DNA of 64,000 bases from Bacteroidota bacterium (lineage in GTDB: Bacteria > Bacteroidota > Bacteroidia > Bacteroidales > JAAUTT01), in contig JAUZOO010000018.1 of assembly GCA_030706405.1 (NCBI GenBank), positions 1 through 64,000 of the forward strand, read 5' to 3'. The stretch's first letter is position 1. The number at the start of each line of letters is the position of its first letter. The notes beneath the pieces were generated by a model, which saw only the letters and a program-made list of their open reading frames with translations, did no database searches and had not been told where the DNA came from. Position numbers and translations under genes: made by a program. Positions 1 to 64,000 of this stretch are shown one piece after another.

Positions 1-100
<100 letters not shown>

Positions 101-110
101 TTTTTTTATA

Positions 111-139
111 AGCCTCAACATTTTGTTGGGGCTTTTTTG
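111..139 (+). terminator. Terminator after the 5S rRNA
   Basis: A 10-bp stem (AGCCTCAACA with TGTTGGGGCT) with a 3-nt loop is followed by a T run. It closes the rRNA transcript. Confidence 0.85.
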
Positions 140-205
140 TTTCTAAAAGTTTTTGGGAATTTTAAGAATTATATTTGAACAAGCCTAATTTTTCAAATCG
201 AAGAG

Positions 206-3127
206 TTACAGGGAATGGTTTAATTGTGAATCAATTTTGGATATTAGTTCATCAATTTTGATAGGTTTGGTGACATAATCGTCAAATCCTTTTTCAATAC
301 ATTTTTTTTGTTCCTCAAGCATGGCAAATGCGGTTTGAGCAATCACCGGAAGGTTGGGGTATAATCGTTTAATTCTTACCATCGCTTCATATCCATCCAT
401 TATGGGCATTTGAATATCCATAAGAATTGCACAAATGTCAGGATTCATTTTTACTACTTCAATAGCTTCGCTTCCGTCGTGAGCCCTTAGTATTTCTGCT
501 CCCGTCTTTTTTAATGCAATTTGTAAAACTTTAAAATTAAGTTCTTCGTCTTCGGCAATCAAGAGCTTTCGCCCTTTCCAATTGCTTTGATGTTTTTTAT
601 CCTGATTTTTGAGACTAGTTGTAACCGTTATGGGTAAATCGGAATGTAGGTAGGGCAATTGTAAATAAAATGTAGTACCAATACCTTCTTTTGATTCTAA
701 CCATAATGAGCCATTAAGCAGCGTAGAAAGTTGTTGAGAAATGGCAAGTCCTAATCCTGTTCCGCTTAAATTGCGGTTTGAATGTTCTATTTTCCCAAAT
801 CGTTGAAAGATTAGCTTCTTTTTATCATCAGGGATACCAATGCCTGTATCTTTAACAAAAAATTCGATATTGTTGTCGATTAATTGGTATCCAAATTTGA
901 TGTATCCCTTGTCTGTGAATTTTAATGCATTGTCGAGAAGGTTAGATAGAATTTGTTTAAGCCGGTATGGATCTGTATTTATGTTTGTATTATCAGAATT
1001 TTCGGGGATTGATATTAATATTTGAACATCAGGTTTTTGTACCCTTTTCAAGGCTTCGGTAAAGAGTTTATACAATTCATCCAAAAGGGAATTAACCTGA
1101 CAATAATTCTTTTGGACAGGAAGCTGCCCTGATTCTATTTTTGAAATGTCGATAATGTCATTGATAAGATTAAGGAGAGACTGCCCGCTAGATTGTACAT
1201 AGTTAAGGTATTCCTCCCGTTGTTTTTGAGGAAGTTCAGGGTCCTTCAGGAAGTTTGAAAAAGATATAATCGCATTCATCGGAGTTCGGATTTCATGCGA
1301 CATATTCGACAGAAAAGCGGTTTTCAGACGATCAGATTCTTCGGCTATCTTTCTCTCAGTAATTTCTTTTTGAAGTTGAAGCGTACGTTGTTTTATAATC
1401 TCTTCGAGATGATTCCGATAACGTTCGAGTTCTTCTTCATTTTTTCTTTTTTGAGAAATGTCCCTGGCTATAATCATCGCGGCAGGCTTATCTTCATATA
1501 TAATTCGGCCTACGCTAATGGAAACAGGGATGAGTTGGCCATTGCGATGGATAAGTTCAGTTTCGTAAATCCATGGATGTTCTTCTCCTGTCATCCATTT
1601 TGCATAAAATCCTTTCAGGCGTTTTAGTTCCGAAGGAATGATAAAACTATCCAGATCCTTACCAAGAATTTCTCCGGCATCATATCCCAAAACAGTATAG
1701 ACTCTTGAATTTATGAATTTTAATTCGTGGCCTTGGTAGACTATGATCAGGTCACTGGCCAAGTTTATCAGGTTACGATATTTGTCTTCGCTTTCAATAA
1801 GTTTTTGGGCATGTTTAGTTTTTTCACGAATAATTTCTTTAAAATCGTAAAAAAGTACTGAAAGCGAGTTAAATATTTCGTTAAAAGGAGAATTGTATTC
1901 GGGGGTTATTTCCGGAGGCGAAAACGATTCATCCCAAGTCATCCGACCTGCGATTTCGACTATTTTTTGAATCTGGTCGTGCTGTTGATTTTTAAGATTG
2001 ACTAATTCTTCATGTTGTTTGCGAATGAGTCGAATCATCTCGGAACGGGTAGAAGGTATAGATAACGGAGTTTCCGTTTTGGTCATTTTTTGAGTTGCCG
2101 GCTCATTAAACATAATCCCTTTGCGGTGTTCCATTATTTTTTTTACAGCATCGTCAACGGTTGCTATTGTTTGCCAATGTGAGATTTCATCATTGCTAAT
2201 CCTGAATACAATTTTAAAAAGAAATTGAAGAATAGGGGATGGCACCATTATTACCATGAATGAGCGGTGTCCGTAAAGTTTTTCGTAATATAAAGCCCGT
2301 TTTCGCGAGGCTAAGCTCATTCCTTTAGTTTTTTTAAGGTTTACAACCGTATAAAACTTGTTATCGGTTTCGTTAAAACCGAGTTCTCGCATTATATCCT
2401 CGAGAATTGAGTATGTTGCATCGATGCCGGATGTTTTTGCAAATCCTTCGCATTCAACATAAACAATATTACCTTCAATAACGCTCATTTGTACTTTAAA
2501 GCTATTATCGACAGCAATGTATTGCCAGTTTGTTCGGGAGGTTATCTTATATTGCTGATTGTTGATTTTTAAGAAAAGCGGATTTTCTTGCCACAGATCG
2601 ATAAAGTGTCCATAAGAATCTCTTTGTATAGACGAGAAGTTGTTGCTGTTTTTTTCTGTAAGAGCTATCAGGTCTGGTTCAATTTTAAGTTTGTGAAGAG
2701 CTTCTTCCTTGGATCGAAAAAAGAGAAATTTAATATTAGGAATGAGAATGCTAAGTATTCGGGCAAAATTTATAACCCGGTTATTCCCATTAATAATTGA
2801 GACACTCCCGAAATTGTCGGTCGCTCTGATTTTGGTAAAAATTAAATGCCTCGATAATAAAGAAGCTCCGCTTACTTCCGACAGGTCCCAAACAATGTGA
2901 TATTTTTTGTCAGGAGATAGCGCTTCCAACCTTTTGCGTGCAATATCGCCAAATGCTAATTGTTTTTTTATGCCATTCTCATCAACATGACCTTTGGATG
3001 ATAAAAAAAACAGTCCATTGCCCAAATAGCTAAATTGAAATGAATATTTGCCATCGGGGCTGGTGTGAGCCAGATCGTTGGTATTTATATAATCGTTAGC
3101 GAAAGTTTGAAGAGGGGCTATACTCAT
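206..3127 (-). CDS. Hybrid sensor histidine kinase/response regulator with a duplicated N-terminal domain
   Basis: This 973-residue protein has no signal peptide or membrane helix, so it should be cytosolic. The first ~345 residues look like two copies of one alpha/beta unit (about 25-155 and 210-345). Each has a hydrophobic strand ending in a 'DLSEVSG' or 'NLKKTKG' type turn, a long helix, and a terminal 'EEALHKL' or 'DDAVKKI' helix, which recalls STAS-like folds. A short coiled coil leads to a PAS domain (about 450-570), HisKA with 'MSHEIRTPMN' (His near 611), HATPase (about 715-825, 'DTGIGIP', 'GTGLGLA') and a C-terminal receiver (from about 854, 'ILMDIQMP', Asp near 904). The architecture is a complete His-Asp phosphorelay, but no output regulator is adjacent. 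The ligand is unknown. Function as a hybrid kinase is certain; the N-terminal fold is inference. Confidence 0.93.
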   Translation of the reverse strand: MSIAPLQTFANDYINTNDLAHTSPDGKYSFQFSYLGNGLFFLSSKGHVDENGIKKQLAFGDIARKRLEALSPDKKYHIVWDLSEVSGASLLSRHLIFTKIRATDNFGSVSIINGNNRVINFARILSILIPNIKFLFFRSKEEALHKLKIEPDLIALTEKNSNNFSSIQRDSYGHFIDLWQENPLFLKINNQQYKITSRTNWQYIAVDNSFKVQMSVIEGNIVYVECEGFAKTSGIDATYSILEDIMRELGFNETDNKFYTVVNLKKTKGMSLASRKRALYYEKLYGHRSFMVIMVPSPILQFLFKIVFRISNDEISHWQTIATVDDAVKKIMEHRKGIMFNEPATQKMTKTETPLSIPSTRSEMIRLIRKQHEELVNLKNQQHDQIQKIVEIAGRMTWDESFSPPEITPEYNSPFNEIFNSLSVLFYDFKEIIREKTKHAQKLIESEDKYRNLINLASDLIIVYQGHELKFINSRVYTVLGYDAGEILGKDLDSFIIPSELKRLKGFYAKWMTGEEHPWIYETELIHRNGQLIPVSISVGRIIYEDKPAAMIIARDISQKRKNEEELERYRNHLEEIIKQRTLQLQKEITERKIAEESDRLKTAFLSNMSHEIRTPMNAIISFSNFLKDPELPQKQREEYLNYVQSSGQSLLNLINDIIDISKIESGQLPVQKNYCQVNSLLDELYKLFTEALKRVQKPDVQILISIPENSDNTNINTDPYRLKQILSNLLDNALKFTDKGYIKFGYQLIDNNIEFFVKDTGIGIPDDKKKLIFQRFGKIEHSNRNLSGTGLGLAISQQLSTLLNGSLWLESKEGIGTTFYLQLPYLHSDLPITVTTSLKNQDKKHQSNWKGRKLLIAEDEELNFKVLQIALKKTGAEILRAHDGSEAIEVVKMNPDICAILMDIQMPIMDGYEAMVRIKRLYPNLPVIAQTAFAMLEEQKKCIEKGFDDYVTKPIKIDELISKIDSQLNHSL

Positions 3128-3171
3128 ATATTGGGGAAACCTGTGATTTTTTAAATTATGACTCGGACTTT

Positions 3172-3179
3172 CAAATATA
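3172..3179 (-). promoter_or_regulatory. Promoter -7 box of the histidine kinase gene
   Basis: The minus strand reads TATATTTG about 45 nt upstream of the kinase start, an exact match to the Bacteroidota TAnnTTTG box. No good -33 box is seen. Confidence 0.5.
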
Positions 3180-3195
3180 ACAAATGGGAAAAAGA

Positions 3196-3222
3196 AAAGT
3201 CAGCCCGGAGGCTGACTTTTTT
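3196..3222 (-). terminator. Terminator after transketolase
   Basis: AAAGTCAGC and GCTGACTTT form a stem around a CCGGAG loop, with A and T runs on either side, so it could work in both directions. It sits just past the transketolase stop. Confidence 0.8.
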
Positions 3223-3246
3223 TGATATTTAAAAAACAAGTATTCT

Positions 3247-5295
3247 TTATTTTTTGAAGTCGGCCAAGTAAGAAACAACTTGGTTAAACACGTTGTCGGC
3301 AGAGAATCCCAGCTTTTCGTCGAGGACTTTGAATGGAGCCGAGAAACCAAAGCTTTCCATGCCAAAAACTTTACCGAAAGGACCAACCAAACCTTTAAGG
3401 GTAACAGGTAAGCCTGCAGTTAATCCAAAAGTTGGGATGGTCGGGTCTAAAATCGATTTCTGATATTCTGCGGGCTGGTTGCGGAACAAGCCTTCGGAGA
3501 TTGCCGATACTATACGAACCTTTAGTCCCTTTTCGGCGGTAAGTTTTTCAGCACCGGCCAATAAAGTAGCAACTTCAGAACCGTTAGCCACAAGAATTAC
3601 ATCAGGAGTTCCTTTGCAATCTTTAGCAATATAAGCTCCTTTTTCAGCTTCAAGAGCATCCTGGTAACGGGTTGATCCATCTTTAACAGGGATGTCAACT
3701 ATATTCTGACGTGAAAGGATAAGCGCCGAAGGAGTGTCGGTGTTTTCCATGGCCATTTTCCATGCAACAGTAGTTTCATTTACGTCGGCGGGACGAAGAA
3801 CAAGCGTACTATTTTGTCCATGGTGGTTTTTGAGTTGTTCCATCAGGCGGAGTTGAGCTTCCTGCTCAACAGGCTGGTGAGTTGGTCCGTCTTCTCCTAC
3901 GCGGAAAGCATCATGTGTCCAGATGAATTTAACAGGCAACTGCATGAGCGCGGAAAGACGAAGGGCAGGTTTCATGTAATCGGAGAATACAAAGAAGGTA
4001 GCAGCAGCTACGATAACACCACCGTGAAGTGCGATACCGTTGGCAATAGCAGCCATGGTAAGCTCGCTAACACCTGCCTGAAGGAATGCTCCACTAAAAT
4101 CGCCTTTGCGGAAAGCCTTGGTGTTCTTGAGGAACCCGTCTGTTTTGTCGCTATTGGAAAGGTCGGCAGAGGTAACAATCATATTTTCTACATTCTTGGC
4201 AAAAAAACCGAGAACTGTGGCAGAAGCGGCACGAGTAGCCTGGCCCGGTTTCTGTTCAATTTTAGAGTAGTCGATAACCGGAGTTTTTCCCGAAAGGAAA
4301 GTTTCGAGTTTGGCAGCTAACCCAGGATTAGCTTTAACCCATTCGGCATAAGCTTTTTTCTTTTCAGCGGCAGCCTTAATTTTTTTCTCACGAATTTTGG
4401 CATAGTATTCGGAAACCTCGGGGAAAATCTGGAATGGATCTTCGGGGTTACCACCAAGATTGGCAATGGATTTTTCGAATGAAGCGCCGGCTTCTCCCAA
4501 TGGCATACCGTGAGTTGCACATTTACGTTCGAAACTGTTGCCGGAAGCATCGAGGGCACCTTTACCCATGATGGTCTTCCCAATAATAATTACCGGTTTC
4601 CCGGTCACTGCGTTGGCTTTGGTAAGTGCTTCGCGGATTGCATCAGGATTGTTGCCTTCGATGGTAAATACTTCCCATCCCCAAGCTTTATATTTCATCT
4701 CGGTGTTTTCTACGGTAACTTCCCATGTTTCGGTCGAAAGCTGGATATCGTTCGAGTCGTAGAACATTATAAAGTTGTCGAGGCCGAGGGTTCCGGCAAT
4801 ACGTCCGGCAGCTTGAGAAATTTCTTCTTGAACGCCTCCGTCGGAAATGAATGAATAGATTTTATGATCCATCCAATGTCCAAAACGTGCCGCAAGGAAT
4901 TTGGCGGCGATAGCAGCACCAATACCCATTACGTGTCCCTGACCCAGAGGCCCGGAAGTATTTTCAATACCGCGTTTTGCATCAACTTCGGGGTGACCGG
5001 GAGTTGGGCTACCCCATTGACGAAAACCTTTAATATCTTCGATAGAGAAGTTTCCGGTTAAGGTTAATTGCGAATACAACATAGGCGACATATGTCCGGG
5101 ATCAAGGAAAAACCTGTCACGGAAAGGCCATGCCATGTCGGATGGATCGTAATTAAGAAATTCGGTATAAAGGATATTGATGAAGTCGGCTCCGCCCATT
5201 GCTCCACCTGGATGGCCCGATTTGGCCTTTTCTACCATGGAAGCCGAAAGGATACGAATGTTATCGGCTGCCTTGTTTACTATAGTATTGTTCAT
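3247..5295 (-). CDS. tkt: Transketolase
   Basis: At 682 residues this is the normal size for a full transketolase, which moves two-carbon ketol units between sugar phosphates in the non-oxidative pentose phosphate pathway. The thiamine-diphosphate domain shows 'SGHPGGAMGGAD' near the N-terminus, 'GPLGQGHVMGIG' and 'SDGGVQEE'. The pyrimidine-binding half has 'GEDGPTHQPVEQ', and the C-terminal transketolase domain follows. It is a cytosolic homodimer in known family members. The gene is a single transcription unit with its own promoter and terminator. No other pentose-phosphate genes are next to it. Confidence 0.97.
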   Translation of the reverse strand: MNNTIVNKAADNIRILSASMVEKAKSGHPGGAMGGADFINILYTEFLNYDPSDMAWPFRDRFFLDPGHMSPMLYSQLTLTGNFSIEDIKGFRQWGSPTPGHPEVDAKRGIENTSGPLGQGHVMGIGAAIAAKFLAARFGHWMDHKIYSFISDGGVQEEISQAAGRIAGTLGLDNFIMFYDSNDIQLSTETWEVTVENTEMKYKAWGWEVFTIEGNNPDAIREALTKANAVTGKPVIIIGKTIMGKGALDASGNSFERKCATHGMPLGEAGASFEKSIANLGGNPEDPFQIFPEVSEYYAKIREKKIKAAAEKKKAYAEWVKANPGLAAKLETFLSGKTPVIDYSKIEQKPGQATRAASATVLGFFAKNVENMIVTSADLSNSDKTDGFLKNTKAFRKGDFSGAFLQAGVSELTMAAIANGIALHGGVIVAAATFFVFSDYMKPALRLSALMQLPVKFIWTHDAFRVGEDGPTHQPVEQEAQLRLMEQLKNHHGQNSTLVLRPADVNETTVAWKMAMENTDTPSALILSRQNIVDIPVKDGSTRYQDALEAEKGAYIAKDCKGTPDVILVANGSEVATLLAGAEKLTAEKGLKVRIVSAISEGLFRNQPAEYQKSILDPTIPTFGLTAGLPVTLKGLVGPFGKVFGMESFGFSAPFKVLDEKLGFSADNVFNQVVSYLADFKK

Positions 5296-5335
5296 AAAAA
5301 TTAGTGATATTTAATGATATGTGTTTAATCGGTTG

Positions 5336-5343
5336 CAAATATA
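5336..5343 (-). promoter_or_regulatory. Promoter -7 box of transketolase
   Basis: The minus strand carries TATATTTG, an exact TAnnTTTG match, about 40 nt upstream of the start codon. The -33 region is weak (CCTTT). Confidence 0.55.
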
Positions 5344-5603
5344 GTATAAATAGATAATTTAAAGGACGATATAAAAAGTTTAACGGTAAGATATTAATAA
5401 AAAACGAGGGTATATTTATCAATTTTGCAGGTATAATATATCTATTTGGGGGGAGGTAAGTGTTTATTTTGGTGTTTCTCAGAACAAGGAATAAAATGCA
5501 AATATGTTATAAACCAAATTTATAATACCTAATTAAATTAAGGGTTTGTGTTTTATACAAACAAGGATTAACCGGTGTTATGAAAAATATATAAATGGTT
5601 TTT
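5344..5603. other. Intergenic region between tkt and dgt
   Basis: This AT-rich stretch holds the upstream promoter region of tkt and the 3' flank of dgt. It contains no convincing ORF, RNA gene or terminator hairpin. Confidence 0.5.
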
Positions 5604-6962
5604 TTAAACCGCCGGAAACGAAATTCCTTTTATTTTTCGGAATAATTCTACGGCATAAAGATCGGTCATGCCGGAAACGAAGTCGAGTACCGACTGGATT
5701 CGCGAATAAGGGGATTTGTCGAGTGCGGTAAACTGTGAAGGGATTAATGCCCGGAGCTTTTCGTGGTAATGGCCGTTGCCTTCCATCACGGCAGGGATAA
5801 ACTCTTCGAGCAGTCCGCTCATCACCTTATACCCTGCAATTTCCTTTTCAACCACACTGCGAAAATTATAAACTTTCGAAACCGATATCTCGTCAATCTT
5901 TTTAAGCGCCGATTGATAAGGCTCGGGAAGGCTTCCGATGAGGCTGGCATTAAATTCGCCCCGCATGATGGACGGAAGGTTTTCCTGAAAGATAGCCGAA
6001 CATTCGGTAATTAAAGTATTGATGCACTTTGCACGCAAAAATGAAATTTTATCGTTTGAGTCATTGATGGCTTGGTACCGCGTCAATGTTTCGTCGTTAT
6101 TGCCAAGCAAGTCTTTCATCAGCTCCCACACATCATTGTCGTTGAAAATGCCGAGGCGATGGGCATCTTCCAGGTCGATGATGTAATAGCAGATGTCGTC
6201 GGCGGCTTCCACCAAAAACGTTAGCGGATGACGGTAGCAACTAAACGGTAGTTCCTGAAGGGTAAGGATACCGAGCTTTTCGGCGATCTTTCGGTATGTT
6301 TCGGTTTCTGACGCGAAAAAACCATATTTTTTCTGGCAGATGTTAGCTTTATTTCCCCCGATGATGGATTCGCAGGGATATTTGACTAACGCCGAAAGCG
6401 TGGAGTAGGTGAGGGCGAACAGGCTTTCGGTCTTTCCGTGAAAGATGTGGGTGAGGATGCGGAAGGCGTTGGCATTCCCTTCAAAATTGGTAAGGTCGCG
6501 CCATTGCATTTCCGAAACTTTATCCTGATATATTTTTCCTGCGCCATCAGTGAAGTAGCGCGAAATGGCTTTCTCTCCCGAATGCCCGAACGACGGGTTG
6601 CCCAGATCGTGCGCCAGACATGCTGCCGAAACAATGTTGCCAATTTCGGGCAGAAGATAGAAATCTTTTAAGTCGGGATCTTTACGCAGATGGGTGTACA
6701 GTATCGAACCCAGCGAACGGCCAACGCTGGCAACTTCAAGGCTGTGCGTTAAACGGTTGTGAACAAAAATACTTCCTGGCAAAGGAAATACCTGTGTTTT
6801 ATTTTGTAGCCTCCGGAACGGTGACGAGAAGATGATGCGGTCGTAATCGCGTTGAAACTGGGACCGCGCATAGTCTTCGTTTTCATATAATTTAGTGTCG
6901 CCTTCCTTGCCAAGGCGCTCGGCCGACAACAGTTGCCGCCAGTTCATAATTTTGTTTTCCAC
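5604..6962 (-). CDS. dgt: Deoxyguanosinetriphosphate triphosphohydrolase (dGTPase), HD superfamily
   Basis: This 452-residue HD-domain enzyme would hydrolyse dGTP to deoxyguanosine and triphosphate, controlling the dNTP pool. Metal-binding residues are visible in 'HNRLTHSLEV' (about residue 70) and in the HD pair of 'CLAHDLGNPSFGHSGE' (about 115-130). A later 'VEAADDICYYIIDLEDA' motif is also typical of dGTPases. The N-terminal 'RSQFQRDYDRIIFSSPFRRLQNKTQVF' is the family signature. The start chosen gives MENKIMNWRQLL, and MNWRQLL five codons in is equally possible. It is monocistronic as far as can be seen. The exact nucleotide preference of the family varies. Confidence 0.95.
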   Translation of the reverse strand: MENKIMNWRQLLSAERLGKEGDTKLYENEDYARSQFQRDYDRIIFSSPFRRLQNKTQVFPLPGSIFVHNRLTHSLEVASVGRSLGSILYTHLRKDPDLKDFYLLPEIGNIVSAACLAHDLGNPSFGHSGEKAISRYFTDGAGKIYQDKVSEMQWRDLTNFEGNANAFRILTHIFHGKTESLFALTYSTLSALVKYPCESIIGGNKANICQKKYGFFASETETYRKIAEKLGILTLQELPFSCYRHPLTFLVEAADDICYYIIDLEDAHRLGIFNDNDVWELMKDLLGNNDETLTRYQAINDSNDKISFLRAKCINTLITECSAIFQENLPSIMRGEFNASLIGSLPEPYQSALKKIDEISVSKVYNFRSVVEKEIAGYKVMSGLLEEFIPAVMEGNGHYHEKLRALIPSQFTALDKSPYSRIQSVLDFVSGMTDLYAVELFRKIKGISFPAV

Positions 6963-7038
6963 CTTTTGATTCGTTTATTCCGCAAATAACGCGAAGTTTT
7001 TGCAAACTGGCTAACCTATGCCAGTTAATCCGGGAATT

Positions 7039-7149
7039 TCATTCATTCCACCGTTTTTCGAATTTTACGAGCAGGCATTTCACCGCATAGTGAGTTATGA
7101 TTATAAGTGCAGGCCACGCCAGAAGCCAAAAAATTGACGAGCTGTACAT
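7039..7149 (-). CDS. 36-aa single-helix membrane protein after cydB (CydX-like candidate)
   Basis: This ORF is too short for the supplied track. It starts at ATG 5 nt past the cydB stop on the same strand and ends with TGA at 7039. The product begins MYSSSIFWLLAWPALIII, giving one hydrophobic helix with a Trp-rich N-terminal end, and closes with a charged tail VKFEKRWNE. Size, one-helix topology, charged C-terminus and position directly after cydAB are what is known of CydX, the small subunit stabilising the haems in proteobacterial cytochrome bd. The sequence does not obviously match Escherichia coli CydX, so the assignment rests on topology and context. Spacing suggests translational coupling to cydB. 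Confidence 0.6.
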   Translation of the reverse strand: MYSSSIFWLLAWPALIIITHYAVKCLLVKFEKRWNE

Positions 7150-7154
7150 AGGAT

Positions 7155-8285
7155 TTAATATTTATGAGATTCGTTTTTTAATTCTTCCGAAGATATCTGT
7201 TTCTTATTGATAGCCTTCCATGCATAAAAAATATATGCCAGGACGAATGGCACTAACAATGAAACATAGCTCATAGCTGTGAGTGTGTAATGGCTGGACG
7301 AACTGTTTTCGATGGTTAGCGAACTCTGTAAATCGAACGTTGATGGATAAAAGGCGGTATTTTTAAATCCAGACAGGAAGAAGATCCCCATTACCGTTAA
7401 AATAGTACCAATCCCGGAAGCCCAGATCCCAGCTTTAGAAGACTTGAATAAGGTGATAAAAATGCCATATAACACCAACAGTACGCCAACCAGAAAAATA
7501 GCTGTTGTTAAAGGGCTGTTAATCATGTTGTGCAGGTATTTAAAATCTTCCATAAATACCTTTTTATTGATAACATCGTAGGCAAAACCTTTGGAGACTA
7601 GAAGTGCAACGACAAATGACAAAAAGAAAATCACGAAAACAGGAGCATTGTACCATAGCTGTTTTCGGGCCCTTTCGACAATAGGCGTATCTTTAATATT
7701 ATTAATGAAATAAAGCAGAGCCAAGGTTCGGGCAAGGAAGAATACTGTTAACCCAAGGGCGAGATTTTGAAGATTTAGTGCCGCTTCGAGTCCGTGATAC
7801 GGAGTTTCCCAGCGCGATTGGTTCATCTCGTTTACCGAAAATTGAGAGCCGGTGAAGAATGTTCCTACGGCAGTTCCAATCAGGATGGAGCCAAGCGCTC
7901 CGTTTATCAGCAGAAAAGCTTCGTACGTCTTATGTCCGAAAACATTATTGGGTTTCGAACGGTATTCGTACGCAATGGCTTGAATGATAAAACAAAATAA
8001 GATAAGCATCCAAACCCAGTAAGCACCTCCAAAGCTGGTGGAGTAAAACAACGGGAAAGAAGCGAAGAAAGCTCCGCCAAAGGTAACGAGCGTTGTAAAG
8101 GTGAATTCCCACTTACGACCCAGCGAGTTGATGATGACGGTTCGTTCGTCTTCGGTTTTGCCCAAGCTGTAAATGAGCGTTTGTCCGCCTTGTACGAACA
8201 TTAAGAAAACAAGAATGCCTCCGAGAAGTGAGATAATTACCCACCAGTATTGTTGAAGTGCGAGATGCGATAGTGTTTCAAACAT
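7155..8285 (-). CDS. cydB: Cytochrome bd ubiquinol oxidase subunit II
   Basis: This 376-residue, multi-helix membrane protein is the CydB subunit that pairs with CydA in the bd-type quinol oxidase. It begins 'MFETLSHLALQQYWWVIISLLGGILVFLMFVQGG' and has the family's 'GKTEDERTVIINSLGRKWEFTFTTLVTFGGAFFASFP' stretch. About eight or nine hydrophobic segments are visible. CydB binds no haem in known structures but is needed for assembly. It starts 2 nt after the cydA stop, so the two are co-translated, and a 36-codon membrane ORF follows at once. The oxidase gives high-affinity oxygen reduction using quinol without pumping protons. Confidence 0.96.
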   Translation of the reverse strand: MFETLSHLALQQYWWVIISLLGGILVFLMFVQGGQTLIYSLGKTEDERTVIINSLGRKWEFTFTTLVTFGGAFFASFPLFYSTSFGGAYWVWMLILFCFIIQAIAYEYRSKPNNVFGHKTYEAFLLINGALGSILIGTAVGTFFTGSQFSVNEMNQSRWETPYHGLEAALNLQNLALGLTVFFLARTLALLYFINNIKDTPIVERARKQLWYNAPVFVIFFLSFVVALLVSKGFAYDVINKKVFMEDFKYLHNMINSPLTTAIFLVGVLLVLYGIFITLFKSSKAGIWASGIGTILTVMGIFFLSGFKNTAFYPSTFDLQSSLTIENSSSSHYTLTAMSYVSLLVPFVLAYIFYAWKAINKKQISSEELKNESHKY

Positions 8286-8287
8286 GA

Positions 8288-9862
8288 TTAGTTTCCTCCT
8301 TCTTCTTTAGGTCCAATTTTTATTTGTTTGGTCATGATGGATACTTCGGCGATTGCCAATGCTGTAAATACAGCCGTAAACAGCCAGAAGGTGATTTGTA
8401 CCGCACTCGCATCGATTTGAGAAACTGCGGCTACTGCCGGTAAATAGTCCTGTATAACCCAAGGCTGCCGGCCTACTTCGGCAACTATCCATCCGGCCTG
8501 ACCGGCAATGTACGGTAACGGCAGGGTCAAAACGGCAAGCCATAGGAACTTTCGCTTTTGTTCGATATTCCCTTTGTACAGAAAATATAACACAAGGCCA
8601 AACAGAAGGATGAAGTAAAATCCGAGAAATACCATGATATGAAAGCTGTAAAAACTCATCGGTACGTTTGGTATCAGACTTTTGGGGTCGTTTAAAAATC
8701 CATAACCGAAGTATTGAAAATATTCAGACTTAAATTTGGCGTCGTCAAACTGAGCACGTAGTGTCTGGGCTACAGCCTCATCGCCTTTTTCTTTGGCTTC
8801 TTTATAAGCCTTAAGTACGTTGCGGGCTACTTTTCCTCGTTCTATTTTTTCGCTAGCTGGAAGAAGCGAATGATCTGCATTTCCGTAAACCAGATCATTG
8901 ATGCCGGGAACAAAAGCTTTCGGATCGAGGTATGCCAGGTACGAAAGGAGGTTCGGAACTTCCAGCTTCACTTTAATATCCGGCAGATAATTTTTAGAGG
9001 TGTCGGGCTGATTGGATACTACGCCGAAAGCCATCAGTGGCGCTCCGTGCGATCCGGTGTACAGACCTTCGAATGCTGCAAATTTCATGGGTTGTTTCTG
9101 AGCAATAAGCCGTGCCGAACTATCTCCCGTAAAAGCCGTAAATATCGAAGCTAAAAGTCCAAAAACTGCGGCAACCAACATGCTGCGCCGGGCAAAGAGG
9201 GTACTTCGTTTTTTTAATAAAAACCAAGCACTGATGCCGATTACAAAGATGGCGGCAAGGGTGAAACCCGATGTTATAGTATGTAAGAATTTATCGACAG
9301 CAAACGGAGAAAACAACACTTCCCAGAAATTAACCATTTCGTTGCGGGCTGTGTCGGGGTTAAAGTGCATTCCTACCGGGTTTTGCATCCAGGCATTGGC
9401 AACGAGTATCCATAAGGCCGAAAGGTTTGCACCAATAGCTACCAGCCAGGTAGAGGTAAGGTGAAATTTCGGGCTTACTTTATTCCATCCAAAAAACATG
9501 ACGGCAATGAAGGTCGATTCCATAAAAAAAGCCATGATTCCTTCGATGGCTAATGGAGCCCCAAAAATATCGCCCACAAACCATGAGTAGTTCGACCAGT
9601 TCGTTCCAAATTCGAATTCAAGAATGATACCGGTTGCTACTCCAATGGCGAAGTTAATTCCAAAAAGCGTCATCCAGAATTTGGTGATGCGTTTCCATTC
9701 CGGGTTGCCGGTTCTGACATAAATTGTCTCCATAAAGGCAACGATGAATGAAAGCCCCAACGTTAACGGGACAAAGAGCCAATGATACATAGCCGTAAGA
9801 GCGAATTGGGCCCTCGACCAGTTTACTAAGGAAAGATCAATGTTTGCAAGCATGTATAGCAA
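8288..9862 (-). CDS. cydA: Cytochrome bd ubiquinol oxidase subunit I
   Basis: At 524 residues this is the haem-bearing subunit. Expected ligands are visible: His in 'MYHWLFVPLTLG' (haem b595), Glu in 'IEGIMAFFMEST', His in 'DKFLHTITSG' (b558) and Met in 'NVPMSFYSFHIM' (b558). The quinol-binding loop shows 'QPMKFAAFEG', which keeps the conserved Lys and Glu of the GDxxxxxxAxxQPxKxAAxE motif. The late 'VAEVGRQPWVIQ' motif is also canonical. The Q loop looks intermediate rather than the long enteric type. It lies in a tight operon: the DUF4492 gene ends 2 nt upstream and cydB begins 2 nt downstream. Confidence 0.97.
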   Translation of the reverse strand: MLYMLANIDLSLVNWSRAQFALTAMYHWLFVPLTLGLSFIVAFMETIYVRTGNPEWKRITKFWMTLFGINFAIGVATGIILEFEFGTNWSNYSWFVGDIFGAPLAIEGIMAFFMESTFIAVMFFGWNKVSPKFHLTSTWLVAIGANLSALWILVANAWMQNPVGMHFNPDTARNEMVNFWEVLFSPFAVDKFLHTITSGFTLAAIFVIGISAWFLLKKRSTLFARRSMLVAAVFGLLASIFTAFTGDSSARLIAQKQPMKFAAFEGLYTGSHGAPLMAFGVVSNQPDTSKNYLPDIKVKLEVPNLLSYLAYLDPKAFVPGINDLVYGNADHSLLPASEKIERGKVARNVLKAYKEAKEKGDEAVAQTLRAQFDDAKFKSEYFQYFGYGFLNDPKSLIPNVPMSFYSFHIMVFLGFYFILLFGLVLYFLYKGNIEQKRKFLWLAVLTLPLPYIAGQAGWIVAEVGRQPWVIQDYLPAVAAVSQIDASAVQITFWLFTAVFTALAIAEVSIMTKQIKIGPKEEGGN

Positions 9863-9864
9863 TT

Positions 9865-10080
9865 TTATCGGGTTAGTTGTTCTATTACGTAGTTGGAGCG
9901 GGCTTTCTCAGTATTAAAACGGTTTTTCAGAAAGTCGTGAAAAAAGAATACTTTCAGTATGGCAAACATCACAAAAAGCTTTATGAAAATAATCAGCCAC
10001 AGCTTCTTACCAATGGCCATTTGACGAAAGCCATCGTAATAAAAATAGAAGATACGCTTAAATACTTGTTTCATAAGCAT
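9865..10080 (-). CDS. DUF4492 small membrane protein, first gene of the cyd operon
   Basis: The 71-residue product has one clear membrane helix (KLWLIIFIKLFVMFAILKVFFF) between basic ends. The opening 'KRIFYFYYDGFRQM' is the signature of DUF4492, which in Bacteroidota is regularly found just before cydA. The gene ends 2 nt before cydA, so it is probably co-translated. The role is unknown; the conserved linkage suggests assembly, haem insertion or stabilisation of the bd oxidase. Two starts are possible (MLMKQ or MKQ), differing by two residues. Confidence 0.85.
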   Translation of the reverse strand: MLMKQVFKRIFYFYYDGFRQMAIGKKLWLIIFIKLFVMFAILKVFFFHDFLKNRFNTEKARSNYVIEQLTR

Positions 10081-10199
10081 TCGAAAAATGAATAGAAAAC
10101 GAAGAACGTTTCAATTTGTTTAAAAGTAGAAATTTTTTGTTAAATTACTATTTGGTAAAACATATAATTATATAAGTACTTGGTTTAATTTCGTTGGCT

Positions 10200-10207
10200 T
10201 ATTTTTG
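10200..10207 (+). promoter_or_regulatory. Promoter -7 box upstream of the MFS gene
   Basis: TATTTTTG matches TAnnTTTG exactly, and a TTG lies 17 nt upstream. Transcription would start only about 10 nt before the ATG. Confidence 0.5.
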
Positions 10208-10224
10208 TTGCAAAATTTCGGGGC

Positions 10225-11517
10225 ATGCCATTATCAATGAATTTCGGGAAAATACACCATATCTTTTCGTCCCTGCAATCGCGGAATTATCGCCTGTATT
10301 TTATCGGGCAGAGCATTTCACTGATTGGTACTTGGATGCAGTCGTTGGCTATGAGTTGGTTGGTATACCGTTTAACAGGTTCGGTATTTTTACTGGGTGT
10401 TATTGGGTTTACCAGTCAGGCTCCAAGTTTTGTTCTATCTCCGTTTGCCGGAGTTTTTACCGACCGATTTAGCAGACATCGTATCATGCTGATAACCCAA
10501 GTGTTATTTATGCTCCAGGCTCTGATGATGACCGCTTTGGTGATGACCCATACCGTTGATGTCTGGCATATTGTTGCATTAAGCCTTGTTTTTGGACTCA
10601 TCACTGCTTTTGACGCACCTGCTCGTCAGTCGATGGTGATTGATTTAATTGATAATCCTGAAAATCTAGGGAATGCCATTGCCCTTAATTCAGCTATGTT
10701 TAATGGCGCCCGACTTTTTGGGCCAGCTATTGCCGGGATACTGATAGCTGTGGTGGGCGAAGGAATGTGTTTTTTAATTAATGCACTAAGCTATTTTTCA
10801 GTGATTTACGCCCTCGTTAAAATGAAGGTTAGAACCAAACAGAAAATTCTCAAAACAGAGAATTTTAAAGAAGGTTTTATGGACGGGGCCCGGTATACAT
10901 TTGGATTTCCGCCAATCCGATCGTTGTTGTTACTTCTTGCCGTACTTAGTCTGGTAGGTTTGCCGTATTTAACGCTGCTGCCAGCTTATACAGGTGGAGT
11001 TTTGAAAGGCGGAAGCAATATCCTGGGTTTTTTGATGTCGGCTACCGGGGCAGGGGCTTTGTTGGGTGCAATATACCTGGCTTCCCGCAAATCGGTGCTG
11101 GGATTGGGAAAGATCATCGTTTTTAGTTCCCTGTTCTTTGGGCTGTTCCTGATTGGTTTTTCTCTTCTGAATATTCTTTGGATTTCGTTAATAATCATGT
11201 TCTTTACTGGACTTTGCATGATTGTTTCCATTGCGTCTATAAACACGTTGGTACAAACCCTGGCCGACGAAGACAAGCGTGGCAGGGTAATGAGCTTTTA
11301 CGCGATGGCCCTGATGGGCATGAACCCTATTGGTAACCTATGTGCAGGCTCCATTGCGAGTATTATTGGCATTTCGCATACCGTACTCCTTAGCGGAATT
11401 ATAACATTACTGGCCGGAATTTGGTTTGCCCGGATACGTCCATCGTTAAAGATATATTCGCATCCGGTTTTTGTTCGCAAAGGGATTATTCCGAAAAATG
11501 AAATCAATAAAAGTTAG
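10225..11517 (+). CDS. MFS transporter of the MFS_3/EntS-like exporter type
   Basis: This 430-residue protein has about twelve hydrophobic segments. Typical elements of the MFS_3 group are 'LQSRNYRLYFIGQSISLIGTWMQSLAMSWLVYRLT' at the N-terminus, the loop motif 'GVFTDRFSRHRIM' between helices 2 and 3, and 'FDAPARQSMVIDLI' in helices 4-5. Related proteins export siderophores, drugs or metabolites, but the substrate cannot be read from the sequence. It is a lone gene transcribed away from the cyd operon and separated by about 100 bp from the respiratory operon downstream. Confidence 0.9.
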   Translation: MPLSMNFGKIHHIFSSLQSRNYRLYFIGQSISLIGTWMQSLAMSWLVYRLTGSVFLLGVIGFTSQAPSFVLSPFAGVFTDRFSRHRIMLITQVLFMLQALMMTALVMTHTVDVWHIVALSLVFGLITAFDAPARQSMVIDLIDNPENLGNAIALNSAMFNGARLFGPAIAGILIAVVGEGMCFLINALSYFSVIYALVKMKVRTKQKILKTENFKEGFMDGARYTFGFPPIRSLLLLLAVLSLVGLPYLTLLPAYTGGVLKGGSNILGFLMSATGAGALLGAIYLASRKSVLGLGKIIVFSSLFFGLFLIGFSLLNILWISLIIMFFTGLCMIVSIASINTLVQTLADEDKRGRVMSFYAMALMGMNPIGNLCAGSIASIIGISHTVLLSGIITLLAGIWFARIRPSLKIYSHPVFVRKGIIPKNEINKS

Positions 11518-11585
11518 TTGAAATAAATCGTTAAAAAGTTCTTCAAAATAAATGGACTATTTCTGGGCACTCTTAATTTTTTGTT

Positions 11586-11593
11586 TATATTTG
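11586..11593 (+). promoter_or_regulatory. Promoter -7 box of the Fe-S/NrfD/caa3 operon
   Basis: TATATTTG matches TAnnTTTG exactly, with a poor -33 region. Transcription would start near 11600, which rules out the upstream ORF start at 11581 and supports the ATG at 11623. Confidence 0.5.
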
Positions 11594-11622
11594 AGAGTGC
11601 AGGAAATAAAACGCAGATATCC

Positions 11623-12564
11623 ATGGAGGACAAGGAAAAACCAAAGACTTCGCGCCGTAAATTTCTGGAAAACCTCGGATTGCTGGGTACGGGGGCTCTG
11701 GCAGCAAGTGCCGCAGTTTATTCGGGCTATCATTACGAACATTCCAAAAATAAGACAGGAAGGAAAATAAAAGTTCTTACGGCAGATAATCAATTGGCTG
11801 AAGTAGATGCCGGTTCGCTTACCATATCCGGTAAACCTACATTAACGGCATTGCAAATGCGTGGTCGCGAAGGAATTAAACATCGTCGATGGGTAATGAT
11901 TATAGATCTGTCGAAATGTAGGAATGCCCGCAAATGTATAGCAGCATGTCAGGAGGCTCATCATCTGCGTCCTGAACAGTACCATATTAATACGCTGCAA
12001 ATGCAGGAGTCGGAAAAGACGGCCCCGTTTTTTATGCCCAAACCTTGTCAGCATTGCGACAATCCTCCTTGTGTTTCGGTTTGCCCGGTCGATGCTACGT
12101 TTAAGCGCCCCGACGGACCCGTACTTATTGATAATGAACGTTGCATAGGTTGTCGGTTTTGCATCGCTGCCTGCCCCTATTCGGCACGATCGTTTAACTG
12201 GATTGAACCAAAATTTGCCAATCAGGACAAAGGTAAAACCTACGATGTTGAACTTAATGTTCCTCAAAAGAAAGGCACCATTACCAAATGCCTATTTAGC
12301 TCAGACCGTATTCGGGAAGGAAAATTGCCGTATTGTGTATCTGCTTGTCCAAATGGGGTTTATTATTTTGGAGATGAGAATGAAGATGCTGTAACTAATG
12401 GCACAACTAAAGAAACAGTGCGTCTCAGCAAACTTCTCCGCGATAATGGCGGCTATCGTCTCATGGAGGAGCTTGGAACCAAACCTCGGGTATATTATCT
12501 TCCTCCTAAAAATAGACTTTTCCCATTTCCAGAGGAAGGAAATATTATTGAGAAGGAAGGATAA
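11623..12564 (+). CDS. Tat-exported 4Fe-4S dicluster protein, electron-transfer subunit of an NrfD-type quinol oxidoreductase
   Basis: The start at 11623 (MEDKEKPK) places a twin-arginine signal, 'SRRKFLENLGLLG', at residues 10-22, followed by an Ala-rich hydrophobic stretch. The mature part resembles HybA/DmsB/ActB-type subunits with four Cys motifs. Motif I is CRNARKCIAACQ, where the usual second Cys is Ala. Motif II is CQHCDNPPCVSVCP and motif III CIGCRFCIAACP, both complete. Motif IV is KCLFSSDRIREGKLPYCVSACP-like, where the usual second Cys is Ser. The next gene encodes the NrfD partner, and a cytochrome c and caa3 oxidase follow in the same operon. It probably carries electrons from quinol at the NrfD subunit to cytochrome c on the periplasmic side. 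The enzyme class is inferred from context. Confidence 0.85.
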   Translation: MEDKEKPKTSRRKFLENLGLLGTGALAASAAVYSGYHYEHSKNKTGRKIKVLTADNQLAEVDAGSLTISGKPTLTALQMRGREGIKHRRWVMIIDLSKCRNARKCIAACQEAHHLRPEQYHINTLQMQESEKTAPFFMPKPCQHCDNPPCVSVCPVDATFKRPDGPVLIDNERCIGCRFCIAACPYSARSFNWIEPKFANQDKGKTYDVELNVPQKKGTITKCLFSSDRIREGKLPYCVSACPNGVYYFGDENEDAVTNGTTKETVRLSKLLRDNGGYRLMEELGTKPRVYYLPPKNRLFPFPEEGNIIEKEG

Positions 12565-12652
12565 GAAATTTCGAAATAGCTTTATCTCTATACATACGCC
12601 AAATGATGGCGGGTGTTTTAACGAATAAACCGGATAAATTCCATCATAAATT

Positions 12653-13960
12653 ATGGAACCAATCAATCTTTCCGAAAAAATAACCACCGATATTCTTCGT
12701 CCGGTAGGTATTACTAAAAGCTTTAAAATCTGGATGACTGCTTTGCTTGTAGCGTTTGGCATTTGTATTTATGCTTATACGTTACAGTTAAGGAATGGAT
12801 TAGGAGTTACCGGCCTTCGTGATTATATTTCGTGGGGAATGTACATTGCCAATTTTGTATTTTTTGTGGCCTCGAGCCTTATCGGGATGCTTATCAGCGC
12901 GGTATTAGGATTGTCGGGGGCGAAATGGATTACACCTATTGCCCGAATCGCTGAAATTATCGCTTTGGCCTTTGCTTCTGTGGCCGGACTGGTTATTATT
13001 TCGGACATGGGTAGGCCGGAGCGGCTTCCGAACGTTTTTATCTACGGACGAATTCAGTCGCCTATTCTTTGGGATGTTACCGTAGTTACTACTTATGTTG
13101 TAATCAGTGCGTTGCTTTTGTATCTCCCATTAATCCCCGACTTGGCTATTTGTAGTCGTAGGATGGACACTCCCCCGTGGTTAAGAAAAATATACAGACT
13201 GATGTCGTTGGGGTGGTCCGGCACGCCAGAGCAAACGGCGATGATTCAAAAGTGCACCCGGATATTATTAATATTAATTGTTCCTGTGGCTTTGGCTATT
13301 CACACTGTAACATCGTGGCTGTTTGCCGCAACGCCCAGAGCCGGATGGAACAGTTCTGTATTCGGGCCTTATTTTGTGAGCGGGGCTTTTGTGGCTGGTG
13401 CAGCTGCCGTTATTATTGCTATGTATTTTTTTCGAAGGAATTATAAACTTCACGATTATATCACCGACAGTCATTTTGATAAAATGGGGAAGTTGCTGGT
13501 GCTGGTTTCTTTGGTTTATCTGTACTTCAACATAAATGAGTTTTTGGTACCCGGGTATAAACTTGAAAAGGCCGAAGCCAAGTATTTGCATGAAATATTT
13601 GCGGGTAGGTACGCTGTCTTATTCTGGAGTGCCCAGCTTTTGGGGGTAATTATTCCTATCATATTATTATTGATTAAATCCGTGCGGAAACCTTTGCCAA
13701 TGATGATTATCGCGGCATTTGTTCTGGCGGCCTCCTGGATTAAACGGTTATTAATCGTTGTCCCTACCCAGGAACATCCGTTTCTCCCAATTCAGTACGT
13801 ACCTCAGAATTTTAAATTTTATACACCAACTCTTACTGAAACCCTGATAACTCTGGCTTCGATTATTTTGGTATTGATTATTGTGACAATACTTTCTAAA
13901 TTTTTTCCGGTAATTCCTATTGAGGAGACTATTAATGAATTAAAACACGGAGATAAATAA
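12653..13960 (+). CDS. NrfD/polysulfide reductase-type integral membrane quinol subunit
   Basis: This 435-residue protein has about ten hydrophobic segments. The segment 'LRDYISWGMYIANFVFFVASSLIGMLISAVLGL' and the 'IISDMGRPERLPNVF' loop are typical of the NrfD/PsrC/HybB family, which binds menaquinol and passes electrons to a periplasmic Fe-S subunit. The gene lies between the Tat Fe-S protein and a membrane-anchored cytochrome c, and stops 4 nt before the cytochrome gene. Together the three resemble a reduced form of alternative complex III (ActB/ActC plus one cytochrome). It could instead serve another oxidoreductase, but no catalytic molybdopterin subunit is present in the window. Confidence 0.88.
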   Translation: MEPINLSEKITTDILRPVGITKSFKIWMTALLVAFGICIYAYTLQLRNGLGVTGLRDYISWGMYIANFVFFVASSLIGMLISAVLGLSGAKWITPIARIAEIIALAFASVAGLVIISDMGRPERLPNVFIYGRIQSPILWDVTVVTTYVVISALLLYLPLIPDLAICSRRMDTPPWLRKIYRLMSLGWSGTPEQTAMIQKCTRILLILIVPVALAIHTVTSWLFAATPRAGWNSSVFGPYFVSGAFVAGAAAVIIAMYFFRRNYKLHDYITDSHFDKMGKLLVLVSLVYLYFNINEFLVPGYKLEKAEAKYLHEIFAGRYAVLFWSAQLLGVIIPIILLLIKSVRKPLPMMIIAAFVLAASWIKRLLIVVPTQEHPFLPIQYVPQNFKFYTPTLTETLITLASIILVLIIVTILSKFFPVIPIEETINELKHGDK

Positions 13961-13964
13961 TGTC

Positions 13965-14843
13965 ATGAAGAAATACGGCTTATTAATATTACTTCTGATT
14001 ATAGTTGTCCGGTTAAATGCCCAATCTTGGGAAGTTCCTGATGATAAAAAGGCGAAGGTTAGTCCTGTTCAGTTTTCATCTGAGACTGCTAAAAAAGGAG
14101 AAGTTATCTTTTTACGGAACTGTCAGAGTTGTCATGGCAATCCAACTAAAGGAAACTTTGCCAACCTGATACCATCGCCCGGAGACCCTGCTACCGATAA
14201 ATTTCAAAAGCAAACCGACGGAGCCTTATTTTATAAGATTACTACCGGACGAAGTCCCATGCCCCAGTTTAAGGACGTTTTAACAGAAGAGGAACGCTGG
14301 CAGGTGATTTCATATTTCCGCAGCTTTAATAAAAATTATGTTCAACCGCCCGTAGCATCTGCCAGTAAAGTTGCAGCCAAACAAGCCGCCCTGACCGTTG
14401 TATGGGAGGCTGCTTCCCGAAAACTTAAGGTAACAGCATCAGATACCTTAAAAAGATCGCTTAAAGGAGTTGGCGTTTTACTATTTGTGAAACGATACTT
14501 TGGGAATATGCAGATTGGCGAAGAAATGACTACCAACGACAGTGGCATTGTCCGATTTGACTTTCCAAAAGATATTCCGGGCGACAAAACGGGAAATCTC
14601 GACCTGATTATAAGGATTAACAGTGAAAAAGGGGATGACGTTCAAAAGACAGTCCGCCTTCCGCTTGGCGTTATTGTAGATAAGCCGCCGCTTACTCTGC
14701 CGCGAGCCATGTGGAACGTGGTATGGAAAAGCCCGGTATGGCTTTTATTGGCTTATTTTTTGGTTGTAATTGGAGTGTGGAGCTTTCTAATTTATATTAT
14801 TTATCAGTTGGTTAAAATGAAAAGAAGAGCAGGTAACGTTTAA
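13965..14843 (+). CDS. Membrane-anchored monohaem cytochrome c
   Basis: The 292-residue product opens with a Sec signal (MKKYGLLILLLIIVVRLNAQ). A class I cytochrome c domain follows, with haem-binding CQSCH near residue 50 and a probable Met ligand in 'GRSPMPQF'. The middle ~120 residues look beta-rich and unlike cytochrome, and the C-terminus has a membrane helix (VWLLLAYFLVVIGVWSFLIYIIYQL) with a basic cytoplasmic tail. The beta-rich extension is unusual and may be a docking domain. Position between the NrfD gene and Sco/caa3 genes suggests it links quinol oxidation to the oxidase. Confidence 0.85.
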   Translation: MKKYGLLILLLIIVVRLNAQSWEVPDDKKAKVSPVQFSSETAKKGEVIFLRNCQSCHGNPTKGNFANLIPSPGDPATDKFQKQTDGALFYKITTGRSPMPQFKDVLTEEERWQVISYFRSFNKNYVQPPVASASKVAAKQAALTVVWEAASRKLKVTASDTLKRSLKGVGVLLFVKRYFGNMQIGEEMTTNDSGIVRFDFPKDIPGDKTGNLDLIIRINSEKGDDVQKTVRLPLGVIVDKPPLTLPRAMWNVVWKSPVWLLLAYFLVVIGVWSFLIYIIYQLVKMKRRAGNV

Positions 14844-14856
14844 TAACATAACGATT

Positions 14857-15636
14857 ATGAATAGATTGTATTCAGTTTTGATGTTTTTGTTTTTTGTTGC
14901 AGTTTCTTTTGGACAAACACCGGTACAGCAGGGCGATGACGTAGAAGTTGGTATTGTTGAACATCTGGGCGATACGATTCCTCTTGATTTGAAGTTTAGC
15001 AACGAGAAAGATCAGTTGGTTTCGCTTCGGAGTTTGGTTAACAAGCCTACGGTACTTTCGTTTGTGTATTTTGATTGCCCCGGTTTGTGTAGTCCGCTGC
15101 TCAATGGAATCTCGTCGGTAATTGAAAAAAGCGATATGCAGCTTGGAAAGGATTATCAGGTTATTACCGTTAGTTTTAATTTCAGGGATAACCCTGAAAA
15201 AGGGCGTCAAAAAAAGGAAAAGTTTTTGCAAACGCACAGTAAAAGTCATGCGGCATCGTGGATATACCTTACCGGCGACAGTACTTCAATCTATAAATTG
15301 TCCAATGCGGTTGGGTTTAAATTTAAACGTGCCGGAGTAGATTTTATTCATCCCGCGGCCATTATGGTGCTTAGCCCTTCAGGTAAGATAACTCGCTATT
15401 TATACGGATTAACTTTTTTGCCGTTTGACTTGAAAATGGCTGTAGTTGAGGCGCGCAAAGGTTTAGCCCGGCCTACCATTAATAAAGTGCTTGAGTTCTG
15501 TTTTGCGTACGACCCTGCCGGAAAACGCTATGCTCTTGAGGTTACCAAAATCTCAGGTGTCATAATTTTATTTATACTTATATTGTTTGGATTGGGGCTA
15601 TTAGTAAAAGCCAAAAAACGCAAGGCTCGCTCTTAA
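14857..15636 (+). CDS. Sco1/SenC copper chaperone for the oxidase CuA centre
   Basis: The 259-residue protein has an N-terminal signal, a thioredoxin-like fold and the copper ligands: Cys pair in 'FDCPGLCSPLLNG' (CxxxC) and the distant His in 'DFIHPAAIMVLSP'. Sco proteins load or reduce the CuA site of cytochrome oxidase subunit II. A C-terminal hydrophobic helix (GVIILFILILFGLGLLV) and basic tail add a second membrane anchor, a common arrangement in Bacteroidota. It stands directly before the caa3 oxidase genes, which fits the role. Confidence 0.92.
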   Translation: MNRLYSVLMFLFFVAVSFGQTPVQQGDDVEVGIVEHLGDTIPLDLKFSNEKDQLVSLRSLVNKPTVLSFVYFDCPGLCSPLLNGISSVIEKSDMQLGKDYQVITVSFNFRDNPEKGRQKKEKFLQTHSKSHAASWIYLTGDSTSIYKLSNAVGFKFKRAGVDFIHPAAIMVLSPSGKITRYLYGLTFLPFDLKMAVVEARKGLARPTINKVLEFCFAYDPAGKRYALEVTKISGVIILFILILFGLGLLVKAKKRKARS

Positions 15637-15687
15637 TTCAATTTACCAGGTCATTAAAATTTTAACATATCTGTAAAAATATAAATA

Positions 15688-17298
15688 ATGCCGGAACCAA
15701 ATGTAAATAATAAACAACCGAGCTATCTCGAATTTCAAGGACGATTTAAGGGCCTTGCCGGATGGATTTTTTCGACCGACCATAAACGGATTGGCCTGCT
15801 TTATCTGTATGCTATCATGACGTTTTTTTTGGTTGGAGCTATTCTGGGTGTTCTTATGCGTATCGAGCTTATAAGTCCCGGCGAAACCATTATGAAGGCA
15901 CAAACCTACAACGGGGTTTTCACGCTTCATGGGATTATCATGATATTCTTAGTGGTAATTCCCGGACTGGCTGCTGTTTTTGGAAATTTTTTTCTTCCCA
16001 TTATGATAGGTGCTAAAGACGTAGCTTTTCCGCGTCTTAATCTGTTATCGTGGTGGATTTATTTTTTTGGAGCTGTTTTGGCGGTTATGTCTCAATTTGT
16101 TGGAAATGGCCCACCCGATACCGGCTGGACTTTTTATGCTCCATATAGTACCCAAACCGGAACTAACGTTGTGGCAGCGGTTACAGCAGCTTTTGTGCTG
16201 GGTTTCTCATCCATCCTTACCGGTATAAATTTTATTGTTACAATACATAGAATGCGGGCTCCCGGGATGACTTGGTTTCGGATGCCATTGTTTCCCTGGT
16301 CCCTATATGCTACTGCTTGGATTCAGGTGCTGGCAACCCCTATCATCGGAATAACCTTGTTGATGGTGGTGGCTGAGCGGGTATTACGGATTGGGTTTTT
16401 CGACCCGTCATTGGGCGGCGATCCTATTCTTTACCAACATTTGTTCTGGATTTATTCGCACCCGGCAGTTTATATCATGATTCTTCCTGCCATGGGTGTA
16501 ATTACAGAGATTATACCAACTTTTTGTCGACAAAAAGTGTATGGTTATAAGGCAATTGCTTTATCGAGCCTTGCAATTGCTGGAGTTGGCTATCTGGTTT
16601 GGGGGCATCATATGTTTACTTCGGGCATGAGTGTTACTGCCCGGTGGATATTTTCGTTGCTTACTTTTATTGTTGCTGTGCCTAGTGCAATTAAAGTTTT
16701 TAACTGGATTGCTACCATGTATAAGGGCTCTATCGACCTTCAGCCTCCGTTTCTTTTTGCCCTTGCCTTTATCTTTCTTTTTATGATTGGAGGTATGACT
16801 GGATTGCTTTTGGGTTCATTGGCCGTTAATGTTCAGGTTCACGACACCTCGTTTGTTGTGGCGCATTTTCATTATATTATATTCGGAGGAATGGGCTTTG
16901 CCTTTTTTGCTGGCATTCATTATTGGTTTCCAAAAATGTATGGGCGGATGTTCAATATTAAACTGGCCAATATCGGGATTGCGATACTTTTTGTTGGATT
17001 TAATGTGCTGTATTTTCCGCTTTTTGTGATTGGAGTACAGGGGATGCCCCGTCGTTACTACGATTATCTGCCGCAGTTTCATACTGGTCATTTTATATCA
17101 ACAATTGGGTCGTTTATTCTTGCAATCGGCTTGATTGTGATGCTCTATAATCTTTTTTATTCGGCACGTAAAGGTGCAATTGCTCCTGCAAATCCGTGGG
17201 GAAGTCAATCGCTCGAATGGACTATACCTTCGCCGCCTCCGGTTGAGAATTTCGAAGAAATACCGGTGATTACAGAAGATCCGTACAATTATAAATGA
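15688..17298 (+). CDS. ctaD: Cytochrome c oxidase subunit I (A2-type haem-copper oxidase)
   Basis: This 536-residue, twelve-helix protein contains the low-spin haem and the haem-CuB centre. Visible landmarks are 'FTLHGIIMIFLVVIP' (haem His), 'YSHPAVYIMILP' (CuB His and the cross-linked Tyr), 'GHHMFTSGM' (two CuB His) and 'VHDTSFVVAHFHYIIFGG' (haem ligands). The usual D-channel Glu of 'HPEVY' is missing and the preceding residues are Tyr-Ser. This YS arrangement defines the A2 type known from caa3 oxidases such as that of Rhodothermus. The gene precedes subunits III, IV and II. Whether haem A or O is inserted depends on a heme A synthase, which is not in the window. Confidence 0.96.
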   Translation: MPEPNVNNKQPSYLEFQGRFKGLAGWIFSTDHKRIGLLYLYAIMTFFLVGAILGVLMRIELISPGETIMKAQTYNGVFTLHGIIMIFLVVIPGLAAVFGNFFLPIMIGAKDVAFPRLNLLSWWIYFFGAVLAVMSQFVGNGPPDTGWTFYAPYSTQTGTNVVAAVTAAFVLGFSSILTGINFIVTIHRMRAPGMTWFRMPLFPWSLYATAWIQVLATPIIGITLLMVVAERVLRIGFFDPSLGGDPILYQHLFWIYSHPAVYIMILPAMGVITEIIPTFCRQKVYGYKAIALSSLAIAGVGYLVWGHHMFTSGMSVTARWIFSLLTFIVAVPSAIKVFNWIATMYKGSIDLQPPFLFALAFIFLFMIGGMTGLLLGSLAVNVQVHDTSFVVAHFHYIIFGGMGFAFFAGIHYWFPKMYGRMFNIKLANIGIAILFVGFNVLYFPLFVIGVQGMPRRYYDYLPQFHTGHFISTIGSFILAIGLIVMLYNLFYSARKGAIAPANPWGSQSLEWTIPSPPPVENFEEIPVITEDPYNYK

Positions 17299-17325
17299 TT
17301 GAAAATTGAATATTAAATCTGCTTT

Positions 17326-17943
17326 GTGATGGAAAGTGTAGTTACCCATGCGGAACATCGTGACGACTTTGGGGCAAAGCTGGGAATGTGGATTTTTATC
17401 TTCACCGAATTGTTGCTTTTTGGAGGATTGTTCCTAGTATATGCTGTTTATCGGCGGCTTTATCCGGCCGATTTTCACGATGCAGCCCTCGAACTGAATG
17501 CTTTTTTAGGAACTCTCAATACCGTTGCTCTCCTGATTAGCAGTATGACGGTGGCCATGTCGCTTACAGCCGTTCAGAAAGGAAATCAAAAACTGGCTGC
17601 CAGGCTCATCCTGGTAACTATACTGATGGGCGTGTTTTTTCTTTTTAACAAGTACCATGAGTGGGGAACTGAGATTCGCGATGGGCTTTATCCTGGCTCC
17701 GAAAACCTGATGGGACAGGCTCACGGGGTGACATTATTTTTTGGTCTGTATTTTTTTATGACAGGGTTACACATGCTTCATATGTTGGTAGGCATGATCT
17801 TGTTGATCGTCACTTGGGTAAAGATAAAAAGCGGAGCGATTAACTCCGAGCGTTATGTCTTGCTCGAAAATGGTTCGTTATACTGGTGTCTGGTCGATTT
17901 AATATGGATTTTTCTTTTTCCTCTGCTTTATCTGATACCTTAA
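17326..17943 (+). CDS. ctaE: Cytochrome c oxidase subunit III
   Basis: The 205-residue protein has five or so membrane helices and begins with the soluble 'VTHAEHRDDFGAKLGMWIFIFTELLLFGGLF' segment typical of short, caa3/bo3-type subunit III. The 'QAHGVTLFFGLYFFMTGLHMLHMLVGM' region holds the conserved Glu/His-rich helix. It stabilises the proton-pumping core and does not bind metals. It lies 27 nt after subunit I. Confidence 0.93.
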   Translation: MMESVVTHAEHRDDFGAKLGMWIFIFTELLLFGGLFLVYAVYRRLYPADFHDAALELNAFLGTLNTVALLISSMTVAMSLTAVQKGNQKLAARLILVTILMGVFFLFNKYHEWGTEIRDGLYPGSENLMGQAHGVTLFFGLYFFMTGLHMLHMLVGMILLIVTWVKIKSGAINSERYVLLENGSLYWCLVDLIWIFLFPLLYLIP

Positions 17944-17968
17944 AATGATTTTAATAAACAAATAGTAA

Positions 17969-18259
17969 TTGCTTATGGAATCCGAAAAACATCATATTAC
18001 AAGTTACAGGACTTATGTCCTAGTGCTGATAGTGCTGTTGTTACTGGTGTCGATTTCTGTTGGGGTAACACATATGGGGTTAAAAACGTGGACTGTGGGT
18101 GTGGCATTACTTATTATGTGTGCCATGGCCTCCATTATCCTGATTTATTTTATGCACTTGAAGTTCGACCATATTCTGCTTAAAGTATTGGTGGTTGGAG
18201 TGTTTTTGTTGTTTGCCACGTTCATAGGGATTACGCTGCTCGAATATTTGACCCGATAG
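17969..18259 (+). CDS. Cytochrome c oxidase subunit IV (prokaryotic, CtaF-like)
   Basis: The 96-residue product has three hydrophobic helices and opens MLMESEKHHITSY, where MESEK two codons in is an equally good start. The 'MIMCAMASIILIYFMHLKFD'-type middle helix is characteristic of bacterial COX4. The protein helps CuB loading and assembly in known oxidases. Its position between subunits III and II supports the call. Confidence 0.88.
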   Translation: MLMESEKHHITSYRTYVLVLIVLLLLVSISVGVTHMGLKTWTVGVALLIMCAMASIILIYFMHLKFDHILLKVLVVGVFLLFATFIGITLLEYLTR

Positions 18260-18289
18260 TTTTATCGGATAATTATACCGGAATTAAAA

Positions 18290-19216
18290 TTGAACATTAT
18301 GTTTACCGAAGCTTCTAATTTTGTTGAAGGTGTTGACTTTGCGTTTAAGTTCATTTTCGGCATCGCTATGTTTTTTTTGGTAGGGCTTACAACGGTTATG
18401 ATCGTTTTTATAATTAAATACAATCGGAAGAAACATCCGAATGCCGTACAAATTCCGAGTAATAACACCCTCGAAATTACCTGGACAGCAATTCCTTTAG
18501 CCCTTGTTTTGCTAATGTTTTATTATGGATATGTGGCTTTTATGCCAATGCGTAATCCGCCTAAAGATGCGATGATTGTTAAAACTACGGGTCGTATGTG
18601 GGCATGGGACTTTGAATATGCCAACGGTAAGCACTCTCAGGAACTGGTAGTTCCGTTAAAAAAGCCGGTTCGTCTGAATATGACATCCAAAGATGTAGTG
18701 CATAGCCTGTATATTCCTTCCTTTAGGGTGAAAGAAGACGTAGTTCCCGGTAGACAAACAGTTTTGTGGTTTATCGCGGAGGAAGAAGGCACTTATGAGA
18801 TATTCTGTACGGCATATTGCGGGTTAGGGCATTCGGGGATGGGTTCAGTGGTCAAAGTTGTGTCTCAGAAAGCGTTTGATAAGTGGTTCGCTGAAATTCC
18901 AAAGCCAGCGGCAGGCGCTGCCCAGGGGCTCGAAATTATTAAACGAAATGCGTGTACTTCCTGTCATTCGGTGGACGGGTCAAAGCTAATCGGACCATCA
19001 TTTAAAGGACTATATAATTCAAAGCATGTTGTTATTAGTAATGGGAAAGAACATGAGATAACTGCTGATTCTGCATATGTGCGAACGTCTGTTCTCGAAC
19101 CGGATAAAGACGTGGTTAAAGGCTTCAATAAGGGGCTGATGAGAAGTTATAAAGGCACAGTTAGTGAGACCGATATAAAAAATATTATCGAATATTTTAA
19201 GAGTATAAGCAGATAA
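18290..19216 (+). CDS. ctaC: Cytochrome c oxidase subunit II fused to cytochrome c (caa3 type)
   Basis: The 308-residue protein has two N-terminal membrane helices and a periplasmic cupredoxin domain. The CuA ligands are visible: His in 'DVVHSLYIPSF', then 'CTAYCGLGHSGM' with both Cys, His and Met. A C-terminal cytochrome c domain (from about residue 205) has CTSCH and a probable Met ligand in 'GLMRSYKG'. The fusion makes this a caa3 oxidase that can accept electrons through its own haem c. It is placed last of the four structural subunits rather than first, which is unusual. The start at 18290 follows an earlier ORF choice; MFTEAS three codons later is possible. Confidence 0.95.
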   Translation: MNIMFTEASNFVEGVDFAFKFIFGIAMFFLVGLTTVMIVFIIKYNRKKHPNAVQIPSNNTLEITWTAIPLALVLLMFYYGYVAFMPMRNPPKDAMIVKTTGRMWAWDFEYANGKHSQELVVPLKKPVRLNMTSKDVVHSLYIPSFRVKEDVVPGRQTVLWFIAEEEGTYEIFCTAYCGLGHSGMGSVVKVVSQKAFDKWFAEIPKPAAGAAQGLEIIKRNACTSCHSVDGSKLIGPSFKGLYNSKHVVISNGKEHEITADSAYVRTSVLEPDKDVVKGFNKGLMRSYKGTVSETDIKNIIEYFKSISR

Positions 19217-19221
19217 TATTT

Positions 19222-20067
19222 ATGACAAACGTCCGGATATTTTTACGGTTAACCCGGTTTCCTCTTTCGCTGGCTATATCTTTTTCGGCTTTGGTGGGAG
19301 CCATGCTTGGCTGTGGGACGTTTAATCATACATGTGCTTCAACGTTTATGGGAGTGTGGTTACTTTCCGGGGCAGCTTCAGCCTTTAACCAATATCAGGA
19401 AAGAGAGGCGGATGCCCTTATGGAACGGACTAAAAACAGACCTCTGCCATCTAGACAAATACCACCGGTTACTGTCGTTCGCATAGCGTTGATTTTGGGA
19501 TTTTTGGGAACCGCATTGCTCTTTAGTTGTGCAACGCCATTAGCTTCAGCACTGGCTGTCTTTAACCTTTTATGGTATAATCTGGTATATACCCCTTTAA
19601 AGAAACGATCGTCGCTGGCATTGCTTGCCGGAGCCTTAACCGGAGCATTGCCTCCGATGATAGGTTGGTCTGCAACTGGTGGAAACTCGTTTAGTCCGAC
19701 TATTTTGTTGATAGCTTTATTCATGTATCTGTGGCAAATACCTCATTTTTGGCTTTTGCTGAAAACCTATGGGAAGGAATACGAAAAAGCCGGCTTCTGT
19801 ACATTACATTGGCCGGCTGATAGTTTTTTCGGGAAATATATCCTTTTAATATGGATGACCAGTACTTCTGTTTGTTCTTTGTTTTTTCCTCTTTTCGGAA
19901 TTGTTACAAATATCTATCTGATTGTTTTTTTGTTAATTATAAATGTTTGGCTGATATATAGTTTTGTAAGCATTATTTTTTTGCATCAGCCGGTTTTAAA
20001 AATGCCCCGAATATATTTTTATCAGGCAGTAGTTCTGTTAATCCTGCTGGCGGATCTTATTTTTTAA
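19222..20067 (+). CDS. ctaB: Protoheme IX farnesyltransferase (heme O synthase)
   Basis: The 281-residue UbiA-family membrane enzyme adds a farnesyl group to haem b to make haem O, the precursor of haem A. The first allylic diphosphate motif reads [19 protein letters not shown], where the first Asp of the usual NxxxDxxxD is Glu. About eight hydrophobic helices follow. Being last in the oxidase operon matches its job. The 3' end overlaps the convergent chemoreceptor gene by 11 bp. Confidence 0.93.
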
Positions 20068-21214
20068 AGAATCCAATGGTGTTTACTAATACATTCGAAT
20101 GCGATTTAAGTGTGCTGGCAGCTTCAACCAGTTCATCCGCAGTTGATGCAGTGTTTTGCGTCTGTTGGTTTAAATCCTGAATAGCATTGTTGATAAGCGT
20201 AGTCCCCCCATTCTGTTCGATGCTTGCAGAAGTAATTTCCTGAACAAGTCTGGAGGTGCGTTCTATTTCAGGAACTACCTTTGAGAGGTTTTTCCCGGCG
20301 ATTTCAGAGTTCTTTAAGCTTTCTACTGAAAGGGACATTATATCTTCGGCGGCTAATTTGCTGTTTTCTGCTAATTTGCGCACCTCGGCGGCAACAACGG
20401 CAAATCCTTTTCCGTATTCTCCGGCCCGTGCGGCTTCTACGGCGGCATTTAAAGCTAAAATATTGGTTTGAAATGAAATATCGTTGATGACGGAAATCCT
20501 GTCGGAGATTTTTCGGATAGAATGGAGGGCTTGATTCATAGAGTCGTTGCTCTCGACTATGCCTTTGGACGAGGTAACTGCAATATGCTCTGTTTCGCGT
20601 GCATTGGTGGCATTCTGAGTTATATTGGCAGCCATCTCTTCCATGCTCGACGATAGTTCTTCTACAGACGAGGCTTGGCTATTTGCCCCATTGGCGAGGG
20701 TTACAGCCGCTTCATTCAAAAGAGAACTCATGCGGGCAACATCTTCTGCGCTTGTATTGATGTTGTCCACTACGGTTTGCAATTTATTTACCAAATATTG
20801 GATTGAAGCCGCAATCTCCCCGATTTCATTGTTCTGGGAAATAGTATTTGGATCGATGGTAATATTTAACTGGCCATTGGATAACTCCCGGATTTTTCTG
20901 TTTAAATCATTTATAGGTTTTCTGACAACCCGTTTGGTCACAAAATTTGCGCTGACCAGCCAAACCAAACAAACCGGAACTGCCCAAGCGACATGGATAA
21001 ACCCTTTGTTTCCAACAATAAATGCAACAATGCCAACACCCATTGAAGCGATAAAAACTGTCATTGCAGTGGAAAAGATGATGCTTTTACGGTATAAGAA
21101 CCAAACGACACCATACCCAAAAGGAATGAGCGCAAACACAACGAATAATGAAAAAATAACAACCGGATCCATAATGAAATTAGATTTAGATTTCGAAAAT
21201 AGACTATTTGCCAT
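20057..21214 (-). CDS. Methyl-accepting chemotaxis protein without a large sensor domain
   Basis: The 385-residue protein has three or four closely spaced hydrophobic helices in the first ~110 residues and no periplasmic ligand-binding domain. A HAMP-like stretch ('[23 protein letters not shown]') is followed by the signalling hairpin tip '[35 protein letters not shown]'. Such receptors often sense a membrane or cytosolic cue. No che genes are nearby, so this is an orphan receptor. An internal start at 21172 (MDPVVIF) would remove 14 residues. The 3' end overlaps ctaB by 11 bp on the opposite strand. Confidence 0.92.
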
Positions 21215-21411
21215 AATTTGACAATTCGGGCAAAAAAGTCTAAAAAGTAGTGGAATTAGGGCGTGTTGAAAATCAATGAAATACTAAAGCAATAAACAGA
21301 ATGATCCATTAATTAAACAAAGGATAAGGGTAGTTAACCGGGAAAAAGATACATTTGGACATTCTAAAATAGGTTTTAGTCAAAAAAATAATTTTTTACT
21401 AAACAATTTCA

Positions 21412-21428
21412 ATTTGTAACGTACAAAT
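21412..21428. promoter_or_regulatory. Inverted repeat upstream of the secreted coiled-coil gene
   Basis: ATTTGTA-ACG-TACAAAT is a perfect 7-bp inverted repeat with a 3-nt spacer, about 55 nt before the next start codon. It may be an operator. No binding protein can be named. Confidence 0.35.
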
Positions 21429-21482
21429 GATAACTTAGCTTTAAATTGAAAACTAACTTAAAAATTAACTAAAATAGTTACT

Positions 21483-22124
21483 ATGAGAACAATTTTACAT
21501 TTGTCGGGGAGCAATGTATTTAAAATGAGTAGAATGAAATGGGGTTTGTCACTTTTGACGATGGTTTGCGGGCTGAATCTTTCTTTCGCACAAACGCAAA
21601 CTCCGGAGAGCAAAAAGGAAGCAGATATAAAGCGGTTTGAAGCAACTTATAACACCGCTAAAGCCGGTCTGGCCATGGCCGAAAAGCAAGCCGCTGCTGC
21701 CGATTCATTGCTTTCGGTAGGACCGGATATGATTAAAGAAGGCAATGCAACCCTTAAAGAAGTGGATGCCGAAAGAGCTGCGAAGGCAAAGGAATATAAA
21801 CTCCAAACAAAACCATTAAACAAACGCTTAGGTTCGAAAGATAAGGACGACGCTACCGATGCAAAAAATGAACTTAAAAAGATTGATGCCCAGTTTAAGG
21901 CCGACATGAAGGCTTTGGATAAAAAAGAAAAAGATGCAGAAAAGAAAATAACCACCGGAGAGAATAACAAAATCAAAGGGAAAATGAATAAGAAAACTTC
22001 TGCAGAGAAGTTGAAGAATGCCCAGGCTAAATTTGACGATGCCGAAGCCAAACTCGATGCTGCCAAGGGTGGCGACGAACCTGTAAAAGGCATGGATAAA
22101 AATAAGAAAAGCAAGAAAAAGTAA
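21483..22124 (+). CDS. Secreted Lys/Ala-rich coiled-coil protein, function unknown
   Basis: The 213-residue product has a signal peptide (MSRMKWGLSLLTMVCGLNLSFAQ); the better start may be ATG at 21525, fifteen codons in. After 'AQTQTPESKKE' the rest is almost all charged residues and Ala, with heptad-like patterns ('AEKQAAAADSLL', 'DAKNELKKIDAQFKADMKALDKKEKDAEKK'). It ends in a poly-basic tail. This predicts a long periplasmic or outer-membrane coiled coil. No catalytic motif is seen. It has its own promoter region and a strong terminator, so it acts alone. Confidence 0.7.
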   Translation: MRTILHLSGSNVFKMSRMKWGLSLLTMVCGLNLSFAQTQTPESKKEADIKRFEATYNTAKAGLAMAEKQAAAADSLLSVGPDMIKEGNATLKEVDAERAAKAKEYKLQTKPLNKRLGSKDKDDATDAKNELKKIDAQFKADMKALDKKEKDAEKKITTGENNKIKGKMNKKTSAEKLKNAQAKFDDAEAKLDAAKGGDEPVKGMDKNKKSKKK

Positions 22125-22139
22125 ATTTTAGAAAAGAAA

Positions 22140-22172
22140 AGCCCTCAGATTCTGAATCTGAGGGCTTTTTTC
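22140..22172. terminator. Bidirectional terminator between the coiled-coil gene and hisS
   Basis: AGCCCTCAGATTC and GAATCTGAGGGCT form a 13-bp palindromic stem, with an A run on the left and a T run on the right. It would serve both converging genes. Confidence 0.88.
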
Positions 22173-22182
22173 GTATATAAAC

Positions 22183-23538
22183 TTAGGAAAGTTGTTCAAT
22201 CAGTTCGGTAAAGGAGACCTTGGATTGCTCGCCGGTTTGCATATTCTTAAGCGTAATAAGCTGCTGTTGGATTTCTTCTTCACCAACTAAAGCAACAAAT
22301 GGAATTTTACGTGCATCGGCATAACTCATCTGCTTTTTCATTTTGGCGCTTCCCGGAAAAAGTTCAGCTTTGATGCCTGCCTGACGAAGTTTCTGTACCA
22401 ACGGAAGGCAATACATTTCTTCTTTAGTTCCAAAATTCATAAACAGAATCTTAGTCGATTGGGCGGTATCGATGGGGTAGGCGTTAAGCTGATTAAGTAC
22501 GTCGTAAATACGATCGGCACCAAACGAAATTCCAACTCCCGACACATCGGGCAACCCAAAAATGCCGGTAAGGTTATCGTAGCGGCCACCACCACAGATG
22601 CTGCCGATTTCAACATCGAGGGCTTTTACTTCGAAGATGGCTCCGGTATAATAATTTAAGCCGCGCGCCAAGGTAAGGTCAAGTTCTATCGGGGTAGAAA
22701 TCTCCAATGTTTTTACATAATCGAAAACCGATTGAAGTTCCTCGATGCCTTTAACGCCAATCTCTGAAGTTGAAATCCATGCTTTGAGTTTGTCGAGTTT
22801 TTCCTGGTTATTGCCGGAAAGCTCAAACAAAGGTTGAAGTTTAACAATGGCTTCGTCGGAAACACCCCGCTCGCGGAGTTCTTCATTCACCTTGTGCAAA
22901 CCTATCTTTTCGAGTTTGTCGATAGCAACCGTGATGTCTACGATTTTATCGGGCTGACCGATGATTTCGGCTATCCCGCTAAGGATTTTGCGGTTGTTAA
23001 GTTTAATAATGGTACGGACGCCAAGACGTTTAAAGCCTTCGTCGATAATCTGAATCAGTTCAACTTCGTTAAGCAGCGAGTCGGAGCCAACCACATCAAC
23101 GTCGCACTGATAAAATTCGCGGTAACGGCCTTTTTGTGGACGGTCGGCACGCCAAACCGGCTGCATCTGGTAACGTTTAAAAGGAAAGGTTATGGTTCCG
23201 CGATTTTGTACTACGTAACGTGCAAACGGAACGGTAAGGTCGTAGCGTAGGCCTTTTTCGCACATCGCGTACGAAAGCTGCGGAAGATTTTTTTCGCGAA
23301 GGTTATCCTCGGTAACGCCCGAAAGAAAGTCGCCTGAATTCAGTATACGGAATAAAAGTTTATCCCCTTCTTCTCCATATTTTCCAAGCAGTGTTGAAAG
23401 ATTCTCCATAGCAGGAGTTTCTATCTGTTGGTAGCCGTGAAGCTGAAAAACACCCTTTAAGGTATCGAAGATAAAGTTTCGTTTACGCATTTCCTCAGGG
23501 GAAAAATCGCGTGTGCCCTTTGGTATTGAAGGTCTCAT
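22183..23538 (-). CDS. hisS: Histidyl-tRNA synthetase
   Basis: This 451-residue class II synthetase charges tRNA-His. It opens with '[19 protein letters not shown]' and has motif 2-like '[21 protein letters not shown]'. Family-specific histidine motifs are present as '[19 protein letters not shown]' and '[14 protein letters not shown]', and the C-terminal anticodon-binding domain follows. Length and order are normal. The start codon lies at the left edge of an inverted-repeat region holding a four-helix-bundle gene. Confidence 0.97.
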
Positions 23539-23544
23539 AGTATG

Positions 23545-23565
23545 AATTACGAATTACTGATTACT
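23545..23565 (+). repeat. Left arm of inverted repeat flanking the four-helix-bundle gene
   Basis: AATTACGAATTACTGATTACT begins a run of degenerate ATTAC repeats. The first 13 bases are exactly the reverse complement of 24016-24028. Confidence 0.7.
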
Positions 23566-23627
23566 AACTACAAATTACTGATTACTTGCTACGAGTTGTG
23601 GTTTGAGCTGTATATAAATGTGAAAAA

Positions 23628-23999
23628 TTACTTAGATAGCGACTGTTTGGTTGTTGTAATTATTCGGCTTAAAACTTTCTTAATGGCAAGAATATCTGTT
23701 AAAAGTTTTTCTTCAAAAGGAAAGTTTTGGGATTGCTTACACAACATTAACCAATATTCAGTTTCATTAGCCTCTTTCTCTGCAATTTTAAGTTTATGGA
23801 TAAAATCCACTTTACTTTCGGCATATTGAGCTTCTCTTACATTGGCTCCAACTGACGTACCCGAACGAAAGAGTTGCTTAGCTATAACATATTTTTTAGC
23901 GCTTTCCAGTTGCTCGGTGTAAGCTATAACTTGGAGGGCGTAATTAAATGTCATATCTAAAATGATGTTTGACTTTTCCTGTCTTATCTCCTCTTCCAT
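23628..23999 (-). CDS. Four-helix bundle protein (S23/rRNA intervening-sequence-protein family)
   Basis: The 123-residue product carries the family core 'IAKQLFRSGTSVGANVREAQYAESKVDFIHKLKIAEKEANETEYWL'. This TIGR02436-like family was first seen in intervening sequences of 23S rRNA genes and is related to the Avd protein of diversity-generating retroelements. Molecular function is not settled. Here it sits between hisS and ettA, with 13-bp inverted repeats about 470 bp apart at its edges. No reverse transcriptase or variable repeat is near, so it is not part of a retroelement in this window. Confidence 0.88.
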   Translation of the reverse strand: MEEEIRQEKSNIILDMTFNYALQVIAYTEQLESAKKYVIAKQLFRSGTSVGANVREAQYAESKVDFIHKLKIAEKEANETEYWLMLCKQSQNFPFEEKLLTDILAIKKVLSRIITTTKQSLSK

Positions 24000-24000
24000 T

Positions 24001-24028
24001 AGTAATCGGTCATTTGTAATTCGTAATT
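24001..24028 (+). repeat. Right arm of inverted repeat flanking the four-helix-bundle gene
   Basis: The reverse complement reads AATTACGAATTAC, then AAATGACCGATTACT, matching the left arm apart from a small gap. It lies between the four-helix-bundle start and the ettA stop. Confidence 0.7.
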
Positions 24029-24034
24029 GATTTA

Positions 24035-25711
24035 TTATTTAATAAGTTTTTTGTATTTAATCCTGTGCGGGGTGTCGTCGCCGAGGCGTTTCTTTTTGTT
24101 CTCCTCGTATTCGGTGAACGAACCTTCGAAGAAAACAACTTTAGAGTCGCCTTCGAAAGCGAGGATGTGCGTTGCAATACGGTCGAGGAACCAACGGTCG
24201 TGCGAGATGACCACGGCGCAACCGGCAAAGTTTTCCAAACCTTCTTCCAAAGCACGAAGCGTGTTAACATCGATGTCGTTGGTAGGCTCATCGAGGAGCA
24301 GTACGTTTCCTTCCTGCTTTAAAGCAATGGCCAGGTGCAGACGGTTACGTTCACCACCCGATAGCGCTTCGCATTTCTTTTCCTGGTCGGCGCCGCCGAA
24401 GTTAAAACGCGAAACATAGGCACGTGCATTGACCAGCTTGCCTCCCAGTTGAATTTGTTCGGCGTCGTTCGATACTACCTGGTATACGGTTTTCTCCGGA
24501 ATAATGTCCTTGTGAGTTTGGTCAACGTATCCGAGTTTTACGGTGTCGCCAACTTCGAACGTTCCGGCATCGGGTTTTTCGAGGCCCATGATAAGGCGGA
24601 ACAACGTGGTTTTACCGGCGCCGTTTGGCCCGATTACACCAACAATACCGGCAGGCGGAAGTTTAAACGTAAGGTCTTCGAACAGGATGCGGTCGCCATA
24701 CGCTTTGGATACGTTGTTTACCTCAATAACCTTCTCGCCAAGGCGCGGACCGTTGGGGATATATATTTCGAGTTTATCTTCCTTCTGTTTTACATCCTCG
24801 TTCATCATTTTTTCGTAGGCTGCCAAACGGGCTTTACCTTTAGCCTGACGCGCTTTGGGGGCCATGCGTACCCATTCGAGCTCGCGTTCGAGGGTTTTGC
24901 GGCGCTTGCTTTCGGTTTTTTCCTCCTGCGCAAGACGGGCCGACTTCTGTTCGAGCCATGATGAATAGTTTCCTTTCCATGGAATACCTTCGCCGCGGTC
25001 GAGTTCGAGAATCCATCCGGCAACATTGTCGAGGAAATAACGATCGTGGGTTACGGCGATAACCGTTCCCTTGTATTGTTGAAGGTGCATTTCCAACCAT
25101 TGCACCGATTCGGCGTCGAGGTGGTTGGTAGGCTCATCAAGAAGAAGAACATCCGGCTCCTGTAACAAAAGACGGCACAGGGCAACACGGCGACGCTCAC
25201 CTCCGGAACAAACATTGATTGGCGTGTCGCCATCCGGGCAACGAAGTGCATCCATCGCGCGGTCGAGTTTGCTGTCGAGGTCCCAGCCTCCCACATTATC
25301 GATCTTCTCGGTAAGTTCGCCCTGACGTTCGATGAGTTGGTTCATCTCATCGTCGCTCATTGGCTCAGCAAATTTGTTGTTTACCTCTTCGTATTCTTTA
25401 AGTAAGGAAGCTACTTCGTGAGCGCCTTCCATTACAATCTCTTTTACCGTTTTGGTTTCGTCGAGTTTGGGCTCTTGTTCGAGATAACCTACAGTATATC
25501 CGGGCGAGAACACCACATCGCCCTGAAAAGACTTGTCGAGTCCGGCAATAATCTTTAAAAGTGACGATTTGCCCGAACCGTTAAGACCGATGATACCGAT
25601 TTTGGCCCCATAGAAAAAGGACAGGTAGATATTATTTAATACTTTTTTTTGAGGCGGATAGGTTTTGCTAACCCCCACCATCGAAAAAATAATCTTGTTG
25701 TCTTCTGCCAT
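24035..25711 (-). CDS. ettA: ABC-F ATPase, energy-dependent translational throttle protein EttA
   Basis: This 558-residue protein has two ABC ATPase domains and no membrane segment. Walker A motifs are 'GLNGSGKSS' (about residue 42) and 'GPNGAGKTT' (about 360). Signature motifs are 'CSGGERRRVALCRLL' and 'LSGGERNRLHLAIAL', and both Walker B motifs end in 'LLLDEPTN'. The linker between the domains and the short arm fit EttA, which binds the ribosomal E site and gates elongation in response to ATP level. It is soluble, and the gene is single. Confidence 0.93.
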   Translation of the reverse strand: MAEDNKIIFSMVGVSKTYPPQKKVLNNIYLSFFYGAKIGIIGLNGSGKSSLLKIIAGLDKSFQGDVVFSPGYTVGYLEQEPKLDETKTVKEIVMEGAHEVASLLKEYEEVNNKFAEPMSDDEMNQLIERQGELTEKIDNVGGWDLDSKLDRAMDALRCPDGDTPINVCSGGERRRVALCRLLLQEPDVLLLDEPTNHLDAESVQWLEMHLQQYKGTVIAVTHDRYFLDNVAGWILELDRGEGIPWKGNYSSWLEQKSARLAQEEKTESKRRKTLERELEWVRMAPKARQAKGKARLAAYEKMMNEDVKQKEDKLEIYIPNGPRLGEKVIEVNNVSKAYGDRILFEDLTFKLPPAGIVGVIGPNGAGKTTLFRLIMGLEKPDAGTFEVGDTVKLGYVDQTHKDIIPEKTVYQVVSNDAEQIQLGGKLVNARAYVSRFNFGGADQEKKCEALSGGERNRLHLAIALKQEGNVLLLDEPTNDIDVNTLRALEEGLENFAGCAVVISHDRWFLDRIATHILAFEGDSKVVFFEGSFTEYEENKKKRLGDDTPHRIKYKKLIK

Positions 25712-25910
25712 AATTTATATCCTTAAAATAAAGCACAAACCTACAAGATTTTTTGAAACTGTGAAAACCGCGAGAGAACAGAAATCAAACAAATCAGATT
25801 ACGTCAACCGATATTCTCCGGTTCGCTTTGTTATAAAAAGATATGGAGAAGCTTTAACGGTAATTCTTTTTTGCGTAACTTATATTGATAATTAAAAAAT
25901 AAACTATAAA

Positions 25911-26050
25911 AGGTCGGGAAATGCCGTTAGGCATTAAATATTGGTAGAACAGGGCAATGATCGATCGGCTGTCCCGTCCCATCCGGGACGGAATTTCTGT
26001 CCGTCGTCAATTGGCTACCCATATTGAATCCCTGATGGGATTTTCTTCCG
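25911..26050. repeat. Composite palindromic intergenic repeat (several hairpins)
   Basis: About 140 bp contains three small hairpins: ATGCC-GTTA-GGCAT (25921-25934), CGTCCC-ATC-CGGGACG (25976-25991), and AATCCC-TGAT-GGGATT (26027-26042). Outer segments (ATATTGGTAGAA on the left, CTACCCATATTGAAT on the right) are also imperfectly inverted, so the whole block folds on itself. It fits no terminator or coding pattern. This type of modular repeat is familiar in Bacteroidota intergenic DNA. The rest of the 25712-26119 gap holds nothing recognisable apart from AT-rich DNA. Confidence 0.65.
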
Positions 26051-26119
26051 GATAAATAATCATTTGAATAACTTGTTTGGTAATTTATTGTATTTCAACT
26101 GAAAATAAAACTTGCACGT

Positions 26120-27040
26120 ATGAAAAGAGTATTTGTTTTAATATCAATTTGGACAATGACGGTTGCTTTGTTTGGTCAGGTTACGGACAAGGAGAGCTCA
26201 TTGCGAACGGTAAATGCCGATACTACCAATGGCTGGAAAAAAGGAGGTGTTGTTATGATTAATTTTAGTCAGACATCCCTTTCAAACTGGGCCTCGGGGG
26301 GCGAAAATTCCTTGTCAGGTAATGGACTGATCAAGGTTTTTGCCAACTATAAAAAAGGAGTGTTATCATGGGATAATAACATTGATTTGGGTTATGGCTT
26401 AATGCGACAAGGGGCACAGAGCCGCAAAACCGACGATAAGATAGACCTTTCCACAAAACTGGGTAAGGGAGTATCGAAAAGCTGGTATTTAGCCGGTCTT
26501 CTGAATTTTAAAACCCAGTTCGGGCCAGGTTATAATTATCCTAACGATTCGGTAAAAATATCCGGTCTTTTGGCTCCGGCATATCTGGTTGCGGCTGTGG
26601 GTATGGATTATCGGACTAAGAATTTTTTGAGTGTTTTTATTTCTCCCCTTTCCGGCAGGATGACGATTGTGAAGGATCAGAAACTGGCCGACGCCGGTGC
26701 TTTTGGTGTTGACCCTGCCCAATATTCGGGAGGGGTAAAAGTTAAAGATGGTAAAAAAACGCGAGAGGAATTTGGCGGATATGTTAAAGTTTCGTTCCAA
26801 AAGGATATAATGCCTAACGTAAACCTGTCTTCGAAAGTGGAAACCTTTTCTAATTATTTAAAAAATCCGCAGAATATTGCCGTAAACTGGGAAATGCTCC
26901 TATCGTTAAAAGTTAATAAATACATTGGGGCTTCCATAGGAACACAGCTTATTTATGACGATGCCGTAAAGTATCAGGATAAAGGCCCGCGACTACAGTT
27001 TAAGGAAATATTGGGAATTGGATTCTCCTATAAGTTTTGA
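26120..27040 (+). CDS. DUF3078 outer-membrane/secreted protein
   Basis: The 306-residue protein has a Sec signal (MKRVFVLISIWTMTVALFGQ). The DUF3078 hallmarks are 'GWKKGGVVMINFSQTSLSNWASGGENSLSGNGL' and alternating amphipathic strands such as 'NIDLGYGLMRQG' through to a terminal aromatic 'GIGFSYKF', which suggests a beta-barrel inserted in the outer membrane. The family is almost confined to Bacteroidota and has no established function. The gene stands alone. Confidence 0.87.
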   Translation: MKRVFVLISIWTMTVALFGQVTDKESSLRTVNADTTNGWKKGGVVMINFSQTSLSNWASGGENSLSGNGLIKVFANYKKGVLSWDNNIDLGYGLMRQGAQSRKTDDKIDLSTKLGKGVSKSWYLAGLLNFKTQFGPGYNYPNDSVKISGLLAPAYLVAAVGMDYRTKNFLSVFISPLSGRMTIVKDQKLADAGAFGVDPAQYSGGVKVKDGKKTREEFGGYVKVSFQKDIMPNVNLSSKVETFSNYLKNPQNIAVNWEMLLSLKVNKYIGASIGTQLIYDDAVKYQDKGPRLQFKEILGIGFSYKF

Positions 27041-27077
27041 TTTGGAGGGAGATACAATTTATAATTTCAGGATCACT

Positions 27078-27113
27078 CAGTTCCGGTTTACCATACCGGT
27101 TTTACCGGAACTG
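27078..27113 (+). terminator. Hairpin after the DUF3078 gene
   Basis: CAGTTCCGGT and ACCGGAACTG form a 10-bp stem with a 16-nt loop. The T run is missing, so termination is only possible, not certain. Confidence 0.45.
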
Positions 27114-27194
27114 TACAATAATAAAAATACAACCAATTACAGTTAGTGGTAAATACATACGTTTATGGGCATTGCCAATATGAACTATAAATTG

Positions 27195-27370
27195 CCCGTG
27201 GGATAAATCGGGGAGGCTGATCTGAACCTTAAAATGCAAATGTTGAAGTATAAATCGTGTGTGGGATAAATCAGGATGCACAGTTTGAATGTTAAAACGA
27301 AAAAAGTCAAAGTTAAAACCGTTGTGGTAAAAAACAGGGAGGCTGTGCGATAAATCAGGATTGAAGAGTT
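27195..27370 (+). repeat. Degenerate direct repeats between DUF3078 and the next gene
   Basis: The element GGGATAAATC(G/A)GG, often followed by GAGGCTG and TGAA, recurs about every 60 nt (near 27200, 27264 and 27350). The six-frame track shows the same repeats as recurring 'LIYPT' strings on the minus strand. Not coding by any other sign. Nothing else is seen in 27041-27502 apart from two hairpins. Confidence 0.45.
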
Positions 27371-27394
27371 ACAAAAACTAAAGGTAAAAAGAAA

Positions 27395-27457
27395 AACCCC
27401 GGAGGCTAATCGAAAAATCAAGGTTCAATTTTTCGATTTGTTAAGCCTTCGGGGTTT
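27395..27457. terminator. Large terminator hairpin after the conserved hypothetical gene
   Basis: AACCCCGGAGGCT pairs with AGCCTTCGGGGTT, and an inner CGAAAAAT/ATTTTTCG stem extends it. A and T runs flank it. It serves the minus-strand gene ending at 27503. Confidence 0.75.
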
Positions 27458-27502
27458 GTTGTGTTTATTTGAGCCAAAAGTGCAGACGCGCTGATGGCAT
27501 TA

Positions 27503-28246
27503 TCAGTTCATCCGCGTGAATTTTATGCTGCTTATTTGTTTGTACTCGGCGCTTTGCGAACCAAAAGCAGATTTTACGTAGAGTTTAACGTCAAAGGCAA
27601 TATCAACCAGGCCAATATTCTCAGCATATAATATTTTATTGCGGGCAATACGGGCTTTGGAAAGAGGTGCTTCGGTGGCAATCACAGCCTTGTTGAGGTT
27701 ATTAAGATTGTCGTAGTACGCAATGAGCGAAGCCAGCGTTAAATCTTCTTCGTTAGGGGAGTATTCGGGAATAGTACCCAACAGTTTAAGCAGTTTATCC
27801 AAGTTTTCGATGCGACTGTCGAAACTGCGTTGTGAACTCGAAATTTCAACAATCTCTTTGCCACTGGCTGCGGCGGCTTTTTTCTCTTCCTCGGTTTTCT
27901 TGGGGCTTACCCGCTCACCTTTCAGCTTGCGTATGATGGTATGCACCATCTCATCCATTTCGGTCGATGAGCCCGAAGCCCTCAGCGCATTGTAAACGCG
28001 GGTAATAAGGGCATCAAAATTACCAAAGCCCATTTTACGTGCAACAATAGCGTTGCGGTTTTCGGCTATGGCAGCGTTTAATACGGTAAAACTATCGAAC
28101 GCCGACTGTTTTATCGCCAGCAATGCCATTAACGAGAGGCATTCTCTCGAAGGTTTGTACACATCCTCGAACGAATGGCAGGCCGATACCAATTGCTCAA
28201 AGTTCATTACATTGCTTTTGTGTCCTGAATCTGATGAATTTCCCAT
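27503..28246 (-). CDS. Conserved hypothetical protein, mainly alpha-helical
   Basis: The 247-residue product has no signal or membrane segment and reads as helices throughout. A charged, Lys/Glu-rich linker (about 115-135, 'SPKKTEEEKKAAAASG') splits it into two parts. The C-terminal end 'KLYVKSAFGSQSAEYKQISSIKF' looks like a conserved motif I associate with unannotated Bacteroidota proteins. Function is unknown and no domain name is offered. MNFEQLV, fourteen codons in, is a possible later start. Confidence 0.7.
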   Translation of the reverse strand: MGNSSDSGHKSNVMNFEQLVSACHSFEDVYKPSRECLSLMALLAIKQSAFDSFTVLNAAIAENRNAIVARKMGFGNFDALITRVYNALRASGSSTEMDEMVHTIIRKLKGERVSPKKTEEEKKAAAASGKEIVEISSSQRSFDSRIENLDKLLKLLGTIPEYSPNEEDLTLASLIAYYDNLNNLNKAVIATEAPLSKARIARNKILYAENIGLVDIAFDVKLYVKSAFGSQSAEYKQISSIKFTRMN

Positions 28247-28298
28247 AATTGCGGTATTTAAATATTAGTAAATAAGTTGATTGTACAACTAAAATTAA

Positions 28299-28520
28299 AA
28301 GTTTTACTTAAAACTACAACACTACTACCTGTATGTTTTACAACATATTGACAAGGATGAAGTTATAGACCATGATGTTTTAAAAAGGCTGGAACATCCG
28401 AAATTAGAGGGATTGAGATTGGTTGCGCGAACTTATTTTTTGTGCGTAATTAGGGGTAAAAAAGTTAAAGCGAAAAGTTTGAGGGATAAAATTTTGTTTA
28501 ACTTTCGGAAGAGGAAATGA
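28299..28520 (+). pseudogene. Open reading remnant without a start codon
   Basis: A frame is open from 28299 (after a stop) to TGA at 28520 with protein-like content such as 'QHIDKDEVIDHDVLKRLEHP' and 'GLRLVARTYFLCV', but it contains no ATG or GTG in a usable place. It looks like the 3' end of a decayed gene. It is the only coding-like sequence in the 28247-28663 gap. Chance cannot be excluded. Confidence 0.35.
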
Positions 28521-28663
28521 GAGGGATGTTTAAGGGAAGTTAATGAACTAATTAAGGGTTATCGGGTAGATGCATTAAAACCATAGTCATGCAATTGCAA
28601 ACGGAGCAAAGTTCCCTTTGTTGAGAGTAATACTAAAAAGGACAATTATCAAAAGCTTGCGGT

Positions 28664-29362
28664 ATGGAATATTTAGATAAAACCAGTCTTTTTAAAACAA
28701 TTGATAACGTATCAGAAGCTTTTCTTTTTGGATTAGCGATTAAGGAAGATGAAAAGCTTGAGATAGCCGATTTTATTATTAATCAGCAACACCCGGGTGC
28801 TTATGCTGGAACGTTTGCTCCGACGGATGTTGATTTAGCGCGGGATTTAGTATTGTTTACCGGCGATAAAATAACATCGCGTGTAGGAAAATGTCATGTG
28901 ATTGGAGAGGAAGCAAGCCGGGCTTTGCGTAAGTTAAACCTGCCGACAGAAAAAGTTAAATCAGCGCTTCAGAGGGCTGATAGCGGATTACAAAGTCGTG
29001 TTAATGATTGCCTCGCTAAGCAACGATATAATTATGGTATGTATTGTTGCAAATCGTGTTCGTGCGCATTGTGGATAAATCTGGCCTCTGGCGGGTTAAA
29101 TAATAATATAGCGCTTTTGGTTGCCGGGCTGGACAATCTTAAGCAATACCGGGATACTAAAGGAGGTTGGACTGGTTTTCCGTTTTCTTATACAGTTTAT
29201 GTTCTTAATGAGATTAATCCGGATATGGCAATTAATGAAATGAGATATGTTGCAAAGTTTTTGGAGGTTAGGCTTAAACGAAAAAAGAATAACCCAACCA
29301 AGTACGATTTGAGACGGGATTATATTTACGAGCAGATACTTACTAAAGTGAATAGTTATTAA
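28664..29362 (+). CDS. Orphan protein with a clustered-cysteine motif, function unknown
   Basis: The 232-residue protein has no signal peptide. A Cys cluster in the middle reads 'YGMYCCKSCSCALW' (four Cys in six residues), followed by 'GGLNNNIALLVAGLDNLKQYRDTKGGWTGFPFSYTVYVLNEI'-type text that alternates helices and a Gly-Trp turn. This recalls helical-repeat or alpha/alpha-barrel folds, but I do not recognise the family. Clustered Cys suggest metal binding. AT content and codon choice look like the rest of the 28.2-32.4 kb island. Confidence 0.65.
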   Translation: MEYLDKTSLFKTIDNVSEAFLFGLAIKEDEKLEIADFIINQQHPGAYAGTFAPTDVDLARDLVLFTGDKITSRVGKCHVIGEEASRALRKLNLPTEKVKSALQRADSGLQSRVNDCLAKQRYNYGMYCCKSCSCALWINLASGGLNNNIALLVAGLDNLKQYRDTKGGWTGFPFSYTVYVLNEINPDMAINEMRYVAKFLEVRLKRKKNNPTKYDLRRDYIYEQILTKVNSY

Positions 29363-29479
29363 AAATAACAGATGGGTTAAACATTAGGTGAGACATTGCC
29401 GAAACATAGTATTTATGCCGGATAAGGACATTAAAGAATTGATAAAGAATAAATAATCTTACAACTACTTTTTATTATT

Positions 29480-29809
29480 ATGCGAATTATTATTGTCATA
29501 GGATTAATGTTGAATTGCTTTATACTGAATGCCCAAAAGAACGATGTAATAAATGGTATTGTTAGGGATAGTAATAAAGTGCCGTTAGCGGGAGTTTTGA
29601 TTTCAATTAAAAGTAATAATAAAGTACTGTCATCAACCATTAGTAATAAAGAAGGGAAATATATATTGAATGTATCCGATACGTTAAAGGATTTTACGAT
29701 TGAATATAAGGGCGTAGGGCTACAAAATAGAATAATTAAAATTAAACGGACTAACCAACAAACTACCAATGAAAAAACAAAAAATATTATTCTTCAATAT
29801 TCTCTATAA
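29480..29809 (+). CDS. Carboxypeptidase-regulatory-like secreted protein (first gene of a rSAM/TonB cassette)
   Basis: The 109-residue product has a signal peptide (MRIIIVIGLMLNCFILNAQ) and one beta-sandwich unit: 'INGIVRDSNKVPLAGVLISIKSNNKVLSSTISNKEGKYIL'. This matches the CarboxypepD_reg-like (CarbopepD) fold found at the front of SusC/TonB-dependent receptors. Here it is free-standing and the C-terminal tail is short. Its last 41 bp overlap the next gene in another frame, implying translational coupling. Confidence 0.8.
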   Translation: MRIIIVIGLMLNCFILNAQKNDVINGIVRDSNKVPLAGVLISIKSNNKVLSSTISNKEGKYILNVSDTLKDFTIEYKGVGLQNRIIKIKRTNQQTTNEKTKNIILQYSL

Positions 29810-30338
29810 TATATTAGCTGTACTTTCTAAACATATCCGTAATAGAAGCTTAATAAAGTGGAAATTAGCGCTTGGACTATTTATCATTACCAATAAATCG
29901 ATAAAAGGGCAGGAAGTCAACTTTCCTAATAAGGAAAAACAAGCAGATACTCTCACATTAAATATAGAAATGAAAGAAGAACCTGTAACATTGTGTTATG
30001 AGGTAGTTGTAGTTAATTATAAACATACAAAAAAAGGACCTGAGTTTGTTGGAGGGCAACGGAAACTGAACCGGTTTGTACAGAAAAATGTAATTTATCC
30101 TAAACTGGCAAGGGAGAAAAGAATATCCGGGGACGTAGCTGTAAATGTTTATATTCAGGAGGACGGACAAGTTTTTAATGCTGAAATAGTAAAGGGCTTA
30201 GGTTCTGGATTGGATGAGGAAGCTTTACGTTTGGCTAAGCTTTTACCCAAATTCAAGCCCGGAAAAATAAATAATAAGGCTTCCGAATCGGAAAAAATAG
30301 TGATTATTCATTTTGAATTGCCCCAAAATGCAAAATAG
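29769..30338 (+). CDS. TonB C-terminal-domain protein without the usual proline-rich spacer
   Basis: The 189-residue protein has a basic N-terminus, one hydrophobic segment (LIKWKLALGLFIITN) and then a TonB C-terminal domain: 'NRFVQKNVIYPKLAREKRISGDVAVNVYIQEDGQV' through 'LDEEALRLAKLLPKFKPGK'. Ordinary TonB needs a long Pro-rich stretch to cross the periplasm. Here only about 50 residues separate the helix from the domain, so it may not work as a standard energy transducer. The 5' end overlaps the previous gene by 41 bp and the 3' end overlaps the radical SAM gene by 26 bp. Confidence 0.8.
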   Translation: MKKQKILFFNILYNILAVLSKHIRNRSLIKWKLALGLFIITNKSIKGQEVNFPNKEKQADTLTLNIEMKEEPVTLCYEVVVVNYKHTKKGPEFVGGQRKLNRFVQKNVIYPKLAREKRISGDVAVNVYIQEDGQVFNAEIVKGLGSGLDEEALRLAKLLPKFKPGKINNKASESEKIVIIHFELPQNAK

Positions 30339-31326
30339 CATTGTAAATATAAACTTCGAAATAACCTATCTGTGCAATCAGCAATGTTTATATTGTTATA
30401 ATGCAACGACCGTCAACGGAAATTCAAGAACATCTGGCGGGAATGTTATCAAGGTTTTGGATAAGCTTATTGGAAATATAGATTTTACACAATTAACCTT
30501 AACAGGTGGAGAGCCTTTATTATCAGCGGAGATAGAGGAGGTTATTATTCATGCTATTGTTCATAACAAAAAGGTGTCGGTTATATCGAATGGATCATCA
30601 AATCAACATTTTAGATATAAAAAGCTTATTGATTATGGTGTAGAGACGTTTCAGCTAACAATAAATTCAGCATCGTCGGCGATCCATGACAATCTTTCTC
30701 AAACAACCGGAGCTTGGGAAAGAACTGTTAAAACCATTGAATTTATTTTAGCAAATAATGGAAAGATAGTTCCAACCATTATTTTGACTAAAGAAAATAT
30801 TGCAGAAATAGATAAAGTTATGGGTTTTCTGCAAGATTATGGATTTCAAACAATAATGATAAACCGATTCAATGTAGTTTCTAACAAGCCTAATTCAATA
30901 AGCCTTTTACCTTCGCATAATGAGTTAAAAAAGGCATTTGAACTAATAAATAATTTTGCAATAAGTTCGGGTATTAGAATTACATCTAATGTTTGTTCTC
31001 CGCATTGCATTTTAGATCCGCAGGATTATAGCAGTATAATATTTGGAACATGCCCGGATAATCATTATTTAAAGCCTATAACTGTTGATATGTTTGGAGG
31101 GGTAAGATTATGTAATCATTCCACCAAGATTATAGGGAACATATTTAACCATAAACTTGATGATATATTATTGTCAGAATATGCTTTAGGATGGAATTCG
31201 ACAATCCCGGAATATTGTGCGAATTGTATTGTTTATGATTCTTGCAGGGGAGGGTGCAGGGCTGCTTCGGAACAATTCTATAATAATCATTTAATAGTTG
31301 ATCCTATCGTTGAATTGTTAAAATAA
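30313..31326 (+). CDS. Radical SAM protein with SPASM domain
   Basis: The 337-residue enzyme has the radical SAM cluster motif 'CNQQCLYC' (CxxxCxxC) near residue 21-28 and 'TGGEPLL' for SAM binding. The C-terminal SPASM region holds more Cys: 'FGTCPDNHY', 'RLCNHSTK', 'YCANCIVYDSCRGGCRAA', enough for one or two auxiliary Fe-S clusters. SPASM enzymes usually modify ribosomal peptides or proteins such as PqqE substrates or sulfatases. No precursor peptide is obvious nearby. A start at 30328 (MQNSIVN) is possible, and either start overlaps the TonB gene. It is the last gene of the overlapping trio. Confidence 0.88.
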   Translation: MNCPKMQNSIVNINFEITYLCNQQCLYCYNATTVNGNSRTSGGNVIKVLDKLIGNIDFTQLTLTGGEPLLSAEIEEVIIHAIVHNKKVSVISNGSSNQHFRYKKLIDYGVETFQLTINSASSAIHDNLSQTTGAWERTVKTIEFILANNGKIVPTIILTKENIAEIDKVMGFLQDYGFQTIMINRFNVVSNKPNSISLLPSHNELKKAFELINNFAISSGIRITSNVCSPHCILDPQDYSSIIFGTCPDNHYLKPITVDMFGGVRLCNHSTKIIGNIFNHKLDDILLSEYALGWNSTIPEYCANCIVYDSCRGGCRAASEQFYNNHLIVDPIVELLK

Positions 31327-31474
31327 AGATATGTTTTGAAGAATTATTATTTGTAAAATGGAAATTAGAACGGTTAAATGAGGGGAGAGGGTGAAAAATA
31401 CTTACCGTAGCAAGATTTAAAGGCAAAAAATAGGGTCATTCCTATTTTTCCTATATTGGGCGGTATCTATAGCG

Positions 31475-31708
31475 TTGGGTGTTTTTGTATGCACAATGAA
31501 TGTAATAATGGCAATATCGTTAAGAAAAGAAACTGATTCTAATCCGGGAGTTGGCTTGTATTATCTTATAATATTCCCAATGATGTGTGCATTAATAATA
31601 TCAGGTGTTATTTGTTCTTATCAATATATTAAGTATATCAATGCATTTAAATTGTCATTAATCCCTTTAGGTTTATGGTTATTGAGCTTTGTGTTTTTAT
31701 GTTTTTAA
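31475..31708 (+). CDS. Small multi-helix membrane protein, possibly 5'-broken
   Basis: The track ORF starts with TTG at 31475 and gives 77 residues. The frame is open further upstream to a TAA at 31418, and adds hydrophobic sequence ('GSFLFFLYWAVSIALG'). Just before the TAA, a GTG at 31391 preceded by AGGGGAGAGG starts the same frame. So the gene may have a premature stop. Three membrane helices are predicted in total. No family is recognised. Confidence 0.5.
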   Translation: MGVFVCTMNVIMAISLRKETDSNPGVGLYYLIIFPMMCALIISGVICSYQYIKYINAFKLSLIPLGLWLLSFVFLCF

Positions 31709-31935
31709 AAGTTGATAAAATAATAAGCTGCAATAACTATAAAAGGCAACTCTCCTGTTAAAGTAACATGCATTAAACTAGAGTTGTGGATTGAAATAGG
31801 TACTTAACAGGTTTATTTTTAAAAGATATAGAAGCATCGAAGGATTTTTGTGTAGACATATAATGATAGTGGTTCGTTAATCAAGAGTTAAGTGTTTAAT
31901 AATTTCAATAATTAGTAACTTAAAATCAATTTATT

Positions 31936-32415
31936 ATGAAAAAGGTGTTATTTTTTAGTGTTTTAATTTTTGCTATGACAAAGGTGGGATATTCCCAAGT
32001 AAAATGTGATTCTTTGGAAGCAGAGAATAAATATTTGAAAAAAGTTATAGGATTAAATCAGCCTATTAAAGTAGCGGAAGCTGATAAAGTAGAATACAAG
32101 CTGGTTAGTTGCGAAGGGAATAAGAAAGCTCAGACGGTAACTCTCGAATTTTTAATCATTAATAAGCAAGCAAATTCGGGATTTGTTCTAGAACGCTTGG
32201 CAATTATTGATTTAAATGGTAATTCATTTGATGCTGGTTATGATAATATTAATACTACCGTTTATACAGATGTGCCATTAAAGGGGAAACAGTCATTTTC
32301 TGGCATTCTGCCTGAAGTCCAATATATCAAGTTGTTTAAATTTCATACTTTTTTAGTGCAAACAAAGCAGCATAATGATATTGAATTTAGAGATATAAAA
32401 ATTTCTTGGAAATGA
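31936..32415 (+). CDS. Secreted hypothetical protein
   Basis: The 159-residue product has a signal peptide (MKKVLFFSVLIFAMTKVGYSQ), then 'VKCDSLEAENKYLKKVIGLNQPIKVAEADKVEYKLVSCEGNKKAQTV'. The rest looks beta-rich, ending 'DIEFRDIKISWK'. The pattern fits a periplasmic immunoglobulin-like domain. No function is assigned. It follows the membrane protein gene by about 230 bp of AT-rich DNA that holds nothing recognisable. Confidence 0.65.
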   Translation: MKKVLFFSVLIFAMTKVGYSQVKCDSLEAENKYLKKVIGLNQPIKVAEADKVEYKLVSCEGNKKAQTVTLEFLIINKQANSGFVLERLAIIDLNGNSFDAGYDNINTTVYTDVPLKGKQSFSGILPEVQYIKLFKFHTFLVQTKQHNDIEFRDIKISWK

Positions 32416-32518
32416 TAAATAACTATATTGTTGGGATTTATTTACAACCAGCATTGTCATATCTTTTTTGTAGACGTATATTATAAATGTGTACAGTAAA
32501 AAGGATGGAGCAACAACA

Positions 32519-32568
32519 AACCGGGTGTATGAGACAGAAAATAAGTTGTCTCGTACGCCCGGTTTCGT
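32519..32568. terminator. Terminator between the secreted protein and the MscS channel gene
   Basis: ACCGGGTGTATGAGACA pairs with TGTCTCGTACGCCCGGT (17 bp, with G-U pairs), followed by TTTCGTTTT. It serves convergent genes. Confidence 0.75.
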
Positions 32569-32583
32569 TTTAATGTTTAAAGA

Positions 32584-35028
32584 CTACTGAAAGTCGATAT
32601 CCAGAGCGGAAAAAGCGGTGCTTAACTGAAGCATTGCCTGGCTTTTTACATTGTCGGCGTTGCTGATGGTGCTCCAAAAGCGCACGGTAATGGCGCACGA
32701 TTCGGGAGTTACGCGGGTATATAAAATTACGGGCTTTTTAGCGGCAACAACTCCGGCAATCTCTTTGATTGTATTGTTTATAACATCGTTAATAACGTTG
32801 GCATCCATCTCTTTTCCGGAGAGCGAAAACCAAATCATAACCCGTTTTTGGTCGTTGCTGAAAGTCCAGTTAACAATATTTTGCGACAAGATATTTCCGT
32901 TAGGGATAATCACTTCGGCACCATCGGAAGTGTTGAGCGTGCTGGCCCGCAAGCCAATTTCTTTTACTTTTCCGGCTTGACCGCTAACTTCAATTTCGTC
33001 GCCAATCTGTAACGAGCCGTCAAATATCAGGATAATACCCGACACAAAGTTGTTGACTATATTTTGTAAGCCCATACCAATACCAACACCTAACGCGCCG
33101 AGAACAAAGGTAAGCTTGTCGATGGGCAGCCCCGAAGCCGCAATGGCCAGCAGGTAGCCTCCGATAAGAACCAGCAACCGGGTAATGAGCAGGCGGGAGT
33201 GTTGCCCTTTGGAAACGGTGACTAAATCCTCGGTATCGGAACCTGTTTCGCCAAAGAAAAAGCTCACGAGTCGTTGCAGGATATGCGCGAACCAGATGAT
33301 TACGAAAAACATCAGCACACTAATCAGTTTAAACGAAATGCTGCCGATCGTTCTTACCGAAGTGAGTAAATCGACTACGCTGTTGCTGATACTGTGATAA
33401 ATATTCAGGTTGGATGTGAGCATGATAAGCCATAATATCGAGGCAACGATAATCAACGGCATTTTAATCTTTTTAATTACAAAGGAACAGTCGAAAGGTT
33501 TGTCAACGCCTTTTTTCATGCGGCTGCTTTGCAGTTGCAAAAGAATAAATTCGATAAACGTTTCGATAAAGATGGGCAATATAACAGCCTGCGTAATGGC
33601 AAAAACTGCAGCCAGGCCAAATATGCCCGACAATGAGAAGCGTCCGAAAAGATTACAGAAGATGCCCAGTCCGGCCAAAATCATACTTATTATTGCCGCC
33701 TTTTTTATCCATTTATACCAGGCCTTTTTTTTGTCGAACTTCTGGTAAAAACGGAATGCGAAGATGATGATACCCACGTGCAGAGCCAGCATCCACAATC
33801 GTGTAAGTAAAGTTGGTTCTACCAGCAAATACGTAAGCACGTCGGCAACGAATAATATGACCAGAGCCATCCAGTTGAATCGGAAGTGGCTGTCCTGATT
33901 TTTGAAGAAGATGATGGATGCGGCTGTAAGCAACAAAATGTATTCGATGGCAATATAGGATGTTGGTGCATAAGCATCAAAAAATGGCATGAGCGACAGC
34001 AGTAACACAAAGAGGGATAAAACGGGATGATTATTTAAAAAATGTAGCCCCAAAAAGTTAAAGGATTCTTTTTGTGCGCGTATAGTGCGTAACAATTTTC
34101 GTTTCACAAATAGCCAGATGAAAAGCAAAATGCCAAGAATAAGGATAAAGGTGCGTTGCCCCGATGTTTGACTGAAATAATAGCCAATGGCTTTTTGTTC
34201 GCTGCCCAGCATACTTATTACCCTCTTGGAAGTATCGTTGACGATGGCTTGTGTTTTAGGTTTTTGCCACAGACAATTTACTTCGGGGCCGAAAAGTTGC
34301 CTGTCGGCTTTATCCAACCGGGTGTCGAACATGTTCAGCATATTCGAGAGGCTCATCGAGTTATCGGCCACCTTAATTTTCATTGCATTAAGGGTGTCAA
34401 TATTGGCTTTTGTAGTGCTGTCGGTGCGGTTCCATTTCCGTTCCAGACGAACCAGCCTTGTGTCGAATTTATTGCGGAGGGTACTGTCGGCATATACCCT
34501 GCGGAAAATGGTGTCGGACAATGCTTTTTTAAGGTGAAGCTTAGCGTGATATACGCGGTTATACAGTTTAAAGAGATGCATTTTAATCCGGTCATTTTCG
34601 TCATCCAAGTTCGATACAAAGCTCTGATAAAGGTACAGGTTCTTGATGTTGATAACCGAATGCTTGTCTCTTATGTTCAAGCGGATTAGTTTAATATCGT
34701 TCATAATATCGTTAACCCGTCGGCTCATGCCGTTAACTTCAAAATTTAACTTCGCACTATCGCCAATGGAATTTAAATTATCGTTAACCCGTTCAATGCT
34801 CATCATATAATCGCTCGGCGTGAGCGTGTCGGCGGTCATCATTATTTTTTTACGCATCGCCCGCCGGTTGAGACCGTTCTCAGCGCCGGATTTGTTTTTG
34901 GCACTATCGGGAGTTATTGAATGTGAGGAGTGTTTGGGGGATGCTGTTAAGGTTTGCAGGGAGCCGGATTGGGCATAAACACCCATAACAATAAAAAGAA
35001 TACTGCAGAAAAGGACTAATCGTCTCAT
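32584..35028 (-). CDS. MscS-family mechanosensitive channel with long N-terminal region
   Basis: The 814-residue protein has a signal peptide, a ~230-residue periplasmic helical part with coiled-coil text, and then about ten membrane helices. The MscS pore core is clear: 'FVLGALGVGIGMGLQNIVNNFVSGIILIFDGSLQIGDEIEVSGQAGKVKEIGLRASTLNTSDGAEVIIPNGNILSQNIVNW', followed by a short cytosolic domain. The size is closer to MscK/YbdG-type proteins than to small MscS. It should release osmolytes on hypo-osmotic shock. The gene is a single unit with a hairpin after it. Confidence 0.92.
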   Translation of the reverse strand: MRRLVLFCSILFIVMGVYAQSGSLQTLTASPKHSSHSITPDSAKNKSGAENGLNRRAMRKKIMMTADTLTPSDYMMSIERVNDNLNSIGDSAKLNFEVNGMSRRVNDIMNDIKLIRLNIRDKHSVINIKNLYLYQSFVSNLDDENDRIKMHLFKLYNRVYHAKLHLKKALSDTIFRRVYADSTLRNKFDTRLVRLERKWNRTDSTTKANIDTLNAMKIKVADNSMSLSNMLNMFDTRLDKADRQLFGPEVNCLWQKPKTQAIVNDTSKRVISMLGSEQKAIGYYFSQTSGQRTFILILGILLFIWLFVKRKLLRTIRAQKESFNFLGLHFLNNHPVLSLFVLLLSLMPFFDAYAPTSYIAIEYILLLTAASIIFFKNQDSHFRFNWMALVILFVADVLTYLLVEPTLLTRLWMLALHVGIIIFAFRFYQKFDKKKAWYKWIKKAAIISMILAGLGIFCNLFGRFSLSGIFGLAAVFAITQAVILPIFIETFIEFILLQLQSSRMKKGVDKPFDCSFVIKKIKMPLIIVASILWLIMLTSNLNIYHSISNSVVDLLTSVRTIGSISFKLISVLMFFVIIWFAHILQRLVSFFFGETGSDTEDLVTVSKGQHSRLLITRLLVLIGGYLLAIAASGLPIDKLTFVLGALGVGIGMGLQNIVNNFVSGIILIFDGSLQIGDEIEVSGQAGKVKEIGLRASTLNTSDGAEVIIPNGNILSQNIVNWTFSNDQKRVMIWFSLSGKEMDANVINDVINNTIKEIAGVVAAKKPVILYTRVTPESCAITVRFWSTISNADNVKSQAMLQLSTAFSALDIDFQ

Positions 35029-35372
35029 AAAATGCGTTTATAGTAATACAATGAGATGTTGAATAATGATTCCGGCGGTTTATAGGAGTCCCGTCGGAAT
35101 TATTATAACGGTCAAAGTTACTATTTTATGATTATCGGGTGAATGATAAAAAGGGCAGGGTAGTTAATTTATCAGCACTTTCAGATTTCTGAGCGCTGAG
35201 ATACTTTGTTGTAACACATTTTCCGACGTCGTCTAACCTGGGGATATTAATTCCTTTTTGCGGGAGCATCTGGCTTCAATTTAAACGACATAAAACCTGG
35301 ATAATTTAAATGTATAAAGACAACATATAACTTTAACAAAAAAGGCTTTCCAAACCGGAAAGCCTTTTACTT
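35029..35372. other. Intergenic region between der and the MscS channel
   Basis: This stretch holds the channel's promoter region at one end and the der terminator hairpin at the other. Otherwise it is AT-rich, with no ORF or RNA structure seen. Confidence 0.45.
35340..35368 (-). terminator. Terminator after der
   Basis: AAAAGGCTTTCC and GGAAAGCCTTTT form a 12-bp stem around AAACC, with flanking A/T runs. Confidence 0.85.
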
Positions 35373-36680
35373 TTATTTTTCCCTGAAATATATCTGAATG
35401 GGAACACCTTTAAAATCAAAGTTTTCGCGCATGCGATTTTCCAAAAACCGTTTGTAGGGATCCTTCACGTATTGCGGGAGGTTGCAGAAAAAGGCAAACT
35501 GTGGCGTTGGTGTTGGAAGCTGGGTTACAAACTTAATCTTTACATATTTTCCTTTGAGTGCCGGCGGCTCGTTATTTTCGATAATCGGCAGCATGATGTC
35601 GTTCAGCTTGGATGTGGGAATACGCTGTTTGCGGTTAGCAGCCACTTCAACGGCGATATCGAGCACTTTTTGCAAGCGTTGTTTGGTAACGGTTGAGGTA
35701 AAGATGATGGGTATATCGGTAAAAGGCGAGATGCGTTCGAAGATAGATTTTTCGACTTCGCGTGTGGTATGTGTATCCTTTTCCACAAGGTCCCATTTGT
35801 TTACCAATATAACAATGCCTTTACGGTTTTTCTGGATGAGCTGGAAGATATTCAAATCCTGGGCTTCGATGCCGCGGGTTGCGTCGATCATCAGCAAGCA
35901 TACGTCCGAATCTTCGATGGTGCGCACGGCACGGAGTACGGAGTAGAACTCAATATCTTCGGATACTTTTCCTTTTTTGCGGAGCCCGGCAGTGTCGATG
36001 AGAAAAAAGTCGTGGTTAAACTTGCGGTAGCGCGTGTGAACCGAGTCGCGGGTTGTGCCGGCTACGGGTGTAACAATGTTTCGTTCTTCGCCAAGCAGTG
36101 CGTTAACGAGCGACGACTTCCCTACGTTAGGACGGCCCACAATGGCAATTTTAGGGATGTCTGCATCATCTTCCTTCTCGGGAGCCGGAGGCAGTGCCTT
36201 AATCACCAAGTCGAGCAGGTCGCCAGTGCCGCTTCCGCTCATGGAAGAGATGAGGTTTAATTCGCCAAGTCCAAGTTTGTGAAATAACTGGGCGTCATAT
36301 TGAAGTTCGTTGTTGTCCACTTTATTCACTACCATCAATACCTTTTTGCGCGAACGGCGCAGGATATCGGCAATGCCTTCATCCCAATCGGTAATTCCGC
36401 CGAAAACGTCCACCAGGAAGAGTATCACGTCGGATTCTTCGACGGCAAGTAACACCTGTTTGCGAATTTCTTCTTCAAAAACGTCATCGGAATTGGTTAC
36501 ATAACCGCCGGTGTCGATTACGGTAAATTCACGTCCACTCCATTCGGATTTGCCGTAATGGCGGTCGCGGGTTACGCCAGCCTGTTCGTCAACGATGGCT
36601 TCTTTACGGCCAACCAGACGGTTAAACAGGGTCGATTTCCCTACGTTGGGACGACCTACAATTGCTACAATATTGCTCAT
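35373..36680 (-). CDS. der: Ribosome-associated GTPase Der (EngA)
   Basis: The 435-residue protein has two tandem G domains with P-loops '[14 protein letters not shown]' (about residue 8) and '[14 protein letters not shown]' (about 182). G3 motifs are 'DTGG' and 'DTAG', and G4 motifs are 'NKVD' and 'NKWD'. A C-terminal KH-like domain ends '[17 protein letters not shown]'. Der is essential for assembly of the 50S subunit. It lies 127 bp downstream of era, and both are minus strand. Confidence 0.97.
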
Positions 36681-36807
36681 TTGGGAATTATTTGTTGGTA
36701 GTTTGAGATTGGGGAATTGACAAATTTAAAGATTCAGTAATTCGGGGATTCAAATAATTTACATACACCCCTTCTTACCTTAATTCCCTAATCTCTTGAT
36801 CACTTTA
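36681..36807. repeat. Short degenerate repeats in the era-der spacer
   Basis: The 127-bp spacer has variants of GGGGATT/GGGGAATT with AATTTAAAGATTCAGTAATT, and CTAATCTCTTGATCA. It looks like the same kind of degenerate intergenic repeat seen near hisS. No promoter is clear. Confidence 0.3.
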
Positions 36808-37689
36808 CTAATTATTATATCCGAATTCTCTCAGCAGACGATCGCTGTCGCGCCAGTCTTTTTCAACTTTAACAAAAACTTCGAGAAACACTTTCTTGCC
36901 GAAGAAGGTTTCGATGTCGAGACGGGCACGGGTAGCCACTTTTTTAAGGGCTTCGCCGCCTTTGCCGATGATAATACCTTTTTGCGTTGGCCGCGAAACA
37001 ATAATCACGGCTTTAATGCGGATGATGTTCGGCTCTTCGATAAATTCTTCGATACCAACTTCAACGGAATAAGGAACTTCTTTTTTGTAGTTGCGGAAAA
37101 TTTTTTCGCGGATGATTTCGGAAACAAAAAAACGTTCTGTCTTATCGGTAAGGGCATCCTTATCGTAAAAGGCGGGGCCTTCGGGCAGCGCTTCGAGGAT
37201 GCGGGTAAGCACGCTGTGAATATTAAACTTATCCTGGGCGGAAATGGGAATAATTTCGGCGCGGGGCAGCAGTTCCTTCCATTGGGCATTAAGCTGAACG
37301 ATTTCGTCGCTTTTGCACAGGTCAATCTTGTTGATAACGAGGATTACCGGAACGTTGCTGTTGTTTACTTTTTGAATGTATTCACTGTTTTTATCGATGG
37401 TTTCTTTTACGTCGGTAACGTAAAGGATAACATCGGCATCGTTAATAGCCGACTGCACAAACCCCATCATGGCTTCGTGCATCTTATAATGCGGTTTCAG
37501 GATTCCGGGAGTGTCGGAAAATACCACCTGGTAATCGTCGTCGTTGAGAATGCCCAGTATCCGATGGCGCGTGGTTTGTGCCTTGGATGTTACGATGGAA
37601 AGTTTTTCGTTCAGCAGAACATTCATTAACGTTGATTTCCCAACGTTGGGATTACCGATAATATTAACAAAACCCGATTTATGCGTCAT
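36808..37689 (-). CDS. era: GTPase Era
   Basis: At 293 residues, this GTPase binds 16S rRNA and assists 30S maturation. The P-loop is '[17 protein letters not shown]', G2 'QTTRHR', G3 'DTPG', and G4 'NKID'. The C-terminal KH domain contains 'GIIIGKGGEALKKVATRARLDIETFFGKKVFLEVFVKV'. It is in tandem with der, a pairing common in Bacteroidota. Confidence 0.97.
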   Translation of the reverse strand: MTHKSGFVNIIGNPNVGKSTLMNVLLNEKLSIVTSKAQTTRHRILGILNDDDYQVVFSDTPGILKPHYKMHEAMMGFVQSAINDADVILYVTDVKETIDKNSEYIQKVNNSNVPVILVINKIDLCKSDEIVQLNAQWKELLPRAEIIPISAQDKFNIHSVLTRILEALPEGPAFYDKDALTDKTERFFVSEIIREKIFRNYKKEVPYSVEVGIEEFIEEPNIIRIKAVIIVSRPTQKGIIIGKGGEALKKVATRARLDIETFFGKKVFLEVFVKVEKDWRDSDRLLREFGYNN

Positions 37690-37766
37690 ACTTAATTGGT
37701 TTAACGGCGCAAAGATAAGACAATAATTTGAAGTTGCTCAATGCGTTTTTTATAGTCAAGTTTGTA

Positions 37767-37774
37767 TATCTTTG
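37767..37774 (+). promoter_or_regulatory. Promoter -7 box upstream of yhcH
   Basis: TATCTTTG matches TAnnTTTG exactly, about 42 nt before the ATG at 37816. Downstream of it are two copies of TAAATCGAATT (37781-37791 and 37802-37812) around TTGTACAA, which may be regulatory. Confidence 0.45.
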
Positions 37775-37815
37775 ATGGCTTAAATCGAATTTGTACAATT
37801 TTAAATCGAATTATT

Positions 37816-38268
37816 ATGATTATCGATCAACTCGAAAACGCCAGCCTCTACTACGGCATCGGCGAACGTTTTGCAAAAGGATTAGAGTATCTGAAAAATA
37901 CCGATTTCTCGAAAGTAGAAGCCGGCAAATATGAAATTGACGGAAAGAACGTGTTTGCTTCGGTTAGCGAATACGATAGCAAACAACCGGATGCGGCCAA
38001 GTGGGAAGCTCACGAAAATTATGCAGATATTCAGTTTCTTGTTTCAGGTAAAGAAAAGATGGGATATGCCCCTCTTGAAACTACTACCGTAAAAGAAGCT
38101 TACAATGCAGAAAAAGATATTGTAATCCTTAACGCTTCGGGCGATTATGTAACCGCTACTCCCGGCACATTTATCATCTTTTTCCCGAAAGATGCTCATG
38201 CTCCCTGCATTGCTATCGGCAAAAGCGCTCCGGTTAAAAAGGTAGTGATAAAGGTAAAAGTAGCGTAA
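37816..38268 (+). CDS. YhcH/YjgK/YiaL (DUF386) family sugar-related protein
   Basis: The start at 37816 (MIIDQLENASLYYG) gives 150 residues and avoids an 18-residue upstream extension that lies in the promoter. Family text includes 'GERFAKGLEYLKNTDFSKVEAGKYEIDG', 'KWEAHENYADIQFLVSGKEKMGYAPLE' and 'IFFPKDAHAPCIAIG', whose His/Glu residues form the metal or sugar site of the cupin-like fold. Relatives act in sialic-acid or hexuronate use. No sugar gene is adjacent, so the substrate is unknown. A strong terminator follows. Confidence 0.88.
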   Translation: MIIDQLENASLYYGIGERFAKGLEYLKNTDFSKVEAGKYEIDGKNVFASVSEYDSKQPDAAKWEAHENYADIQFLVSGKEKMGYAPLETTTVKEAYNAEKDIVILNASGDYVTATPGTFIIFFPKDAHAPCIAIGKSAPVKKVVIKVKVA

Positions 38269-38286
38269 TCGGATTTCTATTATAAT

Positions 38287-38336
38287 ATAGGTAAAAGCCC
38301 TGCGATATTCTTATTGTGGGGCTTTTACCTATTTAT
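38287..38336 (+). terminator. Terminator after yhcH
   Basis: ATAGGTAAAAGCCC pairs with GGGCTTTTACCTAT (14 bp). It covers the GTG that the ORF track uses for the next gene, so that start is wrong. Confidence 0.88.
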
Positions 38337-38345
38337 GCGAATAAT

Positions 38346-38648
38346 ATGTTGTTCTCGTGGGTGGCAAATTGGATTGACAAGCATTCGTTGCATTGTTTTT
38401 ATCGTAGCCATTTTGGAGTTTATTGTCCCGGATGCGGTATGCAGCGTTCGTTTTCCGAATTATTGCGCGGCAATATTCAAAATAGTTTTGAGTTATTCCC
38501 GGCCTTGCTGCCCATGCTGCTGATGCTGGTTTATTTATCGCTTCACCTGTATTTCAAATTTAAAGACGGACCCGAAAACCTAAAACTGTTGTTTATTTTG
38601 AATGTTGTAATTATCGTTTTTAGCTATATTTATAAACTAATAAACTAA
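38346..38648 (+). CDS. DUF2752 membrane protein
   Basis: With the ATG at 38346 the product is about 100 residues (MLFSWVANWID). It has the DUF2752 signature 'GVYCPGCGMQRSF', a CxxC that may bind metal or haem, plus two or three membrane helices. Function is not known. The upstream GTG start falls within a terminator and is rejected. It is directly followed by the CCC-motif genes. Confidence 0.82.
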   Translation: MLFSWVANWIDKHSLHCFYRSHFGVYCPGCGMQRSFSELLRGNIQNSFELFPALLPMLLMLVYLSLHLYFKFKDGPENLKLLFILNVVIIVFSYIYKLIN

Positions 38649-38658
38649 ACAATTTACA

Positions 38659-39021
38659 ATGGAAATTATTGACCCCAATCCAAACTTTTCACAAAACGAA
38701 CCACCTCGTTATTTACAGACAGTTCCGTATTCAACGGCTGTGCTTGTTTTAGGTATATTGTCTATCGTTATTTGCTGCGGCTTTGTCGGCTTAATTTTGG
38801 GTATAATTGCCCTGGTGCTGGCCAACAGCGGCGAACAGGCATATCTTGCCAACCCGCAGGCTTATGCCGAAACCTCGTATAAAAATCTCAGAGCTGGTAA
38901 AATATGTGCCATCATAGGGATATGTCTTGGAGCTCTTTCGTTTGTAGTGATTTTAATCAAGGGACTTGCTATTGGGACATTATTTAACTTTTTCCCTTGG
39001 CACGAATTTAGAAATTGGTAG
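38659..39021 (+). CDS. CCC-motif (DUF4190-like) small membrane protein, copy 1
   Basis: The 120-residue protein has two hydrophobic helices, 'AVLVLGILSIVICCGFVGLILGIIALVLA' and 'ICAIIGICLGALSFVVILI', joined by a polar Tyr-rich loop. Function is unknown. It starts 10 nt after the DUF2752 gene, and a diverged copy follows at once. Confidence 0.75.
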   Translation: MEIIDPNPNFSQNEPPRYLQTVPYSTAVLVLGILSIVICCGFVGLILGIIALVLANSGEQAYLANPQAYAETSYKNLRAGKICAIIGICLGALSFVVILIKGLAIGTLFNFFPWHEFRNW

Positions 39022-39058
39022 TTTTCGATAGAATAATCAAAATTAAGAACTATTTACC

Positions 39059-39439
39059 ATGGAAATTATTGAACCAGATCAGACTTTTTCTCAACCTACC
39101 CCTGCATATTTACAGCCGGTGCCGTATTTTAAGGCAGTGTTATTTTGGGGAATCTCTTCGTTATTGGTTTGCTGGTGGTTTGTTGGGCTAGGACTGGTTT
39201 TAGAAATAATAACTTTGGTACTGGCTGGTAAAGGTAAAGGCATATATCAGGCCCAGCCTTTGGGCTATATAAAAGGCTCTTACCGAAAGCTCAAAATTGG
39301 CGAAATCTGTGCTATTGCAGGAATTGGCCTGAGTATTTTGTCGCTTGTGTTTCTTTTGATTCGGAGAATTCTCGTTGGGGCATTCTTTAGTCTGTTTTCC
39401 GGGTATGACTTTATAAGCAGTTTATTTCCACGATGGTGA
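39059..39439 (+). CDS. CCC-motif-like small membrane protein, copy 2
   Basis: The 126-residue protein starts MEIIEPDQTFSQP, close to copy 1's MEIIDPNPNFSQN, and keeps the same two-helix plan and 'LKIGEICAIAGIGL' motif. The Cys-Cys of copy 1 is here 'VCWWFVG'. This is a local tandem duplication with divergence. It overlaps the next gene by 7 bp. Confidence 0.75.
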   Translation: MEIIEPDQTFSQPTPAYLQPVPYFKAVLFWGISSLLVCWWFVGLGLVLEIITLVLAGKGKGIYQAQPLGYIKGSYRKLKIGEICAIAGIGLSILSLVFLLIRRILVGAFFSLFSGYDFISSLFPRW

Positions 39440-40482
39440 ATATGCAAAAACGAATTGAGGCGTTCGTCCGTTTAGGACAATGGTTTGGCAATTTCTGCAA
39501 AATGTGGCCTTTGGTTGATTCTGCGGAATTTCGGGAGTTGAAATTGGCTGTTGTTAACCAGCATGGTTTTGATGGCTGGATGACAGAACCATTTTTGTTA
39601 AAAGCCTTGAAATTATGGAGTAAAAGGCTTTCAATCGAATCGCTCGAAACCTTTGTTAACCGGTTCCCTGAACTTAAAAAGTTGCATGAAGCACAAAAGT
39701 TTGCCGTTTTGCCGGCAGCCCATATCCCGATGGCTGGTTTTCAAGATATTGTATGTGCGGTACTTGCTGGGCAGGAGGTGTATTGCCGCAACATTAACCA
39801 AACCGAAAACCTGACAGAAATCATAACCCATCGGTTAATCGAGTTTGAACCCGAACTTTCCGGGTATATCCATTGGGGCGACTCTCTTCCGAAAAACATC
39901 GATAATTACCTTGTAAATCTCAAGGATGAAAATGAATCGGCTCAATTACAGTATTTTGGAAAAAAGCATAGCCTCGTCCGGCAGAAACGAATTTCTGTGG
40001 CTGTCATCGCCCGAGCCGATACCAAAGACGATTTCCGGAAGTTGGGAAGCGATATATTTACCTTCTTCGGGTTGAGCTGCCGCAATGTTCGCAAACTTTA
40101 TGTTCCGTCTGATTTCAAATTCGACCCGTTTTTTGAAGCGATGGAAGAATACGCATTTGTCTATCAGTCCAATCGCTACGCTAACAATTACGATTATAAC
40201 CGCTCTGTTTTTTTGATGGATAGCAAACCATTTCTGGATAATGGGTTTCTGATGATACATGAGTCGTCTGAACTTCATGTACCCATTGGATGCCTGTTTG
40301 TGGAGTATTACTATTCGTCCGAAGACTTGTTGCATAAACTAAAACTTGCCGAGCCGCATATTCAGCAAATTGTCACTAATTTTGCCGGCATTAAAAACCG
40401 TGTCAGTCCCGGTCAAGCGCACGCCTGGCCTTTATGGGATTTTGATGACCATAAAAATGTGGTGAAATTTTTAACGGAATAG
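39433..40482 (+). CDS. LuxC-like acyl-CoA reductase family protein
   Basis: The 349-residue protein resembles the acyl-CoA reductase (LuxC) family: 'VLPAAHIPMAGFQDIVCAVLAG' for the nucleotide region and 'FFGLSCRNVRKLYVP', whose Cys would carry the acyl thioester. In luminous bacteria LuxC reduces fatty acyl groups to aldehyde; stand-alone Bacteroidota copies have no proved substrate. It overlaps the preceding small membrane protein gene by 7 bp and is followed by a terminator. MQKRIEAF is an alternative start. Confidence 0.82.
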   Translation: MVNMQKRIEAFVRLGQWFGNFCKMWPLVDSAEFRELKLAVVNQHGFDGWMTEPFLLKALKLWSKRLSIESLETFVNRFPELKKLHEAQKFAVLPAAHIPMAGFQDIVCAVLAGQEVYCRNINQTENLTEIITHRLIEFEPELSGYIHWGDSLPKNIDNYLVNLKDENESAQLQYFGKKHSLVRQKRISVAVIARADTKDDFRKLGSDIFTFFGLSCRNVRKLYVPSDFKFDPFFEAMEEYAFVYQSNRYANNYDYNRSVFLMDSKPFLDNGFLMIHESSELHVPIGCLFVEYYYSSEDLLHKLKLAEPHIQQIVTNFAGIKNRVSPGQAHAWPLWDFDDHKNVVKFLTE

Positions 40483-40494
40483 CAATTTTCATTA

Positions 40495-40535
40495 CAATAC
40501 CTGTCAGATTTTTGCAACCAGACAGGTATTGTTTC
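40495..40535 (+). terminator. Terminator after the LuxC-like gene
   Basis: CAATACCTGTC and GACAGGTATTG form a perfect 11-bp stem with a 15-nt loop and a short T-rich tail. It lies at and just upstream of the miaA ORF start in the track. Confidence 0.75.
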
Positions 40536-40633
40536 TATATATGAACCGAGCATGCTTACAAAAAAATACAAACACGCATGAACAAAACCAGCATGCGAGC
40601 TGCATCCGGCCTTTAAAAAACAATTTTGTACGG

Positions 40634-41533
40634 ATGAAATCAAATCTCATTGTAATTGTAGGCCCCACGGCCGTGGGAAAAACTGCTCTCGGAATTGCAC
40701 TTGCGCACCATTTTGGCACGGAAATCATTTCGTCCGATTCGCGTCAGATGTTTCGTGAGATGCATATTGGAACTGCCGCACCTACGGAAGAAGAGCTTTC
40801 GCAGGCTGTACATCATTTCGTAAAAAATAAGTCGTTATCCGATTATTATAATGCCAGCATGTTCGAGTTCGACGTCATGGATTTGCTGGTTAATTTATTC
40901 AGGACTAACGATAAAGTGTTGATGGTTGGCGGTTCTACGCTTTACGTTGATGCAGTATGCTATGGCATTGACGATCTTCCGTCAGTTGACCACGAACTGC
41001 GCAAGCAAATTATGGAACGTTTTAAGGAGGAAGGAATCGAATACCTTCGCCAGCAATTAAAGCAGCTTGATCCGGAGCATTACCTGAAGGTCGATTTAAA
41101 GAATCCTAACCGGATGATGAAAGCAATCGAAATAAGCCTGATGACAGGGAAGCCATACTCGTCTCACCTTACAGCTTCACGAAAAGAACGGGATTTTAAT
41201 ATTATTAAACTGGGGATTAACCGTCCGCGGGCCGAACTTTTTGACCGGATTAATCGCCGAGTTGAACAAATGGTTACCGATGGACTTATCGGTGAGGTTA
41301 AAAGTCTCATCCATCTTCGAGAAACCAATGGGCTGAAGACTGTGGGCTACCGCGAAATTTTTGATTATCTTGATGGAACAATCTCACTCGAACAGGCTAT
41401 CGAAAATATTAAGACTAATACCCGGCGGTATGCCAAGCGTCAGATTACATGGTTTTCGCGCGACAAAGAAATGGTGTGGTTTCATCCCGACAATACCAGT
41501 GATATTATCAGTTATATAGAATCGAAGTTATGA
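40634..41533 (+). CDS. miaA: tRNA dimethylallyltransferase
   Basis: The start at 40634 (MKSNLIVIVG) gives 299 residues, a normal MiaA length; the 35 extra residues in the track overlap a terminator. P-loop 'GPTAVGKTAL', 'SSDSRQMFREMHIGTAAP', 'GGSTLYVDAV' and 'NRMMKAIEISLMTGKPYS' fit MiaA, which adds a prenyl group to A37 of tRNAs reading UNN codons. The ORF overlaps the NUDIX gene start by 4 bp (ATGA), so the two are co-translated. Confidence 0.95.
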   Translation: MKSNLIVIVGPTAVGKTALGIALAHHFGTEIISSDSRQMFREMHIGTAAPTEEELSQAVHHFVKNKSLSDYYNASMFEFDVMDLLVNLFRTNDKVLMVGGSTLYVDAVCYGIDDLPSVDHELRKQIMERFKEEGIEYLRQQLKQLDPEHYLKVDLKNPNRMMKAIEISLMTGKPYSSHLTASRKERDFNIIKLGINRPRAELFDRINRRVEQMVTDGLIGEVKSLIHLRETNGLKTVGYREIFDYLDGTISLEQAIENIKTNTRRYAKRQITWFSRDKEMVWFHPDNTSDIISYIESKL

Positions 41534-41979
41534 CAAATGCACGTTTCACCATAAGGGTTTATGCCATCATTATTAATGAGCGGCGTGAAGTGTTGTTGAG
41601 CGATGAATATATGCTCGATACGCTTATGACCAAGTTTCCGGGCGGCGGACTGGAATACGGTGAAGGACCTGTAGATTGTCTAAAGCGTGAGGCTATGGAA
41701 GAATTTGGGCAGTCGCTCGAAATCATTTCACATTTTTACACTACCGATTTTTTTCAACCGGCACTATTTTACGACGACACCCAGTTATTAAGCATTTATT
41801 ACAGGGCGAGGTTTACCAGTCCTATCCGGTTTAAAATCTCCGATAAACCCTATGATTTTCCGCCCAAGGTTAACGGAAGTCAGTCTTTCCGGTGGAAATC
41901 GATCGAGAGTTTAGTCTCGGAAGATTTAACATTTCCTATTGACAGGAGAGTAGGGGAGATGTTGAAAAACATTAAATAG
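41530..41979 (+). CDS. NUDIX hydrolase
   Basis: The 149-residue protein has the Nudix box 'GGGLEYGEGPVDCLKREAMEEFGQSL' close to the consensus GX5EX7REUXEEXGU, with 'REAMEEFG' as its core. It would hydrolyse a nucleoside-diphosphate-linked substrate that cannot be named. Coupling to miaA is by a 4-bp stop/start overlap. Confidence 0.9.
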   Translation: MTNARFTIRVYAIIINERREVLLSDEYMLDTLMTKFPGGGLEYGEGPVDCLKREAMEEFGQSLEIISHFYTTDFFQPALFYDDTQLLSIYYRARFTSPIRFKISDKPYDFPPKVNGSQSFRWKSIESLVSEDLTFPIDRRVGEMLKNIK

Positions 41980-42010
41980 ATTTTGGGAAGTCATTTCATT
42001 TTAAGATTTA

Positions 42011-42030
42011 TTTGTTATTGCAATAACAAA
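42011..42030. promoter_or_regulatory. Perfect 20-bp palindrome in the aminotransferase promoter
   Basis: TTTGTTATTGCAATAACAAA is a perfect palindrome. It lies 17 nt upstream of a TAnnTTTG box and occupies the place where the -33 element should be. It is a strong candidate operator for a dimeric regulator. Confidence 0.65.
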
Positions 42031-42047
42031 GGTTGCTTTGTTTTCTA

Positions 42048-42055
42048 TATATTTG
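42048..42055 (+). promoter_or_regulatory. Promoter -7 box of the aminotransferase
   Basis: TATATTTG matches TAnnTTTG exactly, about 38 nt before the ATG. No TTTG is present at the usual 19-nt spacing. Confidence 0.55.
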
Positions 42056-42092
42056 CGTTCAGCAATTTTTCAACCAATTAAAACAATAAAAG

Positions 42093-43385
42093 ATGGACGC
42101 TCAAGCACTTTCGCTGAACAATATTATTGAAAAGCAAAATCCCGCAGTGTTAGATATGCTTTCCTACAAAGGGAAAAATATCTTCTTCCCGAAACTTGGA
42201 ATTCTTTCCCAATCGGCACAAGCAAAAGGAAAAGACATTAACGCCACCATAGGTGAAGCCATTGAAGATAATGGAACATCCATGCACCTCCCCGAGTTTG
42301 ATGCGCTCATTAATTTACCGGGAAACAATGTATTCCCTTATGCTCCAAGTTTTGGTAAACCCGAATTAAGAGACCTGTGGAAACAACTTATCCATACTAA
42401 AAATCCTTCGTTAAAGGACATTATCATTAGTCATCCCATTGCAACCTGCGGACTTACTCACGGAATCAGCATTGCCGGGTATCTCTTTGCTGGCGAAGGT
42501 GATACCGTTATCCTTTCCGACCTGTACTGGGAAAATTACAACCTTATTTTTGAAAATGCATATAAAGCAAAGGTTGATACATTTCAGCTTTTTAAAGATG
42601 GCGGTTTTAATGTCGATGCTTTTTCGCAAAAGCTCAACGAAGTAAAACAGGAAAAGATTGTACTGCTGCTGAACTTTCCTAATAATCCGTCGGGCTATAC
42701 TCCGCTGACTTTGGAAATAGAACTTATCGTAAACGAAATAAAGAAACAGGCCGAAGCCGGCAAAAAGCTTGTGGTTCTTATTGACGATGCTTATTTTGGT
42801 TTGGTTTACGAACAAAATGTTTACACCGAATCTATTTTTGTAAAACTTGCCACTCTTCACGAAAATGTATTAGCCGTAAAACTCGATGGTGCCACCAAAG
42901 AAGATTACGTTTGGGGGTTTCGTGTAGGTTTTATCACTTACGGAATTAAGAACGGGTCGCTCGAATTATACGGAGCTCTGGAAAATAAAACAGCAGGAGC
43001 TGTTCGCGGAAACATTTCGAATATCAGTCAGTTATCGCAGTCGTTGTTGCAAAAGGCTTATTCAAGTTCGGAATATCAAAATTCCAAAAAGCAGAAATTT
43101 GATATCCTGAAATCGCGCTACAATGCGTTGAAGGATGCATTTAAGGACTCTAAATATGCTGAGTATTTTGAGCCGCTGCCATTCAACTCGGGCTATTTTA
43201 TGTGCGTAAGCCTAAAAAAAGGACTTGATGCCGAACAAGTACGTCTGCACTTGCTTCACCAATATAGCACCGGTGTTATTGTTTTGGGAGATGTGATCCG
43301 TTTGGCATTCTCTGCCGTTCCCCAAGCCAAAATCCCGACATTGGTTGAAAACCTTTACCTTGCCTGCAAGGATTTGGATAAATAA
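42093..43385 (+). CDS. PLP-dependent aminotransferase, class I/II
   Basis: The 430-residue fold-type I enzyme shows 'FPNNPSGYTPL' (substrate/PLP region), 'VVLIDDAYFGLVYEQ' (Asp that pairs with the pyridine nitrogen), and 'VKLDGATKEDYVWGFRVGF', where the Lys would form the Schiff base. An Arg near 'VIRLAFSAVP' would bind the substrate carboxylate. The donor is unknown. The gene is monocistronic, with a terminator after it and a palindrome in its promoter, so it may be specifically regulated. Confidence 0.9.
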   Translation: MDAQALSLNNIIEKQNPAVLDMLSYKGKNIFFPKLGILSQSAQAKGKDINATIGEAIEDNGTSMHLPEFDALINLPGNNVFPYAPSFGKPELRDLWKQLIHTKNPSLKDIIISHPIATCGLTHGISIAGYLFAGEGDTVILSDLYWENYNLIFENAYKAKVDTFQLFKDGGFNVDAFSQKLNEVKQEKIVLLLNFPNNPSGYTPLTLEIELIVNEIKKQAEAGKKLVVLIDDAYFGLVYEQNVYTESIFVKLATLHENVLAVKLDGATKEDYVWGFRVGFITYGIKNGSLELYGALENKTAGAVRGNISNISQLSQSLLQKAYSSSEYQNSKKQKFDILKSRYNALKDAFKDSKYAEYFEPLPFNSGYFMCVSLKKGLDAEQVRLHLLHQYSTGVIVLGDVIRLAFSAVPQAKIPTLVENLYLACKDLDK

Positions 43386-43403
43386 ACCCATCTGAGATAT
43401 AAT

Positions 43404-43440
43404 AAAAATGCTGCCAGCTTTAAAAACTGGCAGCATTTTT
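43404..43440. terminator. Terminator between the aminotransferase and the glycosyltransferase
   Basis: AAAAATGCTGCCAG and CTGGCAGCATTTTT form a 14-bp stem around a 9-nt loop, with flanking A and T runs for both converging genes. Confidence 0.88.
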
Positions 43441-43466
43441 ATTATGGAGCAATCTCTGTTTGATGA

Positions 43467-44420
43467 TTATAATCTCTGTTTATCTATAAGGTAATTATTC
43501 CTGTCTGTGGAATTTCGAGAGATAAGTTCTCCCAAGAATCCTGCCAGAAAAAGTTGGGAACCAATAATCATGGTAGTTAATGCAATGTAAAAATAAGGAC
43601 TGTCGGTAATCAATCCGTATTTAATATGTTGGCTTAAGCAGTATAATTTATATCCGCCAAGGTAGATTGAAACGCAGAGTCCGAGAAAAAACATCAGCGT
43701 GCCCAATGAACCGAAGAAGTGCATAGGCCGTTTCCCGAATTTGGAAATGAACATGATGCTTAACAAGTCGAGTGGCCCGTTGATGAAACGTTCGAGTCCG
43801 AATTTGGTAACACCGTACTTGCGTTTTTGGTGCTGAACAACCTTTTCACCAATCCTCCGGAACCCGGCCTTCTTGGCCATGTAAGGAATATAACGATGCA
43901 TTTCGCCATAAACCTCTACACATTTTATCACTTCGTTGCGATAAGCTTTTAGTCCGCAGTTAAAATCATGAAGTTTAATGCCGCTCATAGCGCGGAGCGT
44001 GGCATTATATAGCTTGGTTGGAATGGTTTTGGAGAGCGGGTCGTGGCGTTTCTTCTTCCAGCCCGAAACTAAGTCGAGACCGTCTTGGGTAATCATTCGG
44101 TACATCTCGGGCAGTTCGTCGGGACTATCCTGCAAATCAGCGTCCATGGTAACCACCACATCTCCTTTGGCTACTTTGAATCCACAAAATAATGCAGCCG
44201 ATTTGCCATAATTACGACGTAAATGAATGGCTTTTATATTTGTATTAGCTGCCGAAAGTTGTTCCACCACTTTCCAAGAATTGTCTGAACTCCCGTCGTC
44301 AACCATGATAACTTCGTAGGTAAACCGGTTTTCCTGCATCACTTTGTCAATCCATGAAGCCAGTTCCGGCAACGATTCCTCTTCGTTAAAAAGAGGCACT
44401 ACAATTGAAATATCCATCAA
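43467..44420 (-). CDS. Family 2 glycosyltransferase (polyprenyl-phosphate type)
   Basis: The 317-residue protein opens 'DISIVVPLFNEEESLPELASWI' with nucleotide-sugar Asp in 'MVDDGSSDNSW' and the metal-binding 'MDADLQD'. The late 'KYGVTKFGLERFINGP' is typical of DPM1/ArnC/GtrB transferases, which charge a lipid-phosphate carrier. Two C-terminal membrane helices are present. The sugar is unknown. It ends the pair with the DUF4199 gene, 12 nt downstream of it. Confidence 0.93.
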   Translation of the reverse strand: MMDISIVVPLFNEEESLPELASWIDKVMQENRFTYEVIMVDDGSSDNSWKVVEQLSAANTNIKAIHLRRNYGKSAALFCGFKVAKGDVVVTMDADLQDSPDELPEMYRMITQDGLDLVSGWKKKRHDPLSKTIPTKLYNATLRAMSGIKLHDFNCGLKAYRNEVIKCVEVYGEMHRYIPYMAKKAGFRRIGEKVVQHQKRKYGVTKFGLERFINGPLDLLSIMFISKFGKRPMHFFGSLGTLMFFLGLCVSIYLGGYKLYCLSQHIKYGLITDSPYFYIALTTMIIGSQLFLAGFLGELISRNSTDRNNYLIDKQRL

Positions 44421-44432
44421 AAAATATAAAAA

Positions 44433-44981
44433 TTATTGTTCTTCAGTAGAATTGGAAACTTCGGCAAACGGGTCGCCTTCCTTTTTCATAAAGGCAGCAA
44501 TGATAAGCGAAAAAAGTGTACCAATGAATACGTATGCAAAGATTGTAGAAATAACCATAAATCCGGGAGTTATCCACTTTTGGGTAAATTTCATGGCCAT
44601 TTCAATTTCGGCGTCAGACTTGCCACTTTCTGCAAGTTGTTGCTGAGTTAAGTTAAGTATTTTGTCCAGCATGCTAGGATCAATAAATTTCACTTGGATA
44701 TAAGTGAAAAACGAAGCTATAAAAGCAGCAAATGCTACGGTAAGTACGCCAACGCCGAGAGCCCGTCCGTAAGAAATTACGCCACCCTGAACATTATCAC
44801 GAAAACTTTTTATTCCATAGTAAATACCTCCAAGGATAATAAGGTAACTGATGTATCCTAACGATTTAACCAGTAAAAGGTTGCCGACGTATAAAAGGAT
44901 TGAATAAATGACAAGTGCAATCCCTAAAATTGCGCCTGAAGTCATTGTGCTTTTCCATATCTGATTGCTGGAACGTTCCAT
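44433..44981 (-). CDS. DUF4199 membrane protein
   Basis: The 182-residue product has four hydrophobic helices ('GAILGIALVIYSILLYVG', 'SLGYISYLIILGGIYYGI', 'ALGVGVLTVAFAAFIASFFTYI' and 'FMVISTIFAYVFIGTLFSLIIAAFMKK'). The 'KSFRDNVQGGVISYGRALGVG' loop marks DUF4199, a Bacteroidota family of unknown function often beside glycosyltransferases as here. Confidence 0.87.
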   Translation of the reverse strand: MERSSNQIWKSTMTSGAILGIALVIYSILLYVGNLLLVKSLGYISYLIILGGIYYGIKSFRDNVQGGVISYGRALGVGVLTVAFAAFIASFFTYIQVKFIDPSMLDKILNLTQQQLAESGKSDAEIEMAMKFTQKWITPGFMVISTIFAYVFIGTLFSLIIAAFMKKEGDPFAEVSNSTEEQ

Positions 44982-45064
44982 AGTTTTGGTTTTAGCTTAA
45001 AATGTTGAAGCAAAGATATTAGTTTTTTAATTTTAAACTTGGCGTGCATAAAAAGTTTTCTTTT

Positions 45065-45095
45065 TTTGTTTTATACCGAAAAATATATACTTTTG
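45065..45095 (+). promoter_or_regulatory. Promoter of the SRP RNA gene
   Basis: TTTG (45065-45068), exactly 19 nt, then TACTTTTG (45088-45095): a full Bacteroidota -33/-7 pair. Transcription would start at about 45100, where the RNA begins. Confidence 0.75.
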
Positions 45096-45098
45096 CGC

Positions 45099-45196
45099 CG
45101 GGTAAGTCCTATACGACCAGCTCCTGCTGAACTCCCCCAGGTTCGGAAGGAAGCAAGGGTAGGCGGTTGAGCGGTGCGATATAGGTAGCTTACCCA
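45099..45196 (+). ncRNA. ffs: Signal recognition particle RNA, small bacterial (4.5S) type
   Basis: The conserved apical motif GGTTCGGAAGGAAGCAAGG is intact. Outer arms GGTAAG and CTTACC pair, with GTCCTATA opposite TATAGGTAG inside. A T-run terminator follows. The RNA partners with Ffh in co-translational protein targeting. Confidence 0.95.
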
Positions 45197-45367
45197 CTTT
45201 TTTTGAATATTCCTTCCTTAAGATAAAATCATTTAAACTTCCGGACAATCATTATTAAGTTGGTAATCAAGGCTAATTGGCTTTTATCGATTTAAATAAA
45301 CAATTACTTAACCCGCGTGGCTTATTAATTTACTAATATTGTCGCCGGAATTTAGCAATTGATAATT

Positions 45368-46369
45368 ATGCCCGAAGACGCAATTAACAAGAAATATACG
45401 CGCTCGCAGGCCATCGAAACCATGAACCAATGGGGAAGGGAGAGAACTCCATTCCTGTTTGTGATCGATTTTGAAATGCAGCAGATTTTGCTTTATCGTA
45501 TGGATAAGCCGCTTCCTTCCAATATTAAATTTTTGTTTCCGAGGGTCGAACGCAATGTAAATGCAGCGCATAGTAATAAACAGGGCTACTTGCGGAAAGA
45601 ACCTATGCCTTTTAATCAGTATCGCGAGGCCTTTAATGAAGTCCGGCGACAAATCATATCCGGCAACTCGTTCCTGCTGAATTTGACCTTTCCAACTCGC
45701 CTCGAAACTAATCTTACCCTTGGCGGAATTTTTGAAAACAGCCAATCGAAATACAAATTGATGGTCGACGGCATGTTTGTATGCTTTTCTCCCGAAACGT
45801 TTATCAGCATCCACAAAGGAAAAATATCTACTTATCCCATGAAAGGGACAATAAAAGCCGATATACCGAATGCTTGCGAAATCATTCTCTCCAATCCGAA
45901 AGAATCGGCAGAACATTATACTATTGTTGATCTTCTGCGGAATGACCTGAGTCTCGTGGCAACCGACATCTCAGTCGAGCGGTTTCGTTATATTGAGCGG
46001 ATACCTACCGGAAAAGGCAATATTTTACAGGTTTCGTCTGAAATATCAGGCGTATTAACTGCGAATTATCATGAACATTTGGGAGATATTCTTTTCAAAA
46101 TGCTTCCAGCTGGTTCTGTAACCGGTGCCCCCAAACGCAAAACGTTGGAAATTATCCGGGAGGCAGAAACTCTTCCACGAGGATATTATACCGGTGTTTG
46201 TGGGCATTTCGACGGAAATGACTTGGATAGCGCGGTTATGATTCGGTTTATCGAGAAACGCGAAAACGGTGAGTTGTATTTCCGTAGCGGAGGGGGCATC
46301 ACCCATAACAGTAATGCGGAGTCAGAATATCAGGAATTAATCGATAAGGTATATGTACCGTTTGTTTGA
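45368..46369 (+). CDS. pabB: Aminodeoxychorismate synthase component I
   Basis: With the ATG at 45368 (MPEDAINKK) the product is 333 residues; the track's TTG start adds only three. It has the chorismate-binding core: 'PMKGTIKADIPNACEIILSNPKESAEHYTIVDLLRNDL', 'AGSVTGAPKRKTLEII' and 'PRGYYTGVCGHFDG'. It lacks the N-terminal extension of larger PabB enzymes. With the next gene it would make p-aminobenzoate for folate. The amidotransferase PabA is not in the window. Confidence 0.92.
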   Translation: MPEDAINKKYTRSQAIETMNQWGRERTPFLFVIDFEMQQILLYRMDKPLPSNIKFLFPRVERNVNAAHSNKQGYLRKEPMPFNQYREAFNEVRRQIISGNSFLLNLTFPTRLETNLTLGGIFENSQSKYKLMVDGMFVCFSPETFISIHKGKISTYPMKGTIKADIPNACEIILSNPKESAEHYTIVDLLRNDLSLVATDISVERFRYIERIPTGKGNILQVSSEISGVLTANYHEHLGDILFKMLPAGSVTGAPKRKTLEIIREAETLPRGYYTGVCGHFDGNDLDSAVMIRFIEKRENGELYFRSGGGITHNSNAESEYQELIDKVYVPFV

Positions 46370-46961
46370 AACCATAAAAGTAGTTAACGGTAAACTGGAA
46401 AATATTGAATATCATAATGTCCGGGTTAACCGGTCGAGGTGGCAACTGCTCCATGCCTCTGCGGAATGGGATTTGACACAACTCATTAAACTTCCGGAAC
46501 TGAACCCCGAGCAGGTTTATAAATGTCGTTTTGTATATGACGAAACTCCTGGGATAGCAGAGTTTACACCTTATTCTATTAAACCATTGAGAAAGTTAAC
46601 TTTGACTAAATGTGAGGTTATTATTTATAATCACAAGTTTACCGATAGATCACTTTTAGAGCGACTAAAACAGAACAATCCTCAATACGACGATGTTATT
46701 ATTGCTCAAAACGGACGGATAACAGACTTGTCGTATGCTAACCTCGTTTTCTGGGACGGAAAAAGTTGGATCACGCCATCAACTCCTTTATTAAACGGAA
46801 CAAAGCGACAGCAATATCTCAATGCGGGTTCTATTTTGGAACGTGAAATAAAGGTACTTGATCTTCCTCATTTCGAAAAACTCAGGATAATCAATGCAAT
46901 GATTGATCTGGATGAAAGTCCGGATATCTTTGTGAAGGATATAAACAGTTATATTGATTAG
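46353..46961 (+). CDS. pabC: Aminotransferase class IV, probable aminodeoxychorismate lyase
   Basis: The 202-residue fold-type IV PLP enzyme overlaps pabB by 17 bp. The PLP Lys is probably in 'VIIYNHKFTDRS', and 'ITDLSYANLVFWDGKSWITPSTPLLNGTKRQQYL' aligns with the usual ExxxxN...TP...G motif, except that Asp replaces the expected Glu. It is short for the family. Context makes it the lyase that yields p-aminobenzoate. Confidence 0.85.
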   Translation: MYRLFETIKVVNGKLENIEYHNVRVNRSRWQLLHASAEWDLTQLIKLPELNPEQVYKCRFVYDETPGIAEFTPYSIKPLRKLTLTKCEVIIYNHKFTDRSLLERLKQNNPQYDDVIIAQNGRITDLSYANLVFWDGKSWITPSTPLLNGTKRQQYLNAGSILEREIKVLDLPHFEKLRIINAMIDLDESPDIFVKDINSYID

Positions 46962-46963
46962 TT

Positions 46964-47776
46964 ATGTTAGTAAGGATTAGTTTATTATTTACGATTTTGG
47001 CTTGCTCGTTTTTAGGGGTTAAGGCTCAGGTTACCAAACCGGTTAAAGCATTTAAGGTTGGTGAAAAACTGACCTATCAGGCTTATTATAATTGGGGATT
47101 GATTTGGGTGCATGCGGGCGATGTGCAGTTCACGGTTAATCATAAATTGTATCGTAATCAATCTGTTTACAACCTGGAGGCTACCGGGAACAGCCTAAAA
47201 ACTTACGACTGGATGTATAAGGTGAGGGAACGATTTCAGTCGCTGGCCGACCCGGAATCGATGCTTCCTCTCTGGTACGAACGTAATTCGCAGGAAGGTA
47301 GTTATAAAGCTTATGAAAATTACGTATTTGCAAATAAACACGTTTGCACTACCGTTGAAAATTCTGAAAAAAAACGGACCCGCGATACCATTTCGGCTTC
47401 AGGCAGTGTATTTGATGTGCTTTCGGCCATTTACTATTGTCGTAATATCGACTTTGAAAAATATAAGCTGAAAGAAAAAATTCCGGTACGCACGGTCATG
47501 GATGGTAAGATCTACCCTTTGTATCTGCGTTATTTGGGAAAAGAAACGATTAAAGTCCATCAGGATAAAAAACAGCAATATCGGTGTATCAAATTTTCGG
47601 CATTGGTGGTAGAAGGGACAATCTTTAAGGGGGGGGAAGATATTTATGTTTGGGTTACTGATGATGATAATCGTATTCCAGTCTTGGTGCAGGCCAAAAT
47701 TTTGGTCGGTTCGGTAAAAGCCTATCTAAATTCTATGGAAGGGGTTAAGAATGAAATCCGGGCTCGTGTCGATTAA
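46964..47776 (+). CDS. DUF3108 periplasmic protein
   Basis: The 270-residue protein has a signal (MLVRISLLFTILACSFLGVKAQ), then 'FKVGEKLTYQAYYNWGLIWVHAGDVQFTV', a recognised DUF3108 opening, and mainly beta structure. The family's function is unknown. It follows the pab genes by 2 bp, probably by co-transcription only. Confidence 0.85.
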   Translation: MLVRISLLFTILACSFLGVKAQVTKPVKAFKVGEKLTYQAYYNWGLIWVHAGDVQFTVNHKLYRNQSVYNLEATGNSLKTYDWMYKVRERFQSLADPESMLPLWYERNSQEGSYKAYENYVFANKHVCTTVENSEKKRTRDTISASGSVFDVLSAIYYCRNIDFEKYKLKEKIPVRTVMDGKIYPLYLRYLGKETIKVHQDKKQQYRCIKFSALVVEGTIFKGGEDIYVWVTDDDNRIPVLVQAKILVGSVKAYLNSMEGVKNEIRARVD

Positions 47777-47781
47777 ATAAA

Positions 47782-48582
47782 TCAATGCCCTGTTCTTCGT
47801 CTGAATTCGGAGCAGACAATGGCGGTAGCCACGCCGACATTTAACGATTCCGACCGTTTTTGATCCTCCGGAAAGAATGGGATGAACAACTGCTGGTTTA
47901 AATAAGGCATTAACTCGGAATTTATACCCTTCGATTCATTTCCCATCATGATTATGCCGTTCGATGTAAGCTCCGAAGCATAGATATTTTCACCATTCAG
48001 TGTTGTCCCATAAATGGGAATTCCGCAATTTTTAATCTCAGGCAGTATTTCTTCCAGGTTTTCGTAATAAACTTTTACGCGGGTAATGGCTCCCATGGTC
48101 GATTGAACGACTTTGGGATTAAACGCATCGGCCGTTTCGTGGCTGCATATCACATCCTCAATTCCGAACCAGTCGGCTATTCTTAGAATGGTACCCAGGT
48201 TGCCCGGGTCCTGAACCGTGTCGAGGAACAGAGATAATTTGTTGGTTAATTCCGAAACCCGTAGTGGGTAAGTGGGGATTTTGGCCACACAAACCACTTG
48301 TTGGGGCGTTTTCAGAAAGCTGATCTTTTTAAGTTCATCGTAACTGACAATATCTGTTTCAGCGCAACGAGTCAGCGGGAGGTGCGCATTTTGTTCCATC
48401 CATATACTGGTAGCTGCCAGATATGTAACATCTAAGCTTGAAAGAAGTAATTCCGGAACGATCTTTTCTCCCTCTGCAACAAAAAGCCCGGTTTCAGTTC
48501 GGTTTTTTTTCAGTTCCAGCGACTTTACAAACTTAATTTTATTCTTACTTAGCATGTTTTTTGATAAACTTTTATCGAGCAT
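47782..48582 (-). CDS. TrmH/SpoU-family RNA methyltransferase
   Basis: The 266-residue SPOUT enzyme has an N-terminal substrate domain ('KFVKSLELKKNRTETGLFVAEGEKIVPELL') and the trefoil-knot motifs 'DTVQDPGNLGTILRIADWFG', 'GIIMMGNESKGINSEL' and 'QLFIPFF.....SLNVGVATAIV'. It would 2'-O-methylate rRNA or tRNA ribose; RlmB- and TrmH-like members cannot be told apart by eye. It is divergent from the TamL-like gene. Confidence 0.93.
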   Translation of the reverse strand: MLDKSLSKNMLSKNKIKFVKSLELKKNRTETGLFVAEGEKIVPELLLSSLDVTYLAATSIWMEQNAHLPLTRCAETDIVSYDELKKISFLKTPQQVVCVAKIPTYPLRVSELTNKLSLFLDTVQDPGNLGTILRIADWFGIEDVICSHETADAFNPKVVQSTMGAITRVKVYYENLEEILPEIKNCGIPIYGTTLNGENIYASELTSNGIIMMGNESKGINSELMPYLNQQLFIPFFPEDQKRSESLNVGVATAIVCSEFRRRTGH

Positions 48583-48617
48583 GTTTTTTACTTTTGCTCA
48601 TTATATAGAATTTCAAA

Positions 48618-48625
48618 CAAAAGTA
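48618..48625 (-). promoter_or_regulatory. Promoter -7 box of the RNA methyltransferase
   Basis: The minus strand reads TACTTTTG, an exact TAnnTTTG match, about 36 nt before the start codon. Confidence 0.45.
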
Positions 48626-48641
48626 TTTAAAATTCCGAAAT

Positions 48642-50942
48642 TTGGTTAATTCACAAAAATACCGTGCCCTGCGTTTCATTTGTAGCATAACGATTGTTGT
48701 TTTTATGTTCTGGGGGTGTAATCCCACTCGACATATCCCCGCCGACAAATATCTTTTGAATACAAGCCGCATTCAAATTGACAATAAAAAGATTAATCTG
48801 CAGGAACTTGAAAGTAACATCCGGCAAAAGGCTAATAAGCGCATACTCGGACTTCGGTTTCACCTATGGCTTTATAATATATCCAATATTAAAAAGGAGA
48901 CGGGAATACATAAATTTCTTCGTAAAACGGGTGAAGAACCGGTAATTTGGGATCCGGTGGCCACGGCGCAATCTGTAAATCTGCTTCGTAGGTATCTGGA
49001 CAGACGAGGGTATTATAACGCCATGATTTTTGATACTATCATATTCAAAAAACAAAAAGCTAATGTGTTGTATAAGATCAGGACTAATGCCCCGTATACC
49101 ATCCGAAATATCAAATATGCTATTGAGGATACTGCTATTCAAAGAATTGTGCTCCCCGATACAATAAACTCACTTTTTAAACGAGGACAGATTTATGATC
49201 AGGATATTCTTGGAACTGAACGTATAAGAATTGAATATTGGTTAAGAGATAGAGGTTATTATAATTTTACCCGTTATTTTATTTATTATGATGCAGATAC
49301 AAGCCTAAATCGCAAGCAAGTAGATTTGGTTTTAAATATTCAAAACAACGAAATAAAGCAGCCAAACGGTCAATCTATTTTTGCCCCGCATAAAATATAC
49401 AAAATAAAGCAAGTGACAATTCGGACAGAACCCGACAAAACTTTGTTAACTAAAGATTTATCTTCTGAACTTCGTCAAGATACAGTTAATAAATTCGGTA
49501 TCCGGTTCATTTATCAGAATAACAATTGGGTAAAGCCCAATATTATTCAGCAGTCTAACTTCATAGCTCCTGATAATATTTTTCGTATTTCGGATGTCGA
49601 AAATACCAAGAAACACCTTTCTTCGCTTGGGGTTTTTAGAACGGTTAATACCAATCAATTTACGGAGCTTCCGTCCAACGATTCCTCCCAATTTAATTAT
49701 TTAAATGCCGAAATTCATCTTAGCCCACTTGATATTCAGTCGTATACTTGGGAATTGGAAGGCACTAATTCCTCTGGCAATTTTGGGGGTGCTTTAAGTC
49801 TGATTTATGAACACCGAAGTTTATTTGGGAATGCCGAAAATTTGAATCTGCGGTTAAAAGGTGCATTGGAATCAGTAAGTAAAAGTGGAATTATTTATAA
49901 GGCCGTAGAATACGGAACAGAAGCTACCGTAAAAATTCCCAAATTTCTCATCCCGTTTAATAGCATGGGGTTTAAAAAGAAGTACAATCCCCAAACCAAT
50001 ATAACCTTTGCCTACAATTATAAGAAAAGTCCTGATCTTACAAGTACAGTAGCCAATGCATCATTCGGATACAGTTGGAAAGGAAACAGATACTTAACTC
50101 ATATAGTTAATCCTTTGGATTTGAGCTTGGTAAACATCCAAAGCATTTCAGACTACCTTAAGGGGAGAATTGCCAATACATATTTGGTTAATAGTTATAT
50201 AGATCACGTAGTATCTGCTACCAGTTATAGCCTTGTTTTTAATAATCAAAATTTAAAAAAGGCGGGTAACTATCAATATTTACGATGGAACCTGGAATCC
50301 TCAGGCAATTTGCTAACCCTTTATAATAAATTGTTTAGTCCTTCAAAATCAGACACATCTTATTATACCTTGTTTAAGATAAGATATTCTCAATTTGCCA
50401 AAACCGACGTTGATTGTCGTTTATATACGGTAATCAATAACGATAATAGCCTTGTTTACCGGTTTTTTGCAGGCGTGGCATATCCTTACGGTAACGCACG
50501 GTCCATACCTTTTGAAAAACAATATTTTTCAGGAGGGGCTAATAGTGTTCGGGGATGGCCGGTTCGCACCTTAGGCCCTGGCTCTTTTAGAGATACCATC
50601 TATTCTCAAGGAGATATTAAACTTGAAGCCAATATTGAATATCGGTTTAAACTGATTAGTGTATTGGAAGGGGCATTGTTTACGGATGTTGGTAATGTAT
50701 GGGCGATATTTAAAGATAGCCATCGTCCGGGGGCTGAATTTCTTCTGGATAAATTCTATAAGGATCTTGCCGTTGGCTCAGGACTAGGGCTTCGTTTAAA
50801 TTTTGGGTTTGCTTTGCTCCGGTTCGACCTCGGTGCTAAAGTATATAATCCAATGCGTCGTTACAATCGCTGGATATTTAACAACGGTGGACTGACTATG
50901 AATAATCTGGCATTAAGCATGGCTATCGGCTATCCTTTTTAA
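48642..50942 (+). CDS. tamL: TamL-like outer-membrane lipoprotein (BamA/TamA superfamily)
   Basis: The 766-residue protein starts with TTG at 48642, the only start that leaves a full lipoprotein signal before the lipobox 'MFWGC'. The mature start 'CNPTRHIPADKYLLNTSRIQI' matches TamL, a Bacteroidota form of TamA that is lipid-anchored. POTRA-like repeats run through the first ~330 residues, followed by a 16-strand barrel with 'FSGGANSVRGWPVRTLGPGS' and a terminal Phe. It should help insert or export outer-membrane material. The usual partner tamB is not next to it. Confidence 0.88.
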   Translation: MVNSQKYRALRFICSITIVVFMFWGCNPTRHIPADKYLLNTSRIQIDNKKINLQELESNIRQKANKRILGLRFHLWLYNISNIKKETGIHKFLRKTGEEPVIWDPVATAQSVNLLRRYLDRRGYYNAMIFDTIIFKKQKANVLYKIRTNAPYTIRNIKYAIEDTAIQRIVLPDTINSLFKRGQIYDQDILGTERIRIEYWLRDRGYYNFTRYFIYYDADTSLNRKQVDLVLNIQNNEIKQPNGQSIFAPHKIYKIKQVTIRTEPDKTLLTKDLSSELRQDTVNKFGIRFIYQNNNWVKPNIIQQSNFIAPDNIFRISDVENTKKHLSSLGVFRTVNTNQFTELPSNDSSQFNYLNAEIHLSPLDIQSYTWELEGTNSSGNFGGALSLIYEHRSLFGNAENLNLRLKGALESVSKSGIIYKAVEYGTEATVKIPKFLIPFNSMGFKKKYNPQTNITFAYNYKKSPDLTSTVANASFGYSWKGNRYLTHIVNPLDLSLVNIQSISDYLKGRIANTYLVNSYIDHVVSATSYSLVFNNQNLKKAGNYQYLRWNLESSGNLLTLYNKLFSPSKSDTSYYTLFKIRYSQFAKTDVDCRLYTVINNDNSLVYRFFAGVAYPYGNARSIPFEKQYFSGGANSVRGWPVRTLGPGSFRDTIYSQGDIKLEANIEYRFKLISVLEGALFTDVGNVWAIFKDSHRPGAEFLLDKFYKDLAVGSGLGLRLNFGFALLRFDLGAKVYNPMRRYNRWIFNNGGLTMNNLALSMAIGYPF

Positions 50943-51005
50943 TTTTGATCCTTTCGTTTTTTTTATTTTCTTTGGATAAGTAAGTTTGCTTATCATCAAA
51001 AAGTT

Positions 51006-51695
51006 ATGGCTAAACGAAAACTAAAAATAAATTTCAAAGATTACTTTTCGTTCTCAAATGGAGAAAGAACCGGCTTGATAGTATTGATATTGCTTATTGC
51101 ATTAACAGTACTCGTAAAATTTGTCGTTCATTATGCAGTCCCACCCCAACCTAAGATTGATGTCTCAAAATTTGAAAAAGAAATTGCCAGATTCGAAAAG
51201 GTATCCGATTCTCTAACAAGTTCTGTCAACAGAAGATACATTACCAATGATTCTTTTTCTCATAAAAGAGTCTCCAATACTTTTACCCCAAAAACTAAAG
51301 TCCGAATTGAAATCAACACAGCCGACTCCGCAGCTCTCGAAAGGTTACCTGGAATAGGCAAAATTTTGGCTAGTCGCATTATAAAATACAGAAACAAACT
51401 CGGAGGCTTTTATTCTCTAGATCAATTAAACGAGGTGTACAATCTTAAATCCGAGACAATCAGGTTAATTGAGCCGTTTTTATTAGCTGACACTACCAAA
51501 ATTAAGAAGATTGCGATTAATTCGGCCTCCTTTAAAGAAGTCAATGCTCATCCATATTTGTCATTTGAACAAACCCGACTCATCTTTAAAATCAGGACCC
51601 GAAAAAGGTTTAGTTCATTAGCTCAACTTGTACAAGCCTCCATATTAACCGACAAAGAGTTGGCTAATATAAAACCATACCTATCTCTCGAATAA
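51006..51695 (+). CDS. Helix-hairpin-helix membrane-anchored protein (ComEA-like)
   Basis: The 229-residue protein has one N-terminal membrane helix (GLIVLILLIALTVLVKFVVHY), a charged linker and two helix-hairpin-helix units. The first ('INTADSAALERLPGIGKILASRIIKYRNKLGGF') is canonical and the second ('INSASFKEVNAHPYLSFEQTRLIFKIR') is diverged. It probably binds DNA outside the cytosol, as ComEA does in uptake, but no competence genes are present. Confidence 0.87.
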   Translation: MAKRKLKINFKDYFSFSNGERTGLIVLILLIALTVLVKFVVHYAVPPQPKIDVSKFEKEIARFEKVSDSLTSSVNRRYITNDSFSHKRVSNTFTPKTKVRIEINTADSAALERLPGIGKILASRIIKYRNKLGGFYSLDQLNEVYNLKSETIRLIEPFLLADTTKIKKIAINSASFKEVNAHPYLSFEQTRLIFKIRTRKRFSSLAQLVQASILTDKELANIKPYLSLE

Positions 51696-51780
51696 CCTTA
51701 TATATTAGGGGATACAATCTAATTTATATTGCTGCCAAACTTTTAAATGATCAGGATTTTAGTTAAATTTGTAAAGAATG

Positions 51781-51811
51781 TTTGAATAATAGCATACAAT
51801 TAATAAATTTG
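51781..51811 (+). promoter_or_regulatory. Promoter of rpsU
   Basis: TTTG (51781-51784), 19 nt, then TAAATTTG (51804-51811): an exact -33/-7 pair, about 28 nt before the ATG. Confidence 0.75.
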
Positions 51812-51837
51812 CGGCTCATTTTAAATTTGGCAGAACT

Positions 51838-52029
51838 ATGATTATCGTACCAGTAAAAGAAGGTGAAAACATCGAAAGAGCTTTAAAGAAATTCAAAAGA
51901 AAATTTGAAAAAACCGGAACCATTAAGGAACTGAGAAGTCGTCAGGAATTTACTAAACCTTCGGTAAGACGTAGAGAGATGGTAAAAAAAGCAATCTACG
52001 TTCAAAAACTTCATCAGACCGAAGAATAG
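51838..52029 (+). CDS. rpsU: 30S ribosomal protein S21
   Basis: The 63-residue basic protein begins MIIVPVKEGENIERALKKFKRKFEKTGTIKELRSRQEF, the S21 consensus. It aids translation initiation on the 30S subunit. The gene has its own promoter and precedes a recombinase gene by about 50 bp. Confidence 0.96.
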   Translation: MIIVPVKEGENIERALKKFKRKFEKTGTIKELRSRQEFTKPSVRRREMVKKAIYVQKLHQTEE

Positions 52030-52079
52030 TTTTTAGTTGGGCTTCTGTTTGTCATTGATTTAATTTACATCGTGGGTTT

Positions 52080-52961
52080 ATGGAACTTATCCATTCGTTT
52101 CTAAACTATCTGGAATTCGAAAAAAGATATTCAAAACGCACGATTAACTCGTACCAGACCGACTTGTTTCAGTTTAGCCAATTTTGCAGTAGCAGAGGCA
52201 TTGAGCAGTTGTCTGAAGTCGATTCAAAAATTGTGAGAAACTGGGTCGTAGTTTTATTGGAAGATAGTTGTTCCAATAGATCTGTCAACAGGAAGCTATC
52301 CACGCTAAAGTCGTTTTATAAGTTTCTTTTAAAACAAAGCTTTACCGAAGTCAATCCTCTGAATAAAATTGATTCGCTCAAAATCCGGAAAAAGCTTCCG
52401 GTTTTTGTGACGTCAAATCAGATAAATCAACTTCTTGATGAAGTTACGTTCAATTCCGATTTTTCGGGAATTCGAAACAAACTTATCATACAGGTGCTTT
52501 ATAATACAGGTATACGACTCTCTGAGCTGATTGCTTTAAAAGAAGCAGATGTCGACAAAGACAACCTCACAATTAAAGTTTTGGGCAAACGAAACAAAGA
52601 AAGAATTATTCCCATTACGTTGCCTTTATTTAACGCCATTGAGCATTATCGAATTTTTAAACATCAGGAATTCGGTAATGGTTGTGCGTTTTTATTTGTA
52701 TCTGACAGCGGTACTGCTCTATATCCAAAGTTGGTTTATCGAATTACCACATCGGCATTAAACCATGTGACAACAATGGACAAGAGAAGCCCGCATGTAT
52801 TAAGGCATACTTTTGCAACTCATTTATTAAATAATGGGGCGCAAATAAGCGCTATTAAAGAGATATTAGGGCACACAAGCTTGGCTGCAACCCAAGTTTA
52901 CACCCATAACTCGTTTGAGAAATTGAAAAGGATTTACAAACAAGCTCATCCGCGAGCATAA
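52080..52961 (+). CDS. Tyrosine recombinase, XerC/XerD type
   Basis: The 293-residue integrase-family protein has the N-terminal SAM-like core-binding domain and the catalytic set: Arg in 'NTGIRLSELIAL', Lys in 'VLGKRNKERI', 'HVLRHTFATHLL' (HxxR), His in 'EILGHTSLAATQVYTH' and the nearby Tyr. Length is that of Xer proteins, which resolve chromosome dimers at dif. Placement between rpsU and hpf is conserved in Bacteroidota and is not a sign of a mobile element. Confidence 0.93.
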   Translation: MELIHSFLNYLEFEKRYSKRTINSYQTDLFQFSQFCSSRGIEQLSEVDSKIVRNWVVVLLEDSCSNRSVNRKLSTLKSFYKFLLKQSFTEVNPLNKIDSLKIRKKLPVFVTSNQINQLLDEVTFNSDFSGIRNKLIIQVLYNTGIRLSELIALKEADVDKDNLTIKVLGKRNKERIIPITLPLFNAIEHYRIFKHQEFGNGCAFLFVSDSGTALYPKLVYRITTSALNHVTTMDKRSPHVLRHTFATHLLNNGAQISAIKEILGHTSLAATQVYTHNSFEKLKRIYKQAHPRA

Positions 52962-52977
52962 AAACAAGGAGGTAATT

Positions 52978-53277
52978 ATGAATATCAAGATTAGTTCGGT
53001 GCATTTCGATGCAGATAAAAAGCTTCTTGATTTTATTGACACAAAAATTAACAAGCTGGTTAAGTTCTATGAAGATATTATCGGAGCCGAAGTCTTTCTT
53101 CGCTTAGAAAATACTCAACACCCCGAGAATAAAGTGACAGAAATAAAGTTAACTATTCCAGGAAACGAATTATTTGCTAAAAAACAGTCCCAATCATTTG
53201 AGGAATCGACTGATACTGCGATAGAAGCATTGCGTCAGCAAATCATCAAACACAAAGAAAAGATTAAAGGGATTTAA
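52978..53277 (+). CDS. hpf: Ribosome hibernation-promoting factor (HPF/RaiA)
   Basis: The 99-residue protein has the HPF fold: 'INKLVKFYEDIIGAEVFLRLENTQHPENKVTEIKLTIPGNELFAKKQSQSFEESTDTAIEALRQQIIKHKEK'. It is the short form, without the dimerising C-terminal domain, and binds the 30S decoding site in slow growth. It follows the recombinase by 16 bp. Confidence 0.93.
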   Translation: MNIKISSVHFDADKKLLDFIDTKINKLVKFYEDIIGAEVFLRLENTQHPENKVTEIKLTIPGNELFAKKQSQSFEESTDTAIEALRQQIIKHKEKIKGI

Positions 53278-53304
53278 ATTTTTTCTAAAAAAATCTCTAA
53301 AGAG

Positions 53305-53335
53305 TTTGTTCGAATCTAAAAAATGTCTACATTTG
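53305..53335 (+). promoter_or_regulatory. Promoter of the tRNA-tuf cluster
   Basis: TTTG (53305-53308), 19 nt, TACATTTG (53328-53335) is a full consensus pair. It lies about 54 nt before the first tRNA. Confidence 0.75.
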
Positions 53336-53388
53336 CACACCCAAAAAACAAGGGGGTACAACAAAACAAACGTTCTTTATAGATTTTT

Positions 53389-53462
53389 GCCGATGTAGCT
53401 CAGTTGGCCAGAGCAGCTGATTTGTAATCAGCTGGTCGGGGGTTCGAATCCCTCCATCGGCT
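53389..53462 (+). tRNA. tRNA-Thr (anticodon TGT)
   Basis: A 74-nt cloverleaf has acceptor GCCGATG/CATCGGC and GGTTCGAATCC in the T arm. The anticodon stem CTGAT...ATCAG holds the loop TTGTAAT-type triplet TGT. CCA is not encoded. Confidence 0.95.
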
Positions 53463-53529
53463 CTTAGTTCTTGTTGACATTTCAAAAAATAAGAATTTAA
53501 CAAAAATCACGTTCTTTAAAACTTTTTGC

Positions 53530-53559
53530 TTGTAATATCAAAAAATGATATTACTTTCG
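53530..53559 (+). promoter_or_regulatory. Possible second promoter before tRNA-Tyr
   Basis: TTG (53530-53532), 19 nt, TACTTTCG (53552-53559) is a near-consensus pair between tRNA-Thr and tRNA-Tyr. Confidence 0.5.
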
Positions 53560-53576
53560 CAGCAAATTTAGCAAAT

Positions 53577-53659
53577 GGGGAGATTCCAGAGCGGCCAAAT
53601 GGGGCAGACTGTAAATCTGTTGTCTTACGACTTCGGAGGTTCGAATCCTCCTCTCCCCA
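53577..53659 (+). tRNA. tRNA-Tyr (anticodon GTA)
   Basis: An 83-nt class II tRNA with acceptor GGGGAGA/TCTCCCC, long variable arm (TTGTCTTACGACTTC) and anticodon GTA in CAGACTGTAAATCTG. Confidence 0.95.
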
Positions 53660-53735
53660 CTAAACAACGCCGGTGTAAGACTACCCAGTTTACAAAATAC
53701 CGGACAAAGCAAAAAGATAGCTGATTTCAGCTTAT

Positions 53736-53808
53736 GCGGGAGTAGCTCAGTTGGTAGAGCATAACCCTTCCAAGGTTAGGGTCGCGGGTTCGAGCCTCGT
53801 CTCCCGCT
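53736..53808 (+). tRNA. tRNA-Gly (anticodon TCC)
   Basis: A 73-nt cloverleaf has acceptor GCGGGAG/CTCCCGC and anticodon stem TAACC/GGTTA around CTTCCAA, so the anticodon is TCC. Confidence 0.94.
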
Positions 53809-53816
53809 CATTTTTT

Positions 53817-53888
<72 letters not shown>

Positions 53889-53951
53889 CTAAGGCTTGCT
53901 TATTATTAACCAGTAAATAATTAATCATCAACAACATCTAATACTAGTGTT

Positions 53952-55139
53952 ATGGCTAAAGAAAAATTTGACAGGTCTAAACCTCACGTCAATATTGGAA
54001 CAATCGGTCACGTTGACCATGGAAAAACCACTTTGACCGCAGCTATTACCACGGTTCTCGCTAAGAAAGGTCTTTCTGAAATGAGATCTTTTGATTCTAT
54101 CGACAATGCTCCAGAAGAAAAAGAACGCGGTATCACTATTAACACCGCTCACGTAGAATACCAAACAGCTAAGCGTCACTATGCTCACGTTGACTGTCCT
54201 GGTCACGCTGACTACGTTAAGAACATGGTTACTGGTGCTGCCCAGATGGACGGTGCTATCCTCGTTGTAGCGGCAACTGATGGTCCAATGCCTCAAACTC
54301 GTGAACATATCCTTTTGGCTCGTCAGGTAAACGTGCCGAAAGTTGTAGTTTTCATGAACAAGGTTGACATGGTTGAAGACCCTGAATTACTTGACCTCGT
54401 TGAAATGGAAGTACGTGAATTACTTAGCTTCTATGAATATGATGGTGACAATGCTCCTATTATTCGTGGTTCGGCCTTAGGCGGTTTGAATGGCGAAGCT
54501 CAATGGGAAGATAAAATTATGGAACTCATGGACGCTGTTGATGAATATATTCCTATTCCTCCTCGCGAAAATGAGAAACCATTCCTTATGCCTGTTGAAG
54601 ATGTATTCTCGATCACTGGTCGTGGTACTGTTGCAACTGGTCGTATTGAAACTGGTGTTGTAAACACTGGTGATGAAATGCAGCTTGTAGGTTTGGGTGC
54701 TGAAGGCAAAAAGACAGTAGTTACCGGTGTTGAAATGTTCCGTAAGATCCTTGATCGCGGTGAAGCTGGTGATAACGTGGGTCTTCTCCTTCGTGGTGTT
54801 GACAAAAAAGAAATCAAACGTGGTATGGTTATCGCTAAACCAGGTTCGATTACTCCTCATACTGTATTCAAAGCTGAAGTTTACGTATTGAAGAAAGAAG
54901 AAGGAGGTCGTCATACCCCATTTCACAATAATTACCGTCCTCAGTTCTACCTTCGTACGCTTGACGTAACAGGTGAAATTGAATTGCCGGAAGGTCGTGA
55001 AATGGTAATGCCTGGAGATAACATCACGATTACTGTAAAACTTATCTATCCAGTAGCTATCAACCAAGGTTTGCGTTTTGCAATCCGCGAAGGTGGTCGT
55101 ACTGTAGGTGCAGGGCAGGTAACTGAAATTGTAGAGTAA
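53952..55139 (+). CDS. tuf: Elongation factor Tu
   Basis: The 395-residue GTPase delivers aminoacyl-tRNA to the ribosome. 'GHVDHGKTT' (residues 19-27), '[12 protein letters not shown]' and 'NKVDMVED' are the G1, G3 and G4 motifs, and '[12 protein letters not shown]' is the effector loop. Domains 2 and 3 follow. It lies in one cluster with four upstream tRNAs and a downstream tRNA-Trp. Confidence 0.98.
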
Positions 55140-55153
55140 TTTCTCTTAAAATA

Positions 55154-55187
55154 ACATAGAGTTCGGAGAACTCTCCGGACTCTATGT
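55154..55187 (+). terminator. Hairpin between tuf and tRNA-Trp
   Basis: ACATAGAGTTCGGAG pairs with CTCCGGACTCTATGT (15 bp with one G-U pair). The following sequence is only partly T-rich, so this may attenuate or mark a processing site. Confidence 0.6.
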
Positions 55188-55198
55188 GTTTAACAAAC

Positions 55199-55271
55199 AC
55201 GGGTGTAGCTCAATTGGTAGAGTAGTGGTCTCCAAAACCATTGGCTGGGAGTTCGAGTCTCTCCACCCGTG
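55199..55271 (+). tRNA. tRNA-Trp (anticodon CCA)
   Basis: A 73-nt cloverleaf has acceptor ACGGGTG/CACCCGT and anticodon stem GTGGT/ACCAT around CTCCAAA, so the anticodon is CCA. It sits 15 nt before secE, the standard place. Confidence 0.95.
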
Positions 55272-55286
55272 CAAAGTACTATACAC

Positions 55287-55478
55287 ATGAAACTTAGAGC
55301 ATATTTAAAAGAATCGTTTAACGAGCTATTTCATAAAGTTTCATGGCCAACATGGGCTGATCTTCAAGGAAGTGCTATTGTAGTGATGGTTGCATCGCTT
55401 ATAATAGCGCTTGTCGTGTTTGTCATGGACTTTGCGTTTGAGAATTTGCTGAAAGCTATCTACGGATTGTTTTATTAA
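55287..55478 (+). CDS. secE: Preprotein translocase subunit SecE
   Basis: The start at 55287 ([14 protein letters not shown]) gives 63 residues; the track's GTG start overlaps the tRNA. The '[33 protein letters not shown]' segment is the conserved amphipathic helix and single membrane helix. It clamps the SecY channel. Confidence 0.95.
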
Positions 55479-55495
55479 TACCCTGTGATATTATC

Positions 55496-56041
55496 ATGAA
55501 CGAATCGGAAAAAAAATGGTATGTTCTCAGGGCGGTTGGCGGCAAAGAAAAAAAGGTTAAGGAATATATTGAGAATGAAATAGCCTCGCTGAATATGCAG
55601 GACTATGTTTCTCAGGTATTAATTCCTACTGAAAAGGTATATCAAATCCGTAAAGGGAAAAAAATTAGCAAAGAGCGTGTTTTTTTCCCGGGTTATATCC
55701 TTATTGAGGCTATTTTAATTGGGGAAATTCCGCATATTCTTAGGAATGTTCCTAATGTAGTTGGCTTTCTAGGAGGGAAAAATGATGAACCTGTTCCTCT
55801 CCGTCAGTCCGAAGTAAATCGTATACTTGGAAAAGTTGATGAACTTTCGGCTAATGATGAAGAATTAAATATTCCTTTTGTTGTTGGAGAATCGGTAAAA
55901 GTTATTGATGGACCATTTAACAGTTTTACTGGAATTATTGAGGAAGTCAATGAAGAAAAGAAAAAACTGAAGGTAATGGTGAAGATTTTCGGTCGAAAGA
56001 CTCCATTAGAACTCAGTTTTATGCAGGTCGAAAAAGAATAA
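55496..56041 (+). CDS. nusG: Transcription termination/antitermination factor NusG
   Basis: The 181-residue protein has the NGN domain ('[24 protein letters not shown]') and a C-terminal KOW domain ('[37 protein letters not shown]'). It binds RNA polymerase and links it to ribosome or Rho. Position after secE is canonical. Confidence 0.97.
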
Positions 56042-56090
56042 ATTTTCGTCCTGTTTTAACATTTTGAATGTTACGCACTTAAAATAATCT

Positions 56091-56118
56091 GGTAGTTATT
56101 GCTTCCACTTTAACTACC
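56091..56118 (+). promoter_or_regulatory. Hairpin in the rplK leader (possible L1 autoregulation site)
   Basis: GGTAGTTA and TAACTACC form a perfect 8-bp stem with a 12-nt loop, 20 nt before the rplK start. In other bacteria L1 represses the L11-L1 mRNA through a leader hairpin, but this one has not been shown to do so. Confidence 0.4.
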
Positions 56119-56138
56119 AACAAACGTATCTAATTAAC

Positions 56139-56582
56139 ATGGCAAAAGAAGTTGTTGGATTAATTAAATTGCAGATCAAAGGAGGTGCAGCAAACCCATC
56201 TCCCCCGGTTGGACCCGCATTAGGTTCTAAAGGGGTGAACATTATGGAGTTTTGCAAGCAATTCAACGCTCGTACCCAGGATAAAGCTGGCAAAGTAATT
56301 CCAGTGGTTATTACTGTTTACGCCGATAAATCGTTCGACTTTGTAACTAAAACCCCACCCGTAGCAATTCAATTACTTGAGGTTGCTAAGGTGAAGGCTG
56401 GGTCTGCTGAACCTAACCGTAAAAAGGCAGGTTCTGTAACTTGGGATCAAGTACAAAGCATCGCCCAGGATAAAATGCAGGATATGAATGCATTTACCTT
56501 GGAATCGGCTATGAGCATGGTTGCCGGAACTGCCCGCAGTATGGGGATAACCGTTGAAGGTACTTCTCCTTTCAGTAAATAA
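56139..56582 (+). CDS. rplK: 50S ribosomal protein L11
   Basis: The 147-residue protein has '[38 protein letters not shown]' at the N-terminus and 'SMGITVEG' near the end. L11 forms the GTPase-associated centre and stringent-response sensing site. Confidence 0.98.
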
Positions 56583-56601
56583 ATAAAATTGTTCGCACAA
56601 A

Positions 56602-57297
56602 ATGGCAAAACTGACTAAGAACAGGAAGTTAGCATTACAGAAGATAGAAGCTAATAAAGCATATAAGTTGGGAGAAGCTGCTTCGGTGTTGAAAGAAATT
56701 TCGACAACCAAGTTTGATGGCTCTATCGACTTAGATGTTCGTCTTGGTGTAGATCCAAGAAAGGCCAATCAAATGGTTCGTGGCGTTGTTACCTTGCCTC
56801 ATGGTACAGGTAAGACTGTTCGCGTTCTTGTGCTTTGCACTCCTGACAAAGAAGCCGAAGCTAAAGAAGCCGGAGCTGACTTTGTAGGTCTTGACGACTA
56901 TATTGAGAAGATCAAAGGCGGATGGACTGATGTTGATGTTATCATTACCATGCCTTCGGTTATGGCTAAGATTGGAGCACTCGGACGTGTCCTTGGCCCC
57001 CGTGGTTTAATGCCGAACCCTAAGAGTGGAACTGTTACCCTCGAAGTAGGTAAAGCGGTGAAAGAAGTGAAGATGGGTAAAATCGACTTTAAAGTCGATA
57101 AATTTGGGATTGTACACTCTTCAATAGGTAAAGTTTCCTTTACCCCTGAACAGCTTGTTGATAATGCCAAGGAATTCATCAACATGATCATCAAATTAAA
57201 ACCTTCGGCCGCTAAAGGGCAATACATTAAGAGTGTTTATTTGTCCAGTACCATGAGTCCAGGCTTGAAAATCGACAGCAAGTCGGTTGAGGCTTAA
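56602..57297 (+). CDS. rplA: 50S ribosomal protein L1
   Basis: The 231-residue protein contains '[25 protein letters not shown]', '[16 protein letters not shown]' and a C-terminal '[20 protein letters not shown]' segment. L1 forms the mobile stalk of the E site. It follows rplK by 19 bp. Confidence 0.98.
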
Positions 57298-57323
57298 TAC
57301 TAATTTTCTGAATGACTTGAATC

Positions 57324-57842
57324 ATGAAAAAAGAGGACAAAGATCAAATTATTGAAAGCCTGGTCGAAAAGATCGATGCTTATAAAAACTTCTATCTTGC
57401 TGATATATCTGAGCTTAATGCAGAAGATACTACAGCATTGAGAAGAAAATGCTTCGAAAAGGAAATCAAACTTGAAGTTGTAAAAAATACTCTTTTGCGT
57501 AAAGCTTTGGAGCGTAGCAGCGGAGATTATGAAGAACTTTACGATGTACTCAAGAATCCTACATCAATCATGTTTACCGAAGCGGCTAATGTGCCCGCGA
57601 AACTTATTAAAGATTTTCGCAAGACTCACAAAAAACCCGTTTTAAAAGCAGCTTATGTAGAGGAGTCTGTTTATGTTGGCGAAAATCAACTCGACGCTCT
57701 GGTTAACATCAAATCTAAATACGAACTCATTGGAGATGTTATCGGAATGTTGCAGTCGCCTGCTAAAAATGTTATTTCAGCTTTACAATCCGGAGGAGGA
57801 ACTATCGCTGGCATCGTGAAGACATTATCAGAAAAAGAATAA
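57324..57842 (+). CDS. rplJ: 50S ribosomal protein L10
   Basis: The 172-residue protein carries the L10 domain ('FYLADISELNAEDTTALRRKCFEKEIKLEVVKNTLLRKALE') and the C-terminal helix that binds L7/L12 dimers. No long L10 leader is present in the 26-bp gap after rplA. Confidence 0.97.
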   Translation: MKKEDKDQIIESLVEKIDAYKNFYLADISELNAEDTTALRRKCFEKEIKLEVVKNTLLRKALERSSGDYEELYDVLKNPTSIMFTEAANVPAKLIKDFRKTHKKPVLKAAYVEESVYVGENQLDALVNIKSKYELIGDVIGMLQSPAKNVISALQSGGGTIAGIVKTLSEKE

Positions 57843-57880
57843 ATAAAATAGTAAATTAATTTTTTAAATAAATAGGTAAA

Positions 57881-58255
57881 ATGGCAGATTTAAAAGCTTT
57901 TGCAGAACAACTGGTTAACTTAACAGTTAAAGAAGTTAATGAATTAGCAAAAATCTTAAAAGACGAATACGGAATTGAGCCTGCTGCTGCTGCAGTTGTT
58001 GCTGCTCCAGCCGCTGCTGAAGCTGCTGCTGCTCCTGCTGAAAAAACATCTTTCGATGTAATTCTTAAAGCAGCTGGTGGTGCAAAATTACAGATCGTGA
58101 AGCTCGTTAAAGAACTTTCTGGTCTTGGTTTGAAAGAAGCTAAAGAATTAGTTGATGCTGCTCCAAAACCAGTAAAAGAAGGCGTTTCTAAAGAAGAAGC
58201 CGAATCTATCAAAGCTCAATTAGTAGAAGCTGGAGCTGAAGTTGAACTTAAATAA
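57881..58255 (+). CDS. rplL: 50S ribosomal protein L7/L12
   Basis: The 124-residue protein has an N-terminal dimerisation helix, an Ala-rich hinge ('[21 protein letters not shown]') and the C-terminal domain '[49 protein letters not shown]'. It forms the stalk that recruits GTPases. Confidence 0.98.
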
Positions 58256-58284
58256 CTTTGACCTTAGGTCAAAATGAATTTATA

Positions 58285-58322
58285 GGTTTAGGATCCTACG
58301 CTGTGGGGTTCTAAGCCTTTTT
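58285..58322 (+). terminator. Attenuator between rplL and rpoB
   Basis: GGTTTAGGATCC pairs with GGGTTCTAAGCC (with G-U and one mismatch), followed by a run of five T. It would lower RNA polymerase expression relative to ribosomal proteins, as known in the rplL-rpoB gap of other bacteria. Confidence 0.72.
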
Positions 58323-58360
58323 ATTATTGTTGGTTAAAGTTCAATTAATCCTTTACTTAG

Positions 58361-61300
58361 ATGTCGTCCAATACTGTTGAAAGAATTAGTTTCACTTCCA
58401 CGAAAAAGCCTTTGGCGTATCCAGATTTTCTGGAAGTTCAGTTGAAGTCTTTCTATGACTTTTTCCAAATCGATACAAGTCCTGAAAATCGTAAAAACGA
58501 AGGCTTGTATAAAGTTTTTGCCGAAAATTTCCCAATTACCGATACCCGCAATAATTTTGTTTTAGAATTTATCGATTATTTTATCGATCCCCCGCGATAT
58601 TCCATTGAGGAATGTATCGACAGGGGCTTAACTTATTCTGTACCCTTAAAAGCCAAGTTAAAGCTTTACTGTACAGACCCGGAACACGAAGATTTTGACA
58701 CAGTGATCCAGGATGTTTATCTTGGAACTGTTCCCTATATGACCCCACGGGCTTCGTTTGTGGTCAATGGGGCCGAGCGGGTTATTGTATCTCAATTACA
58801 CCGTTCGCCAGGCGTATTCTTCGGACAGAGTGTACATGCAAATGGTACCAAACTTTATTCTGCGCGTATTATACCTTTTAAAGGTTCGTGGATTGAATTT
58901 GCTACCGACATTAATAATGTGATGTATGCTTACATCGACCGTAAGAAAAAGTTACCTGTAACTACCTTACTTCGTGCCATTGGTTATGAAAGTGATAAAG
59001 ATATTTTGGAAATTTTCGGATTAGCCGACGAATTCAAAGTATCAAAAACTGGTCTTAAAAAAGTTGTTGGACGTAAATTAGCTGCCCGCGTACTTAAATC
59101 GTGGGTTGAAGATTTTGTAGATGAAGATACCGGAGAAGTAGTTTCAATCGAACGTAACGAAGTGGTTATTGATCGCGAAACCGTGATTGAAAATGACCAT
59201 ATCGACATGATTGTTGATTCGGGAGCTCCAACTATTCTGCTTCATAAGGAAAACCAGAATCTTTCAGATTTTGCTATTATCTACAATACTCTTCAGAAGG
59301 ATCCTTGTAACTCGGAAAAAGAAGCCGTATTACATATTTATCGCCAGTTGCGTAATTCTGAACCACCTGACGAAGCTACAGCTCGCGATGTAATCGACAA
59401 GTTGTTCTTCTCAGATAAACGTTACGATCTAGGCGATGTTGGCCGTTACCGTATCAATAAAAAGCTTGGGCTTGATATTGCTATGGATACTAAGGTGCTG
59501 ACCAAAGAGGACATGATTGAAATTATCAAGTACCTCATTCAATTAATAAATTCAAAAACTGACGTTGACGATATCGACCACTTAAGTAACCGTCGTGTTC
59601 GTACCGTTGGAGAACAGCTGGGTAACCAGTTTAGTGTTGGTTTAGCCCGTATGGCCCGTACCATTCGTGAGCGTATGAATGTACGCGATAACGAGGTATT
59701 TACGCCTATTGACCTGATCAATTCTAAAACATTATCGTCAGTAATCAATTCGTTCTTTGGAACTAACCAGTTATCTCAGTTCATGGATCAAACCAATCCG
59801 TTGAGTGAGATGACCCACAAACGTCGTCTTTCAGCGCTCGGGCCTGGTGGTTTGTCAAGAGAACGTGCAGGTTTCGAGGTTCGTGACGTTCACTTCACGC
59901 ATTATGGACGTCTTTGCCCGATTGAAACTCCGGAAGGCCCGAATATCGGTCTTATTTCTTCGCTTTGCGTATTTGCTAAAATTAATAAACTCGGCTTTAT
60001 CGAAACTCCTTATCGTAAGGTTGATAATGGTAAGGTTAATGTTACAGAAGAAGGCGTTATTTATTTAAGTGCAGAGGAAGAAGAATCGAAAATTATCGGT
60101 CAAGCTAATGCCCCGATGAATGATGATGGTGAATTTGTTGAATCTAGGGTAAAAGCAAGGTTCAATGGCGATTTCCCTTTTGCAGAGAAGGAAACAGTAG
60201 AATTGATCGACGTTGCTCCTAACCAGATTTCGTCGATTGCGGCGTCGTTGATTCCTTTCCTGGAACATGATGATGCTAACCGTGCGCTCATGGGATCAAA
60301 CATGATGCGTCAGGCTGTACCACTTCTTCGTCCTGAATCTCCAATTGTGGGAACTGGGATTGAAGCTTCTGTGGTTCAAGATTCCCGCCTGATGGTTACT
60401 GCTGAAGGTGACGGAGTTATTAAATTTGTTGATGCCAGTGAGATTGTTGTTGAATACGATCGTACTGAGGAACAAAAATTCCTGAGCTTCGAAGACGATA
60501 TCAGACGTTATAAATTACCTAAATATAAAAAGACCAACCAGAGTACCAGTGTTAACCTGCGGCCGATCGTTAAGAAAGGCCAACGCGTTAGCAAGGGAGA
60601 TATTCTTACCGAAGGGTATGCGACTCAATTAGGCGAGCTTGCCTTGGGACGTAACTTACGCGTGGCATTCATGCCTTGGAAAGGATACAACTTTGAGGAT
60701 GCTATCGTAATCTCAGAACGTGTAGTACGTGAAGATATCTTTACATCTGTTCACATTGACGAGTATTTGCTTGAAGTTCGTGATACCAAACGTGGTTTGG
60801 AAGAACTTACTTCCGATATTCCAAATGTAAGCGAAGAAGCTACTCGTAATCTCGATGAAAATGGACTCATCCGTGTTGGAGCTCACGTTGAACCCGGGGA
60901 CATCCTGATTGGTAAAATTACGCCAAAGGGAGAGTCCGACCCATCACCTGAAGAGAAACTTCTAAGGGCGATTTTTGGGGACAAAGCCGGCGACGTGAAA
61001 GATGCTTCGCTTAAAGCTCCACCATCATTACATGGTGTGGTTGTTGATAAGATGCTTTTTTCCCGTGCGGTGAAAGATAAAAAGGGCAAGACTTCGGAAA
61101 AGGTTCTTCTTCAGAAAATCGAAGATGAATTCACTAAAAATTACGATGATCTCAAGGCTCGTCTTATCGACAAATTGTTTGTTCTTGTAAATGGTAAAAC
61201 TTCGCAAGGTGTAAAAGATTACAACGGCGTTGAAGTGATTGCCAAGGGTGCTAAATTCACACTTAAGCAATTACAAGAACTGGATTATGAAAATATTAAT

Positions 61301-62170
61301 CCGGGCAAGTGGACTACGGATAAACAGAAAAACGATCAGATCAGAGAGTTGTTAAACAACTTCATGGTTAAATTTAAAGACATCGATGCTGTTTATAAAC
61401 GTAAGAAATATAACATCACCATTGGGGATGAGTTACCTGCCGGTATCATTCAGTTAGCCAAGGTGTATATTGCCAAAAAGCGTAAAGTTAAAGTTGGTGA
61501 TAAAATGGCAGGACGACATGGTAACAAAGGTATCGTTTCAAGAATTGTGCGAGCCGAAGACATGCCGTTCCTCGAAGACGGAAGTCCGGTTGACATTGTT
61601 CTGAACCCGTTGGGTGTACCTTCCCGTATGAACCTTGGGCAGATTTATGAAACTGTTCTTGGTTGGGCGGGTCAGGTGTTGGGCTGCAAATTTGCGACCC
61701 CGATCTTTGACGGTGCTTCGATCAACGATATCAACAGCTGGACCGACAAAGCCGGATTACCTCGCTATGGTAGGACATACCTCCACGATGGCGGAACCGG
61801 TGAACGTTTTGACCAACCTGCTACGGTAGGGGTTATCTATATGTTGAAACTGGGACACATGGTTGATGATAAGATGCATGCCCGTTCTATTGGGCCATAC
61901 TCACTCATTACCCAACAGCCTCTTGGAGGTAAAGCCCAGTTTGGTGGTCAGCGTTTCGGGGAAATGGAAGTTTGGGCACTGGAAGCTTTCGGTGCTGCTA
62001 ATATCCTTCAGGAAATCCTCACCGTTAAATCGGATGACGTAATCGGTAGGGCCAAAACTTACGAGGCCATTGTAAAAGGAGAACCGATGCCGACCCCAGG
62101 AGTTCCGGAATCGTTCAATGTATTATTGCACGAATTGCGAGGCTTGGGCTTAAGCATAAATCTTCAATAG
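58361..62170 (+). CDS. rpoB: DNA-directed RNA polymerase beta subunit
   Basis: The 1269-residue protein has all main beta-subunit landmarks: '[47 protein letters not shown]' (rifampicin region), '[14 protein letters not shown]', '[17 protein letters not shown]' and '[22 protein letters not shown]'. The rifampicin pocket looks wild type by eye. The beta-beta' pair forms the catalytic core. Size fits Bacteroidota. Confidence 0.98.
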
Positions 62171-62172
62171 AA

Positions 62173-62240
62173 TCAGGAACCGGGAGATGGGAAACAAGAA
62201 TTATCTTGAGTCCTGCCTCCCGGCTTCTTAGTTCCCTGTT
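62173..62240. repeat. Palindromic intergenic repeat between rpoB and rpoC
   Basis: Nested inverted repeats: AGGAACCGGGAG with CTCCCGG and GTTCCCTG further out, and CAAGA-ATTA-TCTTG in the middle. It interrupts the otherwise tight rpoB-rpoC junction and looks like an inserted repeat unit rather than a terminator. Confidence 0.5.
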
Positions 62241-62267
62241 CTACAATTACACACAGAAAAAAAATAG

Positions 62268-64000
<1,733 letters not shown>

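Follow-up and report, generated by a model that had tools for sequence, protein, structure and literature searches.

Alternative complex III (ACIII) is a large enzyme of unsettled mechanism, for which neither the subunits needed for menaquinol oxidation nor proton pumping and its place have been settled. The aa3 oxidase of F. johnsoniae receives electrons from ACIII only, and ActE has been proposed as the direct donor to the caa3 oxidase of R. marinus (PMC8552683). In a second group of systems, including QrcABCD, NrfCD, HybAB and PsrBC, an Fe-S protein and a cofactor-less NrfD protein make up a quinone-reactive dimer that exchanges electrons with a periplasmic partner (PMC6303296).

The window, by which we mean the whole 64,000-nucleotide stretch analysed here, contains a single run of plus-strand genes (11623-20067) in which genes for an Fe-S protein, an NrfD protein and a cytochrome c are followed by those for Sco, the caa3 subunits and CtaB (Table 1). 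Downstream of the NrfD gene the intergenic gaps are 4-51 bp, with Sco through CtaB on the same strand. The earlier note on this DNA had read the first three genes as the head of an operon that continues into the oxidase genes, and this layout is borne out gene for gene. We consider it likely, with good confidence, that the products of these first three genes make up a reduced menaquinol:cytochrome c oxidoreductase, taking the place of ACIII or bc1. A possible promoter element, TATATTTG, precedes the run. It is weak, as the window has 88 matches to the TAnnTTTG pattern where chance alone would give 72.9, and scans for promoters and terminators gave counts near chance.

Table 1. Genes and putative promoter element of the run
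Feature	Position	Strand	Evidence
Possible Bacteroidota-type -7 promoter element (TAnnTTTG)	11586..11593	+	30 bp 5' of first ATG
Tat-exported Fe-S protein, ~313 aa, ATG start	11623..12564	+	Tat motif SRRKFL, four cysteine motifs
NrfD/ActC-like 10-TM quinol-binding membrane subunit (putative), 435 aa	12653..13960	+	PF03916, 131.6 bits
Membrane-anchored monohaem cytochrome c	13965..14843	+	Signal, one CxxCH, Ig-like domain, C-terminal TM helix
Sco copper chaperone	14857..15636	+	PF02630
CoxI, caa3 oxidase subunit I	15688..17298	+	TIGR02891 above cut-off
CoxIII	17326..17943	+	PF00510
CoxIV, caa3 type	17969..18259	+	TIGR02229 above cut-off
CoxII, CuA domain and C-terminal haem c domain (caa3)	18290..19216	+	TIGR02866, PF00034
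CtaB, haem O synthase	19222..20067	+	–

The host genome is 99.7% complete and encodes one NrfD protein, that of the module itself; hence no second NrfD protein (ActF) was found in it. The same genome returned no match to PF00033 (cytochrome b/bc1), PF11821 (ActD) or PF00384 (molybdopterin oxidoreductase), no NapC/NrfH-type quinol dehydrogenase, and no match to a relative's ActA, a search that was positive in three ACIII controls. The ActB1 half is missing too, in that the Fe-S protein has only 313 aa and no large gene adjoins it. These genome-wide results agree with the earlier note, which had counted the pentahaem ActA, ActF and a molybdopterin subunit as missing and had pointed to bc1, ActA and ActF as the proteins to look for elsewhere. 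With one NrfD protein and none of these other candidates, the module is, as far as sequence can identify such enzymes, the only recognisable quinol:cytochrome c reductase of this genome. A bc1 complex or a NapC/NrfH-type dehydrogenase encoded elsewhere was rejected for want of a match. The caa3 gene set of the genome is complete, and a caa3 oxidase requires reduced cytochrome c.

Could the locus belong to a normal ACIII whose remaining subunits lie dispersed elsewhere or have diverged beyond detection? The NrfD protein does belong with ActC, and the cytochrome domain with ActE. However, besides the failure to find ActA, ActD and ActF in the host genome, ActA and ActD are missing from the other eight ACIII-less caa3 genomes (so that all nine lack ActA), whereas the same searches succeed in ACIII relatives; in addition, of the relatives that have a caa3 or cbb3 oxidase, four hold both systems, each complete and separate from the other. 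This explanation was dropped as largely refuted, and we regard it as having very little chance of being right.

The distribution of the module among relatives, where the Fe-S and NrfD gene pair recurs, provides further support. The gene arrangement is not due to chance, because the identical order recurs in 56 of the 80 named relatives. Downstream of the module, caa3 genes are found in 56/80 loci and cbb3 genes in 10/80, with no oxidase nearby in 6/80; the partner named in the earlier note, caa3, therefore stands, but not as the only one. Cultured carriers include Marinilabilia rubra for the caa3-linked form and Marinifilum and Ancylomarina for the cbb3-linked form. Fused ORFs in related MAGs, NrfD-cytochrome in two and cytochrome-Sco in one, also speak for the proposed reductase. 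Among 23 caa3 genomes, ACIII (scored by ActD) is present in 14, eleven of which lack the module, while all nine without ActD have it and none (0/23) is without both systems. When genomes with any caa3 or cbb3 oxidase are counted, 17 have the module only, 12 ACIII only, four both and one neither, these relatives being mostly MAGs and, as related genomes, non-independent samples. Co-occurrence with caa3 or cbb3 genes is thus strong, and the three-gene set, previously called unusual, turns out to be widespread in Bacteroidales. We propose that the module very probably stands in for the usual complex III in many members of this order, carrying electrons from menaquinol to the neighbouring oxidase.

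Two other explanations for the neighbourhood have to be weighed against these counts. First, the single cytochrome-Sco fusion, together with Sco and CtaB downstream, would suit a factor for oxidase assembly or redox maintenance, for example one that reduces copper or haem. Known assembly factors, however, have no need of a haem, a chain of Fe-S clusters and a conserved quinone site; the oxidase would be left without an electron donor; and the eleven ACIII genomes mentioned above have caa3 genes without the module. We find such a role extremely unlikely. Second, because 5/26 relatives with a clade I NrfD protein (G020, G026, G040, G062 and G073) show no caa3/cbb3 gene, other electron acceptors for the module are possible. 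Taken further, the module might be a Qrc/Dsr/Cbc-like donor to another acceptor that adjoins the oxidase through shared oxygen or redox regulation only. Apart from these five genomes, the six loci with no oxidase nearby and the gene neighbourhoods of clade II (below) can be cited for this view, which nevertheless leaves unexplained both the 9/9 presence of the module in ACIII-less caa3 genomes and its position right next to oxidase genes of two different types, and is very improbable in our judgement.

For the menaquinol:cytochrome c oxidoreductase that we favour, the NrfD subunit would provide the quinol site. The protein has 10 hydrophobic helices, groups with ActC and far from DsrP in the tree, and its fold matches four ActC chains with TM scores of 0.90-0.91 (Foldseek). 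Against curated models it scores 129.6 bits for DsrP (cut-off 350) and 61.5 bits for QrcD (cut-off 570), and its gate residue is Arg, as opposed to Lys in DsrP. With quinone-site residues anchored to the R. marinus ActC and E. coli HybB positions (PMC8076601), the equivalents of ActC Ser164, Asp169 and Arg395 are invariant; Ser136, Asp141 and Asp118 are found in 27/27 sequences and Arg365 in 26/26. The ActC His139 position is occupied by Asp, as in HybB, QrcD and DsrP, and that of Asp253 by Leu. In view of these two substitutions, the chemistry of the quinol site may differ from that of ACIII.

The same Asp118, shared with QrcD, HybB and DsrP where ActC has His, also raises the possibility that electrons run the other way, from periplasmic cytochrome c to menaquinone (-80 mV), as in the QrcABCD of sulfate reducers, which is likewise an Fe-S/NrfD dimer with a cytochrome (PMC6303296). 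Yet the operon with terminal oxidases and the either/or pattern with respect to ACIII imply cytochrome c reduction, and the His/Met ligation of the haem (M99 in 50/50) is typical of higher-potential c-type haems, not of tetrahaem c3. Moreover, reversal would leave the oxidase with no known source of electrons. We hold this direction to be very unlikely.

Within ActB, it is the C-terminal Fe-S part that the Fe-S protein matches, much as the earlier note had it, but the protein is not simply a counterpart of that part. In motif I the second Cys is replaced by Ala and in motif IV by Ser, whereas motifs II and III have their full cysteine complement. The signature of the [3Fe-4S] motif III of ACIII, Thr or Ser for the second Cys, as seen in five ACIII sequences, is therefore absent. 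The protein is a family of its own, and its altered cysteine motifs set it off from ActB. The cysteine missing from each of two motifs also counts against the reductase reading. The loss of the motif I Cys was considered as a unique mark of this family and rejected, being common to DsrO-like flavobacterial proteins. The best-scoring named model is NCBIfam DsrO (189.5 bits, cut-off 200), and the curated QrcC model gives 126 bits (cut-off 400). Clade I and clade II Fe-S proteins are separated only by the Ser in motif IV. Clade II relatives adjoin multihaem cytochrome and beta-barrel genes.

The third protein was correctly described as a membrane-anchored monohaem cytochrome, to which the present analysis adds that an N-terminal signal is followed by an ActE/c552-like haem domain, whose fold matches ActE of ACIII, and that this domain is fused to an Ig-like domain and a C-terminal TM helix. 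Its CxxCH lies at residues 53-57 and Met99 is the haem ligand; C53, C56, H57 and M99 are invariant in 50/50 cytochrome sequences.

From these features we infer activity, direction, cofactor types, complex formation and the following electron path. Menaquinol would be oxidised at the periplasmic-side NrfD site formed by Ser136, Asp141 and Asp118, and electrons would pass to the Fe-S protein, through the motif II and III clusters with their complete cysteines, and on to the haem c carried by the third protein, which its TM helix and Ig-like domain would tether to the membrane. The final step, either direct or via a small soluble cytochrome, would lead to the haem c of CoxII in caa3 or to CcoO/CcoP in cbb3. 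The earlier proposal, in which a minimal menaquinol:cytochrome c oxidoreductase supplies the oxidase, is supported accordingly, as we found neither a full Act or bc1 operon with the subunits placed in another enzyme class nor a lack of co-occurrence with caa3 genes.

If the module replaces ACIII across entire lineages, it would define a minimal catalytic core, and a natural three-protein version would make the roles of ActA, ActB1, ActD and ActF testable by comparison. It would also fill an annotation gap for Bacteroidales genomes that have caa3 or cbb3 but seemingly no complex III. A full-text literature search found no description of the module, with a mention in Refojo 2013 or Duarte 2021 possible. 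The chances seem to us about even that it is a separate, widespread complex III class of Bacteroidales, in which menaquinol is oxidised by no more than an Fe-S/NrfD pair with a single tethered haem c. Such a class would do without the multihaem wire, ActB1, ActD and second NrfD subunit of ACIII, and its proton coupling at the quinone site would be arranged differently.

How does the module compare with the known systems? It resembles the ACIII of F. johnsoniae and R. marinus in that it is proposed to act as a quinol:cytochrome c reductase next to an aa3/caa3 oxidase, and in the ActC, ActB and ActE likenesses of its three proteins, but it lacks ActA, ActD, ActF and the ActB1 half. Its motif III is intact (Thr in ActB), motifs I and IV are each one cysteine short, and the quinone region differs at His139 and Asp253; further, the ACIII cytochrome is a lipoprotein, whereas that of the module carries the Ig-like domain and TM helix. 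With DsrOP of DsrMKJOP it shares a separate Tat Fe-S protein, a 10-TM NrfD protein and the Asp at the quinone site. Membership there, suggested by the DsrO score, was rejected, since both scores fall below the DsrO and DsrP cut-offs and the tree puts NrfD on the ActC side; the gate is Arg, not Lys, and the operon contains no DsrM, DsrK or DsrJ, its neighbours being oxidase genes. Geobacter Cbc4 (CbcSTU) likewise combines cytochrome, Fe-S and NrfD genes without a molybdopterin subunit, but its cytochrome is multihaem and it is not known to be linked to a caa3 oxidase. The Fe-S and NrfD pairing is that of QrcABCD, NrfCD, HybAB and PsrBC, although here the partner is a membrane-tethered cytochrome with one haem, whose gene lies with those of a terminal oxidase, and there is no QrcB/QrcA, hydrogenase or Mo enzyme. 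Thus, the module falls outside ACIII and, with an NrfD gene beside a multi-cluster Fe-S gene and with Ser136 and Asp118 retained throughout, it is most aptly placed among the NrfCD-type quinol dehydrogenases, as a variant of these.

The three-gene module heads a nine-gene run, all on one strand, that continues into the genes of a caa3 oxidase (see table). The intergenic gaps measure 88 bp before the NrfD gene and 4 to 51 bp after it. The TAnnTTTG element found 30 bp 5' of the first ATG matches a pattern that is common in the window. Together with the bd oxidase genes just upstream, this operon makes for a branched respiratory chain. Cytochrome bd draws electrons straight from quinol, and caa3 requires reduced cytochrome c. 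The source genome also encodes a divergent subunit I of a haem-copper oxidase (PF00115, 539 aa); its CoxII-like partner has no CuA cysteines, and rubrerythrin-like and rubredoxin-like genes adjoin. This oxidase is possibly of the nitric oxide reductase type, and similar proteins occur in six compared genomes (G062, G011, G028, G100, G018 and G026).

The earlier note had read the module as a minimal menaquinol:cytochrome c oxidoreductase feeding the oxidase, and had proposed that the rest of the genome be checked for bc1, ActA and ActF. All three are absent. In the source genome (4.93 Mb, 99.7% complete), the only match to NrfD (PF03916) is the operon's own, and none was obtained for cytochrome b (PF00033), ActD (PF11821), molybdopterin oxidoreductase (PF00384) or NapC/NrfH (PF03264), or with the ActA of an alternative complex III (ACIII) relative as query. 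As controls, the family searches recover their families in control genomes, and the ActA search recovers ActA in three ACIII relatives. Thus, apart from the module, no route from quinol to cytochrome c is recognisable in this genome.

The distribution among relatives agrees with such a role. Counts were tabulated from search outputs for 119 genomes (the source genome and relatives, mostly of the same order, including some fragmented MAGs). A caa3-type CoxI was found in 23, with ActD in 14 and without it in nine. The module is present in 9/9 of those without ActD, where ActA was not found either, vs 3/14 of those with it (Fisher p = 3.4e-4, kinship ignored), and none of the 23 lacks both; the co-occurrence with caa3 genes, which the earlier note had proposed to test, is therefore borne out. 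When caa3 and cbb3 oxidases are taken together (34 genomes), 17 have the module only, 12 ACIII only, four both and one neither (p = 4.5e-5, kinship ignored), and the module occurs in 21/34 oxidase genomes vs 5/85 others (p = 2.6e-10, kinship ignored). In these five no caa3 or cbb3 oxidase was detected, and other acceptors may thus exist. In several ACIII genomes (G044, G106, G097, G052), the act genes lie within about 4 to 12 kb of CoxI on the same contig, so that the module and ACIII occupy comparable positions.

A scan of named genomes, the named relatives being Bacteroidales, returned more than 500 related loci, 80 of which were examined. Downstream of the module are caa3 genes in 56, a CcoI-like ATPase with cbb3 genes in 10, a contig edge in eight and neither oxidase in six; cultured carriers include Marinilabilia rubra for the caa3 form, and Marinifilum and Ancylomarina for the cbb3 form. 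In about half of the 80, the cytochrome and Sco genes are separated by one for a DoxX-like small membrane protein (about 126 aa), which the window does not have. Single-frame fusions of NrfD to the cytochrome (two related MAGs, from separate assemblies) and of the cytochrome to Sco (one MAG) were also found, for which assembly error is a lesser possibility. By score and neighbourhood, the loci were divided into clade I, the family of the window's module, and clade II, which is not a single group in the NrfD tree. Most clade II loci (L058-L062, L064-L066) adjoin genes for a DUF5777 beta-barrel, a 7-haem cytochrome, cytochrome b561 and a Crp-type regulator, a neighbourhood that could represent an outer-membrane or other electron conduit; in the same loci, the Q-site Asp is replaced by Cys.

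Coordinates of the operon, the bd genes and related features in other loci
Feature	Position	Strand	Detail
caa3 operon	11623-20067	+	Tat Fe-S protein, NrfD-family membrane protein, cytochrome c, Sco, CoxI, CoxIII, CoxIV, CoxII (with haem c domain), CtaB
Cytochrome bd oxidase genes	7155-9862	-	CydA and CydB-like ORF
Single fusion ORFs	L098:454-2739, L112:2519-4804, L134:9321-10997		NrfD-cytochrome in two MAGs, cytochrome-Sco in one
DoxX-like gene (example)	L039:10485-10865		locus of a relative
Divergent haem-copper oxidase subunit I with CoxII-like partner	L202:4470-6715		source genome, C12

The Fe-S protein carries a twin-arginine motif in 103/104 family members, and in the tree its family stands apart from both ActB and DsrO (100/99). 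Of its four cysteine motifs, II and III are complete; in clade I, the second Cys is Ala in motif I (90/92) and Ser in motif IV (92/92). ACIII shows the reverse, with Thr or Ser for one Cys in motif III and with motifs I and IV complete. In this protein family, motifs II and III bind the membrane-nearest clusters, and I and IV those nearest the catalytic subunit. It is plausible from these substitutions that the membrane-near half has been retained to take part in quinol oxidation and that change has been confined to the outer half, which here lacks a catalytic partner.

Searched against solved structures, the NrfD sequence scored 150 to 170 bits with four ActC chains and 13 bits with ActF. Its AlphaFold2 model (mean pLDDT 84.3, pTM 0.88) gave TM-scores of 0.90-0.91 with ActC, 0.57-0.62 with ActF and 0.39 with PsrC, the input alignment having included two ActC rows and the ActC structures possibly being in the training data. 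In the tree, it groups with ActC, far from Chlorobia DsrP (100/99). The residue alignment is supported by HybB Asp109 and Ser129, which align as published. ActC Ser164, Asp169 and Arg395 (numbering from PMC8076601) have as their counterparts Ser136 and Asp141, each conserved in 27 family sequences, and Arg365, conserved in 26. His139 is replaced by Asp118 (27/27), an Asp being found here in HybB, QrcD and DsrP as well, and Asp253 by Leu223. A quinone site is therefore present, though not identical to that of ACIII. Since a gating role of the conserved Arg in QrcD is not supported by recent work (PMC13059093), Arg365 gives no indication of proton pumping. Among other NrfD proteins, those of L195, L196 and L197 (loci from genomes in the class, outside Chlorobia) exceed the NCBIfam DsrP cut-off, a name that may be over-applied there. 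In two further loci (L199, L201), an ActC-like NrfD is accompanied by a short Fe-S protein and, encoded separately, a protein of 719-818 aa; these loci look like ACIII with a split ActB.

The cytochrome has a haem domain with CxxCH, in which Met99 is invariant (50/50); its other parts are a signal sequence, an Ig-like domain and a C-terminal TM helix. Its AlphaFold2 model (mean pLDDT 88.5) matches cytochrome c552 first and then ActE of three ACIII structures; the Ig-like part is similar to macroglobulin domains. In clade II, the equivalent parts are split over two genes, a haem-less Ig-like/TM protein and a monohaem cytochrome.

The quinone is presumably menaquinone, as would be expected in Bacteroidota. 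Most likely, menaquinol would bind NrfD on the periplasmic side and pass electrons through the Fe-S protein to the tethered haem c, which would reduce the haem c of CoxII, or cbb3. The proposed menaquinol:cytochrome c reductase role draws support from the genome's sole-route content and the oxidase linkage. There are precedents in ACIII: in F. johnsoniae, aa3 gets electrons solely from it, and in R. marinus, ActE was proposed as direct donor to caa3 (PMC8552683).

As judged from sequence, the module would work like a complex III, built of an NrfCD-type dimeric module and an ActE-like cytochrome. By composition it is not ACIII, as ActA, ActB1, ActD and ActF were looked for and are all missing; identity with DsrOP or Qrc was ruled out by score or tree. 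A full-text literature search, whose coverage was without some likely reviews, found no description of it. The closest description, on sequence grounds, would be a variant of the NrfCD-type quinol dehydrogenases, sister to the ACIII core and not previously described in the literature found. In the nearest published arrangement found, complete ACIII clusters are joined to COX operons (PMC4013037).
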